The position numbers and the translations under genes are program-made. From Aurantiochytrium sp. KH105 (lineage: Eukaryota > Sar > Bigyra > Thraustochytrida > Thraustochytriidae): a DNA stretch of 64,000 nt. The notes under the pieces are model-generated. The model had not been told where the DNA came from, searched no databases, and saw only the letters and a list, made by a program, of their open reading frames with translations. Location: positions 434,001 to 498,000 of the forward strand of contig BGKB01000024.1 in NCBI GenBank assembly GCA_003116975.1. Direction: 5' to 3'. This document shows, one piece after another, positions 1-64,000 of the stretch; position 1 is the stretch's first letter, and each line of letters opens with the position of its first letter.

Positions 1-191
1 CAGTCATTTGCTTTGGCCAGGACTGTCATATTCATGGTTTCACGTTTTCCTCGCTTCGATTCTACAGCACCATCTTCATCATTATCAACGGAATCATTGG
101 CCTCGAGGAGCACTTTCTTGTTCCGATGCTCTTGCTCGCTCTTAGAGGAATCACTGTCAGATCTTTGGCGTTTCAAAGTACCGTCGGCCAT
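1..191 (-). CDS. Unknown protein, N-terminal fragment (runs off left edge)
   Basis: An open frame starts at an ATG at 191 on the minus strand and stays open to the window edge, giving about 63 residues beginning MADGTLKRQRSDSDSSKSEQ. The visible part is charged and Ser/Asp/Lys rich, with no recognisable domain, signal peptide or membrane segment; it looks like a disordered, perhaps nuclear, N-terminus. The gene is head-to-head with the XRCC4-like gene across about 500 bp. The function cannot be called from this fragment. Confidence 0.5.
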   Translation of the reverse strand, partial: MADGTLKRQRSDSDSSKSEQEHRNKKVLLEANDSVDNDEDGAVESKRGKRETMNMTVLAKAND

Positions 192-284
192 TGCTGACTA
201 AATCTAGCTGCGAACGCGCACGCGTGACTTTGTCATGCATTTGCTACCTTTAATCCTTTTTATCGCTCGGCGTGCGGCGCCCTA

Positions 285-336
<52 letters not shown>

Positions 337-686
337 CGTAGGCCGCGCCGCGCGCCGGCGATCTTGCTTTTGCTTGCCCTCTGGCATTGATTTTTTGCGC
401 TCAGCGAATTCCGTTTCATGAGTACCGTTTGTGAAACCACATAACCGACACAATTCGCAAGAAGAATACGAGTTTTGCATGTAACCATCAAGACCGTGTT
501 GGTGCTAATCAACGACCACATGGCGTCCGAGCTTGACCTCGCCAGCCAGACTGCAAAGAAGGGCCGACGCGTGGGCGCGCGCGCGCGGTGGTTCTTGCGC
601 GGCGGCGGCGGCGGCGGCGGTGCCGCCGACGTGCGCACGGCGAAAGGGGCTTTGCGGAAAGGAGCGAAGGTTTGCCGCGCAAGACG
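192..686. promoter_or_regulatory. Head-to-head intergenic region with (CGCA)n microsatellite
   Basis: About 495 bp separate two divergent ATGs, so this should hold both promoters and 5' leaders. It contains a nearly perfect tetranucleotide CGCA tract at about 284-338 and a GGC-triplet run near 600-622. The frame of the downstream gene remains open back to a GTG at 588, but that stretch is Arg-rich translation of GC-rich leader and is not treated as coding. No defined promoter motif was recognised. Confidence 0.5.
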
Positions 687-2471
687 ATGATCTCTAAACT
701 CGAGGTGCTGCTCTCCAAAGCGCGCGACGCACGGACTCGACCTTACTACTTTGCGGTTCGCCCGCTCCCTGCTGCGGCAAGCGCCAGTGCATCAAGACTC
801 GCAGGAGCAGACGCATCCGACGCTGATCATGCTGCGCTGCAACGCGTCAAGGTCAGCTTTACGGATGGCGCAGATGAGTTCTGGGAAGGCGTCTTGGAAA
901 AAGACCATGAGCAGGAGGGCGTCCAAGACCCGGAGGAGGCGACTTCCTTCGTACAGCGCAACCTGGACCGCTTCGACCCATGCGCAAAGATCCCGCTCCG
1001 ATACAAACTGGTCAAGGATCGAAGTACGGAAAACTTTACTCTTGATGTGTCCAAGGTGTCTCAAGAAGGCGTCGCGCACCGCCGTGCGCGCGTGCCCCTC
1101 GTGCGCGTGTCAGATCCCGCGGAGATTTCGAAAGCGCGGAGGCTATTTTTGGACGCCGTCAGCGTGGAACATGCAGCGAAGCGTGCCGCTGCTGCCGAAC
1201 ATGTCGAGGAGATGGGGAAACTACGTTCAAACTATGAGATGGCACTGCGGAATCTGAATGACCTCGCGGATGTTGCCCAGCGGCAGCGCGAGGATCTGGT
1301 CCAAAGATTTGCGCAGGTTCTCAACTACAAGAAAGAGGCAATGCGCAAGGCTCTGACTTCAGGGTTGAACTTTGGCGGCGATGCTCATGAATTCGATGAT
1401 CACGAAAGCCAGGATGCTCATTCTGAAGCTCTCCGTCACAGTCCAGGCGACAACGAAGACGAAAATGGTGAGGACGAGGATGACGATGACGATGGCGACG
1501 GCAAAGTATCAAGCAGCAAAGATCCCCAAGAAAGTTATCAGACAACCTTTGCCAACGCATACGAAACAACAGCAACGCAGGTGTCTCCGTCGCAGAGGCG
1601 ATCACACGCCTCGCCTCTTCAACGAAATGCCCGCAAGGCCAGCCTGATGGAGCCAACGGACTCTCAATCGCCGTCCAAACAGGCCACGAGACGAACGACT
1701 CCAAACCGCGTCAAACGAAGAGTACCATCATCTTCCGCAGCGCTGACGACGCTGACGGGCACTCTGTCGGAAACGATGCCGGGAACGCAGATGGAGTCAG
1801 CGTCGCTCATGCCCTCTTCGCAAACGGTGGATAGCATGCCACCTTGCTTTACGGAAACAACGTCTGACAAGGACCCACAGCAGAAACGATACTTTGTCCT
1901 GGCGCCCGCGAAAACAACGCGAGAACAAATTTGTATTGGGAAAGTCCGCGATTGGCGCAAGAAGCGCGTTGTGGCGACGGTGTGGCGCAAGTGGCTCGAA
2001 AACAATCCGAAAAGTGTCGACCTGGATGACGTGGATCCATACATTCAAGAAGCGGTGCGCCAGAGCGACACCGAGCGGGGCCAAGGTCTGCGCCGCACAA
2101 TTTCGACACACGGGAGTTCGCTTCGTCGCAAACGGTCCTTTTCCACGCACAAGGTGTCAGAGGGGACAAACTCGGCGACGAATGCCGAAGGATCTGCAGC
2201 AAAGAGGCCCAGGGGGGGCTCTGCGAACACTTCGGACCCGAAAACGGACAGCGCTTCGTCCTTTGCTGAACGGGACACCGCCGTGTCCAAGCAAGCTGCA
2301 CAAGCAGCGCAGGCCACGCAAGCAACGCAAGCGCAGGGTGGTGATCATACTAGCCGTACTACTAAAGTCGGAGGTGCCAAGACATCGCTTCTTCTCTTCG
2401 CGACCTCGCAAGACGAGGACGAGGACGGCAGCGACGGAGAGGCTGGTGGCGCCTTTGGCTGGCAAATCTAG
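687..2471 (+). CDS. XRCC4: XRCC4-like non-homologous end-joining protein
   Basis: 594 residues. XRCC4 is the coiled-coil partner of DNA ligase IV in double-strand-break repair. The order of landmarks matches the family: an N-terminal head with DGADEFWEGV (about 60-69; human XRCC4 has a similar DGHSAWTG segment), a strand NFTLDVSKVS (about 116-125), then VSDPAEISKARRLFLDAV leading into a coiled coil, and the diagnostic DLVQRFAQVLNYKKEAMR (about 203-220; human has DLYKRFILVLNEKK). After about residue 225 the tail is long, acidic and Ser/Thr/Lys rich, with one structured-looking basic/aromatic segment around 415-465 (DWRKKRVVATVWRKWLENN), so the protein is much longer than human XRCC4 (about 336). 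The ATG at 687 is chosen because upstream residues are low-complexity and start from GTG. Identification is from motif order recalled from the family, not from an alignment program. Confidence 0.72.
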   Translation: MISKLEVLLSKARDARTRPYYFAVRPLPAAASASASRLAGADASDADHAALQRVKVSFTDGADEFWEGVLEKDHEQEGVQDPEEATSFVQRNLDRFDPCAKIPLRYKLVKDRSTENFTLDVSKVSQEGVAHRRARVPLVRVSDPAEISKARRLFLDAVSVEHAAKRAAAAEHVEEMGKLRSNYEMALRNLNDLADVAQRQREDLVQRFAQVLNYKKEAMRKALTSGLNFGGDAHEFDDHESQDAHSEALRHSPGDNEDENGEDEDDDDDGDGKVSSSKDPQESYQTTFANAYETTATQVSPSQRRSHASPLQRNARKASLMEPTDSQSPSKQATRRTTPNRVKRRVPSSSAALTTLTGTLSETMPGTQMESASLMPSSQTVDSMPPCFTETTSDKDPQQKRYFVLAPAKTTREQICIGKVRDWRKKRVVATVWRKWLENNPKSVDLDDVDPYIQEAVRQSDTERGQGLRRTISTHGSSLRRKRSFSTHKVSEGTNSATNAEGSAAKRPRGGSANTSDPKTDSASSFAERDTAVSKQAAQAAQATQATQAQGGDHTSRTTKVGGAKTSLLLFATSQDEDEDGSDGEAGGAFGWQI

Positions 2472-2889
2472 TCACGGCCCATTCTTCAAAAGAACCACTA
2501 ATTCATCACAAATTTGCATTTTTGCCAGCGAGGCTTGCCTAATTAGAATTCGCACTCCACGCCAACGTGGATACATGCAAATCGGTCGTCTTCTGCCGTG
2601 CCATTTCTCGGTGTACCCCATGGATTATTCACTGGATCCGACCTCCCTGGTCAATCACCCCAATCACCAAAAATGGTTGTCAAATAAAACGCAAAACCAA
2701 AAAAAAAAGAGCTGCGGCCGACTGCGGCAGAGCAGTAGTGCCGTTCTGCGCCGCGCTGGCGACAGAGAGCTTGCGAGCGGCACAGCCTCTGGATCGCAGG
2801 CAACAGGCGCAAGCTTCGATCTTTGATCGGCTTAGCTTAGCTTTGCTCATAATAGTCTCAGCACTGGCAGTTGACAAAGGATAGATAGG
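2472..2889. other. Short tandem intergenic spacer
   Basis: About 418 bp between two plus-strand genes. It contains an AATAAA hexamer at about 2683-2688 followed closely by a run of ten A residues (about 2699-2708), a plausible 3'-processing region for the XRCC4-like gene. The remainder should be the promoter and leader of the next gene. No other feature seen. Confidence 0.4.
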
Positions 2890-4845
2890 ATGGACGCCGA
2901 CATGATGGACGCGGACAGCGACAACAACAACAACAATACGGCGGGAGCCAAGCGTGCGGCGCCGGCCAGCGCGCTCGAAGACGAAGGCACCTCGCAAGGT
3001 GAAAGCAGCGTCTCGAGAAGCGACGATGCGGATAGAACAGGCGCGCTTCGCGCAGAGACGGCGCCGCCGTCTCCAGCACCCTCTCCCGCGCCCTCGACAG
3101 CGTCCTTGGCAGCAGCCTCGACGACGTCTCTGGCAGCTCAATCCACGCAAGACGACGATCCGGGTGAGGTTGAGGCAAAGCGGAGACGCGGAGACCCCGT
3201 CGTGCTTGCTCGTACCGATTCGCAGGGCGGCGACCAGGACCTGATGATTATGGGCCAACCTCCGGTAATGGATGCAGGAGGGGGCAATCATTCACCAGCC
3301 TTTGGCCACGCAGGCAGCAGCACGAGCAGTCACGCAGGTGCAAACCTCGATCGTGGGCCTGATGGCAAAAGTGCACAAGGTGCAAACGCCGAGCCTACCG
3401 ACGAGCTTTTGCAAGAGGTGGCCAATCAATTCTCAACCTTGCTAGATCGCGTCGAAATGCGCTGGCTGCTTGGGATCAAGACGATGATGGCGTCTCTGCG
3501 CACTCTTTTGGAGCGCGCCCGCAGCGGCGGACGCCGGGTAATTCGCGTGGATGACTTGCGCTCTACTTGCTTCGAGACTCATTTTGGGACGGTCCTCCGC
3601 TTGCTCATGGCGATTGGGTGGCGGCCTTCCATGTCAAACATGCATGAAATCGAATTTGATGGGCAGCCCGCACGACTTCACGACGGAAGAAGCGCCGTAG
3701 ACGCCGCGCTCGGCATTGTGGGGTGGATCGAGGACTGCGTGCGGCTGCGCACCGAGCCGGAGACGAGCTCTCTTTTTGCATCTTCTGCGACCAGCATGAC
3801 GATGCGCGTGTACATTGACAAGCGCAGGCGGTCCGTCATATTTCATTTGCCCAGTTCTGCCACAGTGCAAAATCTCTTTGACGCAGTAATTGCCAAGAAC
3901 CCAGTGGCCTTGCAACGCAAAAGGTTTGTTTTGTCCATGGCAGCTTTTCAGCCCGCGCATCTCCGGCGCAGCGCGGACGGAACTCGCACGCTTCGAGACG
4001 CTGGTGCGCACAACGGAACGGTTTTGGTCGCTCAGGAGCCTGTGCGAATGCAGCACGATCCTAATGCCTCGGGCGCAGGGCAACCTTTGTCAGAGGTGCT
4101 TCAGTTACGCGTGCCGGAGAGGCTCGCAGAGGATCGTTTTATGATGCAACATGAGGACGTGGCTGAGCAGGTGCGCGTGTATGTCGCGCGTGGGCTGCCT
4201 GTGAGCCAAGAAGCCATCAAGCAAATGAGCCCTGTGCGACAGCCTCACGCTCCAGTTATTCTCGTGCGGAACTATTGCAGAGACGGCGGTCAGGCCATCT
4301 TTGAAGCCATTTACGCATCAACGCACCTTTGCAGGATGGCGCCGCTACTTCAGATTGGCGATGGTCTACGCATGAGTTTTCCCGCGTTTTCCATGCCGCT
4401 GCACGCCGATTCGTGGACGGCTCACTTTGATGCCTCCTTGGCAGCGGCGTACGGAGCGCTCGAGCGCAGCGCGAGCGCTTCAGCCGAAGATAAAAACGCT
4501 GGCAAGCGCATGCTCGAGGAGTGTGGGTCCGCCCTCACGGCTGGGCGAGAGGCTCAATTACAGTGCTTTGTGCACGGTTGCGCGGAGGAGCCGCGACCGG
4601 TGCTTAACAATTCGTGCAAGACGCTTATTAGCGTGGGCGAGGACGCTATTGTAATCATCAATGGGGCGCCTGTCGTCATGAGGAGTGGCGACGCGCTTGT
4701 CTTTCGAGGAACGCCCGCGCACCCTATTCATCATGGCGTTGCTGAGGTTGCTATTGGCACGCAGCCTGAGTGGGCGTCCATATATCCCTTCATGTACGGA
4801 GCTCGTTTCGTCGTGGACCTCGCACAGTTTCCGCAAGCTGCCTAA
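2890..4845 (+). CDS. PUB domain / ubiquitin-like / AlkB-like C-terminal domain protein
   Basis: 651 residues. The first ~165 residues are low complexity (Asn, Ala/Ser/Pro, acidic). Residues about 170-265 look like a PUB (PUG) domain, the p97/Cdc48-binding fold: a helical part followed by FETHFGTVLRLLMAIGW and EIEFDGQPARL. Residues about 304-387 look like a ubiquitin-like/UBX-like fold (MRVYIDKRRRSVIFHLP through RTLRDAGAHNGTVLVAQE). Residues about 454-650 resemble the double-stranded beta helix of AlkB-like 2-oxoglutarate oxygenases, with SGDALVFRGTPAHPIHHGV in the place of the AlkB GD...G...HG motif. The usual HxD iron ligands before it are not evident (PRPVLNN at the expected place), so oxygenase activity is doubtful. 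A role linking Cdc48 and ubiquitin is inference. Domain calls are from pattern recognition and are moderate to weak. Confidence 0.45.
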   Translation: MDADMMDADSDNNNNNTAGAKRAAPASALEDEGTSQGESSVSRSDDADRTGALRAETAPPSPAPSPAPSTASLAAASTTSLAAQSTQDDDPGEVEAKRRRGDPVVLARTDSQGGDQDLMIMGQPPVMDAGGGNHSPAFGHAGSSTSSHAGANLDRGPDGKSAQGANAEPTDELLQEVANQFSTLLDRVEMRWLLGIKTMMASLRTLLERARSGGRRVIRVDDLRSTCFETHFGTVLRLLMAIGWRPSMSNMHEIEFDGQPARLHDGRSAVDAALGIVGWIEDCVRLRTEPETSSLFASSATSMTMRVYIDKRRRSVIFHLPSSATVQNLFDAVIAKNPVALQRKRFVLSMAAFQPAHLRRSADGTRTLRDAGAHNGTVLVAQEPVRMQHDPNASGAGQPLSEVLQLRVPERLAEDRFMMQHEDVAEQVRVYVARGLPVSQEAIKQMSPVRQPHAPVILVRNYCRDGGQAIFEAIYASTHLCRMAPLLQIGDGLRMSFPAFSMPLHADSWTAHFDASLAAAYGALERSASASAEDKNAGKRMLEECGSALTAGREAQLQCFVHGCAEEPRPVLNNSCKTLISVGEDAIVIINGAPVVMRSGDALVFRGTPAHPIHHGVAEVAIGTQPEWASIYPFMYGARFVVDLAQFPQAA

Positions 4846-5091
4846 TAGTAAGCTTCTTTTTGTGTGTATACGTGTGCGTGTGTCTTTGTGTATGGAGTGG
4901 AGTTTGGGGTTTAAAATTCCATCCTAAGCAGTTTTCGTGTTGTGCGTTACCCGATCGATGGTTGGAAAAGAAGAAATCAGAAAAAAAGGAAGAGACCGAA
5001 AAAGTATAACGTGGTCGACAAAATCTTTGGTTTGGCAGAGCCGCAGCCCATAAATTGAACATCAAAAGCTCTCTAAATCCCTAATCGTAAG

Positions 5092-6993
5092 CTAAAGTGA
5101 CTGGCTAGAAGTTTCGTTGCCGAAAAGATTTGCAGCGTACTTGCGCACATACATGTCCGCAGACTCCACCTTATCCCAATCAATTGGAAGACGCGTGAAT
5201 TCGCGCCGCGCGAGTGGAGTGTCCAGAAGGGGCGGCTCGTCCAGCACAACTTTCACAGTTGCTTCGCGACCGAGCTCCTTGACGCCTTCGGCCAAGCGAG
5301 TCGTCCATGCACGCACGGCTTGCATTGATTTAATGTAGGCTTGCTCCTTTTCGGTGCCACTCACGCGAGCAGTAAAGTCGGGCTTGCCCGCATCGGAACC
5401 GACGACGACAATATACTTGAGCAGGTCCTTGACGGAGGAAGCACCATCTGCGAGCTCTGTAGTCTCGGGGCGCCCGGTGACGTCGATTTTGAAGGCATCC
5501 GGATCGAGGGTACGGGAGGTGTCCTCAGTCGAACGCAAGAGATCACTACGCTCGCTGGGATGAAAGCGGAGGAACCTTAACGGTGCATCAATTTGCTGTG
5601 CTAGGCACTTTGTGACCTTGACCTTGCTTGCAAGATTTTGCTCGAGCAACAGCGAAGGAGACTCTTGCAGAGCAACGCCATCGTCCCAGGCAAAGGTGCC
5701 CGCAGCGAGAATAAGAGCGTCAAGCGCCGGAACACGAGACCGCATGGCTACGGTGAGTCTCGCGACCTCGGGCCACGACGAACAGTCCGCTTCAGTCGTA
5801 AAGACGGCAGGCTCGACCTTGGAAGACGTGCAGGACTTTTGCAAAGGCTCGACTGCGCGGACCAGGGCCGCAGCTGCGTCCAAGCGACCGGAGTCACGAG
5901 CTACCATCACAACAGACCATCCTCGCGTGCGCATCTCCTTTGCCCATGCAAGACCGATACCGGACGAAGCGCCCGTAACAAGAGCAACGCGCGGTTTTTG
6001 TTCATGAAAGAGCCAGCTGGCGGCCTTGTCTCGATATGAGTCAATATCAATCTTGGCGTTTCGTAGTTTTTGCTTCGTGGCAGCATTGAGTCGATTAGGC
6101 ACGTTAAGGTCGAGCGCATAGTCCCAGCTCATGGAGCCGCGATGATCCCGAATAATGTTGCACACCTGATCGACGGTGAGTACCTTCTTTCCATCGTGGC
6201 GCTCTCGCTGCGAAAAGTATTCCGTCATGGGGAGTTTGGCGGTGGGAAAGCCGAGGTGGGATGCCTTGGCCTGGGCAGCGCCCTTTTGTTTGTTGCGATC
6301 GATCAGACCACCGATAATGTACGCTTTGGTTGGATCGAATGCGGTAATTGTCTCTGTGGCGTCTGCGGACAGATAGACGGCATTTCCCGGGTTGTAGAGC
6401 TCGTGAAAGGGTTCGCTGCGTATCGAAAAGTCTCCAATTTCTGCCCATGATGCACCGCCTCCCTGACGCTCAGCAAGCTCCTTTTGCAGCTCAGACGACA
6501 TTCCTGCAAGCACAAGGCAGCTTGGTCGCCATGTCGCCCGATTTTGTCCGTATGTACCGCTGATCTGATGGTACAAGCTCCGGCGAAGGTCACGAGGCAT
6601 GTCCCCAGCAAATTCCATGTCCACGACGATGGTCGGGTTTGACTGCGCAAGCTTGGGCACAGCCTGTTTGGCATCTTTGCGGAGCGCTTGGTCGGCGCTT
6701 CGCGGATTGCTGCCCCTTGCAATAGCTTCTGCTTTGTTACGCCTGGGCGCTTGCTTGGGTTGATCGGGCGTCTTCGCCCTCTTGCGCCGTGCGATCTCCG
6801 TTCGCACGAGAGCAGCTACCTTGCGCTTGAGCGCGTTTTTGGACTCCTTGTCGGCATACTGCTCCAGAAGCGCTTTGTTTTCCTCCTCCACAAAGGCCCG
6901 CACGGCGGCGTACTCTTCGCGACGCCGCTGTTCGGCCTCGTCCACTGGCTGGTGGTGGCGGTCCTGCTCTTCGCCGCCGCCGCTACCGTCCAT
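5092..6993 (-). CDS. TRM10-type tRNA (guanine-9) methyltransferase fused to a short-chain dehydrogenase
   Basis: 633 residues in one uninterrupted frame from an ATG in an excellent context (ACCATGG). After a charged helical N-terminus (about 10-85), a TRM10 SPOUT domain spans about 120-300: VVDMEFAGDM, YGQNR, VYLSADA, the signature AYIIGGLIDRNKQKG containing the conserved catalytic-region Asp, TAKLPMTEY and VLTVDQVCNII. It is followed directly by an SDR Rossmann domain (about 335-600) with TGASSGIG at 340-347. In the SDR active-site segment the Tyr is present (about 553) but the YxxxK Lys aligns with Met (AYIKSMQAVRAW), and NNAG reads LAAG, so dehydrogenase activity may be lost. In humans TRMT10C and the SDR HSD17B10 form the methyltransferase subcomplex of mitochondrial RNase P. 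The visible N-terminus is acidic and not an obvious mitochondrial presequence. Upstream codons to 7098 are open only from a TTG and were excluded. Confidence 0.82.
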   Translation of the reverse strand: MDGSGGGEEQDRHHQPVDEAEQRRREEYAAVRAFVEEENKALLEQYADKESKNALKRKVAALVRTEIARRKRAKTPDQPKQAPRRNKAEAIARGSNPRSADQALRKDAKQAVPKLAQSNPTIVVDMEFAGDMPRDLRRSLYHQISGTYGQNRATWRPSCLVLAGMSSELQKELAERQGGGASWAEIGDFSIRSEPFHELYNPGNAVYLSADATETITAFDPTKAYIIGGLIDRNKQKGAAQAKASHLGFPTAKLPMTEYFSQRERHDGKKVLTVDQVCNIIRDHRGSMSWDYALDLNVPNRLNAATKQKLRNAKIDIDSYRDKAASWLFHEQKPRVALVTGASSGIGLAWAKEMRTRGWSVVMVARDSGRLDAAAALVRAVEPLQKSCTSSKVEPAVFTTEADCSSWPEVARLTVAMRSRVPALDALILAAGTFAWDDGVALQESPSLLLEQNLASKVKVTKCLAQQIDAPLRFLRFHPSERSDLLRSTEDTSRTLDPDAFKIDVTGRPETTELADGASSVKDLLKYIVVVGSDAGKPDFTARVSGTEKEQAYIKSMQAVRAWTTRLAEGVKELGREATVKVVLDEPPLLDTPLARREFTRLPIDWDKVESADMYVRKYAANLFGNETSSQSL

Positions 6994-7405
6994 GGTGATG
7001 CCGCCGAGGTTTCTTATGCGCGAAGCGCCTGCCCGGGCTCGGGCCGTCCGTGCGGCGAGTCCAAGCGTGGTGCAAGTACTCTCTTCGCGCGCTTGCAAGC
7101 TTTGCTCTCGAGGATTGCTGTGCCCAGCGAGCGCCGCGATTTTACGGGTTTTACCTTACTAGCCTATTATCGCCTAGCAGGTCTACTCCGTAAAGAACGC
7201 GTGCCTAAAGCCAAGATCGACCAAGACCAAGACCAAGAACGATCAGACCGGCCAAGACCAGGCAAGACCAAGGCCAAGACCAGGAGCGAGGCACAATCAG
7301 CAAAACCGGCCCGGGCACGCACGTCGAGGGCGCTGGGCTCCTTTTCAGGAAAGAATCTGACGACGTGTAAAAGAGACGGCGCGGGCTGGCAACGACGGTG
7401 GTCCA
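6994..7405. promoter_or_regulatory. Head-to-head intergenic region, TRM10-SDR / DEAH-like
   Basis: About 412 bp between divergent ATGs. It contains a purine-biased stretch at about 7215-7290 rich in repeated CCAAGA/CCAAGACC units, a short degenerate tandem repeat on the plus strand. Both promoters should lie here. No other feature seen. Confidence 0.45.
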
Positions 7406-9613
7406 ATGGAGCTCCCCGACGACCAAGACGTGAGCGAGGGCCTCGTGTTGCTCGCGCCTGGCGGCAAGGGCAAGGAAAGGAAGCATAAAAAGAGCAAAAA
7501 GGACAAAAAGGATAAGAAGGACAGGAGGAAACACAAACATCGTCGTGGCGAACATGAAGCCAACGACAGCAGCGACGATGCTCTCGACCAGCGCGGTGGC
7601 AAGAAGCGCGCACGCAATGATGCCAGGTCCACCGAATATAACGGGACGCGTCTGAGACCTGAGGACCTGGTGAACATGCTGAGTAGCTTTGCGGCAGTCG
7701 TAGGTCTCGGAGCTCGGGATCATGCGTGCAAGTTATTTCTCCGTGCTGCAATGCGTGACCCTGCGCAACAAGGACGCACCGTGGCGTGCACGTGGCCGGC
7801 ACCCCTTCAAGCGCGAAACGCTGCATTCGATTTGCAGTGCGCCGCGTACGTTGAGCGCTTTGAGCGACGAAAGCTGGACAAGTATGAGAACTCCCGGGTG
7901 ACGGCCTTTAATGCGTGCATGTTGATCCAGGAGACATTCCGCGACCCGCTTCTGCAGCAATTTTCGCTTGTTGTGATTGACGGTTTTCAACAGCGAGACG
8001 TGTACGCAGATCTTTTGCTCAGTCTTCTTGTCAAGATCCAGGCGAGGAGGCCAGAACTGCGAATTCTCGTCTTTGCGTGCACAGAAGGAAGCGCCGAGGT
8101 CGCGGCCTCATACCTTGGTCAAACGCTCGCGTTGAGAAGTGGACTTTTTGATGTGCGTCCGCCAAGACTTGATCGAACTTTCCACCAGCGTCTTATGTAT
8201 CTGAAAACTGCGACTTTGGACTATCTACGCGAGTGCGTGGATCTTGTGGTGTTGTTGCACACGGAGCAATCAATGTCTGCAGGTAACATCCTCGTGTTTC
8301 TGCCCTCGAACCGAGGAGTCAATGCGTTTATAGAACAGATGAACCATCAGCAAGGGTGTTCCAATCTCGACGTGATTCCTTGGAGTCCGGGTTCCCAACG
8401 CGGCGTCGCGCGAGGATACAGAAGTTGCACAGTTGTATACTTTGCACAAGAGTCTCTCTTCTTCCAGACAGCGACAGCGTTTCGAGAGGTCACCATGGTT
8501 GTGGACTCAATGCTTGCCGAGCGAAAGGTGGTGGATTGCGACACTGGTGTCGAGGATTACGGCGTTGTGGCGGTGACGCGCGAGGAGGCCGAACAACGCG
8601 CGCAGTGCTCGCAGGATTTCGTTTTTCGCCTGTGCACTGAGCAAGCCGCCTCGGATCTCGTCATGGAAGAGGGGTCGCATGCTGGGGCGGAAGTCACGCG
8701 AGCCAATCTCAGCACCTTGTGTCTGCAATTGAAGCGACTTCATGTGCGTGACCTGGTTCGATTTCCGTATGTAACAGCGCCACCCGCTCGAGCCATGACG
8801 CGAGCCCTTGATGAGCTTCATGCTCTTGAGGCCATTGACGACAATGGCGAGCTAAGCACAATAGGGGCACGCATGGTGCGTTTTTTGCCCTTGAATCCAG
8901 CGTTGAGTCGGCTGCTAGTGCTTTCCCTGGAGTTTGGGTGTTCGGAGGAGGCTTTGACGATTGCTGCAATGCTCGAGACACTCGAGCACGCGAGTCTGTT
9001 CATGCGCGGAACGTCTGCATTGTCATTGAAAGCAACTGACGCCGTGCGTGCTCTGGGCGCGCGGGAAGGTGACCTGGTCATGTACGTAAACATTTACAAT
9101 AACTATGTCATGGCCGCGAACCGTACGACGTGGTGCGAGGCCATGGGGATCAAATTGCACACATTGAAACGGTGTCATTCGATTCGAAAGGTACTTGAGA
9201 AGGAATTGGTCCTACTTGCACAAGAAGCAAAGGTGCAAGTTTTGTCGTGCTGCGAAGATACGAACTCGTTGGTGCGTTGCATTTGCGGGGCTTTCTTTCT
9301 CTGTGCGGCACGACTGGATGGGAGCGGCCAGAAATACGTGACGATCGACGGGCGCACCCAATTGAGTGTTCTTCCTTCCAACGTTTTCTATCAGCAGTGT
9401 GGAGTTCCTCCGCAGTGGATTGTTATGCCCCGATTGGCGCGAAATGTTGAAAACGTTACGCGTATTGAGCCCAGCATGCTTTTAGAGTCGGCACCGCATG
9501 TCTTTCGGGCGAGTAAACCCGTAAGCAGTCGGGACGGACAGGGTTCGTCATCGACTTCATCCTCCTCATCCGTCAACCGCATGCAGCGACCAGCCTGGAT
9601 GGTGATGCCCTAG
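7406..9613 (+). CDS. Catalytically degenerate DEAH-box helicase-like protein (DHX35-like)
   Basis: 735 residues. A Lys-rich N-terminus (about 25-45, KKSKKDKKDKKDRR) precedes a DEAH-helicase scaffold in correct order: a motif-I region (GLGARDHACK) without the GKT/GKS P-loop, a motif-Ia-like CTWPAPLQARNAA, then ETFRDPLLQQFSLVVIDGF where DEAH reads DGFQ, motif III (SAT) reading ACT, a motif-IV-like ILVFLPSN, and EQRAQCSQ where motif VI QRxGRxGR should be. The winged-helix/ratchet and OB-fold parts are well preserved: TRANLSTLCLQLKRL, ELSTIGARMVRFLPLNPALSRLL, VNIYNNYVMA, AFFLCAARLDGSGQKYVTID, and ESAPHVF near the end as in DHX35. ATP hydrolysis is therefore unlikely, and a scaffold role in RNP or spliceosome assembly is inference. 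The frame is continuous with no internal stops, so it is not a pseudogene by sequence. Confidence 0.75.
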   Translation: MELPDDQDVSEGLVLLAPGGKGKERKHKKSKKDKKDKKDRRKHKHRRGEHEANDSSDDALDQRGGKKRARNDARSTEYNGTRLRPEDLVNMLSSFAAVVGLGARDHACKLFLRAAMRDPAQQGRTVACTWPAPLQARNAAFDLQCAAYVERFERRKLDKYENSRVTAFNACMLIQETFRDPLLQQFSLVVIDGFQQRDVYADLLLSLLVKIQARRPELRILVFACTEGSAEVAASYLGQTLALRSGLFDVRPPRLDRTFHQRLMYLKTATLDYLRECVDLVVLLHTEQSMSAGNILVFLPSNRGVNAFIEQMNHQQGCSNLDVIPWSPGSQRGVARGYRSCTVVYFAQESLFFQTATAFREVTMVVDSMLAERKVVDCDTGVEDYGVVAVTREEAEQRAQCSQDFVFRLCTEQAASDLVMEEGSHAGAEVTRANLSTLCLQLKRLHVRDLVRFPYVTAPPARAMTRALDELHALEAIDDNGELSTIGARMVRFLPLNPALSRLLVLSLEFGCSEEALTIAAMLETLEHASLFMRGTSALSLKATDAVRALGAREGDLVMYVNIYNNYVMAANRTTWCEAMGIKLHTLKRCHSIRKVLEKELVLLAQEAKVQVLSCCEDTNSLVRCICGAFFLCAARLDGSGQKYVTIDGRTQLSVLPSNVFYQQCGVPPQWIVMPRLARNVENVTRIEPSMLLESAPHVFRASKPVSSRDGQGSSSTSSSSSVNRMQRPAWMVMP

Positions 9614-9988
9614 TTGTCTCTGATTTATCTCATCTCGTAAACTTTATTTGATAAAGCAGAGGCGAAGAGCTTCATGGACGCAACGTGAGGGTTCAACTTC
9701 TTGAAGAGCCCCACGCAAAGCACAGCGTAGTATTCTCTATTACAAGGCACGCAAGTAGCCAAATGAGGTCTTTCTTTTCTTTTGGGGTTTTGTTTGCAAA
9801 CAGTGAGACGAGGCAGCGCGATGATGCTTGCTGCAAGAGACGATTCCGTTTGATCAGAAACCGATGTTCGGATGAGAGCAAAGCACCCCCCCCCTTCGTT
9901 CTTGTGTATAGAGTTTGCAAACTTTTTATTCCTTCTTCACTTTTTTAACTTTCTCCAGCGGGATGTTCTATTCTCCTTTTACTTTTCT
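9614..9988. other. Convergent 3' intergenic region
   Basis: About 375 bp, clearly more AT-rich than the flanking coding DNA, with T-rich tracts and a C8 run near 9888-9895. It separates the 3' ends of the DEAH-like and polyQ-ankyrin genes and should hold both polyadenylation regions. No gene seen. Confidence 0.4.
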
Positions 9989-12459
9989 TCAGGAATTGGA
10001 TGCTTGACGCTTGAGCAACGCAATCGTGGACTGCAGACTAATTTTCGACTTTCCAGGCGTTTGCTCTGAGCCTTTCACCGATTGGGTCTCTCCGGTGGAT
10101 GGGGAAGACTTGGTGCTTGTGTTGGACATTGCGGGGGTAACGTCAGCTGGGGTGGTCGTGGAGGGCACGTTAGAAGTTGCTTGTTTCCCTTTGGCGGCAA
10201 AAGGCAGCGAGCCTTGCGAAGACACTTGGGCCTCGGCGAGAGCAATGACCGAAAGGCCATTTTTGTTTTTTAGCGAAAAGTTGAAGCGGCGAGGAATGAG
10301 CATACGGGTGACTGTCTGGCAAAGCTCATCGGTGACATCGATGCGCGACACATGAAGCAAAAGCTCATGCAAGACGGTGTTTCGCTTCGCGTTGACAGTA
10401 TTGACGCGAAAAGGACCATACTTGGAAGGAAACGCGTCCAAGTAGGCTTCAATGGTGCGAATATAAATGGGGCCGTGGCGGATATACAAGTGCAAACCCG
10501 TGTCGCGGCCATTCTTTGAGGGCTTGTTGAGATCCACACCACACTCATTGATCAAGAAGCGGAAGAGCTGGTCTCGATTGCTTCCCTTGGTGGCACGATG
10601 GAGTAGTGTTTCTCCATCTGCGCTCTCCATTTCGAAATCGAAGCCGGCACGATGAAACGCACGAAAGACGCGAAGATCGAGAACTCCAAACTTGACAAAG
10701 GAGTCCATGTAGGCGTGGAGAAAAGCACTTGGGTCGACTCCAGATAGTTTCTCGGAAAGATCACTTGTCTCGGTCTCCCCAGAGGAGGTGGTTCGTAGAC
10801 CTGCGAGAAACTCTCTGAGCTCTTCGCTATTTTCTCTTGGGTGGAGAGAGGCAAGACGCAACAAGTGGTTTGCCCGGCGATCAGCCTCGTCGCTCGACGC
10901 CGTGGAAGTAGTCTGTCCAACAGAGCCTTCCTGCGGTCTGTCTGCGCTATCTACTGTTTGCGCCAAAGCCTTTTCCGTGGCTGTGGGCTTGCTGGATTGC
11001 CGGCCCACGGCTGTCGTTTTTGTTGCTGCTGCTGTTACTGCTGTTGTTTTGTCATCGCCTTGCGTATAATCATAGTCCTCGTCTCTATCCTCATTGAGCG
11101 CACCATCAGAGGCAGCTCTTGGGCTATTCTGCCTGCGCTTGGTGTGTCGATCTTGATTGGCAGAGCCGGAGGACGTGGAGTGAGGACGTTTACGTTGTTT
11201 TGAGCGTCCCGGAGTGGCCGAGGAGTCCGATTGAGTGGTCAGGATCTGGGACGCATTCCCAGAAGCTGATCCACTGGAGCTGGCTGTTTGCGCAAAGGGG
11301 TCGCTATCGGCAGCTTTGGTATCGCGACTCCCTTTGTTGCTGCTGGAACTACCTTCCCCGTTGCTGTTTCCGCTCGAATTGTTAACGTTATTGTCGGATC
11401 CGCTCGAGCCCGATCCCTCGTCGCGCGCGTTTCCACGACGTGCGTGCCTCCTACGACCGCGTCCCGACGAAAGCGTAGAGTGCGACGAGAACGATGACAG
11501 AGGCGAATTGGAGGATCGCGAATTCGAGTCGTCGCCGCGGCGTGTTCGAAATTTTTTGCGAAATCGGCGTTTCTTGAGCGCGGCAACGGCAGTCTGTACC
11601 TGGCGCACTTGGTCTGAGAGATTCTCGACTTTGCTGGCTTGCTCGTTGACGCGCGCGGAGGCTTGGTCAAAGAGAACGCTCATGCTGGCGAGCAAGGTGT
11701 TTGCCTGAGCAATGAGAAGTTGTTGCTGTTGTGCTGAAGGCGTGATCAGCTGGTACTGGCTGAAAGGCGTCTGCATTTGTTGTGGTCGCTGCATCTGCTG
11801 CTGCATTTGTTGCTGCTGTGGTTGCGCAAGATGTTGTTCCGTGAGTTGAGAACTTGATTGTTGTGGGGTCGCTTGGGAAAACAAATTTTGAAGCATGGCC
11901 GGCGAGCCCGCATAAGGACCTAGAAAAGGTTGTCCACCAACACTAGTCTGGAAAATCTGCGGCTGTTGCTGACCAGGGTAATACTGAACCACGGGGGTCA
12001 TGTTTTGCGAGCCGTGTTGGAATTGTCCCGGCGCAAGGACAGGAAAGAACACTTCTTGGCTGCCCGTATCGGTTGAGTAGATGCGCTGCATTGGCATCTG
12101 CTGAGGTGTTGACGATGAAGTCGACGATGACGTTGATGGCAGAGTTCCTTGTCGCGGCGCATCTGAGGGTTGCTGCTGCTGCTGCTGTTGTTGCGGTTGC
12201 TGATTGTGCCTTTGCGCAGGACCTTGATTCTGTCCTTGATTCTTTCCTTGGTCTACTTGGTACGGGCGGAATTGCTGCTGCTGCGGAAAGTGCTGTTGCT
12301 GATCATTCTGATTTTTGAATTGCAGCAATTCATTTTGTTGCTGCTGCTGCTGTTGCTGTTGCTGCTGCTGCTGCTGCTGCTGCCGCTGCTGCTGCTGCCG
12401 CTGGTGCCGCTGTGACTGTGGTTGCTGCTGCTGCGGTTGCTGCTGTTGCTGTGACTGCG

Positions 12460-12544
<85 letters not shown>

Positions 12545-12601
12545 ACCTCCTTGCGCACCGCCGCTTTGCTGGCCGACGGGCCACGAGAAACCTGGCCACA
12601 T
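9989..12601 (-). CDS. Polyglutamine and ankyrin-repeat protein
   Basis: 870 residues from the ATG at 12601 (MWPGFSWPVGQQ). Just after the start lies a run of 28 Gln followed by further Gln/Pro/His-interrupted Gln tracts (about 20-120), then Gln/Asn/Ser-rich low complexity. A short helical stretch near residues 320-350 (LLASMSVLFDQASARVNEQ...VQTAVAALKK) is coiled-coil-like and is followed by a basic RKKFRTRRGDD patch, a possible nuclear signal. The C-terminal ~250 residues contain ankyrin-like repeats (ADGETLLHRATKGSNRDQLFRFLINECG, then DTGLHLYIRHG, and KRNTVLHELLLH). The family is not recognised; a nuclear scaffold or cofactor role is inference. The frame continues upstream to a GTG at 13180, but that part is Arg/Gly/Ala translation of GC-rich leader and is excluded. 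Confidence 0.7.
12461..12544. repeat. CAG/CTG trinucleotide tract encoding 28 Gln
   Basis: On the minus strand the tract reads CAA, then 26 uninterrupted CAG codons (about 12464-12541), then CAA. Shorter interrupted CAG/CAA tracts continue to about 12170. It lies just inside the start of the polyQ-ankyrin gene. Confidence 0.9.
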
Positions 12602-12962
12602 AGTCTCCTTTTTCTGTCTCCAACCACCCGCGCCGAGCCTCGAGCAGGCGCGGACCCCCGTCCGCCGCCCGCCGCGCCGCGCGCAGCCGCCCCGCACGCC
12701 AGCCCGCCAGCCCGCCAGCCCGCCGCGAGCGAGCGGGCGCCGCGCCGCGCGCTCGCAGCCTCGCCGCGTTGCCGCTCTGCGCCTGCCCGCTCTGCGCCGC
12801 CCACCGCCCGCTGCCAGACTCTGCAAGATAAGATGATCAGCTTGCGCCTGCTTCCTCTCGCCGCCCCTGAGACGCGGCCGCAGAGGCCAGCCGCTCTGGC
12901 CGCCTGTGGGGCCGCCATCTGCGACGTTTGCTCGTCGCCCGCCGTGGCGTGTCATCTCCAGA

Positions 12963-12995
<33 letters not shown>

Positions 12996-14112
12996 CTCCC
13001 CTCCGCTCCTCCGGGTCTGCGCGTGGCCTGCGCTGCGCTGGAGAGACGCGCTTTACCGCTTCTGGCCGACCGAGCGAGCGATTCGCGGCGGGTCGATGGC
13101 CTCCCTCTCCGTCTGTTCATAGCGTTTGTCAGTCTGCATCCAGGCGAGCGGTGGGGATCAGAACCCTCACCGCAGTCCACAGTGGACTACAGTGGGACGC
13201 GGCGCGGCGCGGCAGAGGCTGCCGATGGGGGGAGCAGCAGGCCTTGGAAATTTGACGGCAGGTGCTGCGTCAGGCTATCTGTGGGGCCGTTCTGCGGGGC
13301 CTTTTCTACCCTCGGCCTCCGCAGCGGCCCAGCACGGATCAGCCAGCTGCGGCGGCCGCCCGCACGCCCTGCAGGCTTGGCTGCCGCCGCCCGCGTCGGG
13401 GACGCGCTCTGCTTGACCGTCCTCCGCCCGCCCTCCCATCCGCACTAGCGACCGTCTCTCGCGGCGCAGCTCGGCGCGGCTCGGCGCCACTTGATTTGCA
13501 AAGCGACAGGGGCTGGGCGGCTCGGCGAGTTTCACAAAACGCAGAACCTCCAGAGTCCAGCCGCGACGGAGACTGCGGGCCAGAGGCATCGGCCTCTCCG
13601 CTCTCTCTTCCGCCGCCGCCGCCCGCCCCGCCGCGCTCCAACCATGCCCCCACTCTCCCCTTATTCCACTACCTCTCTACGCTCGACAGCGGTATCCTCC
13701 TCTTGTCGCCCTCACAAGGCCGTCCACAGCCTTGCGACTTGACTTCGCGCAGGCCCCGCAGCGGGAAATGGTGCTCCTCGCGCGCTTCTCGGCAAGTTTT
13801 CGCCCCACGCCCGCCTGCCTGCGCCCCGCGCACTCGCGTCAGGAGGCGCGCCGTCTGGCCTCCGCGGGCGCGACCGCGAGCTTGCGCTCCGGCGTGGGAG
13901 CGGGCAGGGAGGCCTGCAGCCGCCAGGCTAGCCAGCTGCCTGCGAATCGCCGCGCCGCAGTCACCGCACGCCGTTTTGACTCCTGTAGCACGGCTGCATG
14001 GCCTACTCTTGAGCCAGCTCTAGCGCCTCACTAGCCTGAGCCTGCCGCCCAGACGGGCTTGGCGCGACCGTCTTTCAGGCAGGAAGCGGGCGGGAAGGAG
14101 GGAGAAAGGAAA

Positions 14113-14645
14113 GGAGGGAGGGAGGGAGGGAGGGAGGGAAGCCGAGCCGCACTTGACGGCCGCAGTGGGGAAGAAACGCGGCCCCTTGTGCTCCAGTCTT
14201 TCCTCCCTCCCCCCGTCCCCGCACCCACCTGGCGCCGTGCGGGGCCGTGCGGGGCCGCTTACGCAACGCAACGCAACGCAACGCAACATGACGGTTTTTT
14301 GCCTTTTACCTCCCTCGCAGGGGTAGTGGGCCGCAGTCTGCAAGTCTGCAATTTTGCAACCCTGTCAGCGGCTCTGCGCGCCGTCGGCTCCGCAGCCGCG
14401 CCGCTCGCCTCGCCTCGCCTCGCCTCGCCTCGCCTGACCCGCAGCCTTTGGCGCGCCTGGAAAGAGCTCTACTTCCAGGCTCGCGCGACAAAACCCGCCA
14501 GTGGTGGCGGCTTGTGGCGGAGCCCTTCTCGCGACGCGCTCTTTCTGGCGGCAGTGGGCCGACGCAGAAGCTGTCTCGGCGCCAGACTCGCAGCTTGGCA
14601 GTGGCAAGTGCGGCGGAGCAGCTCCGCGTGATGCTGGCCGGCTGG

Positions 14646-14681
<36 letters not shown>

Positions 14682-14837
14682 CTGGCTGGCTGAGCTGATG
14701 GAAAAGTTGCAGTCGGCTACAGCTGGTCGGCCGCCTGCTATCGCTGCTGGCAGGAGCTCCAGCTCAAGCCGTTCGCTGCACGGGAGACACGCACGCACGC
14801 ACAGACGCACAGACGCACAGACGCACAGACGCACAGA

Positions 14838-14869
<32 letters not shown>

Positions 14870-14872
14870 CGA
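14113..14872. repeat. Cluster of 4- and 5-bp microsatellites
   Basis: Within 760 bp there are five different short tandem repeats: GGGA (about 14113-14139), ACGCA x5 (about 14261-14287), CGCCT (about 14405-14435), AGGC/GGCT (about 14645-14692), and a compound ACGC plus ACGCACAG array (about 14788-14871). Unit lengths are four or five bases, apart from the compound 8-mer, which is itself a multiple of four. Confidence 0.85.
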
Positions 14873-15232
14873 AGCTCGCCGCTGTCGCTCCTGCCGCCTC
14901 ACAGTGACCGGCGGAAAGAGGCCACAGAGGGTTTGCGTGAGGGCGGCCCAGGACGACTCACTCGCTCGCCACAGCTCGCTGTGGAAGCCCGCGACTCCCA
15001 ACCAGAGTCAGCCAGCCCCCCGCAGAGCCTGCCGCGGTCCGCGCCTTGCGACTCGACAAAATCACTGTGGGAGATTTTTGCGCTCGCGGCTCGCGCCCAG
15101 ACTGGCAACCAGCCAAGCAGACAGACCGACAGATTGGCAACCGCCGCGCTGCCGCGAGAACTCTCCGCCTCTCTGCCCATCCGCCCTGCCGTCTCCCTCC
15201 TCTCCTCTCTTCTCCTCGCCCCACCCCGCCTC

Positions 15233-15273
15233 CTCCCTCCCTCCCTCCCTCCCTCCCTCCCTCCCTCCCTCCC
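15233..15273. repeat. (CTCC)n microsatellite
   Basis: A perfect homopurine/homopyrimidine tetranucleotide tract of about 41 bp, with a second shorter CTCC tract at about 15418-15441. Confidence 0.85.
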
Positions 15274-16344
15274 GTGACGCGCGCCGTCGTGTGTGTGTCG
15301 CCCGCGGGCTGCGGTGCGCTGCGGTCGCGCCTCCCCGCTTCCGTCTTCTGCCGCCCGCTGCCACCGCCGCCCGCGGCTACCCGAGCCGAGCCGAGGCGCC
15401 GCAGCCCCGCGCCTCCCGCCCTCCCTCCCTCCCTCCCTCCCAGGTCTCAGACCGCCGGGCCCCGCTGCCGGGCTTGGCCCGAGCGTACGAACGGCCGGGC
15501 CCCGGGGCGCCGCGGAGCGCAGGGGCCGCGCGCTCGGGCCCGGCGAGCGCGACAGAATCCCCCCCTCCCCCCCTCCTTCTCTCCCTCACTCCCTCCCTCC
15601 TCGCCCCCACATACGGCCGACCGACCGGCCTCGGCTGTGCGGACTGTGGCGCCTGCCCCGCAGCTGCCGCCGCCATGCTTTGCGCGGCGGAGACCAGATT
15701 GGCAAGCGCGAGCAGAGCAGCCACGGCCAGCAGCAAGAAGGACTGCGGGCTGAAGGAGAAGTCAGGGAGAAGAACAAGGCAAGGAGGAGAAACTGGAGAA
15801 GCAAGGATTGGAGATGAGATGGGTAAGCCGCCACTGGCGCGCCTTCAGTCGGCCGACCGAGGCCAGAGGTCTTGGGTTGCAGGGGTCAACGCAGGCCGAG
15901 GCGGAATTGGCTGGAATGGGTGAACGGCCGACGTAATGCAGGCCTGGCGGATCGCCAACTCGGAAGCGACTCAGGGGCCTTCTTCGAGACTTCTGGCTGC
16001 CCGAAATCCATAGGGTGCGAAGACGGCATCGGTTTGTTACATTGCGCAAGCGGTAGAGGCACGGGACGGACATGACTTGCGGTGGTGGCGAGAGCTCCTG
16101 CTTTCATAGTCGCAGCTGTCGTGGTATGCTACATACTTTGGCCACGATGTCTGTTGCGTTTTGTAATTTGATTGACAATGCCGTAGGCCAATTTCGCCAG
16201 TGACAATGAGAAATTTGCCATAATTCTTATTTTACCTCCGGCGGCGCACTTCGCCACTGGTGGCTGTGCGAAAGTATTGTTGGAAAAGGTCCTGACGATA
16301 GCGATCGCTCAACGAACTCTGTGCACGCACCACGACAAGCAATC

Positions 16345-16430
16345 GATTGGTTGGCTGGCTGATTGGCTGACTGGCCATGGCTGGCTAATGGCTGGCTAAT
16401 GGCTGGCTATTGGCTGGCTGTTGGCTAAGT
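16345..16430. repeat. Degenerate TGGCTGGCTAAT-type repeat
   Basis: Several imperfect copies of an approximately 8-12 bp unit built on TGGCTGGC with variable spacers (AAT, ATT, GTT), at the left side of the lower-GC island. Confidence 0.7.
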
Positions 16431-17264
16431 GGCTTAAATGCTTGTACAGCGTTACCCTGAGCGCGCGTGCTCTGCTTGTCGGCTAGTTTGTTTGCTTGCT
16501 TTTTCGAGTCACTCACCGGCCGGAAGCGGACGATTCATCTGGCCAGCACCTCATCAAAGAAAGCACTCCGCACATTATTCCTAAGTTGACGGTAATTTCT
16601 TCAGAGAACAGAAGAATGAAATGAAGAACTTGATTTCACTTAACGTAAAAGAAATTCCGCTGCGTGGCTTGCACGAAACGGGAAAGTGGATTGTAAGCTT
16701 CTCACGTTGTAGCTCGCAGCCAGCTTCAGTATTTGGTGTATTCCGGTATGCTTCGGTTCTCCCGGTTTCTGGTATCGACTTTAGTCGCTGCCAGGTCTAT
16801 TCGGCTCAGTGGTCCCAGGTCACGACCCTGGTCCATCTTTACTAAGTAGGTACTCCTATCATTTCGGGCGCGGGCCAAGCTCGGCGCGGACGGACATATG
16901 GCGCGGCCTTGTGCTGGTCCCCAACTCCGAGCGTTTCCACGGCGCGGGTCAATGCGTTCTTCCTGCGTCTTGCCCCTTCGATATTTATGATCGGTGACTG
17001 TCTCTCTTTTGAGCAGCGTCCCACCTGGCATTGAGTCTTTGGAAAGGTCCACTTCCACAGACGTTGATTGCCGGTTTCCTTTTTTTCGCTTTTAGAAAAG
17101 CTGTCGTGAGCATGATGCGCACAATGTACATTTCTTCACCAGAACCAAAAAGGCAGACAATATGGTCTTTCTGAAATTCGCTCACCATTCAGCCCTTCGA
17201 GTAGGGAACCGTTGCTCCAAGCTCATATCATCAAACAATCAAGTTTATCATTGTATACAAGCTT

Positions 17265-18045
17265 TCATTTCCTCCTTCTAGATAATGCTTGCGGCTCCTC
17301 TTTCTTCTTCTGCACAAATCTTACATCTCCTCCTACAAAACCTAGTTTACTTTTCCTCCTAAAGAAGAAAACTTCTGCAGTTTGCCCTTATCAGCCAGCC
17401 AGGAAATTAACCTACGTTCCAACTCCTTCCTTTCTTGACATAACCTAGACTGACTGCCGGTATAATGGAGGCTGCCGGCAAAGTAGATACTTGAATTCCA
17501 ATTCGGTGGTTTCCTTGTGCAAGAAAGTGTCTCTGCTCTGACTGTATGACAACGATACAGCGGTTCAAGGACTGCAACGATCTGCTCGCATGTACTCATA
17601 AAGTTTATAAGAAAGATATTCTGGACATCGACATCTCACTGTCAGCTTTCTTTACGTTTCCTCCTTCTAGATAATGCTTACGGCTCCTCCTTCTTCTTCT
17701 GCACAAATCTTATGTCTCCTCCTGCAAAACCTAGTTTACTTTTCCTCCTAAAGAAGAAAATTTCTGCAGTTTGTCCTTATCAGCCAGCCAGGAGATTAAC
17801 CTACGTTCCAACTCCTTCCTTTCTTGACATAACCTAGACTGACTGCCAGTATAATGGAGGCTGTCGGCAAAGTAGATGCTTGAAATTCAATTCGGTGGTT
17901 TCCTTGTGCAAGAAAGTGTCTCTGCTCTGACTGTATGACAACGATACAGCGGTTCAAGGACTGCAACGATCTGCTCGCATGTACTCATAAAGTTTATAAG
18001 AGAGATGTTCTGGACATCGACATCTCACTGTCAGCCATCTTTGTC
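17265..18045. repeat. 389-bp direct tandem duplication
   Basis: Two adjacent copies of about 389 bp (copy 1 about 17265-17655, copy 2 about 17656-18045). For example GATAATGCTT at 17281 recurs as GATAATGCTT at 17670, and the phrase CATCGACATCTCACTGTCAGC ends both copies. Copies differ by scattered point changes and small indels (for example AAGAAAGATATT versus AAGAGAGATGTT), indicating an old but recognisable duplication. Neither copy keeps a convincing open frame. The unit is lower in GC than its surroundings. It resembles no element I recognise. Confidence 0.85.
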
Positions 18046-18310
18046 TCACTCTTCGATCTCTCATCTTGATGCTACGTGAAAGATGCCAATAATGCAGCCA
18101 CCACCGGCCTCGTCGTCTCCAATGCTTGCGAAACGCAAGGTTGCATTTCCTGGCCGGCGCCAAAGCGCTCTTCACCCAATGGCCACTTGCAGACTTTCGG
18201 CCGATCCTGGCGCCGATATCAGGATGCATTCTGCTCCGCATTTTTTGATTTAGCTAGCACCCGTCAGCGCGCAACAGGCGCCATAGTCGCAGACGCCCGC
18301 CACCGGTGAA

Positions 18311-18360
18311 TCGGTCGGTCAGTCGGTCGGTCGGTCCATCGGTCGGTCCATCGGTCGGCT
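18311..18360. repeat. (GGTC)n microsatellite
   Basis: Imperfect GGTC tandem repeat interrupted by CCAT and AGTC units. Confidence 0.8.
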
Positions 18361-18923
18361 TGTCGTGCGCGATCCCGGCTGCAGCGCGGCTACATTCAAT
18401 AACTGGCGATGATTGGCAGCGATGCGAGTGCAGCTGGCAGCCAGCAGCCTGTGTTCGTCGACAAAACGACTTCATGACGACGCTCAGGATCCTCTCGGCC
18501 GGGACTTTTAATAAATAACATCGAGGCCGAGGTTCAAAGGCCGAGTCGAGAAAGTGGCGTCCGCACGTTCGATCCACGAGACGCGGCAACAAGAACCACA
18601 GCTTCAGCAGCATCCATGGACACGGTGAACGTCAGACAGAAGCATGCATGCATCCCTTCAATAATTTCATTCATTCATTCAGACCTCGCAGAAGAGCGTC
18701 ATGGCCTCCGGGCCGAACCCACCTCAACATGCATCCGAACGGCGACCTACCTGCGGCCGTCCACGTGCTCGCTCCCAGGAAGGACGCCGCGTCCTCCGCC
18801 AGCTGGCGCCTTCCTCGACCGCGACTCCCGGCGCGAGCAGGACACGCACGCCGCAGCCGCCGCGCCACGTGCGGCGCGTGCACGTATCGCTCGCCACCGT
18901 GGGTGGTCAGACAGAGCCTTCGC

Positions 18924-19186
18924 GCGTGCGTGCGTGCGTGCGTACCAGCGTGCGTGCGTGCGTCGCGCTCCTTCTCCACGCCTGGCCGTCTGGCCTTGCG
19001 CAGCGGCCACTGCATGCCGTGCAGGCTGGCGCTTGACGGCCCTCGCTTGCTCGGTTGAAGGTACGCCTCCGAGTCCGAGCAGCAGTGCAGGCCTCGCAGC
19101 GTCAAAGAGCCCGTGTCAACTCACGTCGCCCCGTCCCGCCCCTTCGAGCGACCGAACGTCCGCTCGCTCGCTCGCTCGCTCGCTCG
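18924..19186. repeat. (GCGT)n and (CTCG)n microsatellites
   Basis: A GCGT array at about 18924-18965 with one interruption, and a CTCG array at about 19161-19186. Confidence 0.8.
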
Positions 19187-20363
19187 GGACTTCAGCTCCG
19201 CGCGTGGCGGTTGCGTCTCGCCCCCGCCTCCGCCTCCGCCTCCGTCTGCGCCCGCTCCGCTGCCGCGCGTCGCGTGTGAGTTGTCGCAGCTTGGGACGCG
19301 GCGTGCAACTGCATCTTGCTCTTGCGATCAATCCATCGTCCCCGGGGGGCGGCTCGCCACCCTCGCCAGGACCGCAGCGGGACAGCCTGGTTGGCCACTT
19401 CGCGGCCGCTGAGTGACGCGCCCTCCCGCGCAACGCCAAGAACGCGCACCCGCGAGCGAGCGCAGCCGCGCCGCGCCCCGCCCGCCGCACTCGCAGTCCA
19501 GTCGCGGTGCGGCGAGCGCGAGCACCAAGCAGTATCTATCTCTCTGCCTGTTGTGTCTGTGTCTCCCACCACCCTCCGCGAGGGTGTGCGCCGTGCACGC
19601 GCCGCGCACTTTGGCTGCTTGGCGGCCGCTCCAAAATGCGTTGCGCAGCCCCGCGGTCCCGCCCCGGACCGCCTCGCAGCTCCGGCCGGAACGCGCGCGC
19701 ACCCTGCGCGCCGCCGCGCGTGCCCGCGGCGGCCTGCTGCCAGCTGCTGCTGCTGCTGCTGCGCGCGACAGCGGCCGGGCGGCGGCGGTGCGAGCGGCCG
19801 CGGCTGCGGCAGAAGGGGGGGCTGCGCACGGAGGAGGAGCGGCCTCGCTCGATGCGAGCGGCACGTGCAGCGCCCATGGATGGCGACTCTTTCTTTCAGT
19901 TTCCCGCGGTTTCCCGTCTTCTTTTCTTCCGCTTTCTTTTCCTTCCTCTCACTTTCTTTCTCTCTCCTCCTCCGCTTTCTTGTCTCCGTCCCCCTGGTTG
20001 AACGGCTGCCATCTTTCGGTAACTCGTGCGCGATCGATCGTCGCCGTCACCGCGAGCGCCATCGCCGCCCAGGCTGCGACGCAGGAAGTTGGGGCGAGAC
20101 GGACGACCGACCGACCGACAGGCCGACCGACAGACAGAGCGAGCGAGCGTCTGGCAGGGACGCGCAGCGAGCAGACCCGCAACTCGCGACGCGCCGGAGG
20201 GAGGCGGCGCTCGGACGCTCCGACGCAGGGCGCAGCGGCGCGTCTTCGCGAGAGGTGCTCCAAGGAAGGCGGAGTGGGACGCGCGCGGGCGGGCGGCGAG
20301 GGCGCTCGCGGCCGCGCACAGCTTGACTGTACAAGAGAGAGAGAGAGGGGGAGAGCGAGGACG

Positions 20364-23300
20364 ATGGGCTTCTTCTCTTCTGTCGACAGCCAGGTCGTCA
20401 AGGCGATCAAGAGCATCAAGACGGGCGCAAAGTATATCGTGTACGTAGCGTCGCGAGGCAAGGCGAGTCAGCGTGTCGTCGTCTCCTGCGTGGCTCTCTG
20501 ATCTCGCCAATCTGAACGACGGAAGGACTGACGGACTAACTGGCTGACCATAGCCTTGTGAACGAGAATGTTGGCGACTCGGGAGCCAAGGCGCTCGCAG
20601 GTGCGCTCGAAGGCAACAACACGCTGCTGGATCTCGAGTAAGTCTTCCCAGCAGCACGAGCATCTACCGATGACCGCCTCGACTCACGTGGATCTAACCT
20701 CTCTACTTCTCTAGTCTTGGGCGAGACAACGTCGGCGCAGTGTAAGTTGACAAACCTTATTCTCGTCCACCCGCGCTTGTAGATAGCTCACACATCAAGC
20801 CCCAACAGAATCTTTCTCGACAGCATCGGCGCCTCCGGCACCAAGGCTCTGGCTAAGGCGCTCGAGACCAATTACACCTTGAGATCGCTCAGGTACGTTC
20901 ACAACATTCTCTTGCAACGCACGGCCGCAAACAATAAAGAAGACAAGCCCAAAGACTTACCATCTCCGCTTCGTCCTGTAGTCTTCACGGCAACATGATT
21001 GGCGCATCAGGTGCAAAGGCCATGGCCAACGCCTTAAAAACCAGCACATCTCTCCAAACGCTCGAGTAAGTGGCTCCTTTTTCATTCGCTTTTTATTCTT
21101 GCACCATATACTCACCCACACGTACAATGCGAACTCTACGTAGCCTTGGGGCGACTGGACTCGGCGACGCTGACATCAAGCTCATTGCTGGCTCATTGCA
21201 GCAAAATGGAAGCCTTCACACACTCCTGTAAGTACATTTTGCAGCACTCCACATCACCACATCGTGACTGACGTAATAACTTCGCAATGCACAAACGCAG
21301 CATCCAATCAAATGCAATCACGAACAAGGGCGCGACCTCGCTCGCGCAATCGATGGAAATGAACCTGGCGCTCCAAAAGATCAAGTAAGTCATGCTGCAA
21401 TCGCACCACAAAGAAAAATTATAATAAAAAAGGGGGGCAACACAAAGTCTGACAACCGCGCAGCCTCAGCGACAACCCGATCACGGACAATGCTCTCGTT
21501 GACCAAATCATGGCTGCCGCAAAGCGCAACAAGGAAAACCCAAGCATGAAGATCGACGCGAGGTGGCTCGAGGCGGTCAATGCCAGCATTCTTCAAGGCG
21601 ATGAGCATGCCTGGGGGCGCGCCAAACTCATGATCGTGGGTCAAGGCGCCGCAGGAAAGACCTCGACCGTGCGTTCGCTTCTGGGTCTCGAACCTGTCGC
21701 AACGCACGAATCCACTGAAGTCGCTGACGTGCACCGCACGCGTGCAATCGATTGGCAAGAAATTGCCGGCTATGATGGCGAGTTCGACATGCAAGTCCGC
21801 AAGGCCGCAAGACGCCGTCTCCGGCCCGACAAACCCCGCGTCAAAAGTCTGCCCCGCCGCGCATTGGACGCCTTGCGCCGCCGCACTTCGCGCTCGTCAA
21901 CGGCGACCTCGGTACTCACCTTGTCAGATTCCGAAGACGCCCCCGATGTCACGCCTCTCGTCCCGCAAGACGAATTGGCACAGCGATTCGCGCTGACCGA
22001 GGCCGACCAGTTCGTTCTCCGCCAAGCCGCAGGCAGCGATGCCGACGCGCTTCAGTTCGATCTGAGCTTTACCATCTGGGACTATGGTGGCCAGGAAGTC
22101 TTTTACGCGCTGCATCACATCTTCCTCACCGACAAGGGGATCTACCTCGTTGTCTTTGACATGCGAGAGCTTGCGGCTCTTTCCTCGCGCCCTAGGGCTC
22201 TGGCCAACCTTCGCTTTTGGCTTAACAGCATCAAACTCCATGCGCCAGAAGCCCCCATCCTCATCGTTGGCACCCACTTTGACAAGGTTCACGCGGGCGT
22301 TTTCCAAGCCGAAGGCTTCATCCAGGAAGCCTTGCCGCTCGCGGAATCGTATCCGCAGGTCGTACGCTCGGGTCCAGGTCGTTATGTGCACGCCATTGAC
22401 AATATGTCTGCTTCGCCTGATCGCGCCGAGGCGCTGCGCACGGCCATTGCGGGCATTGCCGTCACGCAAGATTACGTCTTGCAGCAAGTTCCCCTCGCAT
22501 GGCTCAAGGTTCACGAGGATCTACTGCACATGAACGAGCCCTACATCTTCTACGATCAGGTGGTCGAAATGGCCACCGCCTATGGGCGCTCAAGACGCGA
22601 TGCGGACGCCATGCTTGCGTACTTTAACGGACTTGGCGTCGTCGTTCATCTCACAAGCTCAGAGACGTTGTCCCGGGTCGTGGTCGTCGATCCGCAGTGG
22701 CTTCTCGACAAGCTCTCATGTGTCATTGCTGACGATGTGCACGCGTCCCGCATTTCTGCGTCCGTGGAACTTCAAGAAGCCGGGATCGTCGATGCCTTTC
22801 AACGGCTGCGACAAGAGGCCATTGCGACACGTTCGCTGCTCGAATTTCTTTGGCACGGTGAGGAGGTCGACTACCTTGTGGCGTTCATGGATGCCAATCT
22901 GCTCTTGTGCAATTGGACCTTTGCTCCGGACGCTGAAGAGGACGAGTATCTCGTCTCGGGCCTCCTTTCCACGTCTATTCCTGATGTGGAAGTAGACGAC
23001 TTCGAGCCCGGCCTCTCGTGCATTTTGGACTTCTCCGTCAGCTCTTTGCCCAATGGTGTCTTTCACCGTCTCGTCGCGCAATGTATTGCGTACGGGAGCC
23101 GCCCCGAAGTCCTGGGGGACGCAGAGCCGGTCGCCCCGAAGCTGGATCGAACCAAGGCGCTGCTCGCCTTCGGCCCAAACGAGTTTCTTGTTCGCGCCGA
23201 TGGCGACGTGCTCGAGGTTTCGATTTCCCAAAACGCAGAGCGTCCAGCCATGGTCGCTTGTGTCCTCCAAGACATGGTGAGCGAGCAAGAGGAAACTGTG

Positions 23301-23936
23301 TTTCCCAACCTTCCGTGTACCCTGCTTCTCGTTAGCCCCGTGACTGGGGCTGTCGTTTCGTATGCAGACGTCGCCAGCGCTTTCATGAGCGGAGAAGACA
23401 TGGACCTCGTGGGCCGCAACGGAGAGGAGGACTCCTCTGCTAGCTTTGCGCCGTTTTTCGCCGAGGATCACGCTGATATCCCCGACTATTCTATTCCAGA
23501 CTTGTGCGATGGCGAAACAACTCATGTCTTCCTCAGCTACGAGCCCACCTTGGGAGGAGAGCTTGCCGAAAACCTCAAACTCAAGCTCGAGGACCGTGGT
23601 CTGACCGTTCTGCCAGCCGAGGGCGACGACGCAGATGCTCAGCTCGAAGCTATTTCGCATGCCCGCGCCTACATTCTCGTGCTGACCAAGGGCGTTTTTG
23701 CCCTCGGTGCAGTAAAGCAGCAGCTAAAGTGCGCGCTCGACGCCAACACACGAATTGTTGTCGTGCGCGAGGCTGATGCCGCCCGCGCATCGTACGCGCC
23801 AACGTGCGATTATATCGACACCGCACCAAGCTTCTTTCGAGATCAGTTCGCACCTTCAGAGTCTCTCGCGATGCAGCGAAAGCAGCATCGCGAGGAGGCC
23901 TTTTACGGCGAGCTCATTCGCCGGAGTATTGGGTAG
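20364..23936 (+). CDS. LRR-Roc-COR-TIR protein (ROCO family), 8 exons
   Basis: Spliced model: exons 20364-20440, 20554-20637, 20715-20741, 20809-20892, 20982-21065, 21144-21227, 21301-21384 and 21464-23936, all GT-AG and all phase 2, encoding 998 residues. Exons 2-7 encode ribonuclease-inhibitor-type LRRs (pattern NxIGxxGAKALAxAL). The large last exon has a Roc GTPase domain with P-loop GQGAAGKTS (about 234-242), WDYGGQEVFYALH and GTHFDK, followed by a COR-like region (PYIFYDQVVEMA, VVVDPQWLLDKLSCVI). The C-terminus (about 862-998) looks like a TIR domain: HVFLSY, LKLKLEDRGL, then AYILVLTKGVF and KQQLKCAL. At the place of the usual catalytic Glu of NADase TIRs there appears to be Gln. ROCO proteins are GTP-switch scaffolds, and LRR plus TIR suggests intracellular sensing, which is inference. 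The 3' end is followed within 850 bp by another plus-strand gene. Confidence 0.82.
20554..21384 (+). repeat. LRR exon array: 84-nt phase-2 exons
   Basis: Five internal exons (20554-20637, 20809-20892, 20982-21065, 21144-21227, 21301-21384) are each exactly 84 nt, or 28 codons, one LRR each. They are separated by introns of about 67-90 nt that all interrupt the codon before the LRR consensus Leu in phase 2. One 27-nt exon (20715-20741) sits between the first two. Donors are GTAAGT or GTACGT. Confidence 0.85.
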
Positions 23937-24783
23937 AACGCTAAATCCCAAGCGTCAAGTATTGTTCCTGTTTATTCTTTTTCCGTATTATTCACATGAG
24001 CTGTTCACCTTTATCGTCGTGTTTTCAGGCCGCATCTTTTGCTCATTTACTATTGGGCAGATGCCACACTCGAGAACGTTGATGGAAGGAAACATTGGCC
24101 TACCGAACCCTATCCAAGAACGTTGACGGCCAAATTATAGACGCCCTACCACCATGCCATGTCGATTTTTTCCATTGAGAATTTTTTGAAAAAGCAAGAC
24201 CACAGCGTCTGCACGCCTTTGTATTGCATAAAGAGCTTGATTGACGAGAGGCAGATAATCAGGTTGATAGCTTCGTTCTTTCCTGTCTGTCGAATTGATC
24301 GCTGGCAATGCGAGGCATCCCACCCAAAAATATCACTGTTCTTTATAACGTTCTTAAATTTTCACCTTTAGAACGATTCCTATCCGTTGAATGCTAAGGA
24401 TTTTTACTACCTTCTATCTAGACAGAACATTCCAGTCGAGCAGTAGTACATTACATTAAGCTCGAAGCGGACTTGGGAAGCCACACTCGTGCCAGACTGA
24501 TGCTAGTAAAGTTGCAAAGGAAAGGCCAAAAAATTCGGGTTTAATTTGTCCATAACAGCCTGAGGAAAAGATGCAATGAATGTCTTTTGTTTCTCGAACA
24601 ATCTAAAGCAACGCCTGGTGTCCCAGCCATTGCCTCGAAAGGATTGCGAGGTGCACTCGCACACTTCATTGCGGCGCATGCGGGTCCGCATTTGCTTGCG
24701 GGAGTAGCTCTTATTGGTGGTTGGTCGCAACAGAGACTGCCTTAGCCCGTCGAGGTCATAAACCCAATTAAGCGACATAATCA
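23937..24783. other. AT-richer tandem intergenic region
   Basis: About 847 bp between two plus-strand genes, visibly lower in GC than the coding DNA. Short open frames on both strands carry no recognisable signature. Expected to contain the 3' end of the ROCO gene and the promoter of the next gene. No tRNA or repeat seen. Confidence 0.4.
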
Positions 24784-26979
24784 ATGCCGACCGCGAGCGA
24801 ACGTGCGCGACGCGCAAAGCACCTCGAGACCTTTGAGGTATTTAACAAGGCCTTTACGCGATCAAAACCCGTACGGCGCGCACTACGAGATGGATATTTA
24901 AGCGTAGAGCATCCTGCGCGAGCACTTCAATCACTTCGCGACGAGGAACTCGCCGTGTTACGTGGCCAAAAACGCGAGGCAGAGGAAGCCAAAGTTAGCG
25001 GTGTACCTCCAGAGTTGCTCGAACTCGTCAGCAAACAACGCAAGGAAGATGGCAAGTGGCCAGTCGATGATACGCGGCTCGAGGAAATCCTTGGCAGCGG
25101 GCATGGCGTGCCGGACCCTCCAGACGGGATCGTTCGCTGGAAATGGACACTTGCTCTCTGTGTTGCATACCTTCGCCGTCATGCGACTCATTTCGATCAT
25201 GTACACGATGCACACGAGCGCGCCATGTTTTATCTGAGCGATCATACTCTGTTGGAAAAGGCAAAGGCGATGTTACCTCCAAAGGAACTCAAGGTAACTA
25301 TCGACAAAGAGCTTGTACGACAAGGCCGCTGGCGCGATGCTGTCGAGCAACTTCTTCGCAGGCGAGGACACGAGGCCTTTCTAAGTGTTGAAGATGCCCC
25401 GCACGACTCACGTCCTGCAGAAGATCCGGGAGTTGTACAATCAAACGTTCGCCAGAACCAGTCTGATCAGCGCCAGCTCTCTAGCGAGACTATTCAACGA
25501 ACTCTATTTCGTGCCACCACGCTCCATGAAATAGGCATGGCCAGATTTCTGACATCCGAGGCGCCAGACTTTCGTAGTGGCCAAGACACCGCAGTGCTCA
25601 ATGCCCATGCCCCACTCGCCGAGGCGCTTCCTCTTTATTCTACTCTTGCAGATCAGCTTTCAATCGACAACGAGCGCGACTTGCGCGCAATTCGGGCTGA
25701 AGAGGAGCAGCTTTCTCCAAGGCAAACGGAGAATGCTGATACAAAAGAGACACAACCTCAAACACTCTTTGCTCGACCTCAAACGCCAAAGGTGACAGGC
25801 AATCCGCTTGTAGACGCTGACGAAGAACTTCGCACGTCAATGCAAAGTCTTATCGCATCAGGTGCAGAAAGCGAGGATGGCCTTGTGGACGCGTTGGTGC
25901 GTCACGAAGAGTCTTTGGCCAAGGAACTCGATCTTTTAAGACGGCGAGATCATCTCGGCGCGGTTGCTGCAGCCGCAAAGCTTCAAAAACAGTGGAGCAA
26001 ACCTCTTCGGCGCAAGGCAGAGCTCCTTCGCCTTGGCCGAGCAACGCAACCGGTTCCGCGGCCCGAATGGTCCCTTCGCCATTTAGGAGCGCTTGGAAAC
26101 CAGCGCACCGATCCTCGTTCATCCAAGAAGGAGCTACAGCAGCAAAAAGCAAAGGTGGATCGAGCCAGAGCAAGCTTGCAGAGAGACCTCGGCCTTGATG
26201 CCAAGGCAGAGCTAGCGAGTACCGTGCCATCTGCATCGACCGCGGCACATCATGAAGACGTGCCGCTCAATGTAAGACTCCGTCAAGAAAGACTTCACGA
26301 CCAAGTGCAGCGCAAGCTGCAAACAGCCATCAAGCGTGCCATTTTGTACACTCGTCTCGTTGATGCCCTCAAGGCAGTATCCCAGGCCAACGCACTTCGC
26401 TATCGTAACGCCGAGACACACGCAGCGCGAAACCACGCTTTTGATCAGACAACCAAGCTTGTTGTTGAGATTCGTCTTGCTACGTGCTCACTTCTCGAAG
26501 GCATAACGCAATGGAGACAGGCGCGAAACGAGCTCGCACAAAGCACTGACGCATCGCACGTTCCACAAATGTATCCCTTTATTTGGGACGGAGGCAATCT
26601 TATTGTGCGCATGCAGAGACGACTTGATTTCTTGCGCGAAAATAAAGAGCTGTCGCATTGGTACGGAGACGCTATGCCACTCGAGGAGAACCCCTTTATG
26701 CTTGCCGTACCGATCCGGGAACGTCCCGAGTCTCCTCGACAGGCAACCCGTCGCGTGTTAGTGGACGGCAAGCAGGTTTTACGTGTTTCTGAGAAGCTTG
26801 CTGCGCTTCGCGAGCAGGATGTGGCTCGAATGAACGCAGCCTGGGCTCGCGTCAGTGGCGGCCCGCTCTGGTGGCCACGCTGCAGCAATGACGAATGGAT
26901 CCGCGTTCGCGCTGCTGAAAAAGTGATTCGTTCCGAAACGGAGAGGCACGATCAATCACGTGCAAAGCTTTGTGGATGA
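24784..26979 (+). CDS. Unrecognised helical protein
   Basis: 731 residues from an ATG at 24784. Composition is Arg/Glu/Gln/Ala/Leu rich and largely helical; several stretches (about 335-430 and 455-560) look like coiled coil. No signal peptide or membrane segment. A more ordered C-terminal block (about 595-690) contains MYPFIWDGGNLIVRMQRRLDF, then HWYGDAMPLEENPFMLAVPI, and ends with WARVSGGPLWWP. This block looks conserved in style (aromatic, Gly and Pro at fixed spacing), but I do not recognise the family. The gene is single-exon and convergent with the FYVE-SYLF gene 262 bp downstream. Confidence 0.7.
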   Translation: MPTASERARRAKHLETFEVFNKAFTRSKPVRRALRDGYLSVEHPARALQSLRDEELAVLRGQKREAEEAKVSGVPPELLELVSKQRKEDGKWPVDDTRLEEILGSGHGVPDPPDGIVRWKWTLALCVAYLRRHATHFDHVHDAHERAMFYLSDHTLLEKAKAMLPPKELKVTIDKELVRQGRWRDAVEQLLRRRGHEAFLSVEDAPHDSRPAEDPGVVQSNVRQNQSDQRQLSSETIQRTLFRATTLHEIGMARFLTSEAPDFRSGQDTAVLNAHAPLAEALPLYSTLADQLSIDNERDLRAIRAEEEQLSPRQTENADTKETQPQTLFARPQTPKVTGNPLVDADEELRTSMQSLIASGAESEDGLVDALVRHEESLAKELDLLRRRDHLGAVAAAAKLQKQWSKPLRRKAELLRLGRATQPVPRPEWSLRHLGALGNQRTDPRSSKKELQQQKAKVDRARASLQRDLGLDAKAELASTVPSASTAAHHEDVPLNVRLRQERLHDQVQRKLQTAIKRAILYTRLVDALKAVSQANALRYRNAETHAARNHAFDQTTKLVVEIRLATCSLLEGITQWRQARNELAQSTDASHVPQMYPFIWDGGNLIVRMQRRLDFLRENKELSHWYGDAMPLEENPFMLAVPIRERPESPRQATRRVLVDGKQVLRVSEKLAALREQDVARMNAAWARVSGGPLWWPRCSNDEWIRVRAAEKVIRSETERHDQSRAKLCG

Positions 26980-27241
26980 ATGGGGGGAAGAAGATAAAAG
27001 TTATAGCCTACAAGAAAGACTGCCTGCGATCCGTCACATCGCGCTTCATTTTCAAAATTATCACATGAAGAACAGAATTGCCCAAAGGCTTCATCTCATG
27101 GAGTCGGGTCCAGGGATGGGCCCCCATCATCCTCTTGGGTGAGCAAGGTTCTTTCATTATCATAAAAAGGAAAATAATCAGTTGTTGAGTCAGATTGTCT
27201 TGCAGACAAAATCGCTTCGATGTGCTCCGGCGAGAGAAGCA

Positions 27242-29806
27242 CTAGATCTCGTCAACCAAAGGCGCCCGCGAAATGCCCATCGGCGAGGCATTTCCTGCCG
27301 ACACATCACGTTCGCAAGCGCGCTGCAGCGCATCGTAGAGAGGCTGCGCAGCCTTGGGCCGAGGAACGCGGCAGGCCAAAATCTCCTTCGGGTCGTGAGG
27401 GCGACCGTAGAATCGCTCATTTACGTCAGCGCGTTCACGAATGACGGCGCCCTCGAGGCTGATGCCAACAAAGAGGCCCTTGGACTGGGAGTATGTGTAC
27501 GAGGGCGCAAAACGGGCTTCGGTACCTACGCTCACGTTGACCGAGGCCTCGCCCGTGCGCCCAAGCGGCCCGGCAGCCAGGCTCAGTTGCGAGCCGAGGG
27601 CCACTTGATTCTTCCCGCTAAAGGCATCCACAGCGCTTTCGGTGTTGAGAATGATGACAAAGTCGGTGACCTCGCCTCCCATTTGCGCGCCCCATCCCAA
27701 GCCAGCAAGACCGATGGCAGTGGGAGCGGTCCACGAACCTTGTCGATCGCGTCCGACCACGATGCCGGTTCCGAATCGTGTCGTCACGACGAAGCCTACC
27801 TTGATCACGGTGAGGAATGCAATGCCTTTGGCTTGCTTGAGGAGCATGGCAGGAATATACTCGTCGCGAATCACCGACTGATGCGAGGTGCCGAAAAAAT
27901 TGTCCACGGCCGCAGCTGCCTTGAGAATCTCCGCCGACATGGAGAAGCTGACCGGAGACGAAATGTTGACGCGCGCTGCCAGCGGCCCGGCAAACGATGA
28001 AACGACCGACGCCGCACCCGTCTGCGCGCTTGCGAGCGGGCTCGCAGTGGGGGATGCGCTTCCATCACCGCCAATGCTGCTATAAGTGCTTGCAAAGTTG
28101 CTGGATGTATCGCTGCCACCACCGCTGCTGCCATCGTTGCCGGGACCGAGCTCGCGGGTGGCGTTGCTGATGGTCGCAGCCAGTTCGTCCTGCATTGGGT
28201 CCAACGTCACACAGCATTTCTTGCATACTCGCTGTGGCTCGCGCACGCCAAACTGAGCGGGCAAAAGACGGAACTCGTTGCAGCATGTTTTGCAGTAAAT
28301 CTTGCCGTCCATTCGGCAATGATGACGTCTCCGGAAAAAGTCAAACTTGTTGTGGCACAACGTGCACTCGGACTTTGACGCGTCTGGCTCCCACGCAGGA
28401 GCTCCAGACGCTCCTGTGGTATCTACAGTTCCGCGACCGAACATGTACCACGGCTTGGCGGAATCAAACTGGAAGTGCAGAGATGACGAGGGTGCCGTCG
28501 TTGAGGATGCCACAGCCTCTGAGGCGGATTCGCGGCTTGGCGCAGATTCTGTCGCAGCTGTCATCGCAGATGTCGTCACGGTCGCCGTAGCACCAGTAAC
28601 AGGTGCCACTGGAGCCGCAAGAGGTGCCGCAAGCGGTGCCGCAAGAGGAGATGTCGAGTGCACAGAAGTTTTTGCTTCTGCTACGCTTTTGCCATTGTCG
28701 TCGTTTTCGGATTCTGTACACTTTGATTCCGACGCAAATGGCTGCGCTTCGTCCGATGCAGAGGTCTCGGTTGTCTCACGGTCGTTGAACAAACCCATTT
28801 GAGCGTCAGGGTCCAGTGTTGCGTCCTTTGGTACGTCCTGCGTCTTGAAGTCTTCCTGATCATTTTCGGCGGAGACAGCATTTGATTCATCGCGTGCTCG
28901 CGCCCCCGGGACGTCGCCGGGAGCAGGGGACGCGGGCAGCACGGGGGCCGCCTTTGCGTCCATGTCGGCGTCAGCATCGCCCTGGGCGCCGACGGAGTCG
29001 ATATCGCGGTAGTCGTCGTGGCTGCGTTCCGAGGATCCAGAGGGTGAGTCTAGCTGCATGGTGACTAGGCCGTCTGCGAGGTCCTCTTCTTGACCGTCGC
29101 AGGCGTTCACATTGTTTTCTTCAATATCAATGCGAACCTTTGGCGAGACTCGCGGCGAGTTCCTCGGCGACGGCGAACCCGACGAAATCGCCTCGTCTTG
29201 GGCATCATGGAACTGAGAAAAGTCGCCATCGTCGTTTGCATCGGCGGAGCTTTCGCTTGCATTGTCCACTCCGCCTTTATCCGTCGTATCCTCTTCGCTC
29301 CCCTCGTTGTCCTCGTTCCCATTCTCATTTTCATTTTCATTCTCATTCTCATTTTCGCCCTGGTCCAGGCCTGCTTCTTCGTCGCTCGCCGTGTTTTGGA
29401 AGATCTGGGCTGCGAGGTCCTGAGCTCGATCTTTCCCGCCAATCTCTTCGTCGGCTTCGTCTTCTGCCTCTTCATCCCGGCCCTCCTCGGCTCGGTCTTG
29501 GGCTTCTTCTTCGTCTTGCCGGTTATCTTCTCCGCGGACATTTCCCGCGTTCTCGACGTCTTTCGCGGAGCCGCTCTCCGTTTGCACCTCGCGGGCGTCC
29601 GGCTCGCGGCCGCGCTCTCGCTGCGCCTGGCCTTGCGCCGCCGCCGGCCCCCGGCCCTCCTCCTCCTGCTGCTGCTGCTGCTGCTCCACGTCGCCGTCCT
29701 CGCCGCGGTCCTCGGCGGCGCCGTGGACGTCGGTCTCGCGCTGCTCCATGTCGCCCATCATCCCGCGCATCGCCCCGCCCTCGCTCCCGGCCGCGGCGCG
29801 CTCCAT
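27242..29806 (-). CDS. FYVE zinc finger plus SYLF (Ysc84-type) lipid-binding protein
   Basis: 854 residues. The N-terminal ~440 residues are very acidic and Gln/Glu/Asp/Asn rich, including a NENENENEN-like stretch, with no fold expected. A FYVE finger lies at about 470-540: CTLCHNKF, the PI3P-binding RRRHHCR core, ICxxC-type pairs (YCKTCC) and RVCKKC. The C-terminal SYLF domain (about 625-850) shows the family pattern: IPAMLLKQAKGIAFLTVIKVGF, GTGIVVGR, WTAPTAIGLAGLGWGAQMGGE, DFVIILNT, SVGTEARFAP and YSQSKGLFVGISLEG. SYLF domains bind phosphoinositides and, in Ysc84/SH3YL1, act in membrane and actin traffic; FYVE plus SYLF suggests recruitment to PI3P-positive endosomes (inference). The start at 29806 has a good context (GCCATGGAG). 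Confidence 0.88.
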   Translation of the reverse strand: MERAAAGSEGGAMRGMMGDMEQRETDVHGAAEDRGEDGDVEQQQQQQEEEGRGPAAAQGQAQRERGREPDAREVQTESGSAKDVENAGNVRGEDNRQDEEEAQDRAEEGRDEEAEDEADEEIGGKDRAQDLAAQIFQNTASDEEAGLDQGENENENENENENGNEDNEGSEEDTTDKGGVDNASESSADANDDGDFSQFHDAQDEAISSGSPSPRNSPRVSPKVRIDIEENNVNACDGQEEDLADGLVTMQLDSPSGSSERSHDDYRDIDSVGAQGDADADMDAKAAPVLPASPAPGDVPGARARDESNAVSAENDQEDFKTQDVPKDATLDPDAQMGLFNDRETTETSASDEAQPFASESKCTESENDDNGKSVAEAKTSVHSTSPLAAPLAAPLAAPVAPVTGATATVTTSAMTAATESAPSRESASEAVASSTTAPSSSLHFQFDSAKPWYMFGRGTVDTTGASGAPAWEPDASKSECTLCHNKFDFFRRRHHCRMDGKIYCKTCCNEFRLLPAQFGVREPQRVCKKCCVTLDPMQDELAATISNATRELGPGNDGSSGGGSDTSSNFASTYSSIGGDGSASPTASPLASAQTGAASVVSSFAGPLAARVNISSPVSFSMSAEILKAAAAVDNFFGTSHQSVIRDEYIPAMLLKQAKGIAFLTVIKVGFVVTTRFGTGIVVGRDRQGSWTAPTAIGLAGLGWGAQMGGEVTDFVIILNTESAVDAFSGKNQVALGSQLSLAAGPLGRTGEASVNVSVGTEARFAPSYTYSQSKGLFVGISLEGAVIRERADVNERFYGRPHDPKEILACRVPRPKAAQPLYDALQRACERDVSAGNASPMGISRAPLVDEI

Positions 29807-31508
29807 GGCTCCCGCGGGCGTGCGGCCGCGCGCGGGCGCGTGCGCGGTCTGCCTCGCGTGCGCGTGCGCGTGCGCGGTCTGCCTCGCGGCGCGGCGGCTC
29901 GCGTGGCCTCGCCGGCCTGGCCTCGGGGGAGGTTTCTTTCTTTCTCGCTCTGCCTGCTTCTACTGCCTGCTTCTACTGCCTGCCTTGCCTGCTCTGCTCT
30001 GCTCTTCCCGCCTCCGTCGCCGGCGCGGCGCGCGTCTGCTACGAGAGGCCGGGCCCGCGCAGCTTGGGTTGTAGTCGGCGGGCCCGCGCAGGGCCAACAG
30101 ACAGGCGCAGAGGTGGAGAGGCGGAGTTTCTGAGATCGCGGAGATGGAGTTGGAGATGGGGAGGGGGATGGGGACCTAACAGCATGGTGCCGGGGAAGGA
30201 CGTGGCGATGGTGAACAAAATGCACGGGGAGGCTGGAAGCCGGAGGAGTTGATGGATGGGAAACGACGACTTGGAGCGGAAACTGTTTGCGGTGGGATGG
30301 GAGCGAGGCACGATCGGTAGATGCGCTGAGCGTGACAAGTTGCAGGGCTGATTGCAAGGTAGTAGGCCTACGTGAGCTGCACTTCATTTTTTTTGGAAAT
30401 ATAGACGATGTGTATCACATGAGAGCGGGTGCAAGCTTGGAGAATTTTCGGGTCGAGGCGGCCAGCGAAACTCAAGCGGTTGAATAAAATATTGATCTTT
30501 CGCTTGTCAAGGATCGCGCAAGAGTCATATTTGACTAAAAGATCTCAATTTCAATCTCAATGTGCTCTCTCAATTTGGAAAACGTCGCTCATACGTGACG
30601 AAGATCACCGTTATGTGCAAAGATAAAGATGGCCAAGGCAAACATTTTCCACCTGGCTCCAAAACGTCCGCACAGCGCAAGAAGAGCCAACTCCGGTCCC
30701 CGCCCGCCAGCGCGGTCTCCCACGTCAGCGCGGTCTTCCTCGTCCAAGCTCGCCCTCTGTCCTCCTCAGCCCCGTCCTCGTGCCATCGTTCCGCCTCCGT
30801 TCCGCCTCCGTTCCGCCTCCGTTCTCCCCTTCGTAACATCGTCGTCGCGCTCCGACGGTCCTCGCTCCCAAACACGCCTTCACCTCCAAGCAAGCCAGCC
30901 AGCGCGCGAGCAAACCCGGCGGCCGGCCAGCGCGCGGGCCTCCCGCCTCGCGCCGGGCCCTGCCCGCGCCCCGCCCGCCCTGCGCGGCGCGGACGCGGCG
31001 GCGCGAGGCCGGGCGCCGCGGTGTGCGCCGCGCTCGATCGCGGCACGTGCAGGCGTGACAGGCGTGCAGAGAGGGGAGAAAAGCGACAGACAGACAGACG
31101 AGCAGCAGACGCGCAGACAGCAGCGCAGACCCCGAACGAGCGAGGGCGCGGCGCTGCGAGCGGGCGTGCGTGCGGGCGGGCGGGCGCGGCGCGGGAGCGG
31201 GCGGGCGAGAGGCCGGGCCTGCGCTCGCGGGCGAGCTCGGGGCGAGCCGGCGAAGGGGCTGCGAGGGGAAATCGCGTCGAGCGAGATTGAGCGAGTGATT
31301 GTTGATCGAACGACCCGCCGGCACGTGCACGCGACGCGACGCGAGGCGGGGAGGGACGCGGAAGAGGGGAGAGGAGGACCTGCGCGCGGAGCAGGGCGGG
31401 GATTGGGGAGAGGAGCTGCGCGCGACGCGACTCGTGCTCTTGCGCGGAGAGTCGAGCTCGCGCGGGGAAGAAATTCGCTCCTGAGAGAAGAAGAAGTTGC
31501 GGGAGAAG
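29807..31508. promoter_or_regulatory. GC-rich head-to-head intergenic region
   Basis: About 1.7 kb between divergent ATGs. It is highly GC- and CpG-rich with GCGTGC/GCGCGT alternations (about 29860-29880), CTGCCTGCTT repeats (about 29955-30000), TTCCGCCTCCG repeats (about 30788-30822) and a less GC-rich middle around 30380-30640. Long open frames here are low-complexity Arg/Ala/Pro and mutually overlapping, so none is called. It should hold the promoters of the FYVE-SYLF and LRR-NEL genes. Confidence 0.5.
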
Positions 31509-34500
31509 ATGGTCGTTCGCAAGCTTCTGTGCGCAGCGAACCTGCTGCATCGTCGGGGCTCCCAGGAGGAAGAGGGCTTCGAAGGCAGTAGTGCCGGAAA
31601 TCAGAGACTTCAAGTTGCCGTTCGCGAGGCTCGGACCTCGAGGGCAAGATCCGCATCATCACGCAGATCGTCGGCTTCACGTCGGTCGCGAGCTTCGTCC
31701 TCACGTCGATCCTCCAGACTTCGGAATGCAGACAGCACGCAGCATGTAGACGCTCTCGACCAGGATGATGTAGACGCTCTCGACCAAAATGATATGGATG
31801 ATCACAATGACGCGATCAATAACGAAGATGCCACTCAGGAGGAGGCTAATCTTGCAGCGACAGCAGTAGAAGAAGAAGAAGAAGAAGAAGATTTTCTGGA
31901 AGGTCTGGTGGAGGACCAAGACCAACACGAAGAGGAAGAAGAAGAAGAAGAAGAAGAAGACAATAATGTCGCGGAGGAGCTGGCAAACTTGCTCGACAGA
32001 AATGCGGCAAACGTCTCCGGAGGAACGATCGGAGACTTGGAGGCGCAGATCCGAGCCCTTGCGGAAATCCAGAGCGCGCAGGCCGGGGAAGCGAGTCGTC
32101 TCGAGGAACAATTTGACCTTCTCGAAGGGGGTATAGACCCTGAGGAGATGGACCACCTCCTCGCCCTGAGTCTGGAGTACGACATGGAACAGGCAATGAA
32201 CCAAGAAAGACTTGCGCTCGACAACGAGCAAGAGTCCGAAAACCTTGACCTTGGCCTGCGCATGTCCAACGAGCTGCAAGTATACCTTGAAAATTGGGCT
32301 AGCAGCGTAGCGACGGGCGACCTCTACACGATGGAGCGGATCTTTCACGAATTTGGTCAGCAAAATGCGCGCCTGGTGGAGGCGGAAGACGGCACGCAGT
32401 CAATTGCCGTGGAGGGCAATCTATCCTTCCAAGATCTCACCATTCCCGCGCTTCCACCTCGGGTCATCATCAGCGGAAACCTCTCCTTTCGCTCCTGCTC
32501 GCTTCCCGACGACGACACAGCGCACTGGACATGCAGCCGTCTTGCACTTGTGAATTGTCATGGGGATGCGCGCACTCTCATGGAAAACATCGAGTCTGCG
32601 CACAAATCCGCGAGCGGCGTGCTCGGCCTTCAGGGCCTTGCGCTGGACGCCATGTCCTCGAGCGAGAAGCCTCTCTCGCTTGAACTTGACAATTGCCAAG
32701 ATCTATCGCACTTGGAAACTGCAGGCGACGAAGTCGTCGTCATGAACAAACTCAAAGTCAAGAGCTGCCCCGCTTTGGTGACCGGGCCGGCAAAGCTCAA
32801 GGTACTTCAAACCATGGAACTCTCGAACCTGCCGCGCTTAGAGTCCATTGGGCGCTCCAACCTGCATCTTGGCGAGCTGACGCGTATTCATCGCTGTCCG
32901 TCTCTCAACACTCTCTGTGACGATGATCTTCTCATCGCCGGCGTGCTCAGAATTGAAGATGGGAAAATTGAGCGTATCTGCGAGGGCGCTCTCCGCTATG
33001 TGCCGGTGATCGAAAACGATGCGGCGAGTGGAGGCGAGACCTCTCCGAGCGTGACCATCGAGTGCATTGAGACGGATACACCACTTGCGGCCCGCATCGA
33101 TAGTCCTGGAATGGACGTGCATTTCGCTGGCAACAAACTCCCAGCCAAACTCTGCGAAGGTTCCATTATCGTGCGTTCCTTCTCTGTGAGCGGACCCTGG
33201 TCATTTCACCAGCGACTCATGGAGCAATATGGCACCGAAGCCGAGCAATCCGGGACCGGCCGAGGTTCGCGCAGATCGCACCGGGGCCCTAGCAGAGATG
33301 CTGGCCCTCTTGGCATCGTCGTGGACGAACTTGAATCAGAGGAGCGTTTTCACGACGAGGATTCGGGGCAATCGTCGCGAGCTTCGCAACAAGCAGCAGC
33401 GCCAACAGCGTCTCCGGAACCACTGGGGCTGCGCAACTGGCTCGACGATGTACAAGCAACGATGTCGATTCACGTGAAGCGCCTTCCCGTGAAGGATTTC
33501 CGAGGCAAACTTTCCTCGCCCTTGCTTCATTTGGAGAGCCTTCCGATGGAGGACTTTCCCGATTGGAAGTGCGAGGCGGAAAAGGGTTCGCTCCAGCTGG
33601 TGCACTGCCCGTTGCTGGAGGTGGTTTGGCCGGATGACGCACCGTCGGTTCCAATCTCCATTAATGTAGAAGACTGCGCAGCCTTGGAGAGACTTTCGGA
33701 CCAAGAAGTGCAACTGGGAAGCTTTCGCATCTCGCGAGCTCAACAGATGCAGCGGCTGGCGCGATCCATCGTGTTTACCGGACAGGAGTCAATCTCCATT
33801 GTTGATTTGCCGTCGCTGACGAGGCTTTCCGACGATCTGGCATTCTTCAAAGATGATATTACACCGCAACTGTTCTTGCGCAGTGTCGGCATCAAAAGCC
33901 TTTCGGATATCGAAGGCAGCGGGTTCACTCAGCTTCGTGTGGAATCCTGCAACGAGCTCGAGGATGCGAGTCTTCGGGGCTTGTGGCAATCTGTGGAAGT
34001 CGTGTCTTGCGACAAGGTAGCACGCGTCGAGGTTGGCCTGACAACTCGCGGTGGTTCTGGCGAGCTCACACTGAAAAAGCTCCCTCTCTTGCAAGACATC
34101 AAGCTTCGCACGGGATGTCTCAGGCTCAACATATCTGACTGTCCCGAGTTCGTTGGTGAGACGATCACAGGTGACCATGATAGCGATGCCGGAGGCGACA
34201 GTGGGAGTTATAGTGGATCGTCAATGAGAAAGCCTCTGGACATTGGTCTGCTGTCAGGTTTACGCTTTTTATCGTTGGCCGGAAGTTCGGGGCTCCGCAC
34301 GATTCCCGGTCCCTTGCCGCATACTTTACGGAACCTCGACCTCTCGAACTGCCCCAACCTGGTTCACATCCCAGACGATGTGTTCAACGCCGCCCCCGGA
34401 CGTGTCATACTCCGATTAGATCGCTGCGCATCGTTGCAAGGCATTCCTCCAATTCACGTTGCGTCGCTAAGCGCCGAGGGCTGCGTGGGCCTGCGCGAGG

Positions 34501-37500
34501 TTGGCGCTGGGTTCCGGGCGGGTTTGGTGTCTCGCGTCCGTGAAGATGGCTACATTGTGCGACTTTCTAGCGCACTGGGCGATGTCAACCTTCGCGGATG
34601 CGTGGCTTTAGAAAAGTTCGAGATGAAATTTGTTTTGGGTGATCTCGACCTTTCTGGAACTGCCGTACGGGAACTACAGGCGATGCGCGTTTTGGGAAAC
34701 CTGAGTTGCACGCACATGGGCAACTTGGAGATTGTCCACGCGGGATCTTTGGTTGGTCAGCAACAGCCAGGAATTCGGCGTTTGCCAATCAATGCGGAGG
34801 TGCGCTTTCGGTACTGCCCTCGTCTGAAGTCGATCTCCATGGAGCGCGTCTTTGGCATGCTTGACATTTCGCACTGCATGAGTCTTGAAGAGCTCGCGGG
34901 CCCGCGCATGGAGGTCGGCGTCGACTTGCCGCTGGTAACAACATGGGACAGCAAGCCACTGTTGGACTCCTCGTACGACATGCTCAAGCCTGGGATGCTG
35001 CGGCTGCGCAACTGTCCATCGCTCCGCAAGCTACCGAGCCATTTGATTTGCAGAGGCGGACTCGATGTGCGCTATTGCATGGGCTTGGAAGATATGTCAG
35101 GAGTCAAGCTGGAAGTTGGTTTTCCGGCGCTCGGGTCTCTCAGTCGCTCGCGGCAGAACGACACTACCCGCGCGGAGGCGTTTGCGTCGACAACGATTAT
35201 CGGGTGTCCGATGCTCGAGGCTCTTCCATCTCGGATGGTCACTTACGGAGACTGCATCTTTGCCTTTCTCGATGGTCTCAAGGGTCTTCCCTCGGAGGCA
35301 CTTTATTATGGCCACCTTATTGTGTCGTCGTGCCGTGGGTTCACAACTGTTCCGTCGCGTATGCGCGTTCGAGACACTTTTGCAATTCATAGCTGTGAAA
35401 CCTTCGAGGGCGTTCCGGCAGGATGGCACCATGAAAATCCTCCGGCGCTCCTGACGATTGCCGCGGCGCGTCGTCTTTTACGCAGACGCAAGAGCGTGCA
35501 GCAGGCGGAGAGACGTTTGGACCGTACGGTTCCGTCGCAATGGCGTGCCAATTCAGCTCAGCTTGAGATGTGTTTGCTCGAGCATGCGGCCGAGCAGCTG
35601 CGGCAGCGGCAACGTGCGTGGACGGCTAATTCCAAGCCGGTGGACTACCAATGGCTCCGAAGGAACACCTTTTTGGGCGGGGCGCGACGCTCGATCACTC
35701 GCCTGCGGGACCGACGGCTTGGGTCGACTTCAGGAGCCCGGTCGGCGCGAGAGGGATCGTTTTCGTCGTCGGACGATCTGGACGTGGCAGCTTCCTCCTC
35801 GATGGTCTTGCTTCCTCGCGAACAGGAGGAGTTGGCGCGGCTTGAAGAGGAGACTCTGCGCGAGGAGGCTAATACAAGCAGGAGTTATCACACAGAAGGA
35901 GACAGCGACAACGCGGGACAAGACGAAGACGGTGACGGCGGCAACGACGATGAAGTATACATGCGTGAGTTCACATCAGAATCCAACCTCTTCCGGGAGG
36001 ACGACGAGTCTAGTCAAGAACTTGCAGCGCAAGACCTCGCAGACGAGGACTACAATTCAGACGACGCTGAAGAGCTTCGCGAAGACGACGAAGTCGCCAC
36101 TACTGATCCGTGGAGCGGCAATGTTTCCAAGTGGGAGCGAACGCGGCTATTACATCGAACTGTAATTTCCTTGTGCCCTGGCGTGAAGCGTATTCCCGAA
36201 GGCGTCGAGGCGCAGTCCCTTGCGTTGGTGAATCTTACTGAGCTAGTGGATGTGAGTGAAGATCTCCGGGTCGAGGTCAATCTTTGGGTCAATTCGGCGC
36301 CGAAGCTAGAGCAATTCCCGGTGACGGTCATTGCACGCCTCGCACAGTTTGGTGCCGAGGCTCGGCTCCAAATGGCGAGGTTCAACGAGTACTGCAGCTC
36401 GAATCCGGAAGCGGTCGTGCGACGGCCGTCGAACTGGCTTGCACGCGTGCGAAGACGCACGGGTGTCCCTCCAGAGCGACCGATCACATCGCGTGCTACG
36501 ATGATGCTGAACGCGACGGGCATTGACGCGGAGGAGCTTCGTTCGATGCGCGAAGTGTCTCTGCAGGATGCCGGCGATGCGCTGGAGTGGGTCACGTGGA
36601 TGGCTGACGATCTCTTTCAAGGTGACCTCGGGACTTCAGATGCACTGTTTGATCGCGAGGAGGAGGAAGAGGAGGATTTAGCGGAGGATGACTGGGATGG
36701 GGGCGACGCAGATGCGCTCAACGGCAATGGCAACGGGAGCCTGGGCGGCGAGTTCGAGGACTTTCGCACGGCCGTGTTGTTTTGGAAGGCTGCTGCGACG
36801 GGTCGCCCGCCGCGTCTGATGCGCATGCTCTTCGAGTCGGAAGACGACTATGAGGTGCTTTCGTGTCTTGACCGCGTCGTGGACGCGGCGTATCGGGGCA
36901 GCGTGCTGACATTTCTGGACATGCTGCGCAGATCGCGTGAGTACCGCAACCCTACGACACGACGCGGGCTTGCCGAGCGTGTCGTGGAGGTCCTGCATAA
37001 TGTTTCGCAGGACGAGGAGGCTCGCGATGAGCTTTCTGCCCGCATGGCGGATGCGATTGACGCTTGCGAGGACAAACCGATTTGGGCGTTAAATCAGATG
37101 GAGGTGGTGGGGCTGATTGCACATGCACGGGGAGATCGCGAGGCGTTGCGAGCGCTGGGGAGGCGCCTGGTGAATCTTGACATTGTGCACGAGGCGGCAC
37201 GGAAACGCATTGAGCAACGAGGCGGTTTTCTTGATGTCGACGATGTTTGCGTGTATTTGCAGTACGAGATCCAGTTCCGACTTCCGCTGAACCTCCCTGT
37301 ATCATCACATTTCATGGTGTATGGCAGCACGATTCCCGGCGAAGAGGTCATTCGCGTGTCGCGTGCAGCCTTGAATTTGTCTGACGAAGACTTTGAGGCA
37401 TGGCTTTCTCGATGGCCCGAGTGGACGCGTCAGGATCGTTTTGAGTATGCTCGTTCTTTACAGTGGGAAGACCTGCCACGGAATGGGAAGCGTGTGAGCC

Positions 37501-37718
37501 TTGGTCGCTCGACCCTGCTTGGTGATGATATTCCAGATCCTGTTCGGTTGAGTGGGGCGACCTACTCGATGGAGGAGTTGCTCACGCATTGGGTGCGCAC
37601 AGGCATGGACTTTAGCAACGTTCGGCACTCGGTGCAAGAGATGGCCAAAGGTTTGTCGCGATGTGACATTGTGTTTGAGGATGACGAAGATGTGGTCGTT
37701 CCAGAGGGCAAAAGATAA
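31509..37718 (+). CDS. Giant LRR protein with C-terminal NEL-type (IpaH/SspH-like) E3 ubiquitin ligase domain
   Basis: 2,069 residues, single exon, from the ATG at 31509. After a basic Ser/Arg-rich N-terminus and an acidic Glu-rich stretch (about 115-155) there is a ubiquitin-interacting-motif-like helix (EEMDHLLALSLEYD, about 212-225). Residues about 319-1300 form a long irregular LRR solenoid with units of the type GxLxLxxCxxLxxLP. An acidic, disordered insertion (about 1430-1530) and another short LRR stretch (about 1550-1605) follow. The C-terminus (about 1750-2060) matches the NEL domain of bacterial type III effectors in order: ADAIDACEDKPIWALNQM with the catalytic-type Cys at 1853 in a CxD motif, RRLVNLDIVHEAARKRI, LDVDDVCVYLQYEIQFRLPL and FEAWLSRWPEW. 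NEL ligases transfer ubiquitin through that Cys. Codon usage and flanks look like the neighbours, so this is a resident eukaryotic gene and not contamination (inference). Confidence 0.8.
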   Translation: MVVRKLLCAANLLHRRGSQEEEGFEGSSAGNQRLQVAVREARTSRARSASSRRSSASRRSRASSSRRSSRLRNADSTQHVDALDQDDVDALDQNDMDDHNDAINNEDATQEEANLAATAVEEEEEEEDFLEGLVEDQDQHEEEEEEEEEEDNNVAEELANLLDRNAANVSGGTIGDLEAQIRALAEIQSAQAGEASRLEEQFDLLEGGIDPEEMDHLLALSLEYDMEQAMNQERLALDNEQESENLDLGLRMSNELQVYLENWASSVATGDLYTMERIFHEFGQQNARLVEAEDGTQSIAVEGNLSFQDLTIPALPPRVIISGNLSFRSCSLPDDDTAHWTCSRLALVNCHGDARTLMENIESAHKSASGVLGLQGLALDAMSSSEKPLSLELDNCQDLSHLETAGDEVVVMNKLKVKSCPALVTGPAKLKVLQTMELSNLPRLESIGRSNLHLGELTRIHRCPSLNTLCDDDLLIAGVLRIEDGKIERICEGALRYVPVIENDAASGGETSPSVTIECIETDTPLAARIDSPGMDVHFAGNKLPAKLCEGSIIVRSFSVSGPWSFHQRLMEQYGTEAEQSGTGRGSRRSHRGPSRDAGPLGIVVDELESEERFHDEDSGQSSRASQQAAAPTASPEPLGLRNWLDDVQATMSIHVKRLPVKDFRGKLSSPLLHLESLPMEDFPDWKCEAEKGSLQLVHCPLLEVVWPDDAPSVPISINVEDCAALERLSDQEVQLGSFRISRAQQMQRLARSIVFTGQESISIVDLPSLTRLSDDLAFFKDDITPQLFLRSVGIKSLSDIEGSGFTQLRVESCNELEDASLRGLWQSVEVVSCDKVARVEVGLTTRGGSGELTLKKLPLLQDIKLRTGCLRLNISDCPEFVGETITGDHDSDAGGDSGSYSGSSMRKPLDIGLLSGLRFLSLAGSSGLRTIPGPLPHTLRNLDLSNCPNLVHIPDDVFNAAPGRVILRLDRCASLQGIPPIHVASLSAEGCVGLREVGAGFRAGLVSRVREDGYIVRLSSALGDVNLRGCVALEKFEMKFVLGDLDLSGTAVRELQAMRVLGNLSCTHMGNLEIVHAGSLVGQQQPGIRRLPINAEVRFRYCPRLKSISMERVFGMLDISHCMSLEELAGPRMEVGVDLPLVTTWDSKPLLDSSYDMLKPGMLRLRNCPSLRKLPSHLICRGGLDVRYCMGLEDMSGVKLEVGFPALGSLSRSRQNDTTRAEAFASTTIIGCPMLEALPSRMVTYGDCIFAFLDGLKGLPSEALYYGHLIVSSCRGFTTVPSRMRVRDTFAIHSCETFEGVPAGWHHENPPALLTIAAARRLLRRRKSVQQAERRLDRTVPSQWRANSAQLEMCLLEHAAEQLRQRQRAWTANSKPVDYQWLRRNTFLGGARRSITRLRDRRLGSTSGARSAREGSFSSSDDLDVAASSSMVLLPREQEELARLEEETLREEANTSRSYHTEGDSDNAGQDEDGDGGNDDEVYMREFTSESNLFREDDESSQELAAQDLADEDYNSDDAEELREDDEVATTDPWSGNVSKWERTRLLHRTVISLCPGVKRIPEGVEAQSLALVNLTELVDVSEDLRVEVNLWVNSAPKLEQFPVTVIARLAQFGAEARLQMARFNEYCSSNPEAVVRRPSNWLARVRRRTGVPPERPITSRATMMLNATGIDAEELRSMREVSLQDAGDALEWVTWMADDLFQGDLGTSDALFDREEEEEEDLAEDDWDGGDADALNGNGNGSLGGEFEDFRTAVLFWKAAATGRPPRLMRMLFESEDDYEVLSCLDRVVDAAYRGSVLTFLDMLRRSREYRNPTTRRGLAERVVEVLHNVSQDEEARDELSARMADAIDACEDKPIWALNQMEVVGLIAHARGDREALRALGRRLVNLDIVHEAARKRIEQRGGFLDVDDVCVYLQYEIQFRLPLNLPVSSHFMVYGSTIPGEEVIRVSRAALNLSDEDFEAWLSRWPEWTRQDRFEYARSLQWEDLPRNGKRVSLGRSTLLGDDIPDPVRLSGATYSMEELLTHWVRTGMDFSNVRHSVQEMAKGLSRCDIVFEDDEDVVVPEGKR

Positions 37719-38509
37719 ACTAACTTCCGGGATCACCCGAGCAGCTTTGCATCTTTGTCTTTTGTGAATGAAGACATTCGATGTGAAGCGAAGCTGTTGA
37801 TAGCGTATATATGATGAAGAAAATCTTGTTTTGATGATGAGCAGAGCGCCCGCAAGAGCAGAACCTTGTTTGTAAACGAAGGCAATCGCTTACGTAAAGA
37901 ATATTTTCGAGGTGGAATTGCGTTCTTTTTTTCGGTTCCGCCGGGACTTTGCAGTATGCAGTGAAAATGTCTTTTTTGCCTCTCAAACTTCGCGTCTTTG
38001 TCAGAAAACGCAGATCTATTGCGCACGTTTCAATATTTCCGCAATAGGCCCATCTACCTGTGCAGTTTTCAAAGTGCATTGTCTTCTGAAGCCAAAAGCT
38101 AAACGATGGAGGAAGTGAGTGATATTGGAAAGCAAGGACAGAAAAAGCGTAAGACGTCTGTAGTCGGGGTCAGAACCCCAAAAAGAGGATGTTTGCAACA
38201 GGGCGCAGTCAACCATTTCTCATCAATCAAAGCAAAGAACAAATGATGCATGAAGCGAGGCTTTGAAAAACAAGGGAGGTTTGCAACCAGAAGCAAGCGA
38301 CACAGAGAAACGTAGAACGGAAAGAGACGTTTGGTTTGTATGCAAACAGAGGAAACAGGATTTGCTGGATTACTAGGAGAGGAATGACGCGGGCTGCACG
38401 CAGGAACACAAGCGCATGGGCATTATTGTGAAATTGAGGAAATACCGCTTGTACAGATCACATCGGTGATACTTATACGCTTCGGGATTTATAAAAATCA
38501 GACTGATTT
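37719..38509. other. AT-richer convergent intergenic region
   Basis: About 790 bp between the 3' ends of the LRR-NEL and NDPK-like genes. Lower GC than both. A GGGGTCAGAACCCC hairpin lies at about 38166-38179. No gene supported; short open frames are Lys/Phe/Cys-rich without signature. Confidence 0.4.
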
Positions 38510-39583
38510 TTAAAGTTTGGCAGCCTTGGAAGCCTGAACAGCGAGCTGGATGCCAGTGCTTGAGTCGATTTCCTCGAGAAGATCGAATGCGTGATCTGTT
38601 TCACCATCAATGTCAACAATTTCGTTGTTGAGCCAGGAGTCGAGGATGGACCGCTTGACGCCAGCCTCGAGAAGGGATTTTCCAAAGGCGTCAGTCTCTA
38701 CCTTGGCGCCCGTCCAGACCATGCGCTCCTTGAGACCCTCGAAGGGGCCAGCGCTGGCGTGGACGCCATTCTCGCTGACATTTGGTGCCTTTCCAAGGTC
38801 CAGAGACTTGTACTCGGTGTACATGGCAGCGCGGAGCGAACCAGGCGCAGCCTTTGTTGGGTCGGTGGCTCCGATGACTTTTGTCCGAAAATCCTTCCAC
38901 GAGATCTGCTCCTCCGGGAAACGAACCACGTAATAGGTAACGCGAGCATCGGAAGAGGTGTACACGGCCCGCATGCTGGCGTAAAAAGGGTTCATGACGA
39001 AGCGGTCTTGGTCGGGAAAGTAGCCGACGTAGGTGCCGGGGGCGAGTTTGAGCTTGACGAGGTCAGCGCTTTGCCACATGCGGTCAATGTCGGCAAGAGA
39101 GATTTCGTCAAAGTCCTCCTCGAAGGTCTTGAGGTTGACGAGTTTGCCATCCTCGACGGCTTCCTCCCACGACTCGCCAAAGGTTGATGTAAATGCGTCC
39201 TTTTTGTCGTCGCTGATGGGAAGGTCCGCAGGTGCAAGGCGCAAGGCGACCTTGGCGATGTGAGCGTAGTGTTCGTCAATGATGCCGCGCTTGTCAATTT
39301 CGCTGCCGGTGAGGTCACCCTCTGAGAGGATCTCAATGTTCTTTTCGGCGAGAAAGTCCTCTACAAAGACTTTGGCCTTGGGGGTGTCGGCGTGCGGCTT
39401 GATGAAGATAAGCGCCTCGTTGAACTGCGTGGCGGTGTCGTCCTCTGCGACCTCTGTTTCGTGCGCGGCGGTCTTCATTATGGGCTCGGGGCCACCCTCC
39501 TCGGCGACACCCTCTGGGTCTTGGTCGTCAACGTGCTTGGCCGTAAGCGCGCCGGCCTGGCCCTTGCTCACGACGCAGCCCAT
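38510..39583 (-). CDS. N-myristoylated nucleoside diphosphate kinase-like protein
   Basis: 357 residues from the ATG at 39583. The N-terminus MGCVVSKG is a strong N-myristoylation (Gly2) and palmitoylation (Cys3) signal, so membrane attachment is likely. From about residue 53 there is an NDPK-like fold: ALIFIKPHA at the first strand, then a large insertion compared with canonical NDPK (about 80-215), then ISWKDFRTKVIGATDPTKA and PGSLRAAM, matching the NDPK GATxPxxAxxGSIR segment, and ENGVHASAGPFEGLKE, which corresponds to the NDPK N-x-x-H-x-S catalytic loop with the His kept. The canonical enzyme is about 150 residues; the long insertion makes nucleoside diphosphate kinase activity uncertain. 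A codon-continuous extension upstream of 39583 (to 39895) starts from a non-ATG codon and was excluded. Confidence 0.75.
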   Translation of the reverse strand: MGCVVSKGQAGALTAKHVDDQDPEGVAEEGGPEPIMKTAAHETEVAEDDTATQFNEALIFIKPHADTPKAKVFVEDFLAEKNIEILSEGDLTGSEIDKRGIIDEHYAHIAKVALRLAPADLPISDDKKDAFTSTFGESWEEAVEDGKLVNLKTFEEDFDEISLADIDRMWQSADLVKLKLAPGTYVGYFPDQDRFVMNPFYASMRAVYTSSDARVTYYVVRFPEEQISWKDFRTKVIGATDPTKAAPGSLRAAMYTEYKSLDLGKAPNVSENGVHASAGPFEGLKERMVWTGAKVETDAFGKSLLEAGVKRSILDSWLNNEIVDIDGETDHAFDLLEEIDSSTGIQLAVQASKAAKL

Positions 39584-40186
39584 TGGGGACGGAGATGAAC
39601 GAACGGAGGTGACGCGGCTCGGTCCAGGAAGGAAGACGATATGGATGGGGCTGCGCGCGCGTGCGCGGGCCGCGAGTGAGGTTGCTCTGCTCGGTCGGCC
39701 TCTGTGCTGCGAGAGGCGTCGCGAGGGGGGGAGGGAAGGAGGAGGGCAGGTCAGGCCGGAGGGCGTACGAACGTGAGCACGTGCGTGCGAGGGCTCAAAG
39801 CTGGTTTGCTTGCCGAGCCGCAATTCCTGGATGCATGCACGCTGGGCGTAAGGTACGCCAGCAAGCGATAAAGGGTGCACACGCGCCTTTCGCAAGCCCG
39901 ACCAACACGTGCCGAGCCGAACGCATCACTAGTTTGGAGAACTAGTATCACGAGTACAAACTGCAACTACTTTATCACTAGTTTTATCTAGTTTTGCACT
40001 GTTCCACGTGAGAATATACACCTCCGACGCGTGGGGTAAACAAAGTCTCACCTAGACCCATTTTCCTGTAGATGACAGGTTCAATTGAAATGCTCGCGGC
40101 AGCTGTCGCTCGACTCGACTCGACTCGACTCGACAGCGACAGCGACTCGCGCGGCGGCAGGCCGCTTCCGTCACGCGGCCAAGGTC

Positions 40187-40220
40187 CGCCCTTGCGCGCG
40201 CGCGCGCGCGCGCAAGGGCG
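40187..40220. repeat. 34-bp perfect palindrome with (CG)9 core
   Basis: The arms CGCCCTTG and CAAGGGCG flank nine CG dinucleotides, making a perfect inverted repeat able to form a cruciform, with a Z-DNA-prone alternating core. A related CG-alternating tract with CTTGCGCGCG units lies at about 41197-41232. Confidence 0.85.
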
Positions 40221-41080
40221 AGGGAGCTTCATGGCGCGCGCGCGCGCGTGCGCGAAGTCCGTGCAGCCGGCAGCGGGGAGCTCGCAGTCTCGCCGTGTCA
40301 GCGCGCAGTCGACTTGATAGGCGGCAAGAGCCGGAGAGCAGGGTCAGCGCAAGCTCGCGCCGCAAAAGCCGGAGCGCTCTCGCGGTGTACAGCCGTTGCG
40401 AGGGCGGTACAAGCTGTGAAGGAAGCTGCTTGCTTTCGTTTGATGCAGCTGCGCCGAAACACTGGCTTTTTTTGGTTCCAAATTGGAGCAGTCTAGCTTT
40501 CGGGACATTGCAAGCCGCGATGCTACAGGTTCTACCTGCGAGCGCCTGCCGCTGACTGCCGTGCACGGCTTCGCGGGGCGAGGCACAAGGCGCGCGCGCG
40601 CGCGGCGGCTCGAGCCCGTGTCTGCCCAGGGCGCGCGCGACTCGTGGCTCGCTCGCGCGCGCGGCCTCTGGGGCCGTCCGTTTGGATTTTTTTTTTGCGG
40701 CCGATCGCTCTTCCGACTGGCTGATCGATCGATCAATCGATTGCACGGTGGTTGGTCTTGGGGGGTCAGAACTCGACATCTTCCCCAGTAGTACTGTGCC
40801 ACTGTTGCTGCGCTGACAGCGGCTTTTCGTTTCGGCTGGTTCCCGCACTCGCCTTGGAGGTTGCTTCTCCTGTGCTAGCTAAGCGGGCTCAGCGCACTAG
40901 GCACGAGTGGCCACTGTGGCGCTGCTGGCGGCAACTTCGCATCAAAACTGAAAGCAGAGAAAAGAACCAGCAACTACCAAAATTAACTGCCTGGCTGGCT
41001 GAAAATATATTTTTCTTTCAAGCACCCACCTCCAGTGAAATAAAAAGGGAAAAGAAAAAAGAAAAAGAGGAAAAGAAACC

Positions 41081-41120
41081 AAATCAAATCAAATCAAATC
41101 AAATCAAATCAAACGAAATC
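41081..41120. repeat. (AAATC)n pentamer array
   Basis: Tandem AAATC units at the edge of an A-rich island; related AATC-rich sequence with CAATTCAAA phrasing recurs at about 44398-44480. Confidence 0.8.
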
Positions 41121-44100
41121 GAAGTGCTGAGAACGATCGCTTCGCTCGGACGCCCGTATGCCGGCCGGGCGATAACAGGAAGCTCGTGCGGTATATCGCG
41201 CGCGCGCGCGCTTGCGCGCGCTTGCGCGCGCTGCAATGCCAGTACCAAAGGGTGGGCCGAATCGTGATTTTTCCAGCGCGCACGGAAGTCTTCCACCCCT
41301 TCCGATCCATTCCGCCAATGCATTCCACGGGTCTAGCTAGGAGGCGTATTGTAACAGACAGTATAGAAAAAACTTTTCACCTCCATTTTTCCCTCTACAA
41401 TAAAAGTTTTTTTACTTTCAGAAAAAGATTTTTTTTATATAATATTTTGTCTTGCCCGCCTTTCGCGTGCGCCGCGCGCGCCGTGGCGCCATTTCCAACA
41501 AGATACAAGGAAAGGCAATCGATTTCTTCCCGGCTCCACCTAGCTTGGCTTGATTCCTTCCCGAGCGCTCGCTCGCCGGCCGCCTCGCGCGCCAGCGCCT
41601 CTGCCGGGGGTCGCACGACGGACGGCTCCGGCTCTTGCGGCCGGCCAGTTCTAGTTCCAGAGAGATCCCCCTTTCGTTCAAGTCGCACTGAAGGCCCCAG
41701 CTTCCCGCAGCGGTAGCTTTAGCGCGCAAGCGGTAGTTTCGTCTGCGGGGTCAGATGAGGGTCCAGAGGGTTTCAAGCTGCGGGTGATCGACCGCAATTC
41801 TGAAACCAGACCCGACCTGACCCGGCAGACATGTGTGGCGCTGTGGGAAAGGATTAAAAGCTCCGTATTTTTGCTATCTTTCGTTTTACACACTCGTGCC
41901 GAGGCAGCGCTACGCCAACTTGAACCAAGGCAGCGGACGGAAGCCTCGACAGCCAGGTGGATGGACGGATGCATGGACGAATAGATGGATAGACGGATGG
42001 ATGGATCGACGAATCGATCGGTGGACGCAGGTCGCTGTCGCCAAGGCGCGACGCATGGCAGGGCATGGCCCCGAACGTGCGACGCGTAAGCGCCTGGCGC
42101 GCTGGATTTACGCGTTCGTTGTGTTTGCGGCCCGTTTGTACGAGGTGGCATGGCTGCTCGTTGCGCGTACCGGATAGATGGGAGGATACGCGGGAGGGAG
42201 GGTGTGCGCAAGGTTTTGTTCTTGCTGTCGCTTGGTTGCTGTCGCTTTCTTCGCCTGGCCAGCCAGCCTCCAAAGCGGGCCAGGAGGCGAAAGGAGCGAT
42301 ACGCGACTCGCTCGACTCGACTCGACTCGACTCGACTCGACTCGACGCGACTCGACTCGGGCCAATCACCCTCCGACCCAACCACACAGGCAGCCAGCCA
42401 GCCAGCCAGCCAGAACCTTGGCATGGCCTGTGTACGTACGTATACGCGTATTGCGCTCCCTGCCTTCTTTATCAAGTTGCCCCCGGCATTTTGCTCCCCC
42501 GCGTTCTTTGCTTGCTGCGGCCGGCCCACGCGATCGAGTCCCGTCGTGCGGCTTCGCGCGGGCCTCGCCCGATCTTGGCCTCTTTCTTGTCTTTTCCGGG
42601 GCGTAGAAAGCAGGCAGGGAGGGAGGGTTGCAAGGAAGGGCGACTTTTACTGACGGTTGGAAGCGAGTTCTCATTCATCCGTGTCGTGAACGCGTGTCAG
42701 TCAGCCAGGAGGGCACGATGACTGACTGGCGCGTTGCAGCTTTGCTCGGCGCGCTGGCGGTGGCTGGCTGGTTGTCCGGCTGGCAGTGGATCGTTGGTTT
42801 TTGCTTGGTTGGTTGATCGATTAGACTTGTTTTATTGTTTGTTTGTTGGTTGGTTGGTTTGTTGGTTGACTCATCCAACGTGCCAGCTGCGCCATGTCAT
42901 GTCACGACTGAGGAGGGTTAAAAAGGCCACAAGCTGCTGCTGCACTGCTGCTGCTGCTGTTGCTGCTACTGCTGCTTCTGCCTGTTTCGTACCACGAAGC
43001 GCTGCATGTGATTTCAACGAGCATTGGCATCATCACGCCCACCTGCACCGGTGATCACGTGGGGGCGACAAGGCGTTGGAACCGCGTGATGGTAGGCTGT
43101 GCGTGGAGTTTCCAGCAGCGGGAACGGACGCACGGAGCCTCGGATGCACCCGCGTCGACTCGACTCGACTCGAGCCTTGAAAAAAAATCGAGCCTTTGCC
43201 AATTTATTTTGTCTCTGTACATCGTGGCTTCTCGGGCCCAACTTCGACGACACTTAAGCGAGCTTGGCAAGGACGAGCTAGCAAGAGCAAGCACACGACG
43301 GCCCACCGATCTCAGTTGTCTGCGCGTCGCTGCCGCAGACGCGCGCATAATTTTCACACCTTTTCCATGAATTCTACAAGGATCTTCACTCGTCAAAAAT
43401 TTCAGTGCTGCGGCACATTCTTTCGTTGCCCAGGCGCACGTGAAGCGAGGTCAGAGCAGCAGCCAGCCGCGCAGAGCGTCCACCCGCACCCGCGCGGTCG
43501 CCCACCGTGCCGGCGACTGCATTGATTGAGCCCGGCGCGCCAGCAGGGGGCAGTAGCTGCAGGGCAGGCAGCCGGACCAAGCGCTCCAACGAGATTTTCG
43601 CACACCTGCCTCCACCAGTGGGGGTTTCTGGTTCAGAGCGCGGCGGGCGGTCCTTCAATCATTTCCTTCAAATCGTTCGTCCAACCGTTCATCGCCTCGG
43701 ATTTCCATTCGCCACGGCAGTAAAAGTGTTGTTTGCAGCACAGCTGCTTGCTCGGGCCGCCAGCCGGGTGCGGGCGCAGCGCGGTCAGCCTCGCTAGATT
43801 GATCGATCGGATCGATTCCTTTCGAGCAAGCTTTAGCTTTTTTCGATCGCTGGTGCTGGTCGCCAGCTGCGGTTCATTGCGGCAGCCAACGACGCAAGCC
43901 GCCGCGGCGTCGTGTCGTGACGGTGACGTTTTCCTCTTCCTCGAAGCGCGGCGACGACGAACTCACTCGTGCGGAACCGGCGTCGAACGAGCGTGCCCTA
44001 ACGCTCGACGGTGAGGCGGTCGTGCAACCAACAGCAAGCAGGCAAGCAGGCAAGCAAGCAGTTGGATCGCAGTCGGTCGGCATGGGAGGCGCAGCGAACA

Positions 44101-46141
44101 ATCTCGGATTCCGAGTAGCCCGTGGCGCTTTTCTCGAGACGATTTTCGCCTTTTCTCGAGACGAATTTTGCAAACGCCAGCAGCCAGCAGGCCGTCTGCA
44201 CTGCGCGCACCCACTCGCTCTACGCTGCCGCCGCGACCAGGCCCCCGAGGCGCTTATGGGGCTCGCCCATCTCGGCCCTTCCCCCGCGTGGCGGGGGTGC
44301 AGGCAGTTAGCTGCAGGCAGCACAGCTAGCGGGCCAGCCAGGTGAAAGAAAGAAAGAAAGAAAGATCGAAAGGCGCGGGTCAATCAGTCATGTCAAACAA
44401 ATTCACAAAAATCGACTCACAAAAATCAATTCAAATCAGTTCAAACCAATTCAAACCAATCAAAAAATCAGAACAAATCAAATTTTTGGAGCCATCCTCG
44501 ATGCACGAAACATGCACAGAAACACACACAGCGGGGCAGGGTCTCCTCGAGCTTTCTCAAGCGAAGCGAGCCTTCTTGAGAACGCTCGCGCCCGCCAGCT
44601 TCGCAGCTAGCTCGCTGCAGCTGGCGAGGCCGCGCGGCTTTGCTTGCAACGCCCTCGCCTGCCTCCAGCAGCAGCTGCAGCTGCCTGCCTCTCTGCCTGG
44701 CACAGTCCGCAGCCGCTGCACTCGAACGCGCAGAACGAATGGGCTGAGGAATGCGTGGCGGCCGTGCCGTGCTGTGCTGTGATGCGCTGCGCTGCGCACG
44801 TTCGCGACGACGCCGACGCATGCGGCTTCGCGGTGCGGGTGCGGGTGCCGGAGCGGAACGGGGCCGCGCAGGACAGGGAGGGCGTCATGACGCAGGCATT
44901 GGGAATGGAGCAGGGCCAAGGCAAGGCAAGGCAAGGCGATAGAGCAAGGGAAAAAGCAGCAGCTGCAGCTACAGCGCCCGGCCCCAAGAAAGCGTGCAAA
45001 CAACTTGTGGCGACACGCCGAACGAGCAAATCAGGAAAGGAATAAGGCAGGAAAGAAGAACGGCAGCGGCGTCGTGATCTCGTCCCCCGCGCCTCTGCAG
45101 GCGTCCCAGGAGGGGCGGGAGGCGGAGGAGGGGTCCCGGGGAGGCGGCGCGAGTTACTTTACCTCATCCCTCGCGATCGAGTCCCGCGGGCCGAAGAATG
45201 GCGGTGCCGGTGCCGGTGCCAGGTAGGGCGAAGTAACAGGAGTCAGCGGGGCAGGGGGGAGAGGGGGAGAGAAAGAAACAGAGAAGGAAACGGAGGGTGA
45301 GTGAAAGAAACGGGGCAGGCAGAGTGGCCCCGTCCGAAACGCGGAGCGCCGGAAACAGGTGTGGGGCCGCCCCGTGCAAGCGAGTGCGCTCGCGGCCTGG
45401 CTCGGCGCGGCCCGCGTCTGCGTCGACTGCTCCTTTCTTTCCTTGCTTTCTTGCTTCACTGTCAAGAAAGTTTCTGCCTTCCAAAGTTGTTCATTTTGTT
45501 CATTTCGTTCATTCCCTGACCATTTCATTGCTGCGCTGCTGGGCTTCTGCGTTGCATTTGTCTGTCTGTCGGCGAGCTAGCGACCTTACTTTGCTCTGCT
45601 CTGCTCTGCTTCGCTCGGCTCGGCGCGGCTCGGCGCGGCTCCGCTTTGTTTTCTCTCCACCCCAACATGGCCGCGGTGCTAGACAGGCACAGCGGTGCGG
45701 ATTGATCGCTGTCACTGACCATGATGATTGGGTAAAGGCCTATAGTAGGCTTCCTCGTCTGTGAGTATAATGAATACTCGCTATTCACTTGTCGGACCAA
45801 TGGCGCCGGAGTTTTGGCCTGCCCTGGCACGCCGCCGCTGCGGAGGTTGCTGATTTTTATCTCACCCATCTGCCCTGCTCAGGCCCCTTGCGCTCAGGCT
45901 GCGGCGGCGCGGCTGCGGGGCGCTGCATGAGCTGCCTAAGAGCTGTCGCAGATCTCCGCAGCGGCTGCGGGGCTTCCCGGCCTCGCCCGGCCCGCCTCCC
46001 TCCCTTCCTCCCCGCTCGGCATTTGTCTCCCGGAGATTTGGGCTCCCTCACGCGCCTAGTTATCAACCAGCCAACGAACCTGAAGCAGACGCGAAGACGC
46101 GGTCTGGCCGCCCGCCGCCCGCCCGGGCCAGCGAGCAAGCA

Positions 46142-46500
46142 AGCACGCACGCACGCACGCTCGCACGCACGCACGCAACCAGCCAGGCAGACAGGCAGGC
46201 AGGCAAGTAGGCAGGCAGGCAAGTAGGCAGGCAGGCCAACGCCCGCCCCAACGCCCGCCCGCCCGCCCGCCCTGCCTACCGCGGCGAGGCGGGGCGAGGC
46301 GGCGAGCGAGACGAATGTGCTGGGCTGAGCTGGCCTCGTGGCCGGCCAGCTGGCTGGCTGGCTGGCTGGCTGGCTGGCGCCTGGCGGCCTGACCCTGCCT
46401 GCGGTGCCAGGGCCTGGCTAGGGGATTGACGGGTGCGATGCATGATGGATGGATGGATGGATGGAGAGATGGATGGATGGATCGAGGGATGCGGGGAGGG
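46142..46500. repeat. Cluster of tetranucleotide repeats
   Basis: Tracts of CGCA (about 46144-46180), AGGC with AAGT interruptions (about 46187-46235), CCCG (about 46253-46271), GGCT (about 46348-46378) and ATGG (about 46444-46482) follow one another within 360 bp. Confidence 0.8.
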
Positions 46501-47570
46501 AGGAGAAGAACGGCGCGAGGCTAACCCAGGGTCGAGGCCCCGCCGCGGGCGGCAAGGTGCTTCCAGAAGGCACCCGCCACAGCCGACGCGCTGCGGGATG
46601 CGGGGCGGGGCGGGTAGGCCGCAGCGAACAAGTCGAACAAGGCGGTGGCCGCGGGAGAGAGAGAGAGGAAAAGAGACGAATAGGAAAAAGAAAGAGCGGG
46701 GGTACAGAAACGAGCGCTCAGTGCCCCAGATAGATAGGTATAGATGGATGAATGGATAGATACGAGCAGTGCGTGCAACAGCAAGCAAGGCCAATGCCGA
46801 TGCCGATGTCCATGTCCATGTTTGCCTTTCCCTTTGCGCGCGCGCGATCGGTCTGATCTGGGCTGCGCTGTGCTCGCTCGCGTGCCTGTCGCGCGCTGCG
46901 CTCGCTGCGTGCGGCGCCACGTGCTTGTTTGCCAGTCAGCCGGCACGCGACGAGAGCCAGCCGGCCTGCCCTGCCCTTTTTCTTTCCCCTTTCTTTCCCC
47001 TTTCTTTTCTTTTCTTTTCTTTTTCTTTTTCTTTTAGCTTTGGTTTTCCTCATGGTTTCCTGATAATTTCCTTCTTTCATTCTTTCTTTCTCTCTCTCTC
47101 CCCCGCGCGAGGCTCCGCCTGGCCGCTTTTATCCAGTGCTATCCGCCGGTCAAGCGCGCTGTGGAGCAGACACAGACAGGCTGGGCACGCAGAGGGGTGA
47201 GAGAGACAGGCGGAAAAGCCGGCCGGGCAGCCAGTCCTACGCCCTCCATGCCTGCCTTCCTCCCTCCCTCCCTTCGCCCCGCGTGTCTACGTCTGCCTTG
47301 AGGGGCCGCCGCGCGTGTTCCCGGGCGCGCAAAGGGACGCCTGCGGCGGCCCGCGCGGCGGCAGCGGTACGTACGCGCGAGAGGAGCATCCCGTCCGCAG
47401 ACGACGGATACGTATTTACTGTTAGATGTATTGTGCGTGCGTGCATGCACAATGCATGCATAGACTTTTGCGAGGAAACCAACTGGACAAGCAGCGCCCC
47501 GAGTCTTCCGCGTTTCCGCAGCAGGCAGGGCCTCCGCTTCTCGCTCTGCACTCTTGTCTGCATGTCTGTC

Positions 47571-47573
47571 TGC

Positions 47574-47612
<39 letters not shown>

Positions 47613-47625
47613 GGGTCTGTGTGTC
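47571..47625. repeat. (TGTC)n microsatellite
   Basis: A TGTC tetranucleotide array of about 50 bp; a shorter TCTG array recurs at about 47820-47859, separated from it by an A-rich island. Confidence 0.85.
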
Positions 47626-48616
47626 TGTGTGTCGCAGTCGAGCGATCACTGTCCGGGCGCGGCGGTTAGTCAGCGCGGGGAAGAAGACGCAGCGGCATCA
47701 GGGATGTCACGGCGAGACGGAAACGAAAGAAAAAAAAACGAAAATGGAAAAAAGAAAAAAGAAAAGAAAAAAGAAAATCGGAAGGAAGGATAGAAAAAGA
47801 AAAAAAAAAAAGAAGAAGTTGTCTGTTTGTCTGTCAGTCGGTCTGTCTGTCTGTCTGTTCAAAAAAAGAAAACCAGGAAGAAGAGGGGGAACGATAAGCA
47901 GAAAGAGCGGGCGGGCGGAGACGGCGAATCGACCGCCGGCAGACACCCAACGTGAACGCCGCGCAAACAGCGCAGCGCACCGCCCGCGCCCGCGCCCTCG
48001 CCCTCGCCCTCGCCCCGCCTCGCCCTCGCCCTCGCCCCAACCCGCAACGCCTCGAGCACGCACGCGCGCGCCGCGCCGCGCACCGCAGCGCCGCAGGCAA
48101 GCGCCGCGAGCTGAGCGGATTCGAGCCGGGGAAAGAAGGAGAAAAGGCGACGAGAGGTCGGCGAGGACGAAAGGGGGCGCAGACGGACCGCCCGTCGCGC
48201 ACGCCTTCCGCGCACGCCTTCCACGCACGCGCGCAGGCGACAAGACAAGATAACCAGCTAACGAGCTCACCACCTGCTCGTGCCTGCACGAGCAATTTGG
48301 CAGGAGCCACAACTGGAAAGGTGAACGCCTAAGCAGGCGCGATCACCGGTACATTAGTCTGCGGAGCCCTCGCTCTCGCAGACACGTGCACTACCAACCC
48401 ACCTTTTTTTCTACACTTCTTTTTCTTTTTTACCCAACCCAAGCCGCAGAATACTAGCCTCGCGCGATCTCCTCGCAACGCACCGCCACGCAACGCGATA
48501 TCTCCGTGAGTTTTCCCTTACCTGCGCGCATTTTACGGAGCTTTTTGCTCCATTACCCCCCATCCTCTTTTTTTTTTTTGGAACGCGCCGTCGCTCGTGA
48601 CACACCGGTTGCACGC

Positions 48617-50266
48617 ATGCGTGTGGAGGTTCCCGCGAACATTTTTGACGCCGCCCCCGTCGGTGAGCCTGCCGGCCCCTTCTTCCACGAACAAGATTAC
48701 TACGAGCACGATTTGGACACTGACGAGGACGAGGCTTGCTTCCCCATGATGCACTATGACGACAAACAGCAGCCCTACTACTCTGACGTCACGCTCTCCG
48801 GCGCCCCCAGTGCTGCTGCCCACTCTGACTTTGCTGCCGCAAACCAGTACCACCACCAGCTCTACCACCAGCAACATCTGCAACCTCAACCCCAAGCTCA
48901 CCATGCGCAACATTTGCCGCCGCACTTTGCGCACGAGCATGGCCTCTACGCCCCTCCTCCCATGCCGACGGTGGCCCCCATGCATCACCAACTGCACGAG
49001 GGAAACATGCATCATCACGACCACTACGCACGGGCTCAGGCCCAAGCTCATTCGCAGGCGCCTCCACTCCCGCAGCTGCCCTTCATCCCCACGGCTGACG
49101 CTTACCCGCCCCCTGCAGGAGCTGCCGCAGCTGCAAACCCGCCCCATCCGGGCATGGAGGCAGTCCACGATGACTACGTCGACGTGTGGGATGCCATGTC
49201 GGCCCCGACGCCGGCCATCAAAGCCAACCCGCCTCTTCCTGCCCATAACAACAATGTGTACGCGACCTCGCCCGCCAGCTCGGCCGCCTTCACACCCAAC
49301 TCGTCCTCCTCGACATACACAACTGCGGCCCCCAGCCCCAACTGTGTACCTCCTCCTCCTCTCGCATACCACCCGGACGGCGCCAAACTTCGCAAGTTTC
49401 CCGCTGACCAAGAGGTTGCTGGCCTCTTCATGAACGAGCCTTTTCACGAGGGCATGCCTGCCCACGAGGAAAAGAGTCTCCCTGCCACGCACACGGATCT
49501 CGCCGCCGCCGGTCCTCCTGCGCCCATGGCACCCAAGATGGTCACCGCCTCCCGGCACCGCGCCACCACCGCCGCTAGCAGCAGCAGCAGCAGCAGCAGC
49601 AAACCCGCCGTCGCAAAGACCGAGTCCAGGTCCAGAAAGCAAAAGGCCAATCCGAATTGGCAGCTTCCCGACATCTCGGCCAAGCGCGTCAAGGTCTCCA
49701 GCACCAAATCCTCCTCCGACCTCGAACGCTTTGCCTCAAACGGTTCGGGTGCCTCTTGCAACTCGGCCGCCAGCGGCGAGCTCAACAAAAAAATCTACTA
49801 CCGCCGTAGCTGGACGCCCGAGGAGGACGAGCGCCTTCTCCAGCTCGTCAAGGAGCACGGGGCCATGCGCTGGGCTCGCATCGCCGAGCACATGCCCAAC
49901 AAGACGGGCAACCAGTGCTCCCAGCGCTGGCACAAGGCTCTCGACCCCACCATTGTCAAGGGCAAGTGGTCCGATGCCGAGGACGACCTCCTCGTCAAGC
50001 TTGTCGAGCAGAAGGGGAAAAAATGGAAGGAAATCTCTTTTTCTATCCCCGGACGCACTGGTAAGCAGTGCCGCGATCGCTACACGGCGCGCCTCAACCC
50101 CAATCTCCGCACTGGAAAGTGGTCCCACGAGGAAGAGCAAATCGCTCTCGAGGCTCACAAGCGTCTCGGCAACCGCTGGGCAGCCATTCAAAAGCTTCTC
50201 CCGCATCGTTCCTGGTACACAATCAAGTGGAAAATCGAGAGCTTTGCAAAGCAGTCTTCGGCCTAG
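48617..50266 (+). CDS. Three-repeat (R1R2R3) MYB transcription factor
   Basis: 549 residues from the ATG at 48617. The N-terminal ~390 residues are low complexity: His/Gln/Pro/Tyr-rich, then Ala/Pro/Ser rich, with an acidic patch near residues 33-45 that could activate transcription. Three Myb repeats occupy about 393-545: RRSWTPEEDERLLQLV with WARIAEHMPNKTGNQC, then KGKWSDAEDDLLVKLV with WKEISFSIPGRTGKQCRDR, then TGKWSHEEEQIALEAH with WAAIQKLLPHRSWYTIK. The spaced Trp residues are kept in all three, and repeat 2 has the canonical GRTGKQCRDRY recognition helix. A basic KKxK-type patch near 335-365 precedes the domain. MYB3R proteins often regulate cell-cycle genes (family knowledge); the target here is unknown. 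The leader is unusually far from the upstream gene. Confidence 0.9.
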   Translation: MRVEVPANIFDAAPVGEPAGPFFHEQDYYEHDLDTDEDEACFPMMHYDDKQQPYYSDVTLSGAPSAAAHSDFAAANQYHHQLYHQQHLQPQPQAHHAQHLPPHFAHEHGLYAPPPMPTVAPMHHQLHEGNMHHHDHYARAQAQAHSQAPPLPQLPFIPTADAYPPPAGAAAAANPPHPGMEAVHDDYVDVWDAMSAPTPAIKANPPLPAHNNNVYATSPASSAAFTPNSSSSTYTTAAPSPNCVPPPPLAYHPDGAKLRKFPADQEVAGLFMNEPFHEGMPAHEEKSLPATHTDLAAAGPPAPMAPKMVTASRHRATTAASSSSSSSSKPAVAKTESRSRKQKANPNWQLPDISAKRVKVSSTKSSSDLERFASNGSGASCNSAASGELNKKIYYRRSWTPEEDERLLQLVKEHGAMRWARIAEHMPNKTGNQCSQRWHKALDPTIVKGKWSDAEDDLLVKLVEQKGKKWKEISFSIPGRTGKQCRDRYTARLNPNLRTGKWSHEEEQIALEAHKRLGNRWAAIQKLLPHRSWYTIKWKIESFAKQSSA

Positions 50267-51035
50267 TAAATCTTCTCTTGACAGACACACAGCCAGCCAG
50301 CCAGCCAGCTAACCCTGGGCCTGAGTCACGAAGATCTCGCCTCTGCTGCTGCTGCTGCTGCTTCGTCGGATCTCCCTTTTTCCCTTTGGGGTTTCTCCCT
50401 TTGTCCATGCCCTTCCCTTTCTCATTTCGTCTGCGCCCTCCTCAGCTTTCTCCCTTTTCTTTTCGAGAGACTGATGCGATCGCAATTTTTGACAACTATT
50501 CAGTCGTGCCTCGACTGTTCTCCTTTTTTCTTCTCTTTTTTTTCACTAGCTTCTGCTGGCTGGGCTGCCGCCTTTCCATGCAGTACCACTAAAATTCAAG
50601 ACATTTGTCATTCCTTTACAACATTTCATCTTTTTCGTCATCATTCATTCATGCATGCATCTCTTTCTCCCCCATCTATGTGCGAAATAGGAGCTTAAGA
50701 TCCTTTTCGACCTTTTCTCAAGAAACCACAGGCCTCACAAAGCCCTCCTCGAATTGCTGCTTTCATGCTCGACCCACACACCACCTTCGTCGCGTCTTGT
50801 TTCGCTATTTGTTAGTTATGAGGAAATATCAATTATAAGGCTCGCTCGCGCGCCAGCCCACCCAATTGTTGGGTCATCCCCAGCCAACCACAATCTCTCT
50901 TTGGACACACGCCAGCGCGCTCTTGCGCAGACTCGCGCAGAGGAGACTCGCGCAGAGGAGACTGGCGTTTTGGGAACACGAGCAGCCAACGCAAACGCTC
51001 CCAGTCCGCGAACGCGTGCGTGACTGCAGTCAGGC
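50267..51035. other. Tandem intergenic region between MYB and TRM1
   Basis: About 770 bp. It contains CAGC repeats and a GCT triplet tract (about 50343-50363) just after the MYB stop, followed by T/C-rich sequence to about 50750, consistent with a 3' region. A GCGCAGAGGAGACTC direct repeat (about 50930-50965) lies just before the TRM1 start. No gene seen. Confidence 0.4.
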
Positions 51036-53216
51036 ATGCAAAGAGCCCTTGCACAGACTCTTGCAACATCGTTCTGTCCAAGACTTGCAGCAACTTGCCC
51101 ACCTCGAGGCGCGCGTCACCTTCGAGCGCTGCATCGCCGCGACTTTGCGCGCTTTGCTAGCGGTTCCAAAGAGGAAAGGCTTTCAAAGGCAACCATGGCC
51201 GACGCAGCTCCCGGACAGGAGGCCAAGGCCACCTCCCCGGCCAAGAACAACGCTGCGCCCGCCCCTGCCGCTGATAATGCTGATGCTAGCGCCATCAAGG
51301 CCGGCAAGGTCCCGGAAGGCTACACCACGGTCACCGAAGGGGCAGCAAGCATCCTCTTCAAGCGAGATGAGGTCTTTTACAATGAAGTCCAAATCAAGAA
51401 CCGCGATCTCTCCGTGCTCGTGCTCAACGAGTTCGCCACGCAGCTCGAGCACGAAGCCAACGAACAATACTCTCGCAGATCGCAAAATCTCTCGTGGCGT
51501 AAACTCCCGCCCACGGAACAGACATGGGGGGCCGAGTTCGCGCGTGATGCCCCGGCTCTGGTCAACAACAAAGCGGCTCAGCGAGCAACCAAAGTCAAGG
51601 CCAACACTGACTCGCAAGCGGAAGCAGACACTGCAGCGACCGATGCCAAGGCCACAGAAACCAAAGACGCCGCGGAAGCCGTCAAGAACACGGCAAAGAC
51701 CGAGGACCGCGGTTCCCTGACTGGCCTTCGCATCCTCGAGGCCCTCAGTGCCTCCGGACTTCGCAGCATTCGCTACGCCAAGGAAATCTCAGATGGCGTC
51801 GGCGTGGACAAGATCATCGCAAACGACCTTGAGACGCATGCCGTCAATGCCATCCGCCTCAATCTTTCCCTCAACGGCCTCCAAGACGGCGAAGTCGTCA
51901 CGGCCAACGAGGCTGACGCGAACATGTACATGTACCACCATCGTACTGACGCAAAGTCCAGCACCGAACACACTCGCATTGAAAAGTTCATTCCCAAGGC
52001 GAGCCGTCCATTTGACGCGGCAAAGGACCCATTCGACGTCATCGACCTTGATCCCTACGGACCTCCTACGCCCTTTCTCGATGCAAGCGTGCAGAGCGTG
52101 CGCGAGGGTGGTCTCCTCTGTATCACGGCCACTGACCTGCCCACGCTCTGCGGCAAGAGCTTTGAAACGTGCTTTTCGCGTTACAAGGCACAGCCTCTGC
52201 GCAGCGGCAACTACCCACACGAAATGGCACTCCGCATCCTCCTTGCATGCATCGAAATGACTGCCAATACACATGGCAAAAACATTGTGCCTCTTCTTTC
52301 TGTCCACATGGACTTTTACATTCGCGTCTTTGTCCGCGTCTATAGCAACAAGAATGAGGTCAAACAGGCCCCCACAAAGCTTGGCCTCGTGCTCCAGTCT
52401 CGTGGATGCGACAGCTTTTACATTCAGCCTTTTGCGTCTTCTTACACGTCCAAGTCCGGCAACTCCGAGACCGTGCGGCCCGCGGCGTTCAAGGCCCCCA
52501 ATGTGTGCCCCGAGACGGGTGCCGACATGGCCATCGGTGGACCCATCTGGATCAAGCCAATGCACAATGCCGAGTTCGTCAAGAGCCTGCTCTCCCGATT
52601 CAGCAACCAATACACGCCCAAGTCCGCCTTTGACGCACGCGAGCTCGGTGGCGCCTCCCTTGTCCACCCTGTCGTCGCGAACGTGGCCGACGAACTCATC
52701 GACACACCTCTTCACTACTCTCTCCCGCACCTTTGCAGTAAGCTTCATTGCGAGGTCCCCACCACGGAAGTCTTCCACTCCGCCTTGGCCAACGCTGGGT
52801 ACAAGGTTTCCAAGACCCACTCGAGCCCTCAGCATGTCAAGACGAATGCCCCGCCCGAATTTATCTGGGATGTGCTTCGCGTCTGGGTCAAGGAGCGTAG
52901 TCCTGTGAATAGCAAGCATCTTCAAGACCCGGAATCGATTGCGTCCAAGATCCTCGCAAAAGAGCCGACGCACAAGGTCGACCTTTCCATCAATTCGGAA
53001 ATCCGCAAGCGCGGCCATCGCGATCGCGCCATCTCTCGCTACAAGGGCAACCCCAAGCCCAACTGGGGACCCAAACCCGCTGCAGCAGGATCCAAGTCTC
53101 AGCAAACCCATCGCAGGAGGAACCGTGGTGCCAACGATCAGCCCGCAGGTGACAATTCCTTCCCAACCTCCAAGCGCTCGCGGCCCAATCCCGAGCCTGA
53201 CTGGAAGTCGTTTTAA
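51036..53216 (+). CDS. TRM1: tRNA (guanine-26-N2,N2) dimethyltransferase TRM1, two in-frame starts
   Basis: 726 residues from the ATG at 51036, or 673 from the in-frame ATG at 51195 (AACCATGG, the better context). TRM1 dimethylates G26 of tRNAs using S-adenosylmethionine. Family landmarks: KRDEVFYNEVQIKNRDLSV, GLRILEALSASGLRSIRYA (motif I), NDLETHAVNAIRLNL, FDVIDLDPYGPPTPFLDAS (catalytic DPYG), then VRVYSNKNEVKQAPTKLGLVLQS, GGPIWIKPMH and the C-terminal HSSPQHVKTNAP. The extra 53 residues are Arg/Ala/Ser rich without acids until the end (MQRALAQTLATSFCPRL...), typical of a mitochondrial presequence. Yeast TRM1 is known to serve nucleus and mitochondria from alternative starts. The tail is basic (SRYKGNPKPNWGPK, HRRRNRG), with a KRSRP-type nuclear signal. 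Single exon; convergent with NOP14. Confidence 0.92.
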   Translation: MQRALAQTLATSFCPRLAATCPPRGARHLRALHRRDFARFASGSKEERLSKATMADAAPGQEAKATSPAKNNAAPAPAADNADASAIKAGKVPEGYTTVTEGAASILFKRDEVFYNEVQIKNRDLSVLVLNEFATQLEHEANEQYSRRSQNLSWRKLPPTEQTWGAEFARDAPALVNNKAAQRATKVKANTDSQAEADTAATDAKATETKDAAEAVKNTAKTEDRGSLTGLRILEALSASGLRSIRYAKEISDGVGVDKIIANDLETHAVNAIRLNLSLNGLQDGEVVTANEADANMYMYHHRTDAKSSTEHTRIEKFIPKASRPFDAAKDPFDVIDLDPYGPPTPFLDASVQSVREGGLLCITATDLPTLCGKSFETCFSRYKAQPLRSGNYPHEMALRILLACIEMTANTHGKNIVPLLSVHMDFYIRVFVRVYSNKNEVKQAPTKLGLVLQSRGCDSFYIQPFASSYTSKSGNSETVRPAAFKAPNVCPETGADMAIGGPIWIKPMHNAEFVKSLLSRFSNQYTPKSAFDARELGGASLVHPVVANVADELIDTPLHYSLPHLCSKLHCEVPTTEVFHSALANAGYKVSKTHSSPQHVKTNAPPEFIWDVLRVWVKERSPVNSKHLQDPESIASKILAKEPTHKVDLSINSEIRKRGHRDRAISRYKGNPKPNWGPKPAAAGSKSQQTHRRRNRGANDQPAGDNSFPTSKRSRPNPEPDWKSF

Positions 53217-53681
53217 TCGTCTCTGTCGCTCCGACATTTCATCTCATTCCCTTCAATCGCCTTCCCTGTGGATGCCTCGACTTTGCGTGTTTGTTTGATA
53301 CATGCAAACCGAAAGTGCCAGTATCTATCTCGCTACTTTCCAGATAACATGATTTTTTTTGCGCTCCTGATGAATGACACACGTCTTCATTGAAGTTGTA
53401 CGTGCTCTGTGGTTCCCGTGCCAAAGATGTTCGGGATCATCTCTTTGTAGGCCTACACCCACTCATTTTGTTGCCACATACACAAACCTTACACACACTC
53501 TTGAATTCATTCTTTTTCCAAGTTCCGTGGTTCTTGGCAATAACTTTCCGGTGACACTTCATCATCTTTCGGTCTTTTCCAAATAACATAGGCCTGCTCG
53601 TTTCATTCGTTTCTAACATGTAATCAAGCGTTTCTTGCATGCATCCAAGCTATCTTTTTCTTGATCTTGTTTATAGTACTT
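53217..53681. other. AT-richer convergent intergenic region
   Basis: About 465 bp between the TRM1 and NOP14 stops, T-rich and low in GC. No gene seen; it should carry both polyadenylation regions. Confidence 0.4.
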
Positions 53682-55188
53682 TTAGTTGCGTGTCTGCCGC
53701 CTCCGGCCACGCATATCAACATTGCGCGAACCACCGCCCGTGGCCCCAAACGAGCGCACCGCCTTGTTCATCTCGCCAGCTTGCGTGTTGAGCTGCTCAA
53801 AGTTGCGATGCCGTGCCGCACGCAAAGCCGAGGACTTGGCCTGCTTCTCCATTTCACGCTGCTCCGCAAGAAATTGGGCATCCTTGCGCAGCTCGCGCGC
53901 CACACCCTTGCGTTCGCGATGCGCTTGTCGCTTGAGCTTCTTGAGCTCTGCCCGATCGCGATCCGGATCGTGACCATCCTTGGTCCACTTGTAGTTCTCA
54001 TTGTAAAGGGGTCGAATCGACTGAATCGCGCGCGCCTTAACGTCCAAGAGACGCATCGGCTTGCGCGCACGTTGCACGCTCTCAATGCCACGCTGCACAA
54101 CCTGCAGGGCAGACTTGCCAGCTGACGAGCTCGCACGTGCCAGAGCGCTCTCAATGCCTTGCAAGAGAACGTCTCCGCTCGGTGAGGAGGCCCCGACGTC
54201 GCCAAGCTGGGACGCCAGAGACAAAAGTGCAACAACGATGCCTTCGCAGTCCACATGAGAAACATCGTGTGTGTCCTCTTCCATGTAACGAAGGGATTGC
54301 AGCGAGAGCGTTGCTGACTCGCACGCTGTGCGAGCTTTGCGCAGCCACGCGAGATGCTTTACGCGCACGCCCATTCGACCAGCACGCACCAGCTGCGGGC
54401 ACACCCGCTTCTTGGCCAAGCTCGCCTCTTCGTCGTCTCCAAGCTCGGCATTCGCGCGCTTAGGAACAAACGTTTGGTTCAAGAGAGCATCCACGACGAG
54501 AAAGGCCTCTGCCGGAAGACGCTCTGCGCCCTTGCAAAAGTCTACCAATACCTGAGCCGTGCATACACACGCGGCCGCGTCCCTAGGGCCTCGCACAGGG
54601 CACTGCGCCAGGTACTGGCCCAAGAGAAGCTGCGTCGGTGAGACCACCCCATGTCGAAAGTCTGTCACAGGAAAGACCGATTGAACGATACGGAAGAAGC
54701 CAAGATCGCCTGGGGATGGCCAGCACCTGCAATCACTTGCGCGAACTCCACCGCCAAAGAGAGCGAGCTCCTGCTCCAACTCGTCCTTTTCTTGTTCCAT
54801 TGCAGCGCGACCTTTTGAACCCTGTGAAATTGGGCGCGTTAAACGAAGGTGGTTCAACCACACATAGAATGCGCGACGATGTCAGTTTACTGATTTCTTC
54901 TCTTTTCAAGTGCCGACGACACCTTCGTTCCCCTCCTCTGTCCCTTCTCTTTCTTATTTCTTCTTCCTTTCCTTTCCTTTCCTTTGCGTGAGGATTTCGG
55001 CATGCTATTTGAGTGCGCTAGCTGCTAAAGAGCCTCTTCCGAAGAACAGGTTTGGTCAGCCCAATGGGACTGACCTGCAACAAGGACCTGGTAAACCGCC
55101 GTCGACCCCGAAAGATCGATCGCGTTTTCCAGCTCGTTGGCCCCTGGCAGTAGAGGAGTGAACTGCCTGGGAATTTGACTGGAGCTGG

Positions 55189-55226
<38 letters not shown>

Positions 55227-57375
55227 TTCTCCAATTTTACGCTTCCCTTCACCCAATCCGGTAGCTCATCCGGTTCTGGCTCTTGTTCCTTGTGCCAGCG
55301 TTCGCCGGATAGTAGACAATTGCACTTACCTTGTGGCCTCCGCGCTTGCGTCGAAACAAAGAGCCTCCCTTAGTCAAATGCGTGGATTCGCAACCATAGT
55401 CGCCACCGGCTGAAACACCGAAAGCAGCCGCATTTGCAAGTTGTTTACCGAGCGTCAATTGCATACGAGAAAGACGATTGCAAAAGATCTGGCCTGCAGA
55501 TTCCGGAATCTCGTGGCAAACCTCGTAAATGCCTGCCAGACAGGCATCGAGAACTTCCCTGTAGGTCTTGTTCCCTTCGATCCCGGCATCCTCGTCATCC
55601 TCTTCGCCAAAATCATTTGCCTGCGCAGCATGACGCTCAACAAGCCACACATAATGATCAATGAGAATCTCGAGAAACATCCTCATCTTGCCGCGGTTTT
55701 CGGCCAAAAGGTGGATCGAGTTAGACTTGCGAATGCGAGTCACGACCTCTGCGATCTTGGTTGCACCTTGGTACTTGTCGAGAAACTCGAGGAAATCTGC
55801 GTGCGATTCCGGCGCCGCAATCACAAAAGGGAGCTCTTCCTTGGCCTCAGCAATCAGATCAGCGCGGCGGTCAATGCTCACGCCCTTGCGTGTACGCTGC
55901 TTTGCCTTATTTTTGCTCTCTTCTTCCTTCTTTCGACGTGCCATCTCCTCCAGGAGGTGCCTCTCCAGCTCATCGTCGGCGTCTTCGTCTTCGTCGTTGT
56001 CGTCGTCGTCGTCGTCATCATCATCTTCCTCGTCGACTTCATTCTCCTCCTCGTCGTCGTCCTCGTCATCATCCTCGTCCTCCTTGGCGCCTTCGGCACC
56101 TTCACCGAAAAAGGCATCTGCTGAACCCGCATTGCCCTTCTTCTTGCGCCGCGATTTCTTGCCGCGGCCCTCATCGAGGTCGTCGTCGGCGAGAGACTCT
56201 TCGTCAGAGAATTGACCCTTCATACGGCGTTCCAAAGCTTCTTGCTGTTCCTTTAGCTTTTCAAGCTCTCGCTTTGCCTTTTCCTCTGGTTTGAGTGAGC
56301 GGTCCGAAGCTGCTGCGCGCGCCTCAAAGACAAGACCGCGAACCGTCTTGTCGAACTCATCCTCTTCGTCGTCATCGTCGTCATTGTCTCCAGCGCCGTT
56401 GCTCTTGGTTTGCTTCTTGCCTTTTTTTTCTGCTGTAGTGTCGCCCTCAGCCGCACCTTCGTGCGTCTCCCCCTCCGCAGCAGCTGCCTTTGCTTGCTTT
56501 GCCTTTTGCAGACGCGCAAGCATGTCATCCATCTCCTTTTGCTGACGCTCCTTACGAGTTGGACGCATGTGAAAGAGCCCATCTTTCATGAGACCCTTGA
56601 AAGCGTCATCGAGTCGCTCGCGTTCCTCTTCGTCTCGCTCCTTTTCCTTTTGCCGGGTAAGTTTGAACATTTTCGCCTTGGCAATAACCTCTTGCATGAC
56701 ATCCTTTTTGCTCTTGGATCGATCGTCATTATTCGATGAAGCCTTGATCTGCTCCATGAGCGCATTAGCATCGAGCTTTTCGCGAGGATCGTCGTCCTCG
56801 TCCTCGTCGAGACCCTCGGCGCGCAGCATGCGTTGGAGCTCCTCCTCCATTTCCATGTCTGCACCATCGCCCTCGGCCAACGACTGACCAAGATGCGTGA
56901 GCTGCATGCGCGCGCGCTTACGAGCCTCAGCGGCGGCGTCTGTGTCACTCAGGTCATACAGCTGGCGCTTCGACCGCAACCTCTTGAAGCGCTCCAAGAC
57001 CTTTTCCTCCTCGGTGAGACTTTCGTTTTGCTCGCCAAAGCGCCGATCCTGGAAAGAGTTCGCCTTTTGCATGTCCTTGAACTCTCCCAGAAGAGTACGC
57101 TTGCGCTTCTCGTGCGCCAGGCTGCGTGCCAGGGCCACGTTGCGCTTGGCGCCCTTGAGGTTGCGATTGAGCACATTGCGCTTTTGTCTGCGGTTGTCGC
57201 GCTCCTCAAACGGGTTGCTAAGCGCCGCGGCCTTGGCAGCCACCGCCTTGCCGGCCTTCTTGCCAAGCGCGGCCTTGCCGCTTTGTCGCATATTGTTTTT
57301 CTTGAGCTGGTTCTTGGCGTTGAAGGCGCCGCTCAGGTCCTTGCGGGCCTTGCCGCCGCGCCCTGCGCGTCCCAT
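53682..57375 (-). CDS. NOP14: NOP14 nucleolar ribosome-biogenesis factor, two exons
   Basis: Model: exon 1 57375-55330 and exon 2 54821-53682 (minus strand), 1,061 residues. NOP14 works in 40S subunit assembly and 18S rRNA processing in the nucleolus. Exon 1 has the family N-terminus (NPFEERDNRRQKRNVLNR, KRKRTLLGEFKDMQKAN, DRRFGEQNESLTEEEKVLERF), long acidic and basic tracts, then LPFVIAAPESHADFLEFL and the conserved helical core. Exon 2 resumes with FPVTDFRHGVVSPTQLLLGQYLAQC and ends with LYNENYKWTKDGHDPDRDRAELKKLKRQ, KGVARELRKDAQFL. The exon 1 frame would run into a stop shortly after a perfect donor (CACAAG|GTAAGTG), and exon 2 starts after TTTCACAG in phase 0. The start ATG lies in a CCATGGG context. 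Yeast and human proteins are about 810-860 residues, the excess here being acidic low complexity. Confidence 0.9.
54822..55329 (-). other. NOP14 intron
   Basis: 508 nt, GTAAGT donor at 55329 and TTTCACAG acceptor ending at 54822, phase 0. It contains a GA/TC dinucleotide tract at about 55195-55222. It is much longer than the ROCO introns. Confidence 0.75.
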
Positions 57376-58209
57376 GGTCGCTGCTGCCCGTGCCCTCGGC
57401 CTCTTGCCGTCGCTGGAAGAACGACTGCTGCGCCGCGACGCGACGCGGGTAAGATGCGATGCGAAGCGAAGCGATGTGCCGCCGCACCTCCGCCGCCGCC
57501 AATGGAGTCTGCTGCCTCTCTCTCGCCGCGCAAGCAAATGAAGCAAGCAAGCAAGCTAGCTTGCAAGCACGCAAAGCAAGCTCGCTCATCCACCACCCAA
57601 TCAATGGCCGCCATGGAGGGCCACCCACTTCCCGGCGCGTCCCCGCGCGCACTGGGTGCGCACCCTTCGCGCACCCGGTGTGCGCTCCGCCCCCAGCAGT
57701 TACTCACTTTGCGACCGTGACGGGCGCAAAGGCCGGGGTGGAGCCGACCGTGTGCAGGCTGCTGCGCGGGGGGGGGGCGCGCTGCAAGTGAAGTATCCGC
57801 GGCGCAAGTGGCGCAAACAGTGTATGTTCCACTTGCGCGGGGCGCAGATCTTCCTGCCTGCCTTTCGACCCGCGGGAGGAAAGAGAGCGGGCAAGCAAGC
57901 AAGCAAGCAAGCAAGCGAACACGGCGGCTGACTGCATAACTCCTACCCGGCCGCCTGCCTCGCGCCCGCCTGGCCGCCCGGTCGCCGCGACCCGCGCACG
58001 TACGTTTCGCCCTCTTGCCCTCTCGCCCGCGACGCCGCCCGCGCGCGCGCGCGCCCGCGCGTCGCGCGAAGCGCGCACGCGTAGGCCGCCGGGCTGGCCG
58101 CCTGTTGACGGCGGTTGACTGACACGTCACCTCTTCTCCCCTATCCATCGACAGGGACGATATCGAGCAGCAGCAGGAGCAGCTCGAGAGCAGCAGCAAA
58201 ACCAAGACT

Positions 58210-58245
<36 letters not shown>

Positions 58246-58274
58246 TTGTTGCGTAAACAAGGACACGAAAGAAG
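57376..58274. promoter_or_regulatory. GC-rich head-to-head intergenic region, NOP14 / TM9SF
   Basis: About 900 bp between divergent ATGs. Contains AAGC tetramers (about 57541-57560 and 57891-57916), an approximately 10-base G run (57768-57777), GCGCGC alternations near 58038-58052 and an AGC triplet tract (about 58210-58242) that lies in the leader of the TM9SF gene, only about 33 bp before its ATG. Both promoters must lie here. Confidence 0.5.
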
Positions 58275-60251
58275 ATGCAGCAGCATGTGATGCAGGCGGC
58301 TGTCGTGCTGGCCGCCGTGCTGGCCAGCGCCGAGGGCTTCTACCTGCCGGGAGTGGCCCCGCACGAGTACCAGGAAGGCGAAGCCGTGGCCGTCAAGGTG
58401 AATGCCATGACGAGCATGCGTACCCACCTCGACTACAGCTACTACTCGCTCCCGCACTGCGAACCCGAGGGCGGCGTCAAGGACGCACCAGAAAACCTCG
58501 GCGAGCACCTCACGGGCAACCTCGTGCAAAACTCCCCGTACGAGATTAAAATGTACGAGACCATCGAGTGCCCTCGCAAGCTCTGCGTCAAGGACTACAC
58601 GCCCAAGGAAGTCGCTGCCTTTGTTGAAAAGATCGAGGAGCAATACCTTGTAAACTGGATCGTTGATAACCTCCCCGTCGCATACCGTACCCTCAACGAG
58701 GAACACACCAAGCAGCTCGACTACTTTTCGCACGGCTTTCCTCTGGGCGGCACCATGGTGTCCCCCAAGATGCCAACGGTGCAAAAGTATTTTCTGCACA
58801 ACCACGTCAAGATCGTCCTTCAGTACCACGTGCCCGAGTTCGAGCTCGCCTCCCAGAACACCGCGAGCTTCAACGAGCTTCCGGGTCGCATTGTCGGCGC
58901 TTTTGCAGAGCCGTACTCTGTGAACCATCAGCTCAAGGCGGATGGAAGCATCAAGGAGCAGTTCAACTGCGACTTTGCCAATGCGGAGCGCGCGGACACC
59001 AAGTTCGGTCTCATCCTCGATGAAAAGAAGAAGGGCAACACCCGCGTCGTTTGGTCCTACAGCGTCGCCTGGGAAGAGTCCAATGTCAAGTGGGCCTCCC
59101 GCTGGGACGTTTACCTTACTTCCAAGAACAAGCGCAGCGACGAGGTGCACTGGTTCTCCATCATCAACTCGCTCCTTATCGACGTCTTCCTGACCGGCAT
59201 GGTGGCGATGATTCTCATGCGTACCGTCTACCGCGATCTCAACCGCTACAACCGCGTCCCCACCGAGGAGGAGCGCATGGAAGAGCGTGACGAGAGCGGC
59301 TGGAAGCTCGTGCACGGCGACGTCCTTCGCCCGCCCACGGCTCCCATGCTCTTTTCTGTCACTGTCGGCACGGGTGTCCAGGTGCTCGGCATGGCCATCG
59401 CCACTATTGTTTTTGCCGCTGTCGGATTCCTCAGCCCGGCGTACCGCGGTTCGCTCATGACCGGCCTGCTCCTGCTTTTTCTCTTCATGGGCATTGCGGC
59501 CGGCTACTTTTCGGCGCGCACCTACAAGGAGTTCGCCGGCGTCGAGTGGCAGCGCTGCACCCTTCTTACTGCCACGCTTTACCCGGGTATCATCAGCGCG
59601 GTTCTCTTCATCCTCAACCTCATTGTTTGGGCCGAGGGCTCCACGACGGCCATTCCCTTTGGCTCAATCATCGCCGTCCTCCTCCTCTACTTTTGCATCA
59701 GCGTGCCCCTCACCTTTTTTGGTGCCTACCTTGGATACAAGAAGGACCTCGAGAAGCCCCCGGTTGTTACCCAGGACATTCCCCGCGCCATTCCTGAGCA
59801 GCCATGGTTCATGCACCCTGTGCTCACCGTGCTCATTGGCGGTATTCTTCCCTTTGGTGCCATCTTCGTCGAGCTCTTCTTCGTCTTGTCTTCGCTCTGG
59901 CTTGACCAGTTCTTTAGCCTCTTTGGCTTCCTCTTTATCGTCTTTATGATTCTCATCGTCACCTGCGCCGAGATCACCGTCGTGCTCACTTACTTTGCAC
60001 TTTGCGGCGAGGACTACCGCTGGCGCTGGCGTGCCTTCTTCACTTCGGGTTCTTCCGCACTCTACCTTTTTCTCTACAGCGTCTTTTACTTTTCGAGCCG
60101 CCTCAAGATGGACCTTCTTGCAAGTGCTGTCCTCTACTTTGGTTACATGGCCATCATCTCGCTCCTCTTCTTCCTTGCCACTGGTGTCGTCGGCTACTTT
60201 GCCTCGCGCAAGTTCATCTATAAGATTTACGAGCTCGTCAAGCTGGACTGA
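58275..60251 (+). CDS. Transmembrane 9 superfamily protein (nonaspanin)
   Basis: 658 residues. A hydrophobic signal peptide (about 5-20, VVLAAVLASAEG) is followed by the TM9SF start signature FYLPGVAPHEYQEGE. The lumenal domain (about 21-290) contains YYSLPHC, IKMYETIECPRKLC and VYWSYS-like elements, then FSIINSLLIDVFLTGMVAMI is the first membrane segment and is followed by the cytosolic EERMEERDESGWKLVHGDVLRPP loop typical of the family. Eight more hydrophobic segments follow (nine in total by eye), with FMGIAAGYFSARTYK and the ending YKIYELVKLD, whose C-terminal KLD fits the KxD/E Golgi-retention motif known for TM9SF. Members act in Golgi/endosomal membrane-protein sorting and phagocytosis. 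Length and layout fit TM9SF2/4 subfamilies. Single exon; the leader carries an AGC tract. Confidence 0.93.
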   Translation: MQQHVMQAAVVLAAVLASAEGFYLPGVAPHEYQEGEAVAVKVNAMTSMRTHLDYSYYSLPHCEPEGGVKDAPENLGEHLTGNLVQNSPYEIKMYETIECPRKLCVKDYTPKEVAAFVEKIEEQYLVNWIVDNLPVAYRTLNEEHTKQLDYFSHGFPLGGTMVSPKMPTVQKYFLHNHVKIVLQYHVPEFELASQNTASFNELPGRIVGAFAEPYSVNHQLKADGSIKEQFNCDFANAERADTKFGLILDEKKKGNTRVVWSYSVAWEESNVKWASRWDVYLTSKNKRSDEVHWFSIINSLLIDVFLTGMVAMILMRTVYRDLNRYNRVPTEEERMEERDESGWKLVHGDVLRPPTAPMLFSVTVGTGVQVLGMAIATIVFAAVGFLSPAYRGSLMTGLLLLFLFMGIAAGYFSARTYKEFAGVEWQRCTLLTATLYPGIISAVLFILNLIVWAEGSTTAIPFGSIIAVLLLYFCISVPLTFFGAYLGYKKDLEKPPVVTQDIPRAIPEQPWFMHPVLTVLIGGILPFGAIFVELFFVLSSLWLDQFFSLFGFLFIVFMILIVTCAEITVVLTYFALCGEDYRWRWRAFFTSGSSALYLFLYSVFYFSSRLKMDLLASAVLYFGYMAIISLLFFLATGVVGYFASRKFIYKIYELVKLD

Positions 60252-60853
60252 TTTACGCATCGGTCTTGATATGCACCGCACGAGGCGACTTTACCATGAG
60301 CGCTGTCAACCTTGCGGACGCGCTGCTTGCATAGGATGCCATTATACTGACATGCCCAAGCAAGTGCGTTACAACTCTTTATAGGCAAGAATGAAAAATG
60401 TGCGCCTGGTCAATCATTTTGTTTTTCAAAGGAGAGGGGGGAGGGGGTGATAAGTCATCTTGTCAGGCTTTCGTGTATACAATGTGCTGTTTAGCGTCGC
60501 CATCGAGCGCTGTAACATGACGAAGTTGCGCGTGGTCCGCTTCTGCCATCCCATTTCCCCTCTTCCTTTTCTCCCGAGACACGCGCAATCCCCATCCATG
60601 TTGTTCTTGGTCATTCTTCCCATTCCCTTGCCATCGTCTTTCGCACCCTCCCTCCTCCAGGCCTGTCTATGCACCGCATTCGCGTTGGCGCGCTCTCTGT
60701 CACCCAGTCCAACTCAACTCACTGTCATCAATCTCTCTCTATCTTGGCAGTTGCCGGCGACGACGCGTCGCGGCGGCTCGAGGCTCGCGCAAGCAACGGG
60801 ACGCGGGGTCGCGCGGGCCCCGCGAGGAGCACTCCTTCGTAGCGCGAGGAGGA
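60252..60853. other. Tandem intergenic region, TM9SF to RING
   Basis: About 600 bp. The first 200 bp are lower in GC and should contain the TM9SF 3' end. A G-rich run (GGAGAGGGGGGAGGGGG, about 60431-60447) and a C/T-rich region (about 60545-60660) follow. No gene seen. Confidence 0.4.
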
Positions 60854-60874
60854 ATGCTGCGCGGGGGCGAGAAC

Positions 60875-60913
<39 letters not shown>

Positions 60914-62314
60914 TCCTCGTCATCGAGCAGCAGCGCCACGCGTAGCAGCGGAGCTCCGTCCTCTGTGCAAAGAGACAGCAGCGGACGCCAACAGGGCGCA
61001 AGGGCGTCGCAGGGTGCACGCGAGGGTCGAGCGCCACCTCTGCTCAGACGATACCGCACGGATTCAGAAGAGGGCGAGTACGAGAAAGAAATTCGCGAGA
61101 TGGAGCAGCAGCGGCAGGTCCACAAAGACTCGCTCCTGCGCTTTGACCCAATCAACCTGGAGGAAAAACCGAGGTGCCCAATCTGCCAGGACATGCCCGT
61201 GAGACCCGTCGTGCTACCATGTCGCTGCCGCATTCAATCTCCAATATGTTACAAGGAATGGCAAGACTATTATGAGCAATACGGGCGCAAATGCCCGATT
61301 TGCTCCACGAGCATTACTCGCGCCTTCATCCGTCGCGTAGGAGGCATGGAAGCCTTCATCCACGTTGAGCTTTGGAATCACATTCAGAAAACATACCCAC
61401 AAGATCTCCAAGCCAACATTGAAGATGACGCTGCCGATGCCGCCGCCATTGCATTAGCGCGTGAGTCAGGGCAGGTTGGCGGAGGAGAAGCTTCGCCACG
61501 TCGAATCATTGCACCAGAAAAAGGAGAACTTATCGCCGAGCTCGAAAAACTCGAGTCCTCGCGAGTCGCAGCCCGCAACGCTGAAATCGCAGAGAATGAG
61601 CGCAAGCTTGAGGTTTTCTTGCGCGCCGCAGGAATGGACGAAGAAGCCGACCTCATCCGACAGCGCCTCATCGACGAGGAGCTTGCCAAAAAAATGCAAT
61701 CAGAGATTGACGATACCGAAAACGAAGCTGCGGAATACCCCGGACGAAAACGCTCTACAAGGTCGTCGCCCCAAGGCCATTCCGTCAACCCCAAATCGAC
61801 CAATATCAAAAAAGGGTCACGCAAAAGTACTTCGTCGCGCAAGCGTAGAAGTCAGAAAAAGGATACCATTGAGCCAAAGAATAGTGGAGCGGCCTCTTGT
61901 GAAGATTACGACGACAGCATTGACGATGATGAAGACGACGACGACGACGATGAAGACTTTGAGACGAGGGATTCCCGAAGACGAACGACTGCAAGTCATT
62001 CGAGAAATAGCCACAGTAGCGTGCGCCAAAGTCGTGGTGCGACATCATGTGCAAGAGGCCGAAGTGTGGCCACTTCAAGCGCAGGTAACACCGATCATAG
62101 AAGGCCGCAACGAATCGGATACCACGCACAAGGTATGCAAGAACGCATTATTCAGAGTGAAGCCGAGCTAGAGAACTCCGTGCAAGATCCACGCCCGCGA
62201 GCCAAGCGCCCCCGTATGGATTCAAACGAGAGCGATGTTTCAGAGAACTCAAGGTCATCATCAGAATCGTCATCATCAGCAACATCTTCAGCTTCATCTA
62301 CATCATCGTCCTGA
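60854..62314 (+). CDS. RING-like zinc finger protein
   Basis: 486 residues. A poly-Ser start (about 9-35, mostly AGC codons) is followed by one RING-like module at about 108-149: CPIC, ten residues to LPCRCRIQSPICYKEW, then CPIC. The Cys spacing (C-x-C then C-x3-W) resembles RING-CH more than classical RING, and no His is found at the expected ligand position (Gln/Ser there), so zinc ligation at that site is unclear. An ordered segment follows (RRVGGMEAFIHVELWNHI), then a helical charged region (ELEKLESSRVAARNAEIAENERKL) and a long Ser/Arg/Asp-rich disordered tail with an acidic DDDEDDDDDDED stretch and a KRPR basic patch. E3 ligase function is inferred from the fold only. The last codons overlap the last codons of the convergent amine oxidase gene. 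Confidence 0.72.
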
Positions 62315-63910
62315 AATCTCAACCGCAGCGCGAACACCTGTGCGCATTGCCGCGTGCATGGTCATGTACGACTCACTCGCATCAGTAGCTTCGCCAGCAA
62401 AGTGGAGGCGTCCACCATATTCAGCACGCGCAATGAGACTTCGCGAGTCAACCTCTTCGTGAATGCTCGGAAACGAGTACCCTCCGCGAATGTAGGCCTC
62501 CTTCGACCAATCGAGCACAAAGCCGTTTTGAAAGTTCTGCGTTGCACAGCTTTGACCAAAAATCTCGTCCAGCTGCCGCACAAAAATTTCCAGGACCTGG
62601 GCTTCCTGGAAGCACGCTAGGTTCGCTGCTGCCCCGGCCATTGCAAAGCCAACGAGCACGTGGCACCCTTCGTTCTCGGCAGTCTGCGCAGCAACGTTAT
62701 CTCGCGCGTCGCCGTCTGGGCCAACCAGAGCACCCGCCCCATGCACCCAAAGCTCGGGAACATGGCAGTCTGAGCATACCATGCCATGCATGTCATCCGG
62801 CCAGAACTTTTCACGAAAGCGGGCCACGATCTTCATGGCGCCGCGTACGCACAAGGCGTTGATTGCAGAGCGTTTCTCTTGTGGAAGCTCTGGAGCAAAG
62901 ATAATACCTTCCCGCTCAATCTGGTTCTGTAAGATAGGAACCGGCACCGACACCACCACGTGCCGTGCTTCCACAATTTTCTTCCTCATATTCTTTGTCT
63001 GTGTTTGCTTCTCTTCCCCCTCGTTCTTGCTGGTACCATCCTCGGACTCCATCATCGAATACTCGACGAAGAGATGATCATCGTCGCCATGACTCTCGTC
63101 GTTGCTGGCGCTCGTCGTTCCAATCCGAGCTACGGGGCTCCCAAGTTGAATGGATACGCCTTCTTCCGCGCGCAAACGCCTCGTAAGCCTTTCCAATAGA
63201 CGCCGCGTTGATGGAACGATTCGAAAGTCGACGTCCCCGCCGTCGTTATCCCACAGGTGCTCGATGCGACGTGTCAGACCGAGCGAGAGATGTTCCAAGG
63301 ACGCGCCGAGCGTGTTGGCATATCCGGCTTCAGCCATTGCGATGGCTCGTCGTGATACGCCCTCGCTGAAGAGGTGCTCTTTCAAAGTTGTTCGCCGCTC
63401 GCTCACGCTCATGGATTTGCCGCCGTCAGCGGCGTGAGCTTCGCCATCCTCGCCGAGTTTATCGAGCACATCGGACAGATGCTCAAAGTCAGGATCGAGG
63501 GCGTCGAACCGCATGAGCTTTCGATCAAGACCAGCGTAATAATATCCTGCGCCGCCGTCAGGTGCTTCTTCTTCGGCGGGCCCGCCATCGCCGTGAGCCC
63601 AAATGAAGATCTGCCGCAGCGTCCAGTCTTCCTCGCGCGCGATCTTGTGCAGCACCGTGCCGTCCCCGTGCACAAACTCTGCGCCAAGATCAAACTCTAG
63701 GTCTGCAGGGAATCCTGCCACGTCCTTGACCGATCGCACACGTCCTCCGACGCGGTCCTTGGCTTCGAGCACGAGCACGCGCAGCTTGCCCTCGCCCGCC
63801 TCCACAAGCTTGTCGGCACAAGCGAGACCCGAGAGCCCGCCACCGACGATCACCACGTCAAAGATCTCCGCGTCCTTGCTGTCCGCGTCCTCTTCACGGA
63901 AACTCGCCAT
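62303..63910 (-). CDS. FAD-dependent amine oxidase (polyamine oxidase/LSD1-like)
   Basis: 535 residues from the ATG at 63910 (MASFREEDAD); an in-frame ATG at 63997, almost at the window edge, would add 29 residues (MAWHAFCFGAREESRRGG...). The Rossmann FAD motif DVVIVGGGLSGLACADKL is followed by VLEAKDRVGGRVRS and LGAEFVHG. The substrate-domain signature RIVPSTRRLLERL, the flavin-contacting Lys in GAMKIVARFREKFW, and the C-terminal LHFAGEATDASESYMTMHAAMRTGVRAA (FAD pyrophosphate and active-site region) are intact. An acidic, Thr/Lys-rich insertion (about 290-330) is unusual. The likely activity is oxidation of polyamines such as spermine derivatives; a histone-demethylase role is less likely because no SWIRM or tower domain is seen. 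The gene is convergent with the RING gene and their coding ends overlap by 12 bp. Confidence 0.85.
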   Translation of the reverse strand: MASFREEDADSKDAEIFDVVIVGGGLSGLACADKLVEAGEGKLRVLVLEAKDRVGGRVRSVKDVAGFPADLEFDLGAEFVHGDGTVLHKIAREEDWTLRQIFIWAHGDGGPAEEEAPDGGAGYYYAGLDRKLMRFDALDPDFEHLSDVLDKLGEDGEAHAADGGKSMSVSERRTTLKEHLFSEGVSRRAIAMAEAGYANTLGASLEHLSLGLTRRIEHLWDNDGGDVDFRIVPSTRRLLERLTRRLRAEEGVSIQLGSPVARIGTTSASNDESHGDDDHLFVEYSMMESEDGTSKNEGEEKQTQTKNMRKKIVEARHVVVSVPVPILQNQIEREGIIFAPELPQEKRSAINALCVRGAMKIVARFREKFWPDDMHGMVCSDCHVPELWVHGAGALVGPDGDARDNVAAQTAENEGCHVLVGFAMAGAAANLACFQEAQVLEIFVRQLDEIFGQSCATQNFQNGFVLDWSKEAYIRGGYSFPSIHEEVDSRSLIARAEYGGRLHFAGEATDASESYMTMHAAMRTGVRAAVEISGR

Positions 63911-64000
63911 CGTGCGCGCCCAGGCTTCGCCGCGCCGCTCCGTCCCGCCGCGTCGAGACTCCTCCCGCGCGCCAAAGCAGAATGCGTGCCATGCCATCCC

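Follow-up and report, generated by a model that had tools for sequence, protein, structure and literature searches.

Predicted NEL-type ubiquitin ligases form a resident gene family in the thraustochytrid Aurantiochytrium sp. KH105

A 64,000-nucleotide stretch of contig BGKB01000024.1 (here termed the window) contains a gene that we assign, with high confidence, to a NEL family resident in the nuclear genome of a eukaryote, and for this gene we infer a NEL-type ligase mechanism. An unreported eukaryotic branch of these enzymes, which the initial annotation had raised as a possibility, was not only borne out but had even been understated, because the window gene is one of 16 such genes in this eukaryotic assembly.

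The window gene and its domains

The gene (31509..37718, plus strand, as are all features below; stop codon included, predicted ATG start) is a single frame of 2069 codons that is open from end to end without splicing, in agreement with the intronless layout described before. Its NEL catalytic domain (Pfam PF14496; 36903..37430, residues 1799–1974) was delimited with the Pfam profile and with IpaH chains from the PDB. The initial annotation had claimed such a C-terminal domain and had staked this claim on a NEL profile search, in which the window protein reached 87.2 bits (E 1.4e-24) against a cut-off of 24, with residues 1799–1974 aligned to positions 29–214 of the 223 in the profile; the last 330 residues alone gave 93.4 bits. 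When the protein was compared with PDB chains by phmmer, IpaH chain 3ckd matched residues 1799–1991 (E 2.7e-10) and placed Cys1853-Glu-Asp1855 onto the IpaH Cys-Glu-Asp, i.e. exactly where the catalytic CxD motif had been assigned. The predicted nucleophile Cys1853 (codon 37065..37067) and Asp1855 (37071..37073) are conserved in 32 of 32 family rows. The second acidic active-site residue, Asp1911 (37239..37241), is Asp in 30 rows and Glu in two; by our own count along the phmmer PDB alignment it is equivalent to Asp397 of IpaH9.8, for which an active-site role is given in PMC9320238. The final Trp helix, also predicted initially, is covered by a profile of the 16 paralogues, which found IpaH2.5 at 1.2e-28 over positions 30–279 of 362, the final Trp-rich helix included. 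As judged from these alignments, the NEL domain is complete, with CxD motif and second acidic residue.

N-terminal to this domain lies an irregular leucine-rich-repeat-like region (32379..35378, residues ~291–1290, borders approximate), which presumably binds substrate. For the long LRR solenoid originally proposed here, the profile evidence turned out weaker than claimed, with LRR_EndoS at residues 380–466 reaching 23.1 bits and thus staying below its Pfam cut-off of 27.9; a loose LRR pattern matched nine times in residues 291–1650, as compared with a mean of 2.7 and a maximum of 8 in 300 shuffles. Residues 904–987 match PDB chain 7crb (phmmer, E 1.5e-05), which we take to be a plant NLR receptor. 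A long, irregular LRR solenoid in the window protein is plausible. Of the 16 NEL genes, 7 match an LRR-type Pfam model at E ≤ 0.001 and three (L011, L024, L026) do so above a curated cut-off, so the label 'LRR-NEL' does not fit the family as a whole. A candidate ubiquitin-interacting motif near residue 215 of the window protein was rejected, as the strict pattern did not match there; one other gene pair matched it.

A family of 16 two-copy genes and its relatives

The assembly (76.0 Mb in 367 contigs) contains 32 NEL matches, all above the cut-off and none with an internal stop, which correspond to 16 distinct genes in two near-identical copies each (95.7–100% identity over the aligned C-terminal part of the 16 pairs). 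Scanned singly, all 16 distinct genes exceeded the NEL threshold (L016 as a protein of 2824 amino acids within the fetched stretch, which is not its whole frame). The genes are 33–74% identical to each other, their frames range from about 570 to more than 2800 amino acids and, in some paralogues, SPRY and SAM domains, both above their own Pfam cut-offs, are fused to NEL. The second copy of the window gene, L030 on contig C13, likewise encodes 2069 amino acids (dN 0.0157, dS 0.0971). At the level of their sequences the 16 two-copy genes are under purifying selection, with pN/pS between copies, pooled over the 16 pairs, of 0.18 for whole frames and 0.13 for NEL plus C-terminus; a single pair (C367/C222; dN 0.0186 versus dS 0.0381 over NEL plus C-terminus) counts against reading the genes as resident ligases. 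Apart from the NEL genes, a PfaA-type PUFA-synthase match was seen in the assembly at 930 bits, below its cut-off of 1010. It would agree with a labyrinthulomycete, although 11 of the 14 genomes used as controls also give matches below the cut-off.

The tree with bacterial NELs that the initial annotation had proposed contains one copy per gene (16 of the 32 rows, as do alignments A1 and A3) and 28 of 31 bacterial loci, with L074, L075 and L076 omitted as fragments and with L040, L054 and L062 as well as L052 and L071 being identical rows. In this unrooted tree the 16 eukaryotic NELs form one clade (support 100/99) on a long stem, which sets them apart from the sampled bacterial NELs. Relatives detected in a GTDB pattern scan belong to Pseudomonas only (11 of 11, 28–32% identity), and the gene order around G037 is kept in 2 of 297 genomes, neither of which was new compared with an earlier search. 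Viral contigs yielded seven pattern stretches with no relative among them, and a search of phages gave no match.

Alternative readings and the C-terminal extension

Reviewed accounts of NEL proteins treat them as bacterial (PMC9320238), and the gene could in principle be a bacterial contaminant or an endosymbiont effector gene assembled into eukaryotic contigs. This was ruled out as extremely improbable because genes for Nop14 (matched in two successive frames), EMP70, FYVE-Ysc84 and Myb lie on the contig of the NEL gene (Pfam; 11 of 20 neighbouring frames scanned have a match at 0.001), because its GC content and codon use resemble those of its neighbours, because second copies exist and because paralogues carry SPRY, SAM or LRR fusions. 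The second copy of the window gene is in a syntenic contig, with C13 matching this region at 93.5% identity along 8.5 kb and a HECT gene found at nearly equal spacing, about 49 kb, on both contigs. Nor was a close bacterial relative found, the best profile match in 398 genomes being 9.5e-25 and the 11 Pseudomonas loci being as distant as stated above. Two values do count against a resident gene, i.e. a GC3 of 0.616, just below the 0.634–0.783 of seven reference frames, and a codon-use distance that is largest for the 176-codon NEL part alone (0.250, within a small sample). Less far-fetched, yet still improbable, is a catalytically dead NEL fold retained as a scaffold or ubiquitin binder. This would be in line with gene L021, in which the Lys-Pro that follows CxD is lost and the second Asp is replaced by Glu, whereas the active-site conservation described above and the constraint between copies argue against it.

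In the eukaryotic clade NEL is followed by an extension at the C-terminus, about 85 residues long (37434..37697), whose Trp2028 and Gly2032 do not vary among the 16 genes. For solved IpaH chains the match to the paralogue profile ends at position 280 of 362 and leaves the extension unmatched, and alignments A5 and A6, in which MAFFT had forced bacterial tails onto it, were discarded. A stretch of the extension (37515..37661, residues ~2003–2051; LxGxxxxDPVxL...WSLxDLLxHW) is U-box-like in hhalign comparisons, which we regard as a lead only. If so, the extension may be a divergent U-box that recruits the charged E2 and passes ubiquitin to the NEL cysteine, which would make these proteins dual ligases with a relay like that of RBR ligases. 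We consider this tentative and rather unlikely. The LxGxxxxDPV...W residues are in register with the genome's own U-boxes at a probability of 34.5, which rises to 47.6 upon addition of two plant U-boxes, with a score of 26.3 that column shuffles (n = 300) do not reach (at most 17.7) and that is stable in 16 leave-one-out runs (24.9–27.1); moreover, scores are higher in NEL segments that reach the extension than in those that do not (19.3–24.3 versus 8.5–16.0). On the other hand, the pattern had been spotted by eye ahead of testing, the probability is just 19.3 under other settings, the Pfam U-box (PF04564) is found in 0 of 16 NEL genes, the profile's five PDB matches at E up to 10 include no U-box chain, the extension lacks an equivalent of the proline that is invariant in the genome's own six U-boxes and, in contrast to a shuffled module, the extension never occurs apart from NEL (all 26 of its matches in this genome fall inside NEL genes). 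The extension resembles a U-box faintly. A more far-reaching proposal, in which an old and diversified protist NEL family, with NEL and U-box-like module as a relay ligase, was ancestral to the bacterial IpaH/SspH effectors by way of capture, appears unlikely; the coherence of the eukaryotic clade and its internal diversity are what one would expect of an old resident family, and the direction from eukaryote to bacteria is compatible with the tree, which is unrooted.

Predicted function and significance

Most likely, the members of the NEL family are E3 ligases that are resident in this genome, form a thioester and differ in their recognition modules. A charged E2 would pass ubiquitin to Cys1853 of the NEL domain, with Asp1855 and Asp1911 assisting transfer to a substrate lysine, whereas the substrate would be selected by the N-terminal LRR-like part or, in paralogues, by SPRY, SAM or other modules. 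The LRR-like part would probably also restrain the catalytic domain until substrate binding, as described for IpaH/SspH2, and the cell may direct the ligase at its own proteins or at intruders, alongside HECT ligases. With the latter it would share the cysteine-thioester mechanism described for NEL (PMC9320238) and predicted here; the domain is different, and scans of the 16 NEL proteins gave no match to HECT.

With the enterobacterial IpaH/SspH/SlrP effectors the window protein shares NEL from end to end, the CxD nucleophile, the second acid, the C-terminal Trp helix and perhaps, with weak support, an LRR part N-terminal to NEL. It differs by an identity of 27.6–29.3% among the matches listed (15 of 156 plasmid rows), and the family differs by its residence in a eukaryotic genome, its wide range of frame lengths, the additional C-terminal part and the SPRY and SAM fusions. 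IpaH/SspH effectors are defined as bacterial, type III-secreted gene products, whereas this gene, with its eukaryotic neighbours in a 76-Mb assembly, is not the gene of a bacterium. The large Pseudomonas proteins also have NEL near the C-terminus (10 of 11 frames 1562–1707 amino acids, L042 being a 330-residue frame) but belong to a clade of their own, and none of their NEL-region matches to the profile runs past position 287 of 362, which leaves most of the extension uncovered.

In the parts consulted, reviews present the NEL ligases as bacterial E3s (PMC9320238, PMC11354881), PMC6557245 concerns bacterial ligases and PF14496 is among the models applied to Giardia (PMC7029713). Among the open-licence papers listed, one eukaryotic claim of a NEL-related domain was found, which concerns Klebsormidium NLR genes (PMC7145615); there, in the text consulted, its basis is a SUPERFAMILY assignment (ODAL, LRR motifs) described as NEL-homologous, with the catalytic motif unnamed. 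As this comparison covered open-licence papers, databases may already contain NEL entries from eukaryotes.

Overall, a type of ubiquitin-tagging enzyme otherwise described as a bacterial weapon injected into hosts has its own family in a single-celled eukaryote, and our data suggest that enzymes of this class also live as residents in eukaryotes. With 32 NEL beside 44 HECT matches, a single genome would provide a setting for studying how NEL ligases act on native substrates, and the choice of substrate could be tested directly by way of the SPRY, SAM and LRR fusions. A resident NEL family also raises the questions of how such enzymes are kept in check without a pathogen and of where the bacterial effectors came from or went.

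The NEL domain of the window protein

An important question was whether the open frame at 31509-37718 (+), which begins with ATG and runs through 2069 open codons, indeed ends in the ubiquitin-ligase domain of IpaH/SspH effectors, as the initial annotation had proposed. It does: hmmscan against Pfam places NEL (PF14496) on residues 1799-1974 (E 1.4e-24; 87.2 bits, cut-off 24), and the PDB chains matched in phmmer are those of IpaH, from 2.7e-10, with SspH1 (2.7e-06) and SspH2 (6.6e-06) as weaker matches. This match is not due to chance. In the phmmer alignment, Cys1853-Glu-Asp1855 is set on Cys-Glu-Asp of IpaH, i.e. Cys1853 is rightly taken as the cysteine of the catalytic CxD motif. The long LRR solenoid also proposed N-terminal to NEL is plausible, but this part is irregular: its LRR_EndoS match in Pfam is sub-threshold, and a loose LRR pattern has 9 occurrences vs a mean of 2.7 and a maximum of 8 in 300 shuffles. 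Residues 904-987 are matched (phmmer, PDB) by chain 7crb, which we take to be a plant NLR.

A constrained gene family

The NEL profile matches at least 32 places in this assembly of 76.0 Mb and 367 contigs, with 32/32 above cut-off and none carrying an internal stop. These matches are 16 genes in two copies each, the copies being 95.7-100% identical in the aligned C-terminal part, and single-protein scans matched NEL in each of the 16 distinct proteins. Between different genes, NEL domains are 33-74% identical (median 47%); all 32 matches keep Cys and Asp of the CxD motif, and at the second acidic position of the active site 30 have Asp and two have Glu. The window gene aligns with its partner on contig C13 at 93.5% over 8.5 kb and at 89.2% over another 1 kb upstream, and on both contigs the NEL gene is followed, after about 49 kb, by a HECT gene; the two copies are most simply two haplotypes. 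Pooled over the 16 copy pairs, pN/pS is 0.18 for whole frames and 0.13 for NEL plus C-terminus, a purifying-type constraint. With 16 resident two-copy genes, the suggested eukaryotic NEL branch is borne out. The weakest-constrained pair (C367/C222) has dN 0.0186 and dS 0.0381 for NEL plus C-terminus. By comparison, HECT is matched 44 times in this genome (once with internal stops) and the U-box 11 times. Each of two haplotype contigs carries a head-to-head pair of NEL genes whose frames are separated by less than 1 kb (L033, 981-7101 on C31; L035, 416-6656 on C93); apart from this pair, all NEL matches that share a contig are more than 100 kb from one another.

An unrooted maximum-likelihood tree was built from 16 eukaryotic rows and a narrow sample of 28 bacterial ones, from Pseudomonadota only (41 distinct rows in total); in it the eukaryotic NELs form one side of a branch of length 1.78 with support 100/99. 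When GTDB genomes were scanned with patterns derived from the paralogue alignment, 11 relatives emerged, all of them in Pseudomonas and 28-32% identical. The profile of the 16 paralogues matched in 9/398 genomes of the Pseudomonas phylum, where a few candidates at most were scored per genome, and in 2/297 genomes of one order. Among plasmids, 156 records matched, 130 of them Shigella, with 27.6-29.3% identity among the best 15 of 156; viral contigs and phages gave no relative. The Pseudomonas NEL proteins are large (10/11 frames of 1562-1707 aa), and two genomes searched whole hold 4 and 5 NEL matches. No description of a eukaryotic NEL family was found among the matches listed in open-licence literature. 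Reviews present NEL as bacterial (PMC9320238, PMC11354881), and for an NLR of a green alga a NEL-related domain has been claimed via LRR-type assignment (PMC7145615).

The window covers bases 434001-498000 of contig C24. Genomically, the gene sits among eukaryotic neighbours: 11/20 neighbouring frames scanned have a Pfam match at 0.001, including EMP70, N2,N2-dimethylguanosine tRNA methyltransferase, three Myb stretches, FYVE plus Ysc84, a DEAH-helicase-type C-terminus and a Roc-COR protein. Nop14 is split over two consecutive frames (profile 6-547, then 548-862), most simply by an intron. The Roc-COR frame (21510-23936, +), separated from the NEL gene by about 7.6 kb, has a TIR-like C-terminus at a sub-threshold 24.9 bits (cut-off 28) and is possibly a Roco-TIR signalling protein. 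The frame at 5092-7098 (-) oddly pairs a tRNA (guanine-1) methyltransferase-type domain with a following short-chain dehydrogenase domain. GC3 of the NEL gene (0.616) is slightly below that of seven reference frames (0.634-0.783); its codon-use distance (0.108) is inside their 0.070-0.134, and that of the 176-codon NEL part alone is 0.250. A PfaA-type PUFA synthase is matched in the assembly at 930 bits, below the whole-protein cut-off of 1010 (profile positions 6-1035 of 2582), which fits a thraustochytrid, a link with which PMC11951076 agrees; the model also matches, below cut-off, in 11/14 control genomes.

The C-terminal extension

NEL is followed by a conserved extension of about 85 residues, in which Trp2028 and Gly2032 are invariant in 16/16 genes and which is most worn in L017. 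A one-sequence genome search (E up to 1) gave 26 matches, 26/26 in NEL genes and covering 13/16 pairs; it did not find the extension in pairs C97/C200, C27/C32 and C4/C55, of each of which one copy is present in the paralogue alignments. The match to the 362-position paralogue profile ends at position 280 in solved IpaH chains and by 287 in bacterial NEL regions; in two Pseudomonas proteins, a stretch of 20 residues distant from the NEL domain matches positions 301-321.

Visual inspection of the extension suggested the pattern L-x-G-x4-D-P-V ... W-S-x2-D-L-L-x-H-W, which was noticed before testing, so that the U-box comparison is post hoc. Pfam U-box matched 0/16 NEL proteins, and the profile search of the PDB (E up to 10) matched five chains, none of them a U-box. 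When the extension was compared, profile against profile, with six U-boxes from this genome, the probability was 34.5; under different settings it was 19.3 (score 22.4 vs at most 13.9 over 60 column shuffles), and with two plant U-boxes added 47.6 (26.3 vs at most 17.7 over 300 shuffles), the score staying at 24.9-27.1 when any member was left out. That the extension may be U-box-like is a lead rather than a result.

Proposed role

Bacterial NELs, as described in PMC9320238, use a cysteine thioester and a UbcH5-class E2, build K48 chains and are autoinhibited by their LRR part until substrate lifts this block. For the eukaryotic family, the sequences establish the NEL domain, its key residues, their constraint and residence in the genome; activity, E2, autoinhibition and substrates are what we infer. 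The eukaryotic NELs would ligate ubiquitin via a cysteine thioester with a UbcH5-class E2. Modules upstream of NEL vary among the 16 genes: in the Pfam scan SPRY precedes it in two (L011, L024) and SAM in one (L016), and an LRR-type match reaches E 0.001 or better in 7/16 and the curated cut-off in 3/16. Since the catalytic residues of bacterial NELs are kept in this family, its likeliest reading is that of a working thioester ligase, which would operate with exchangeable recognition modules.
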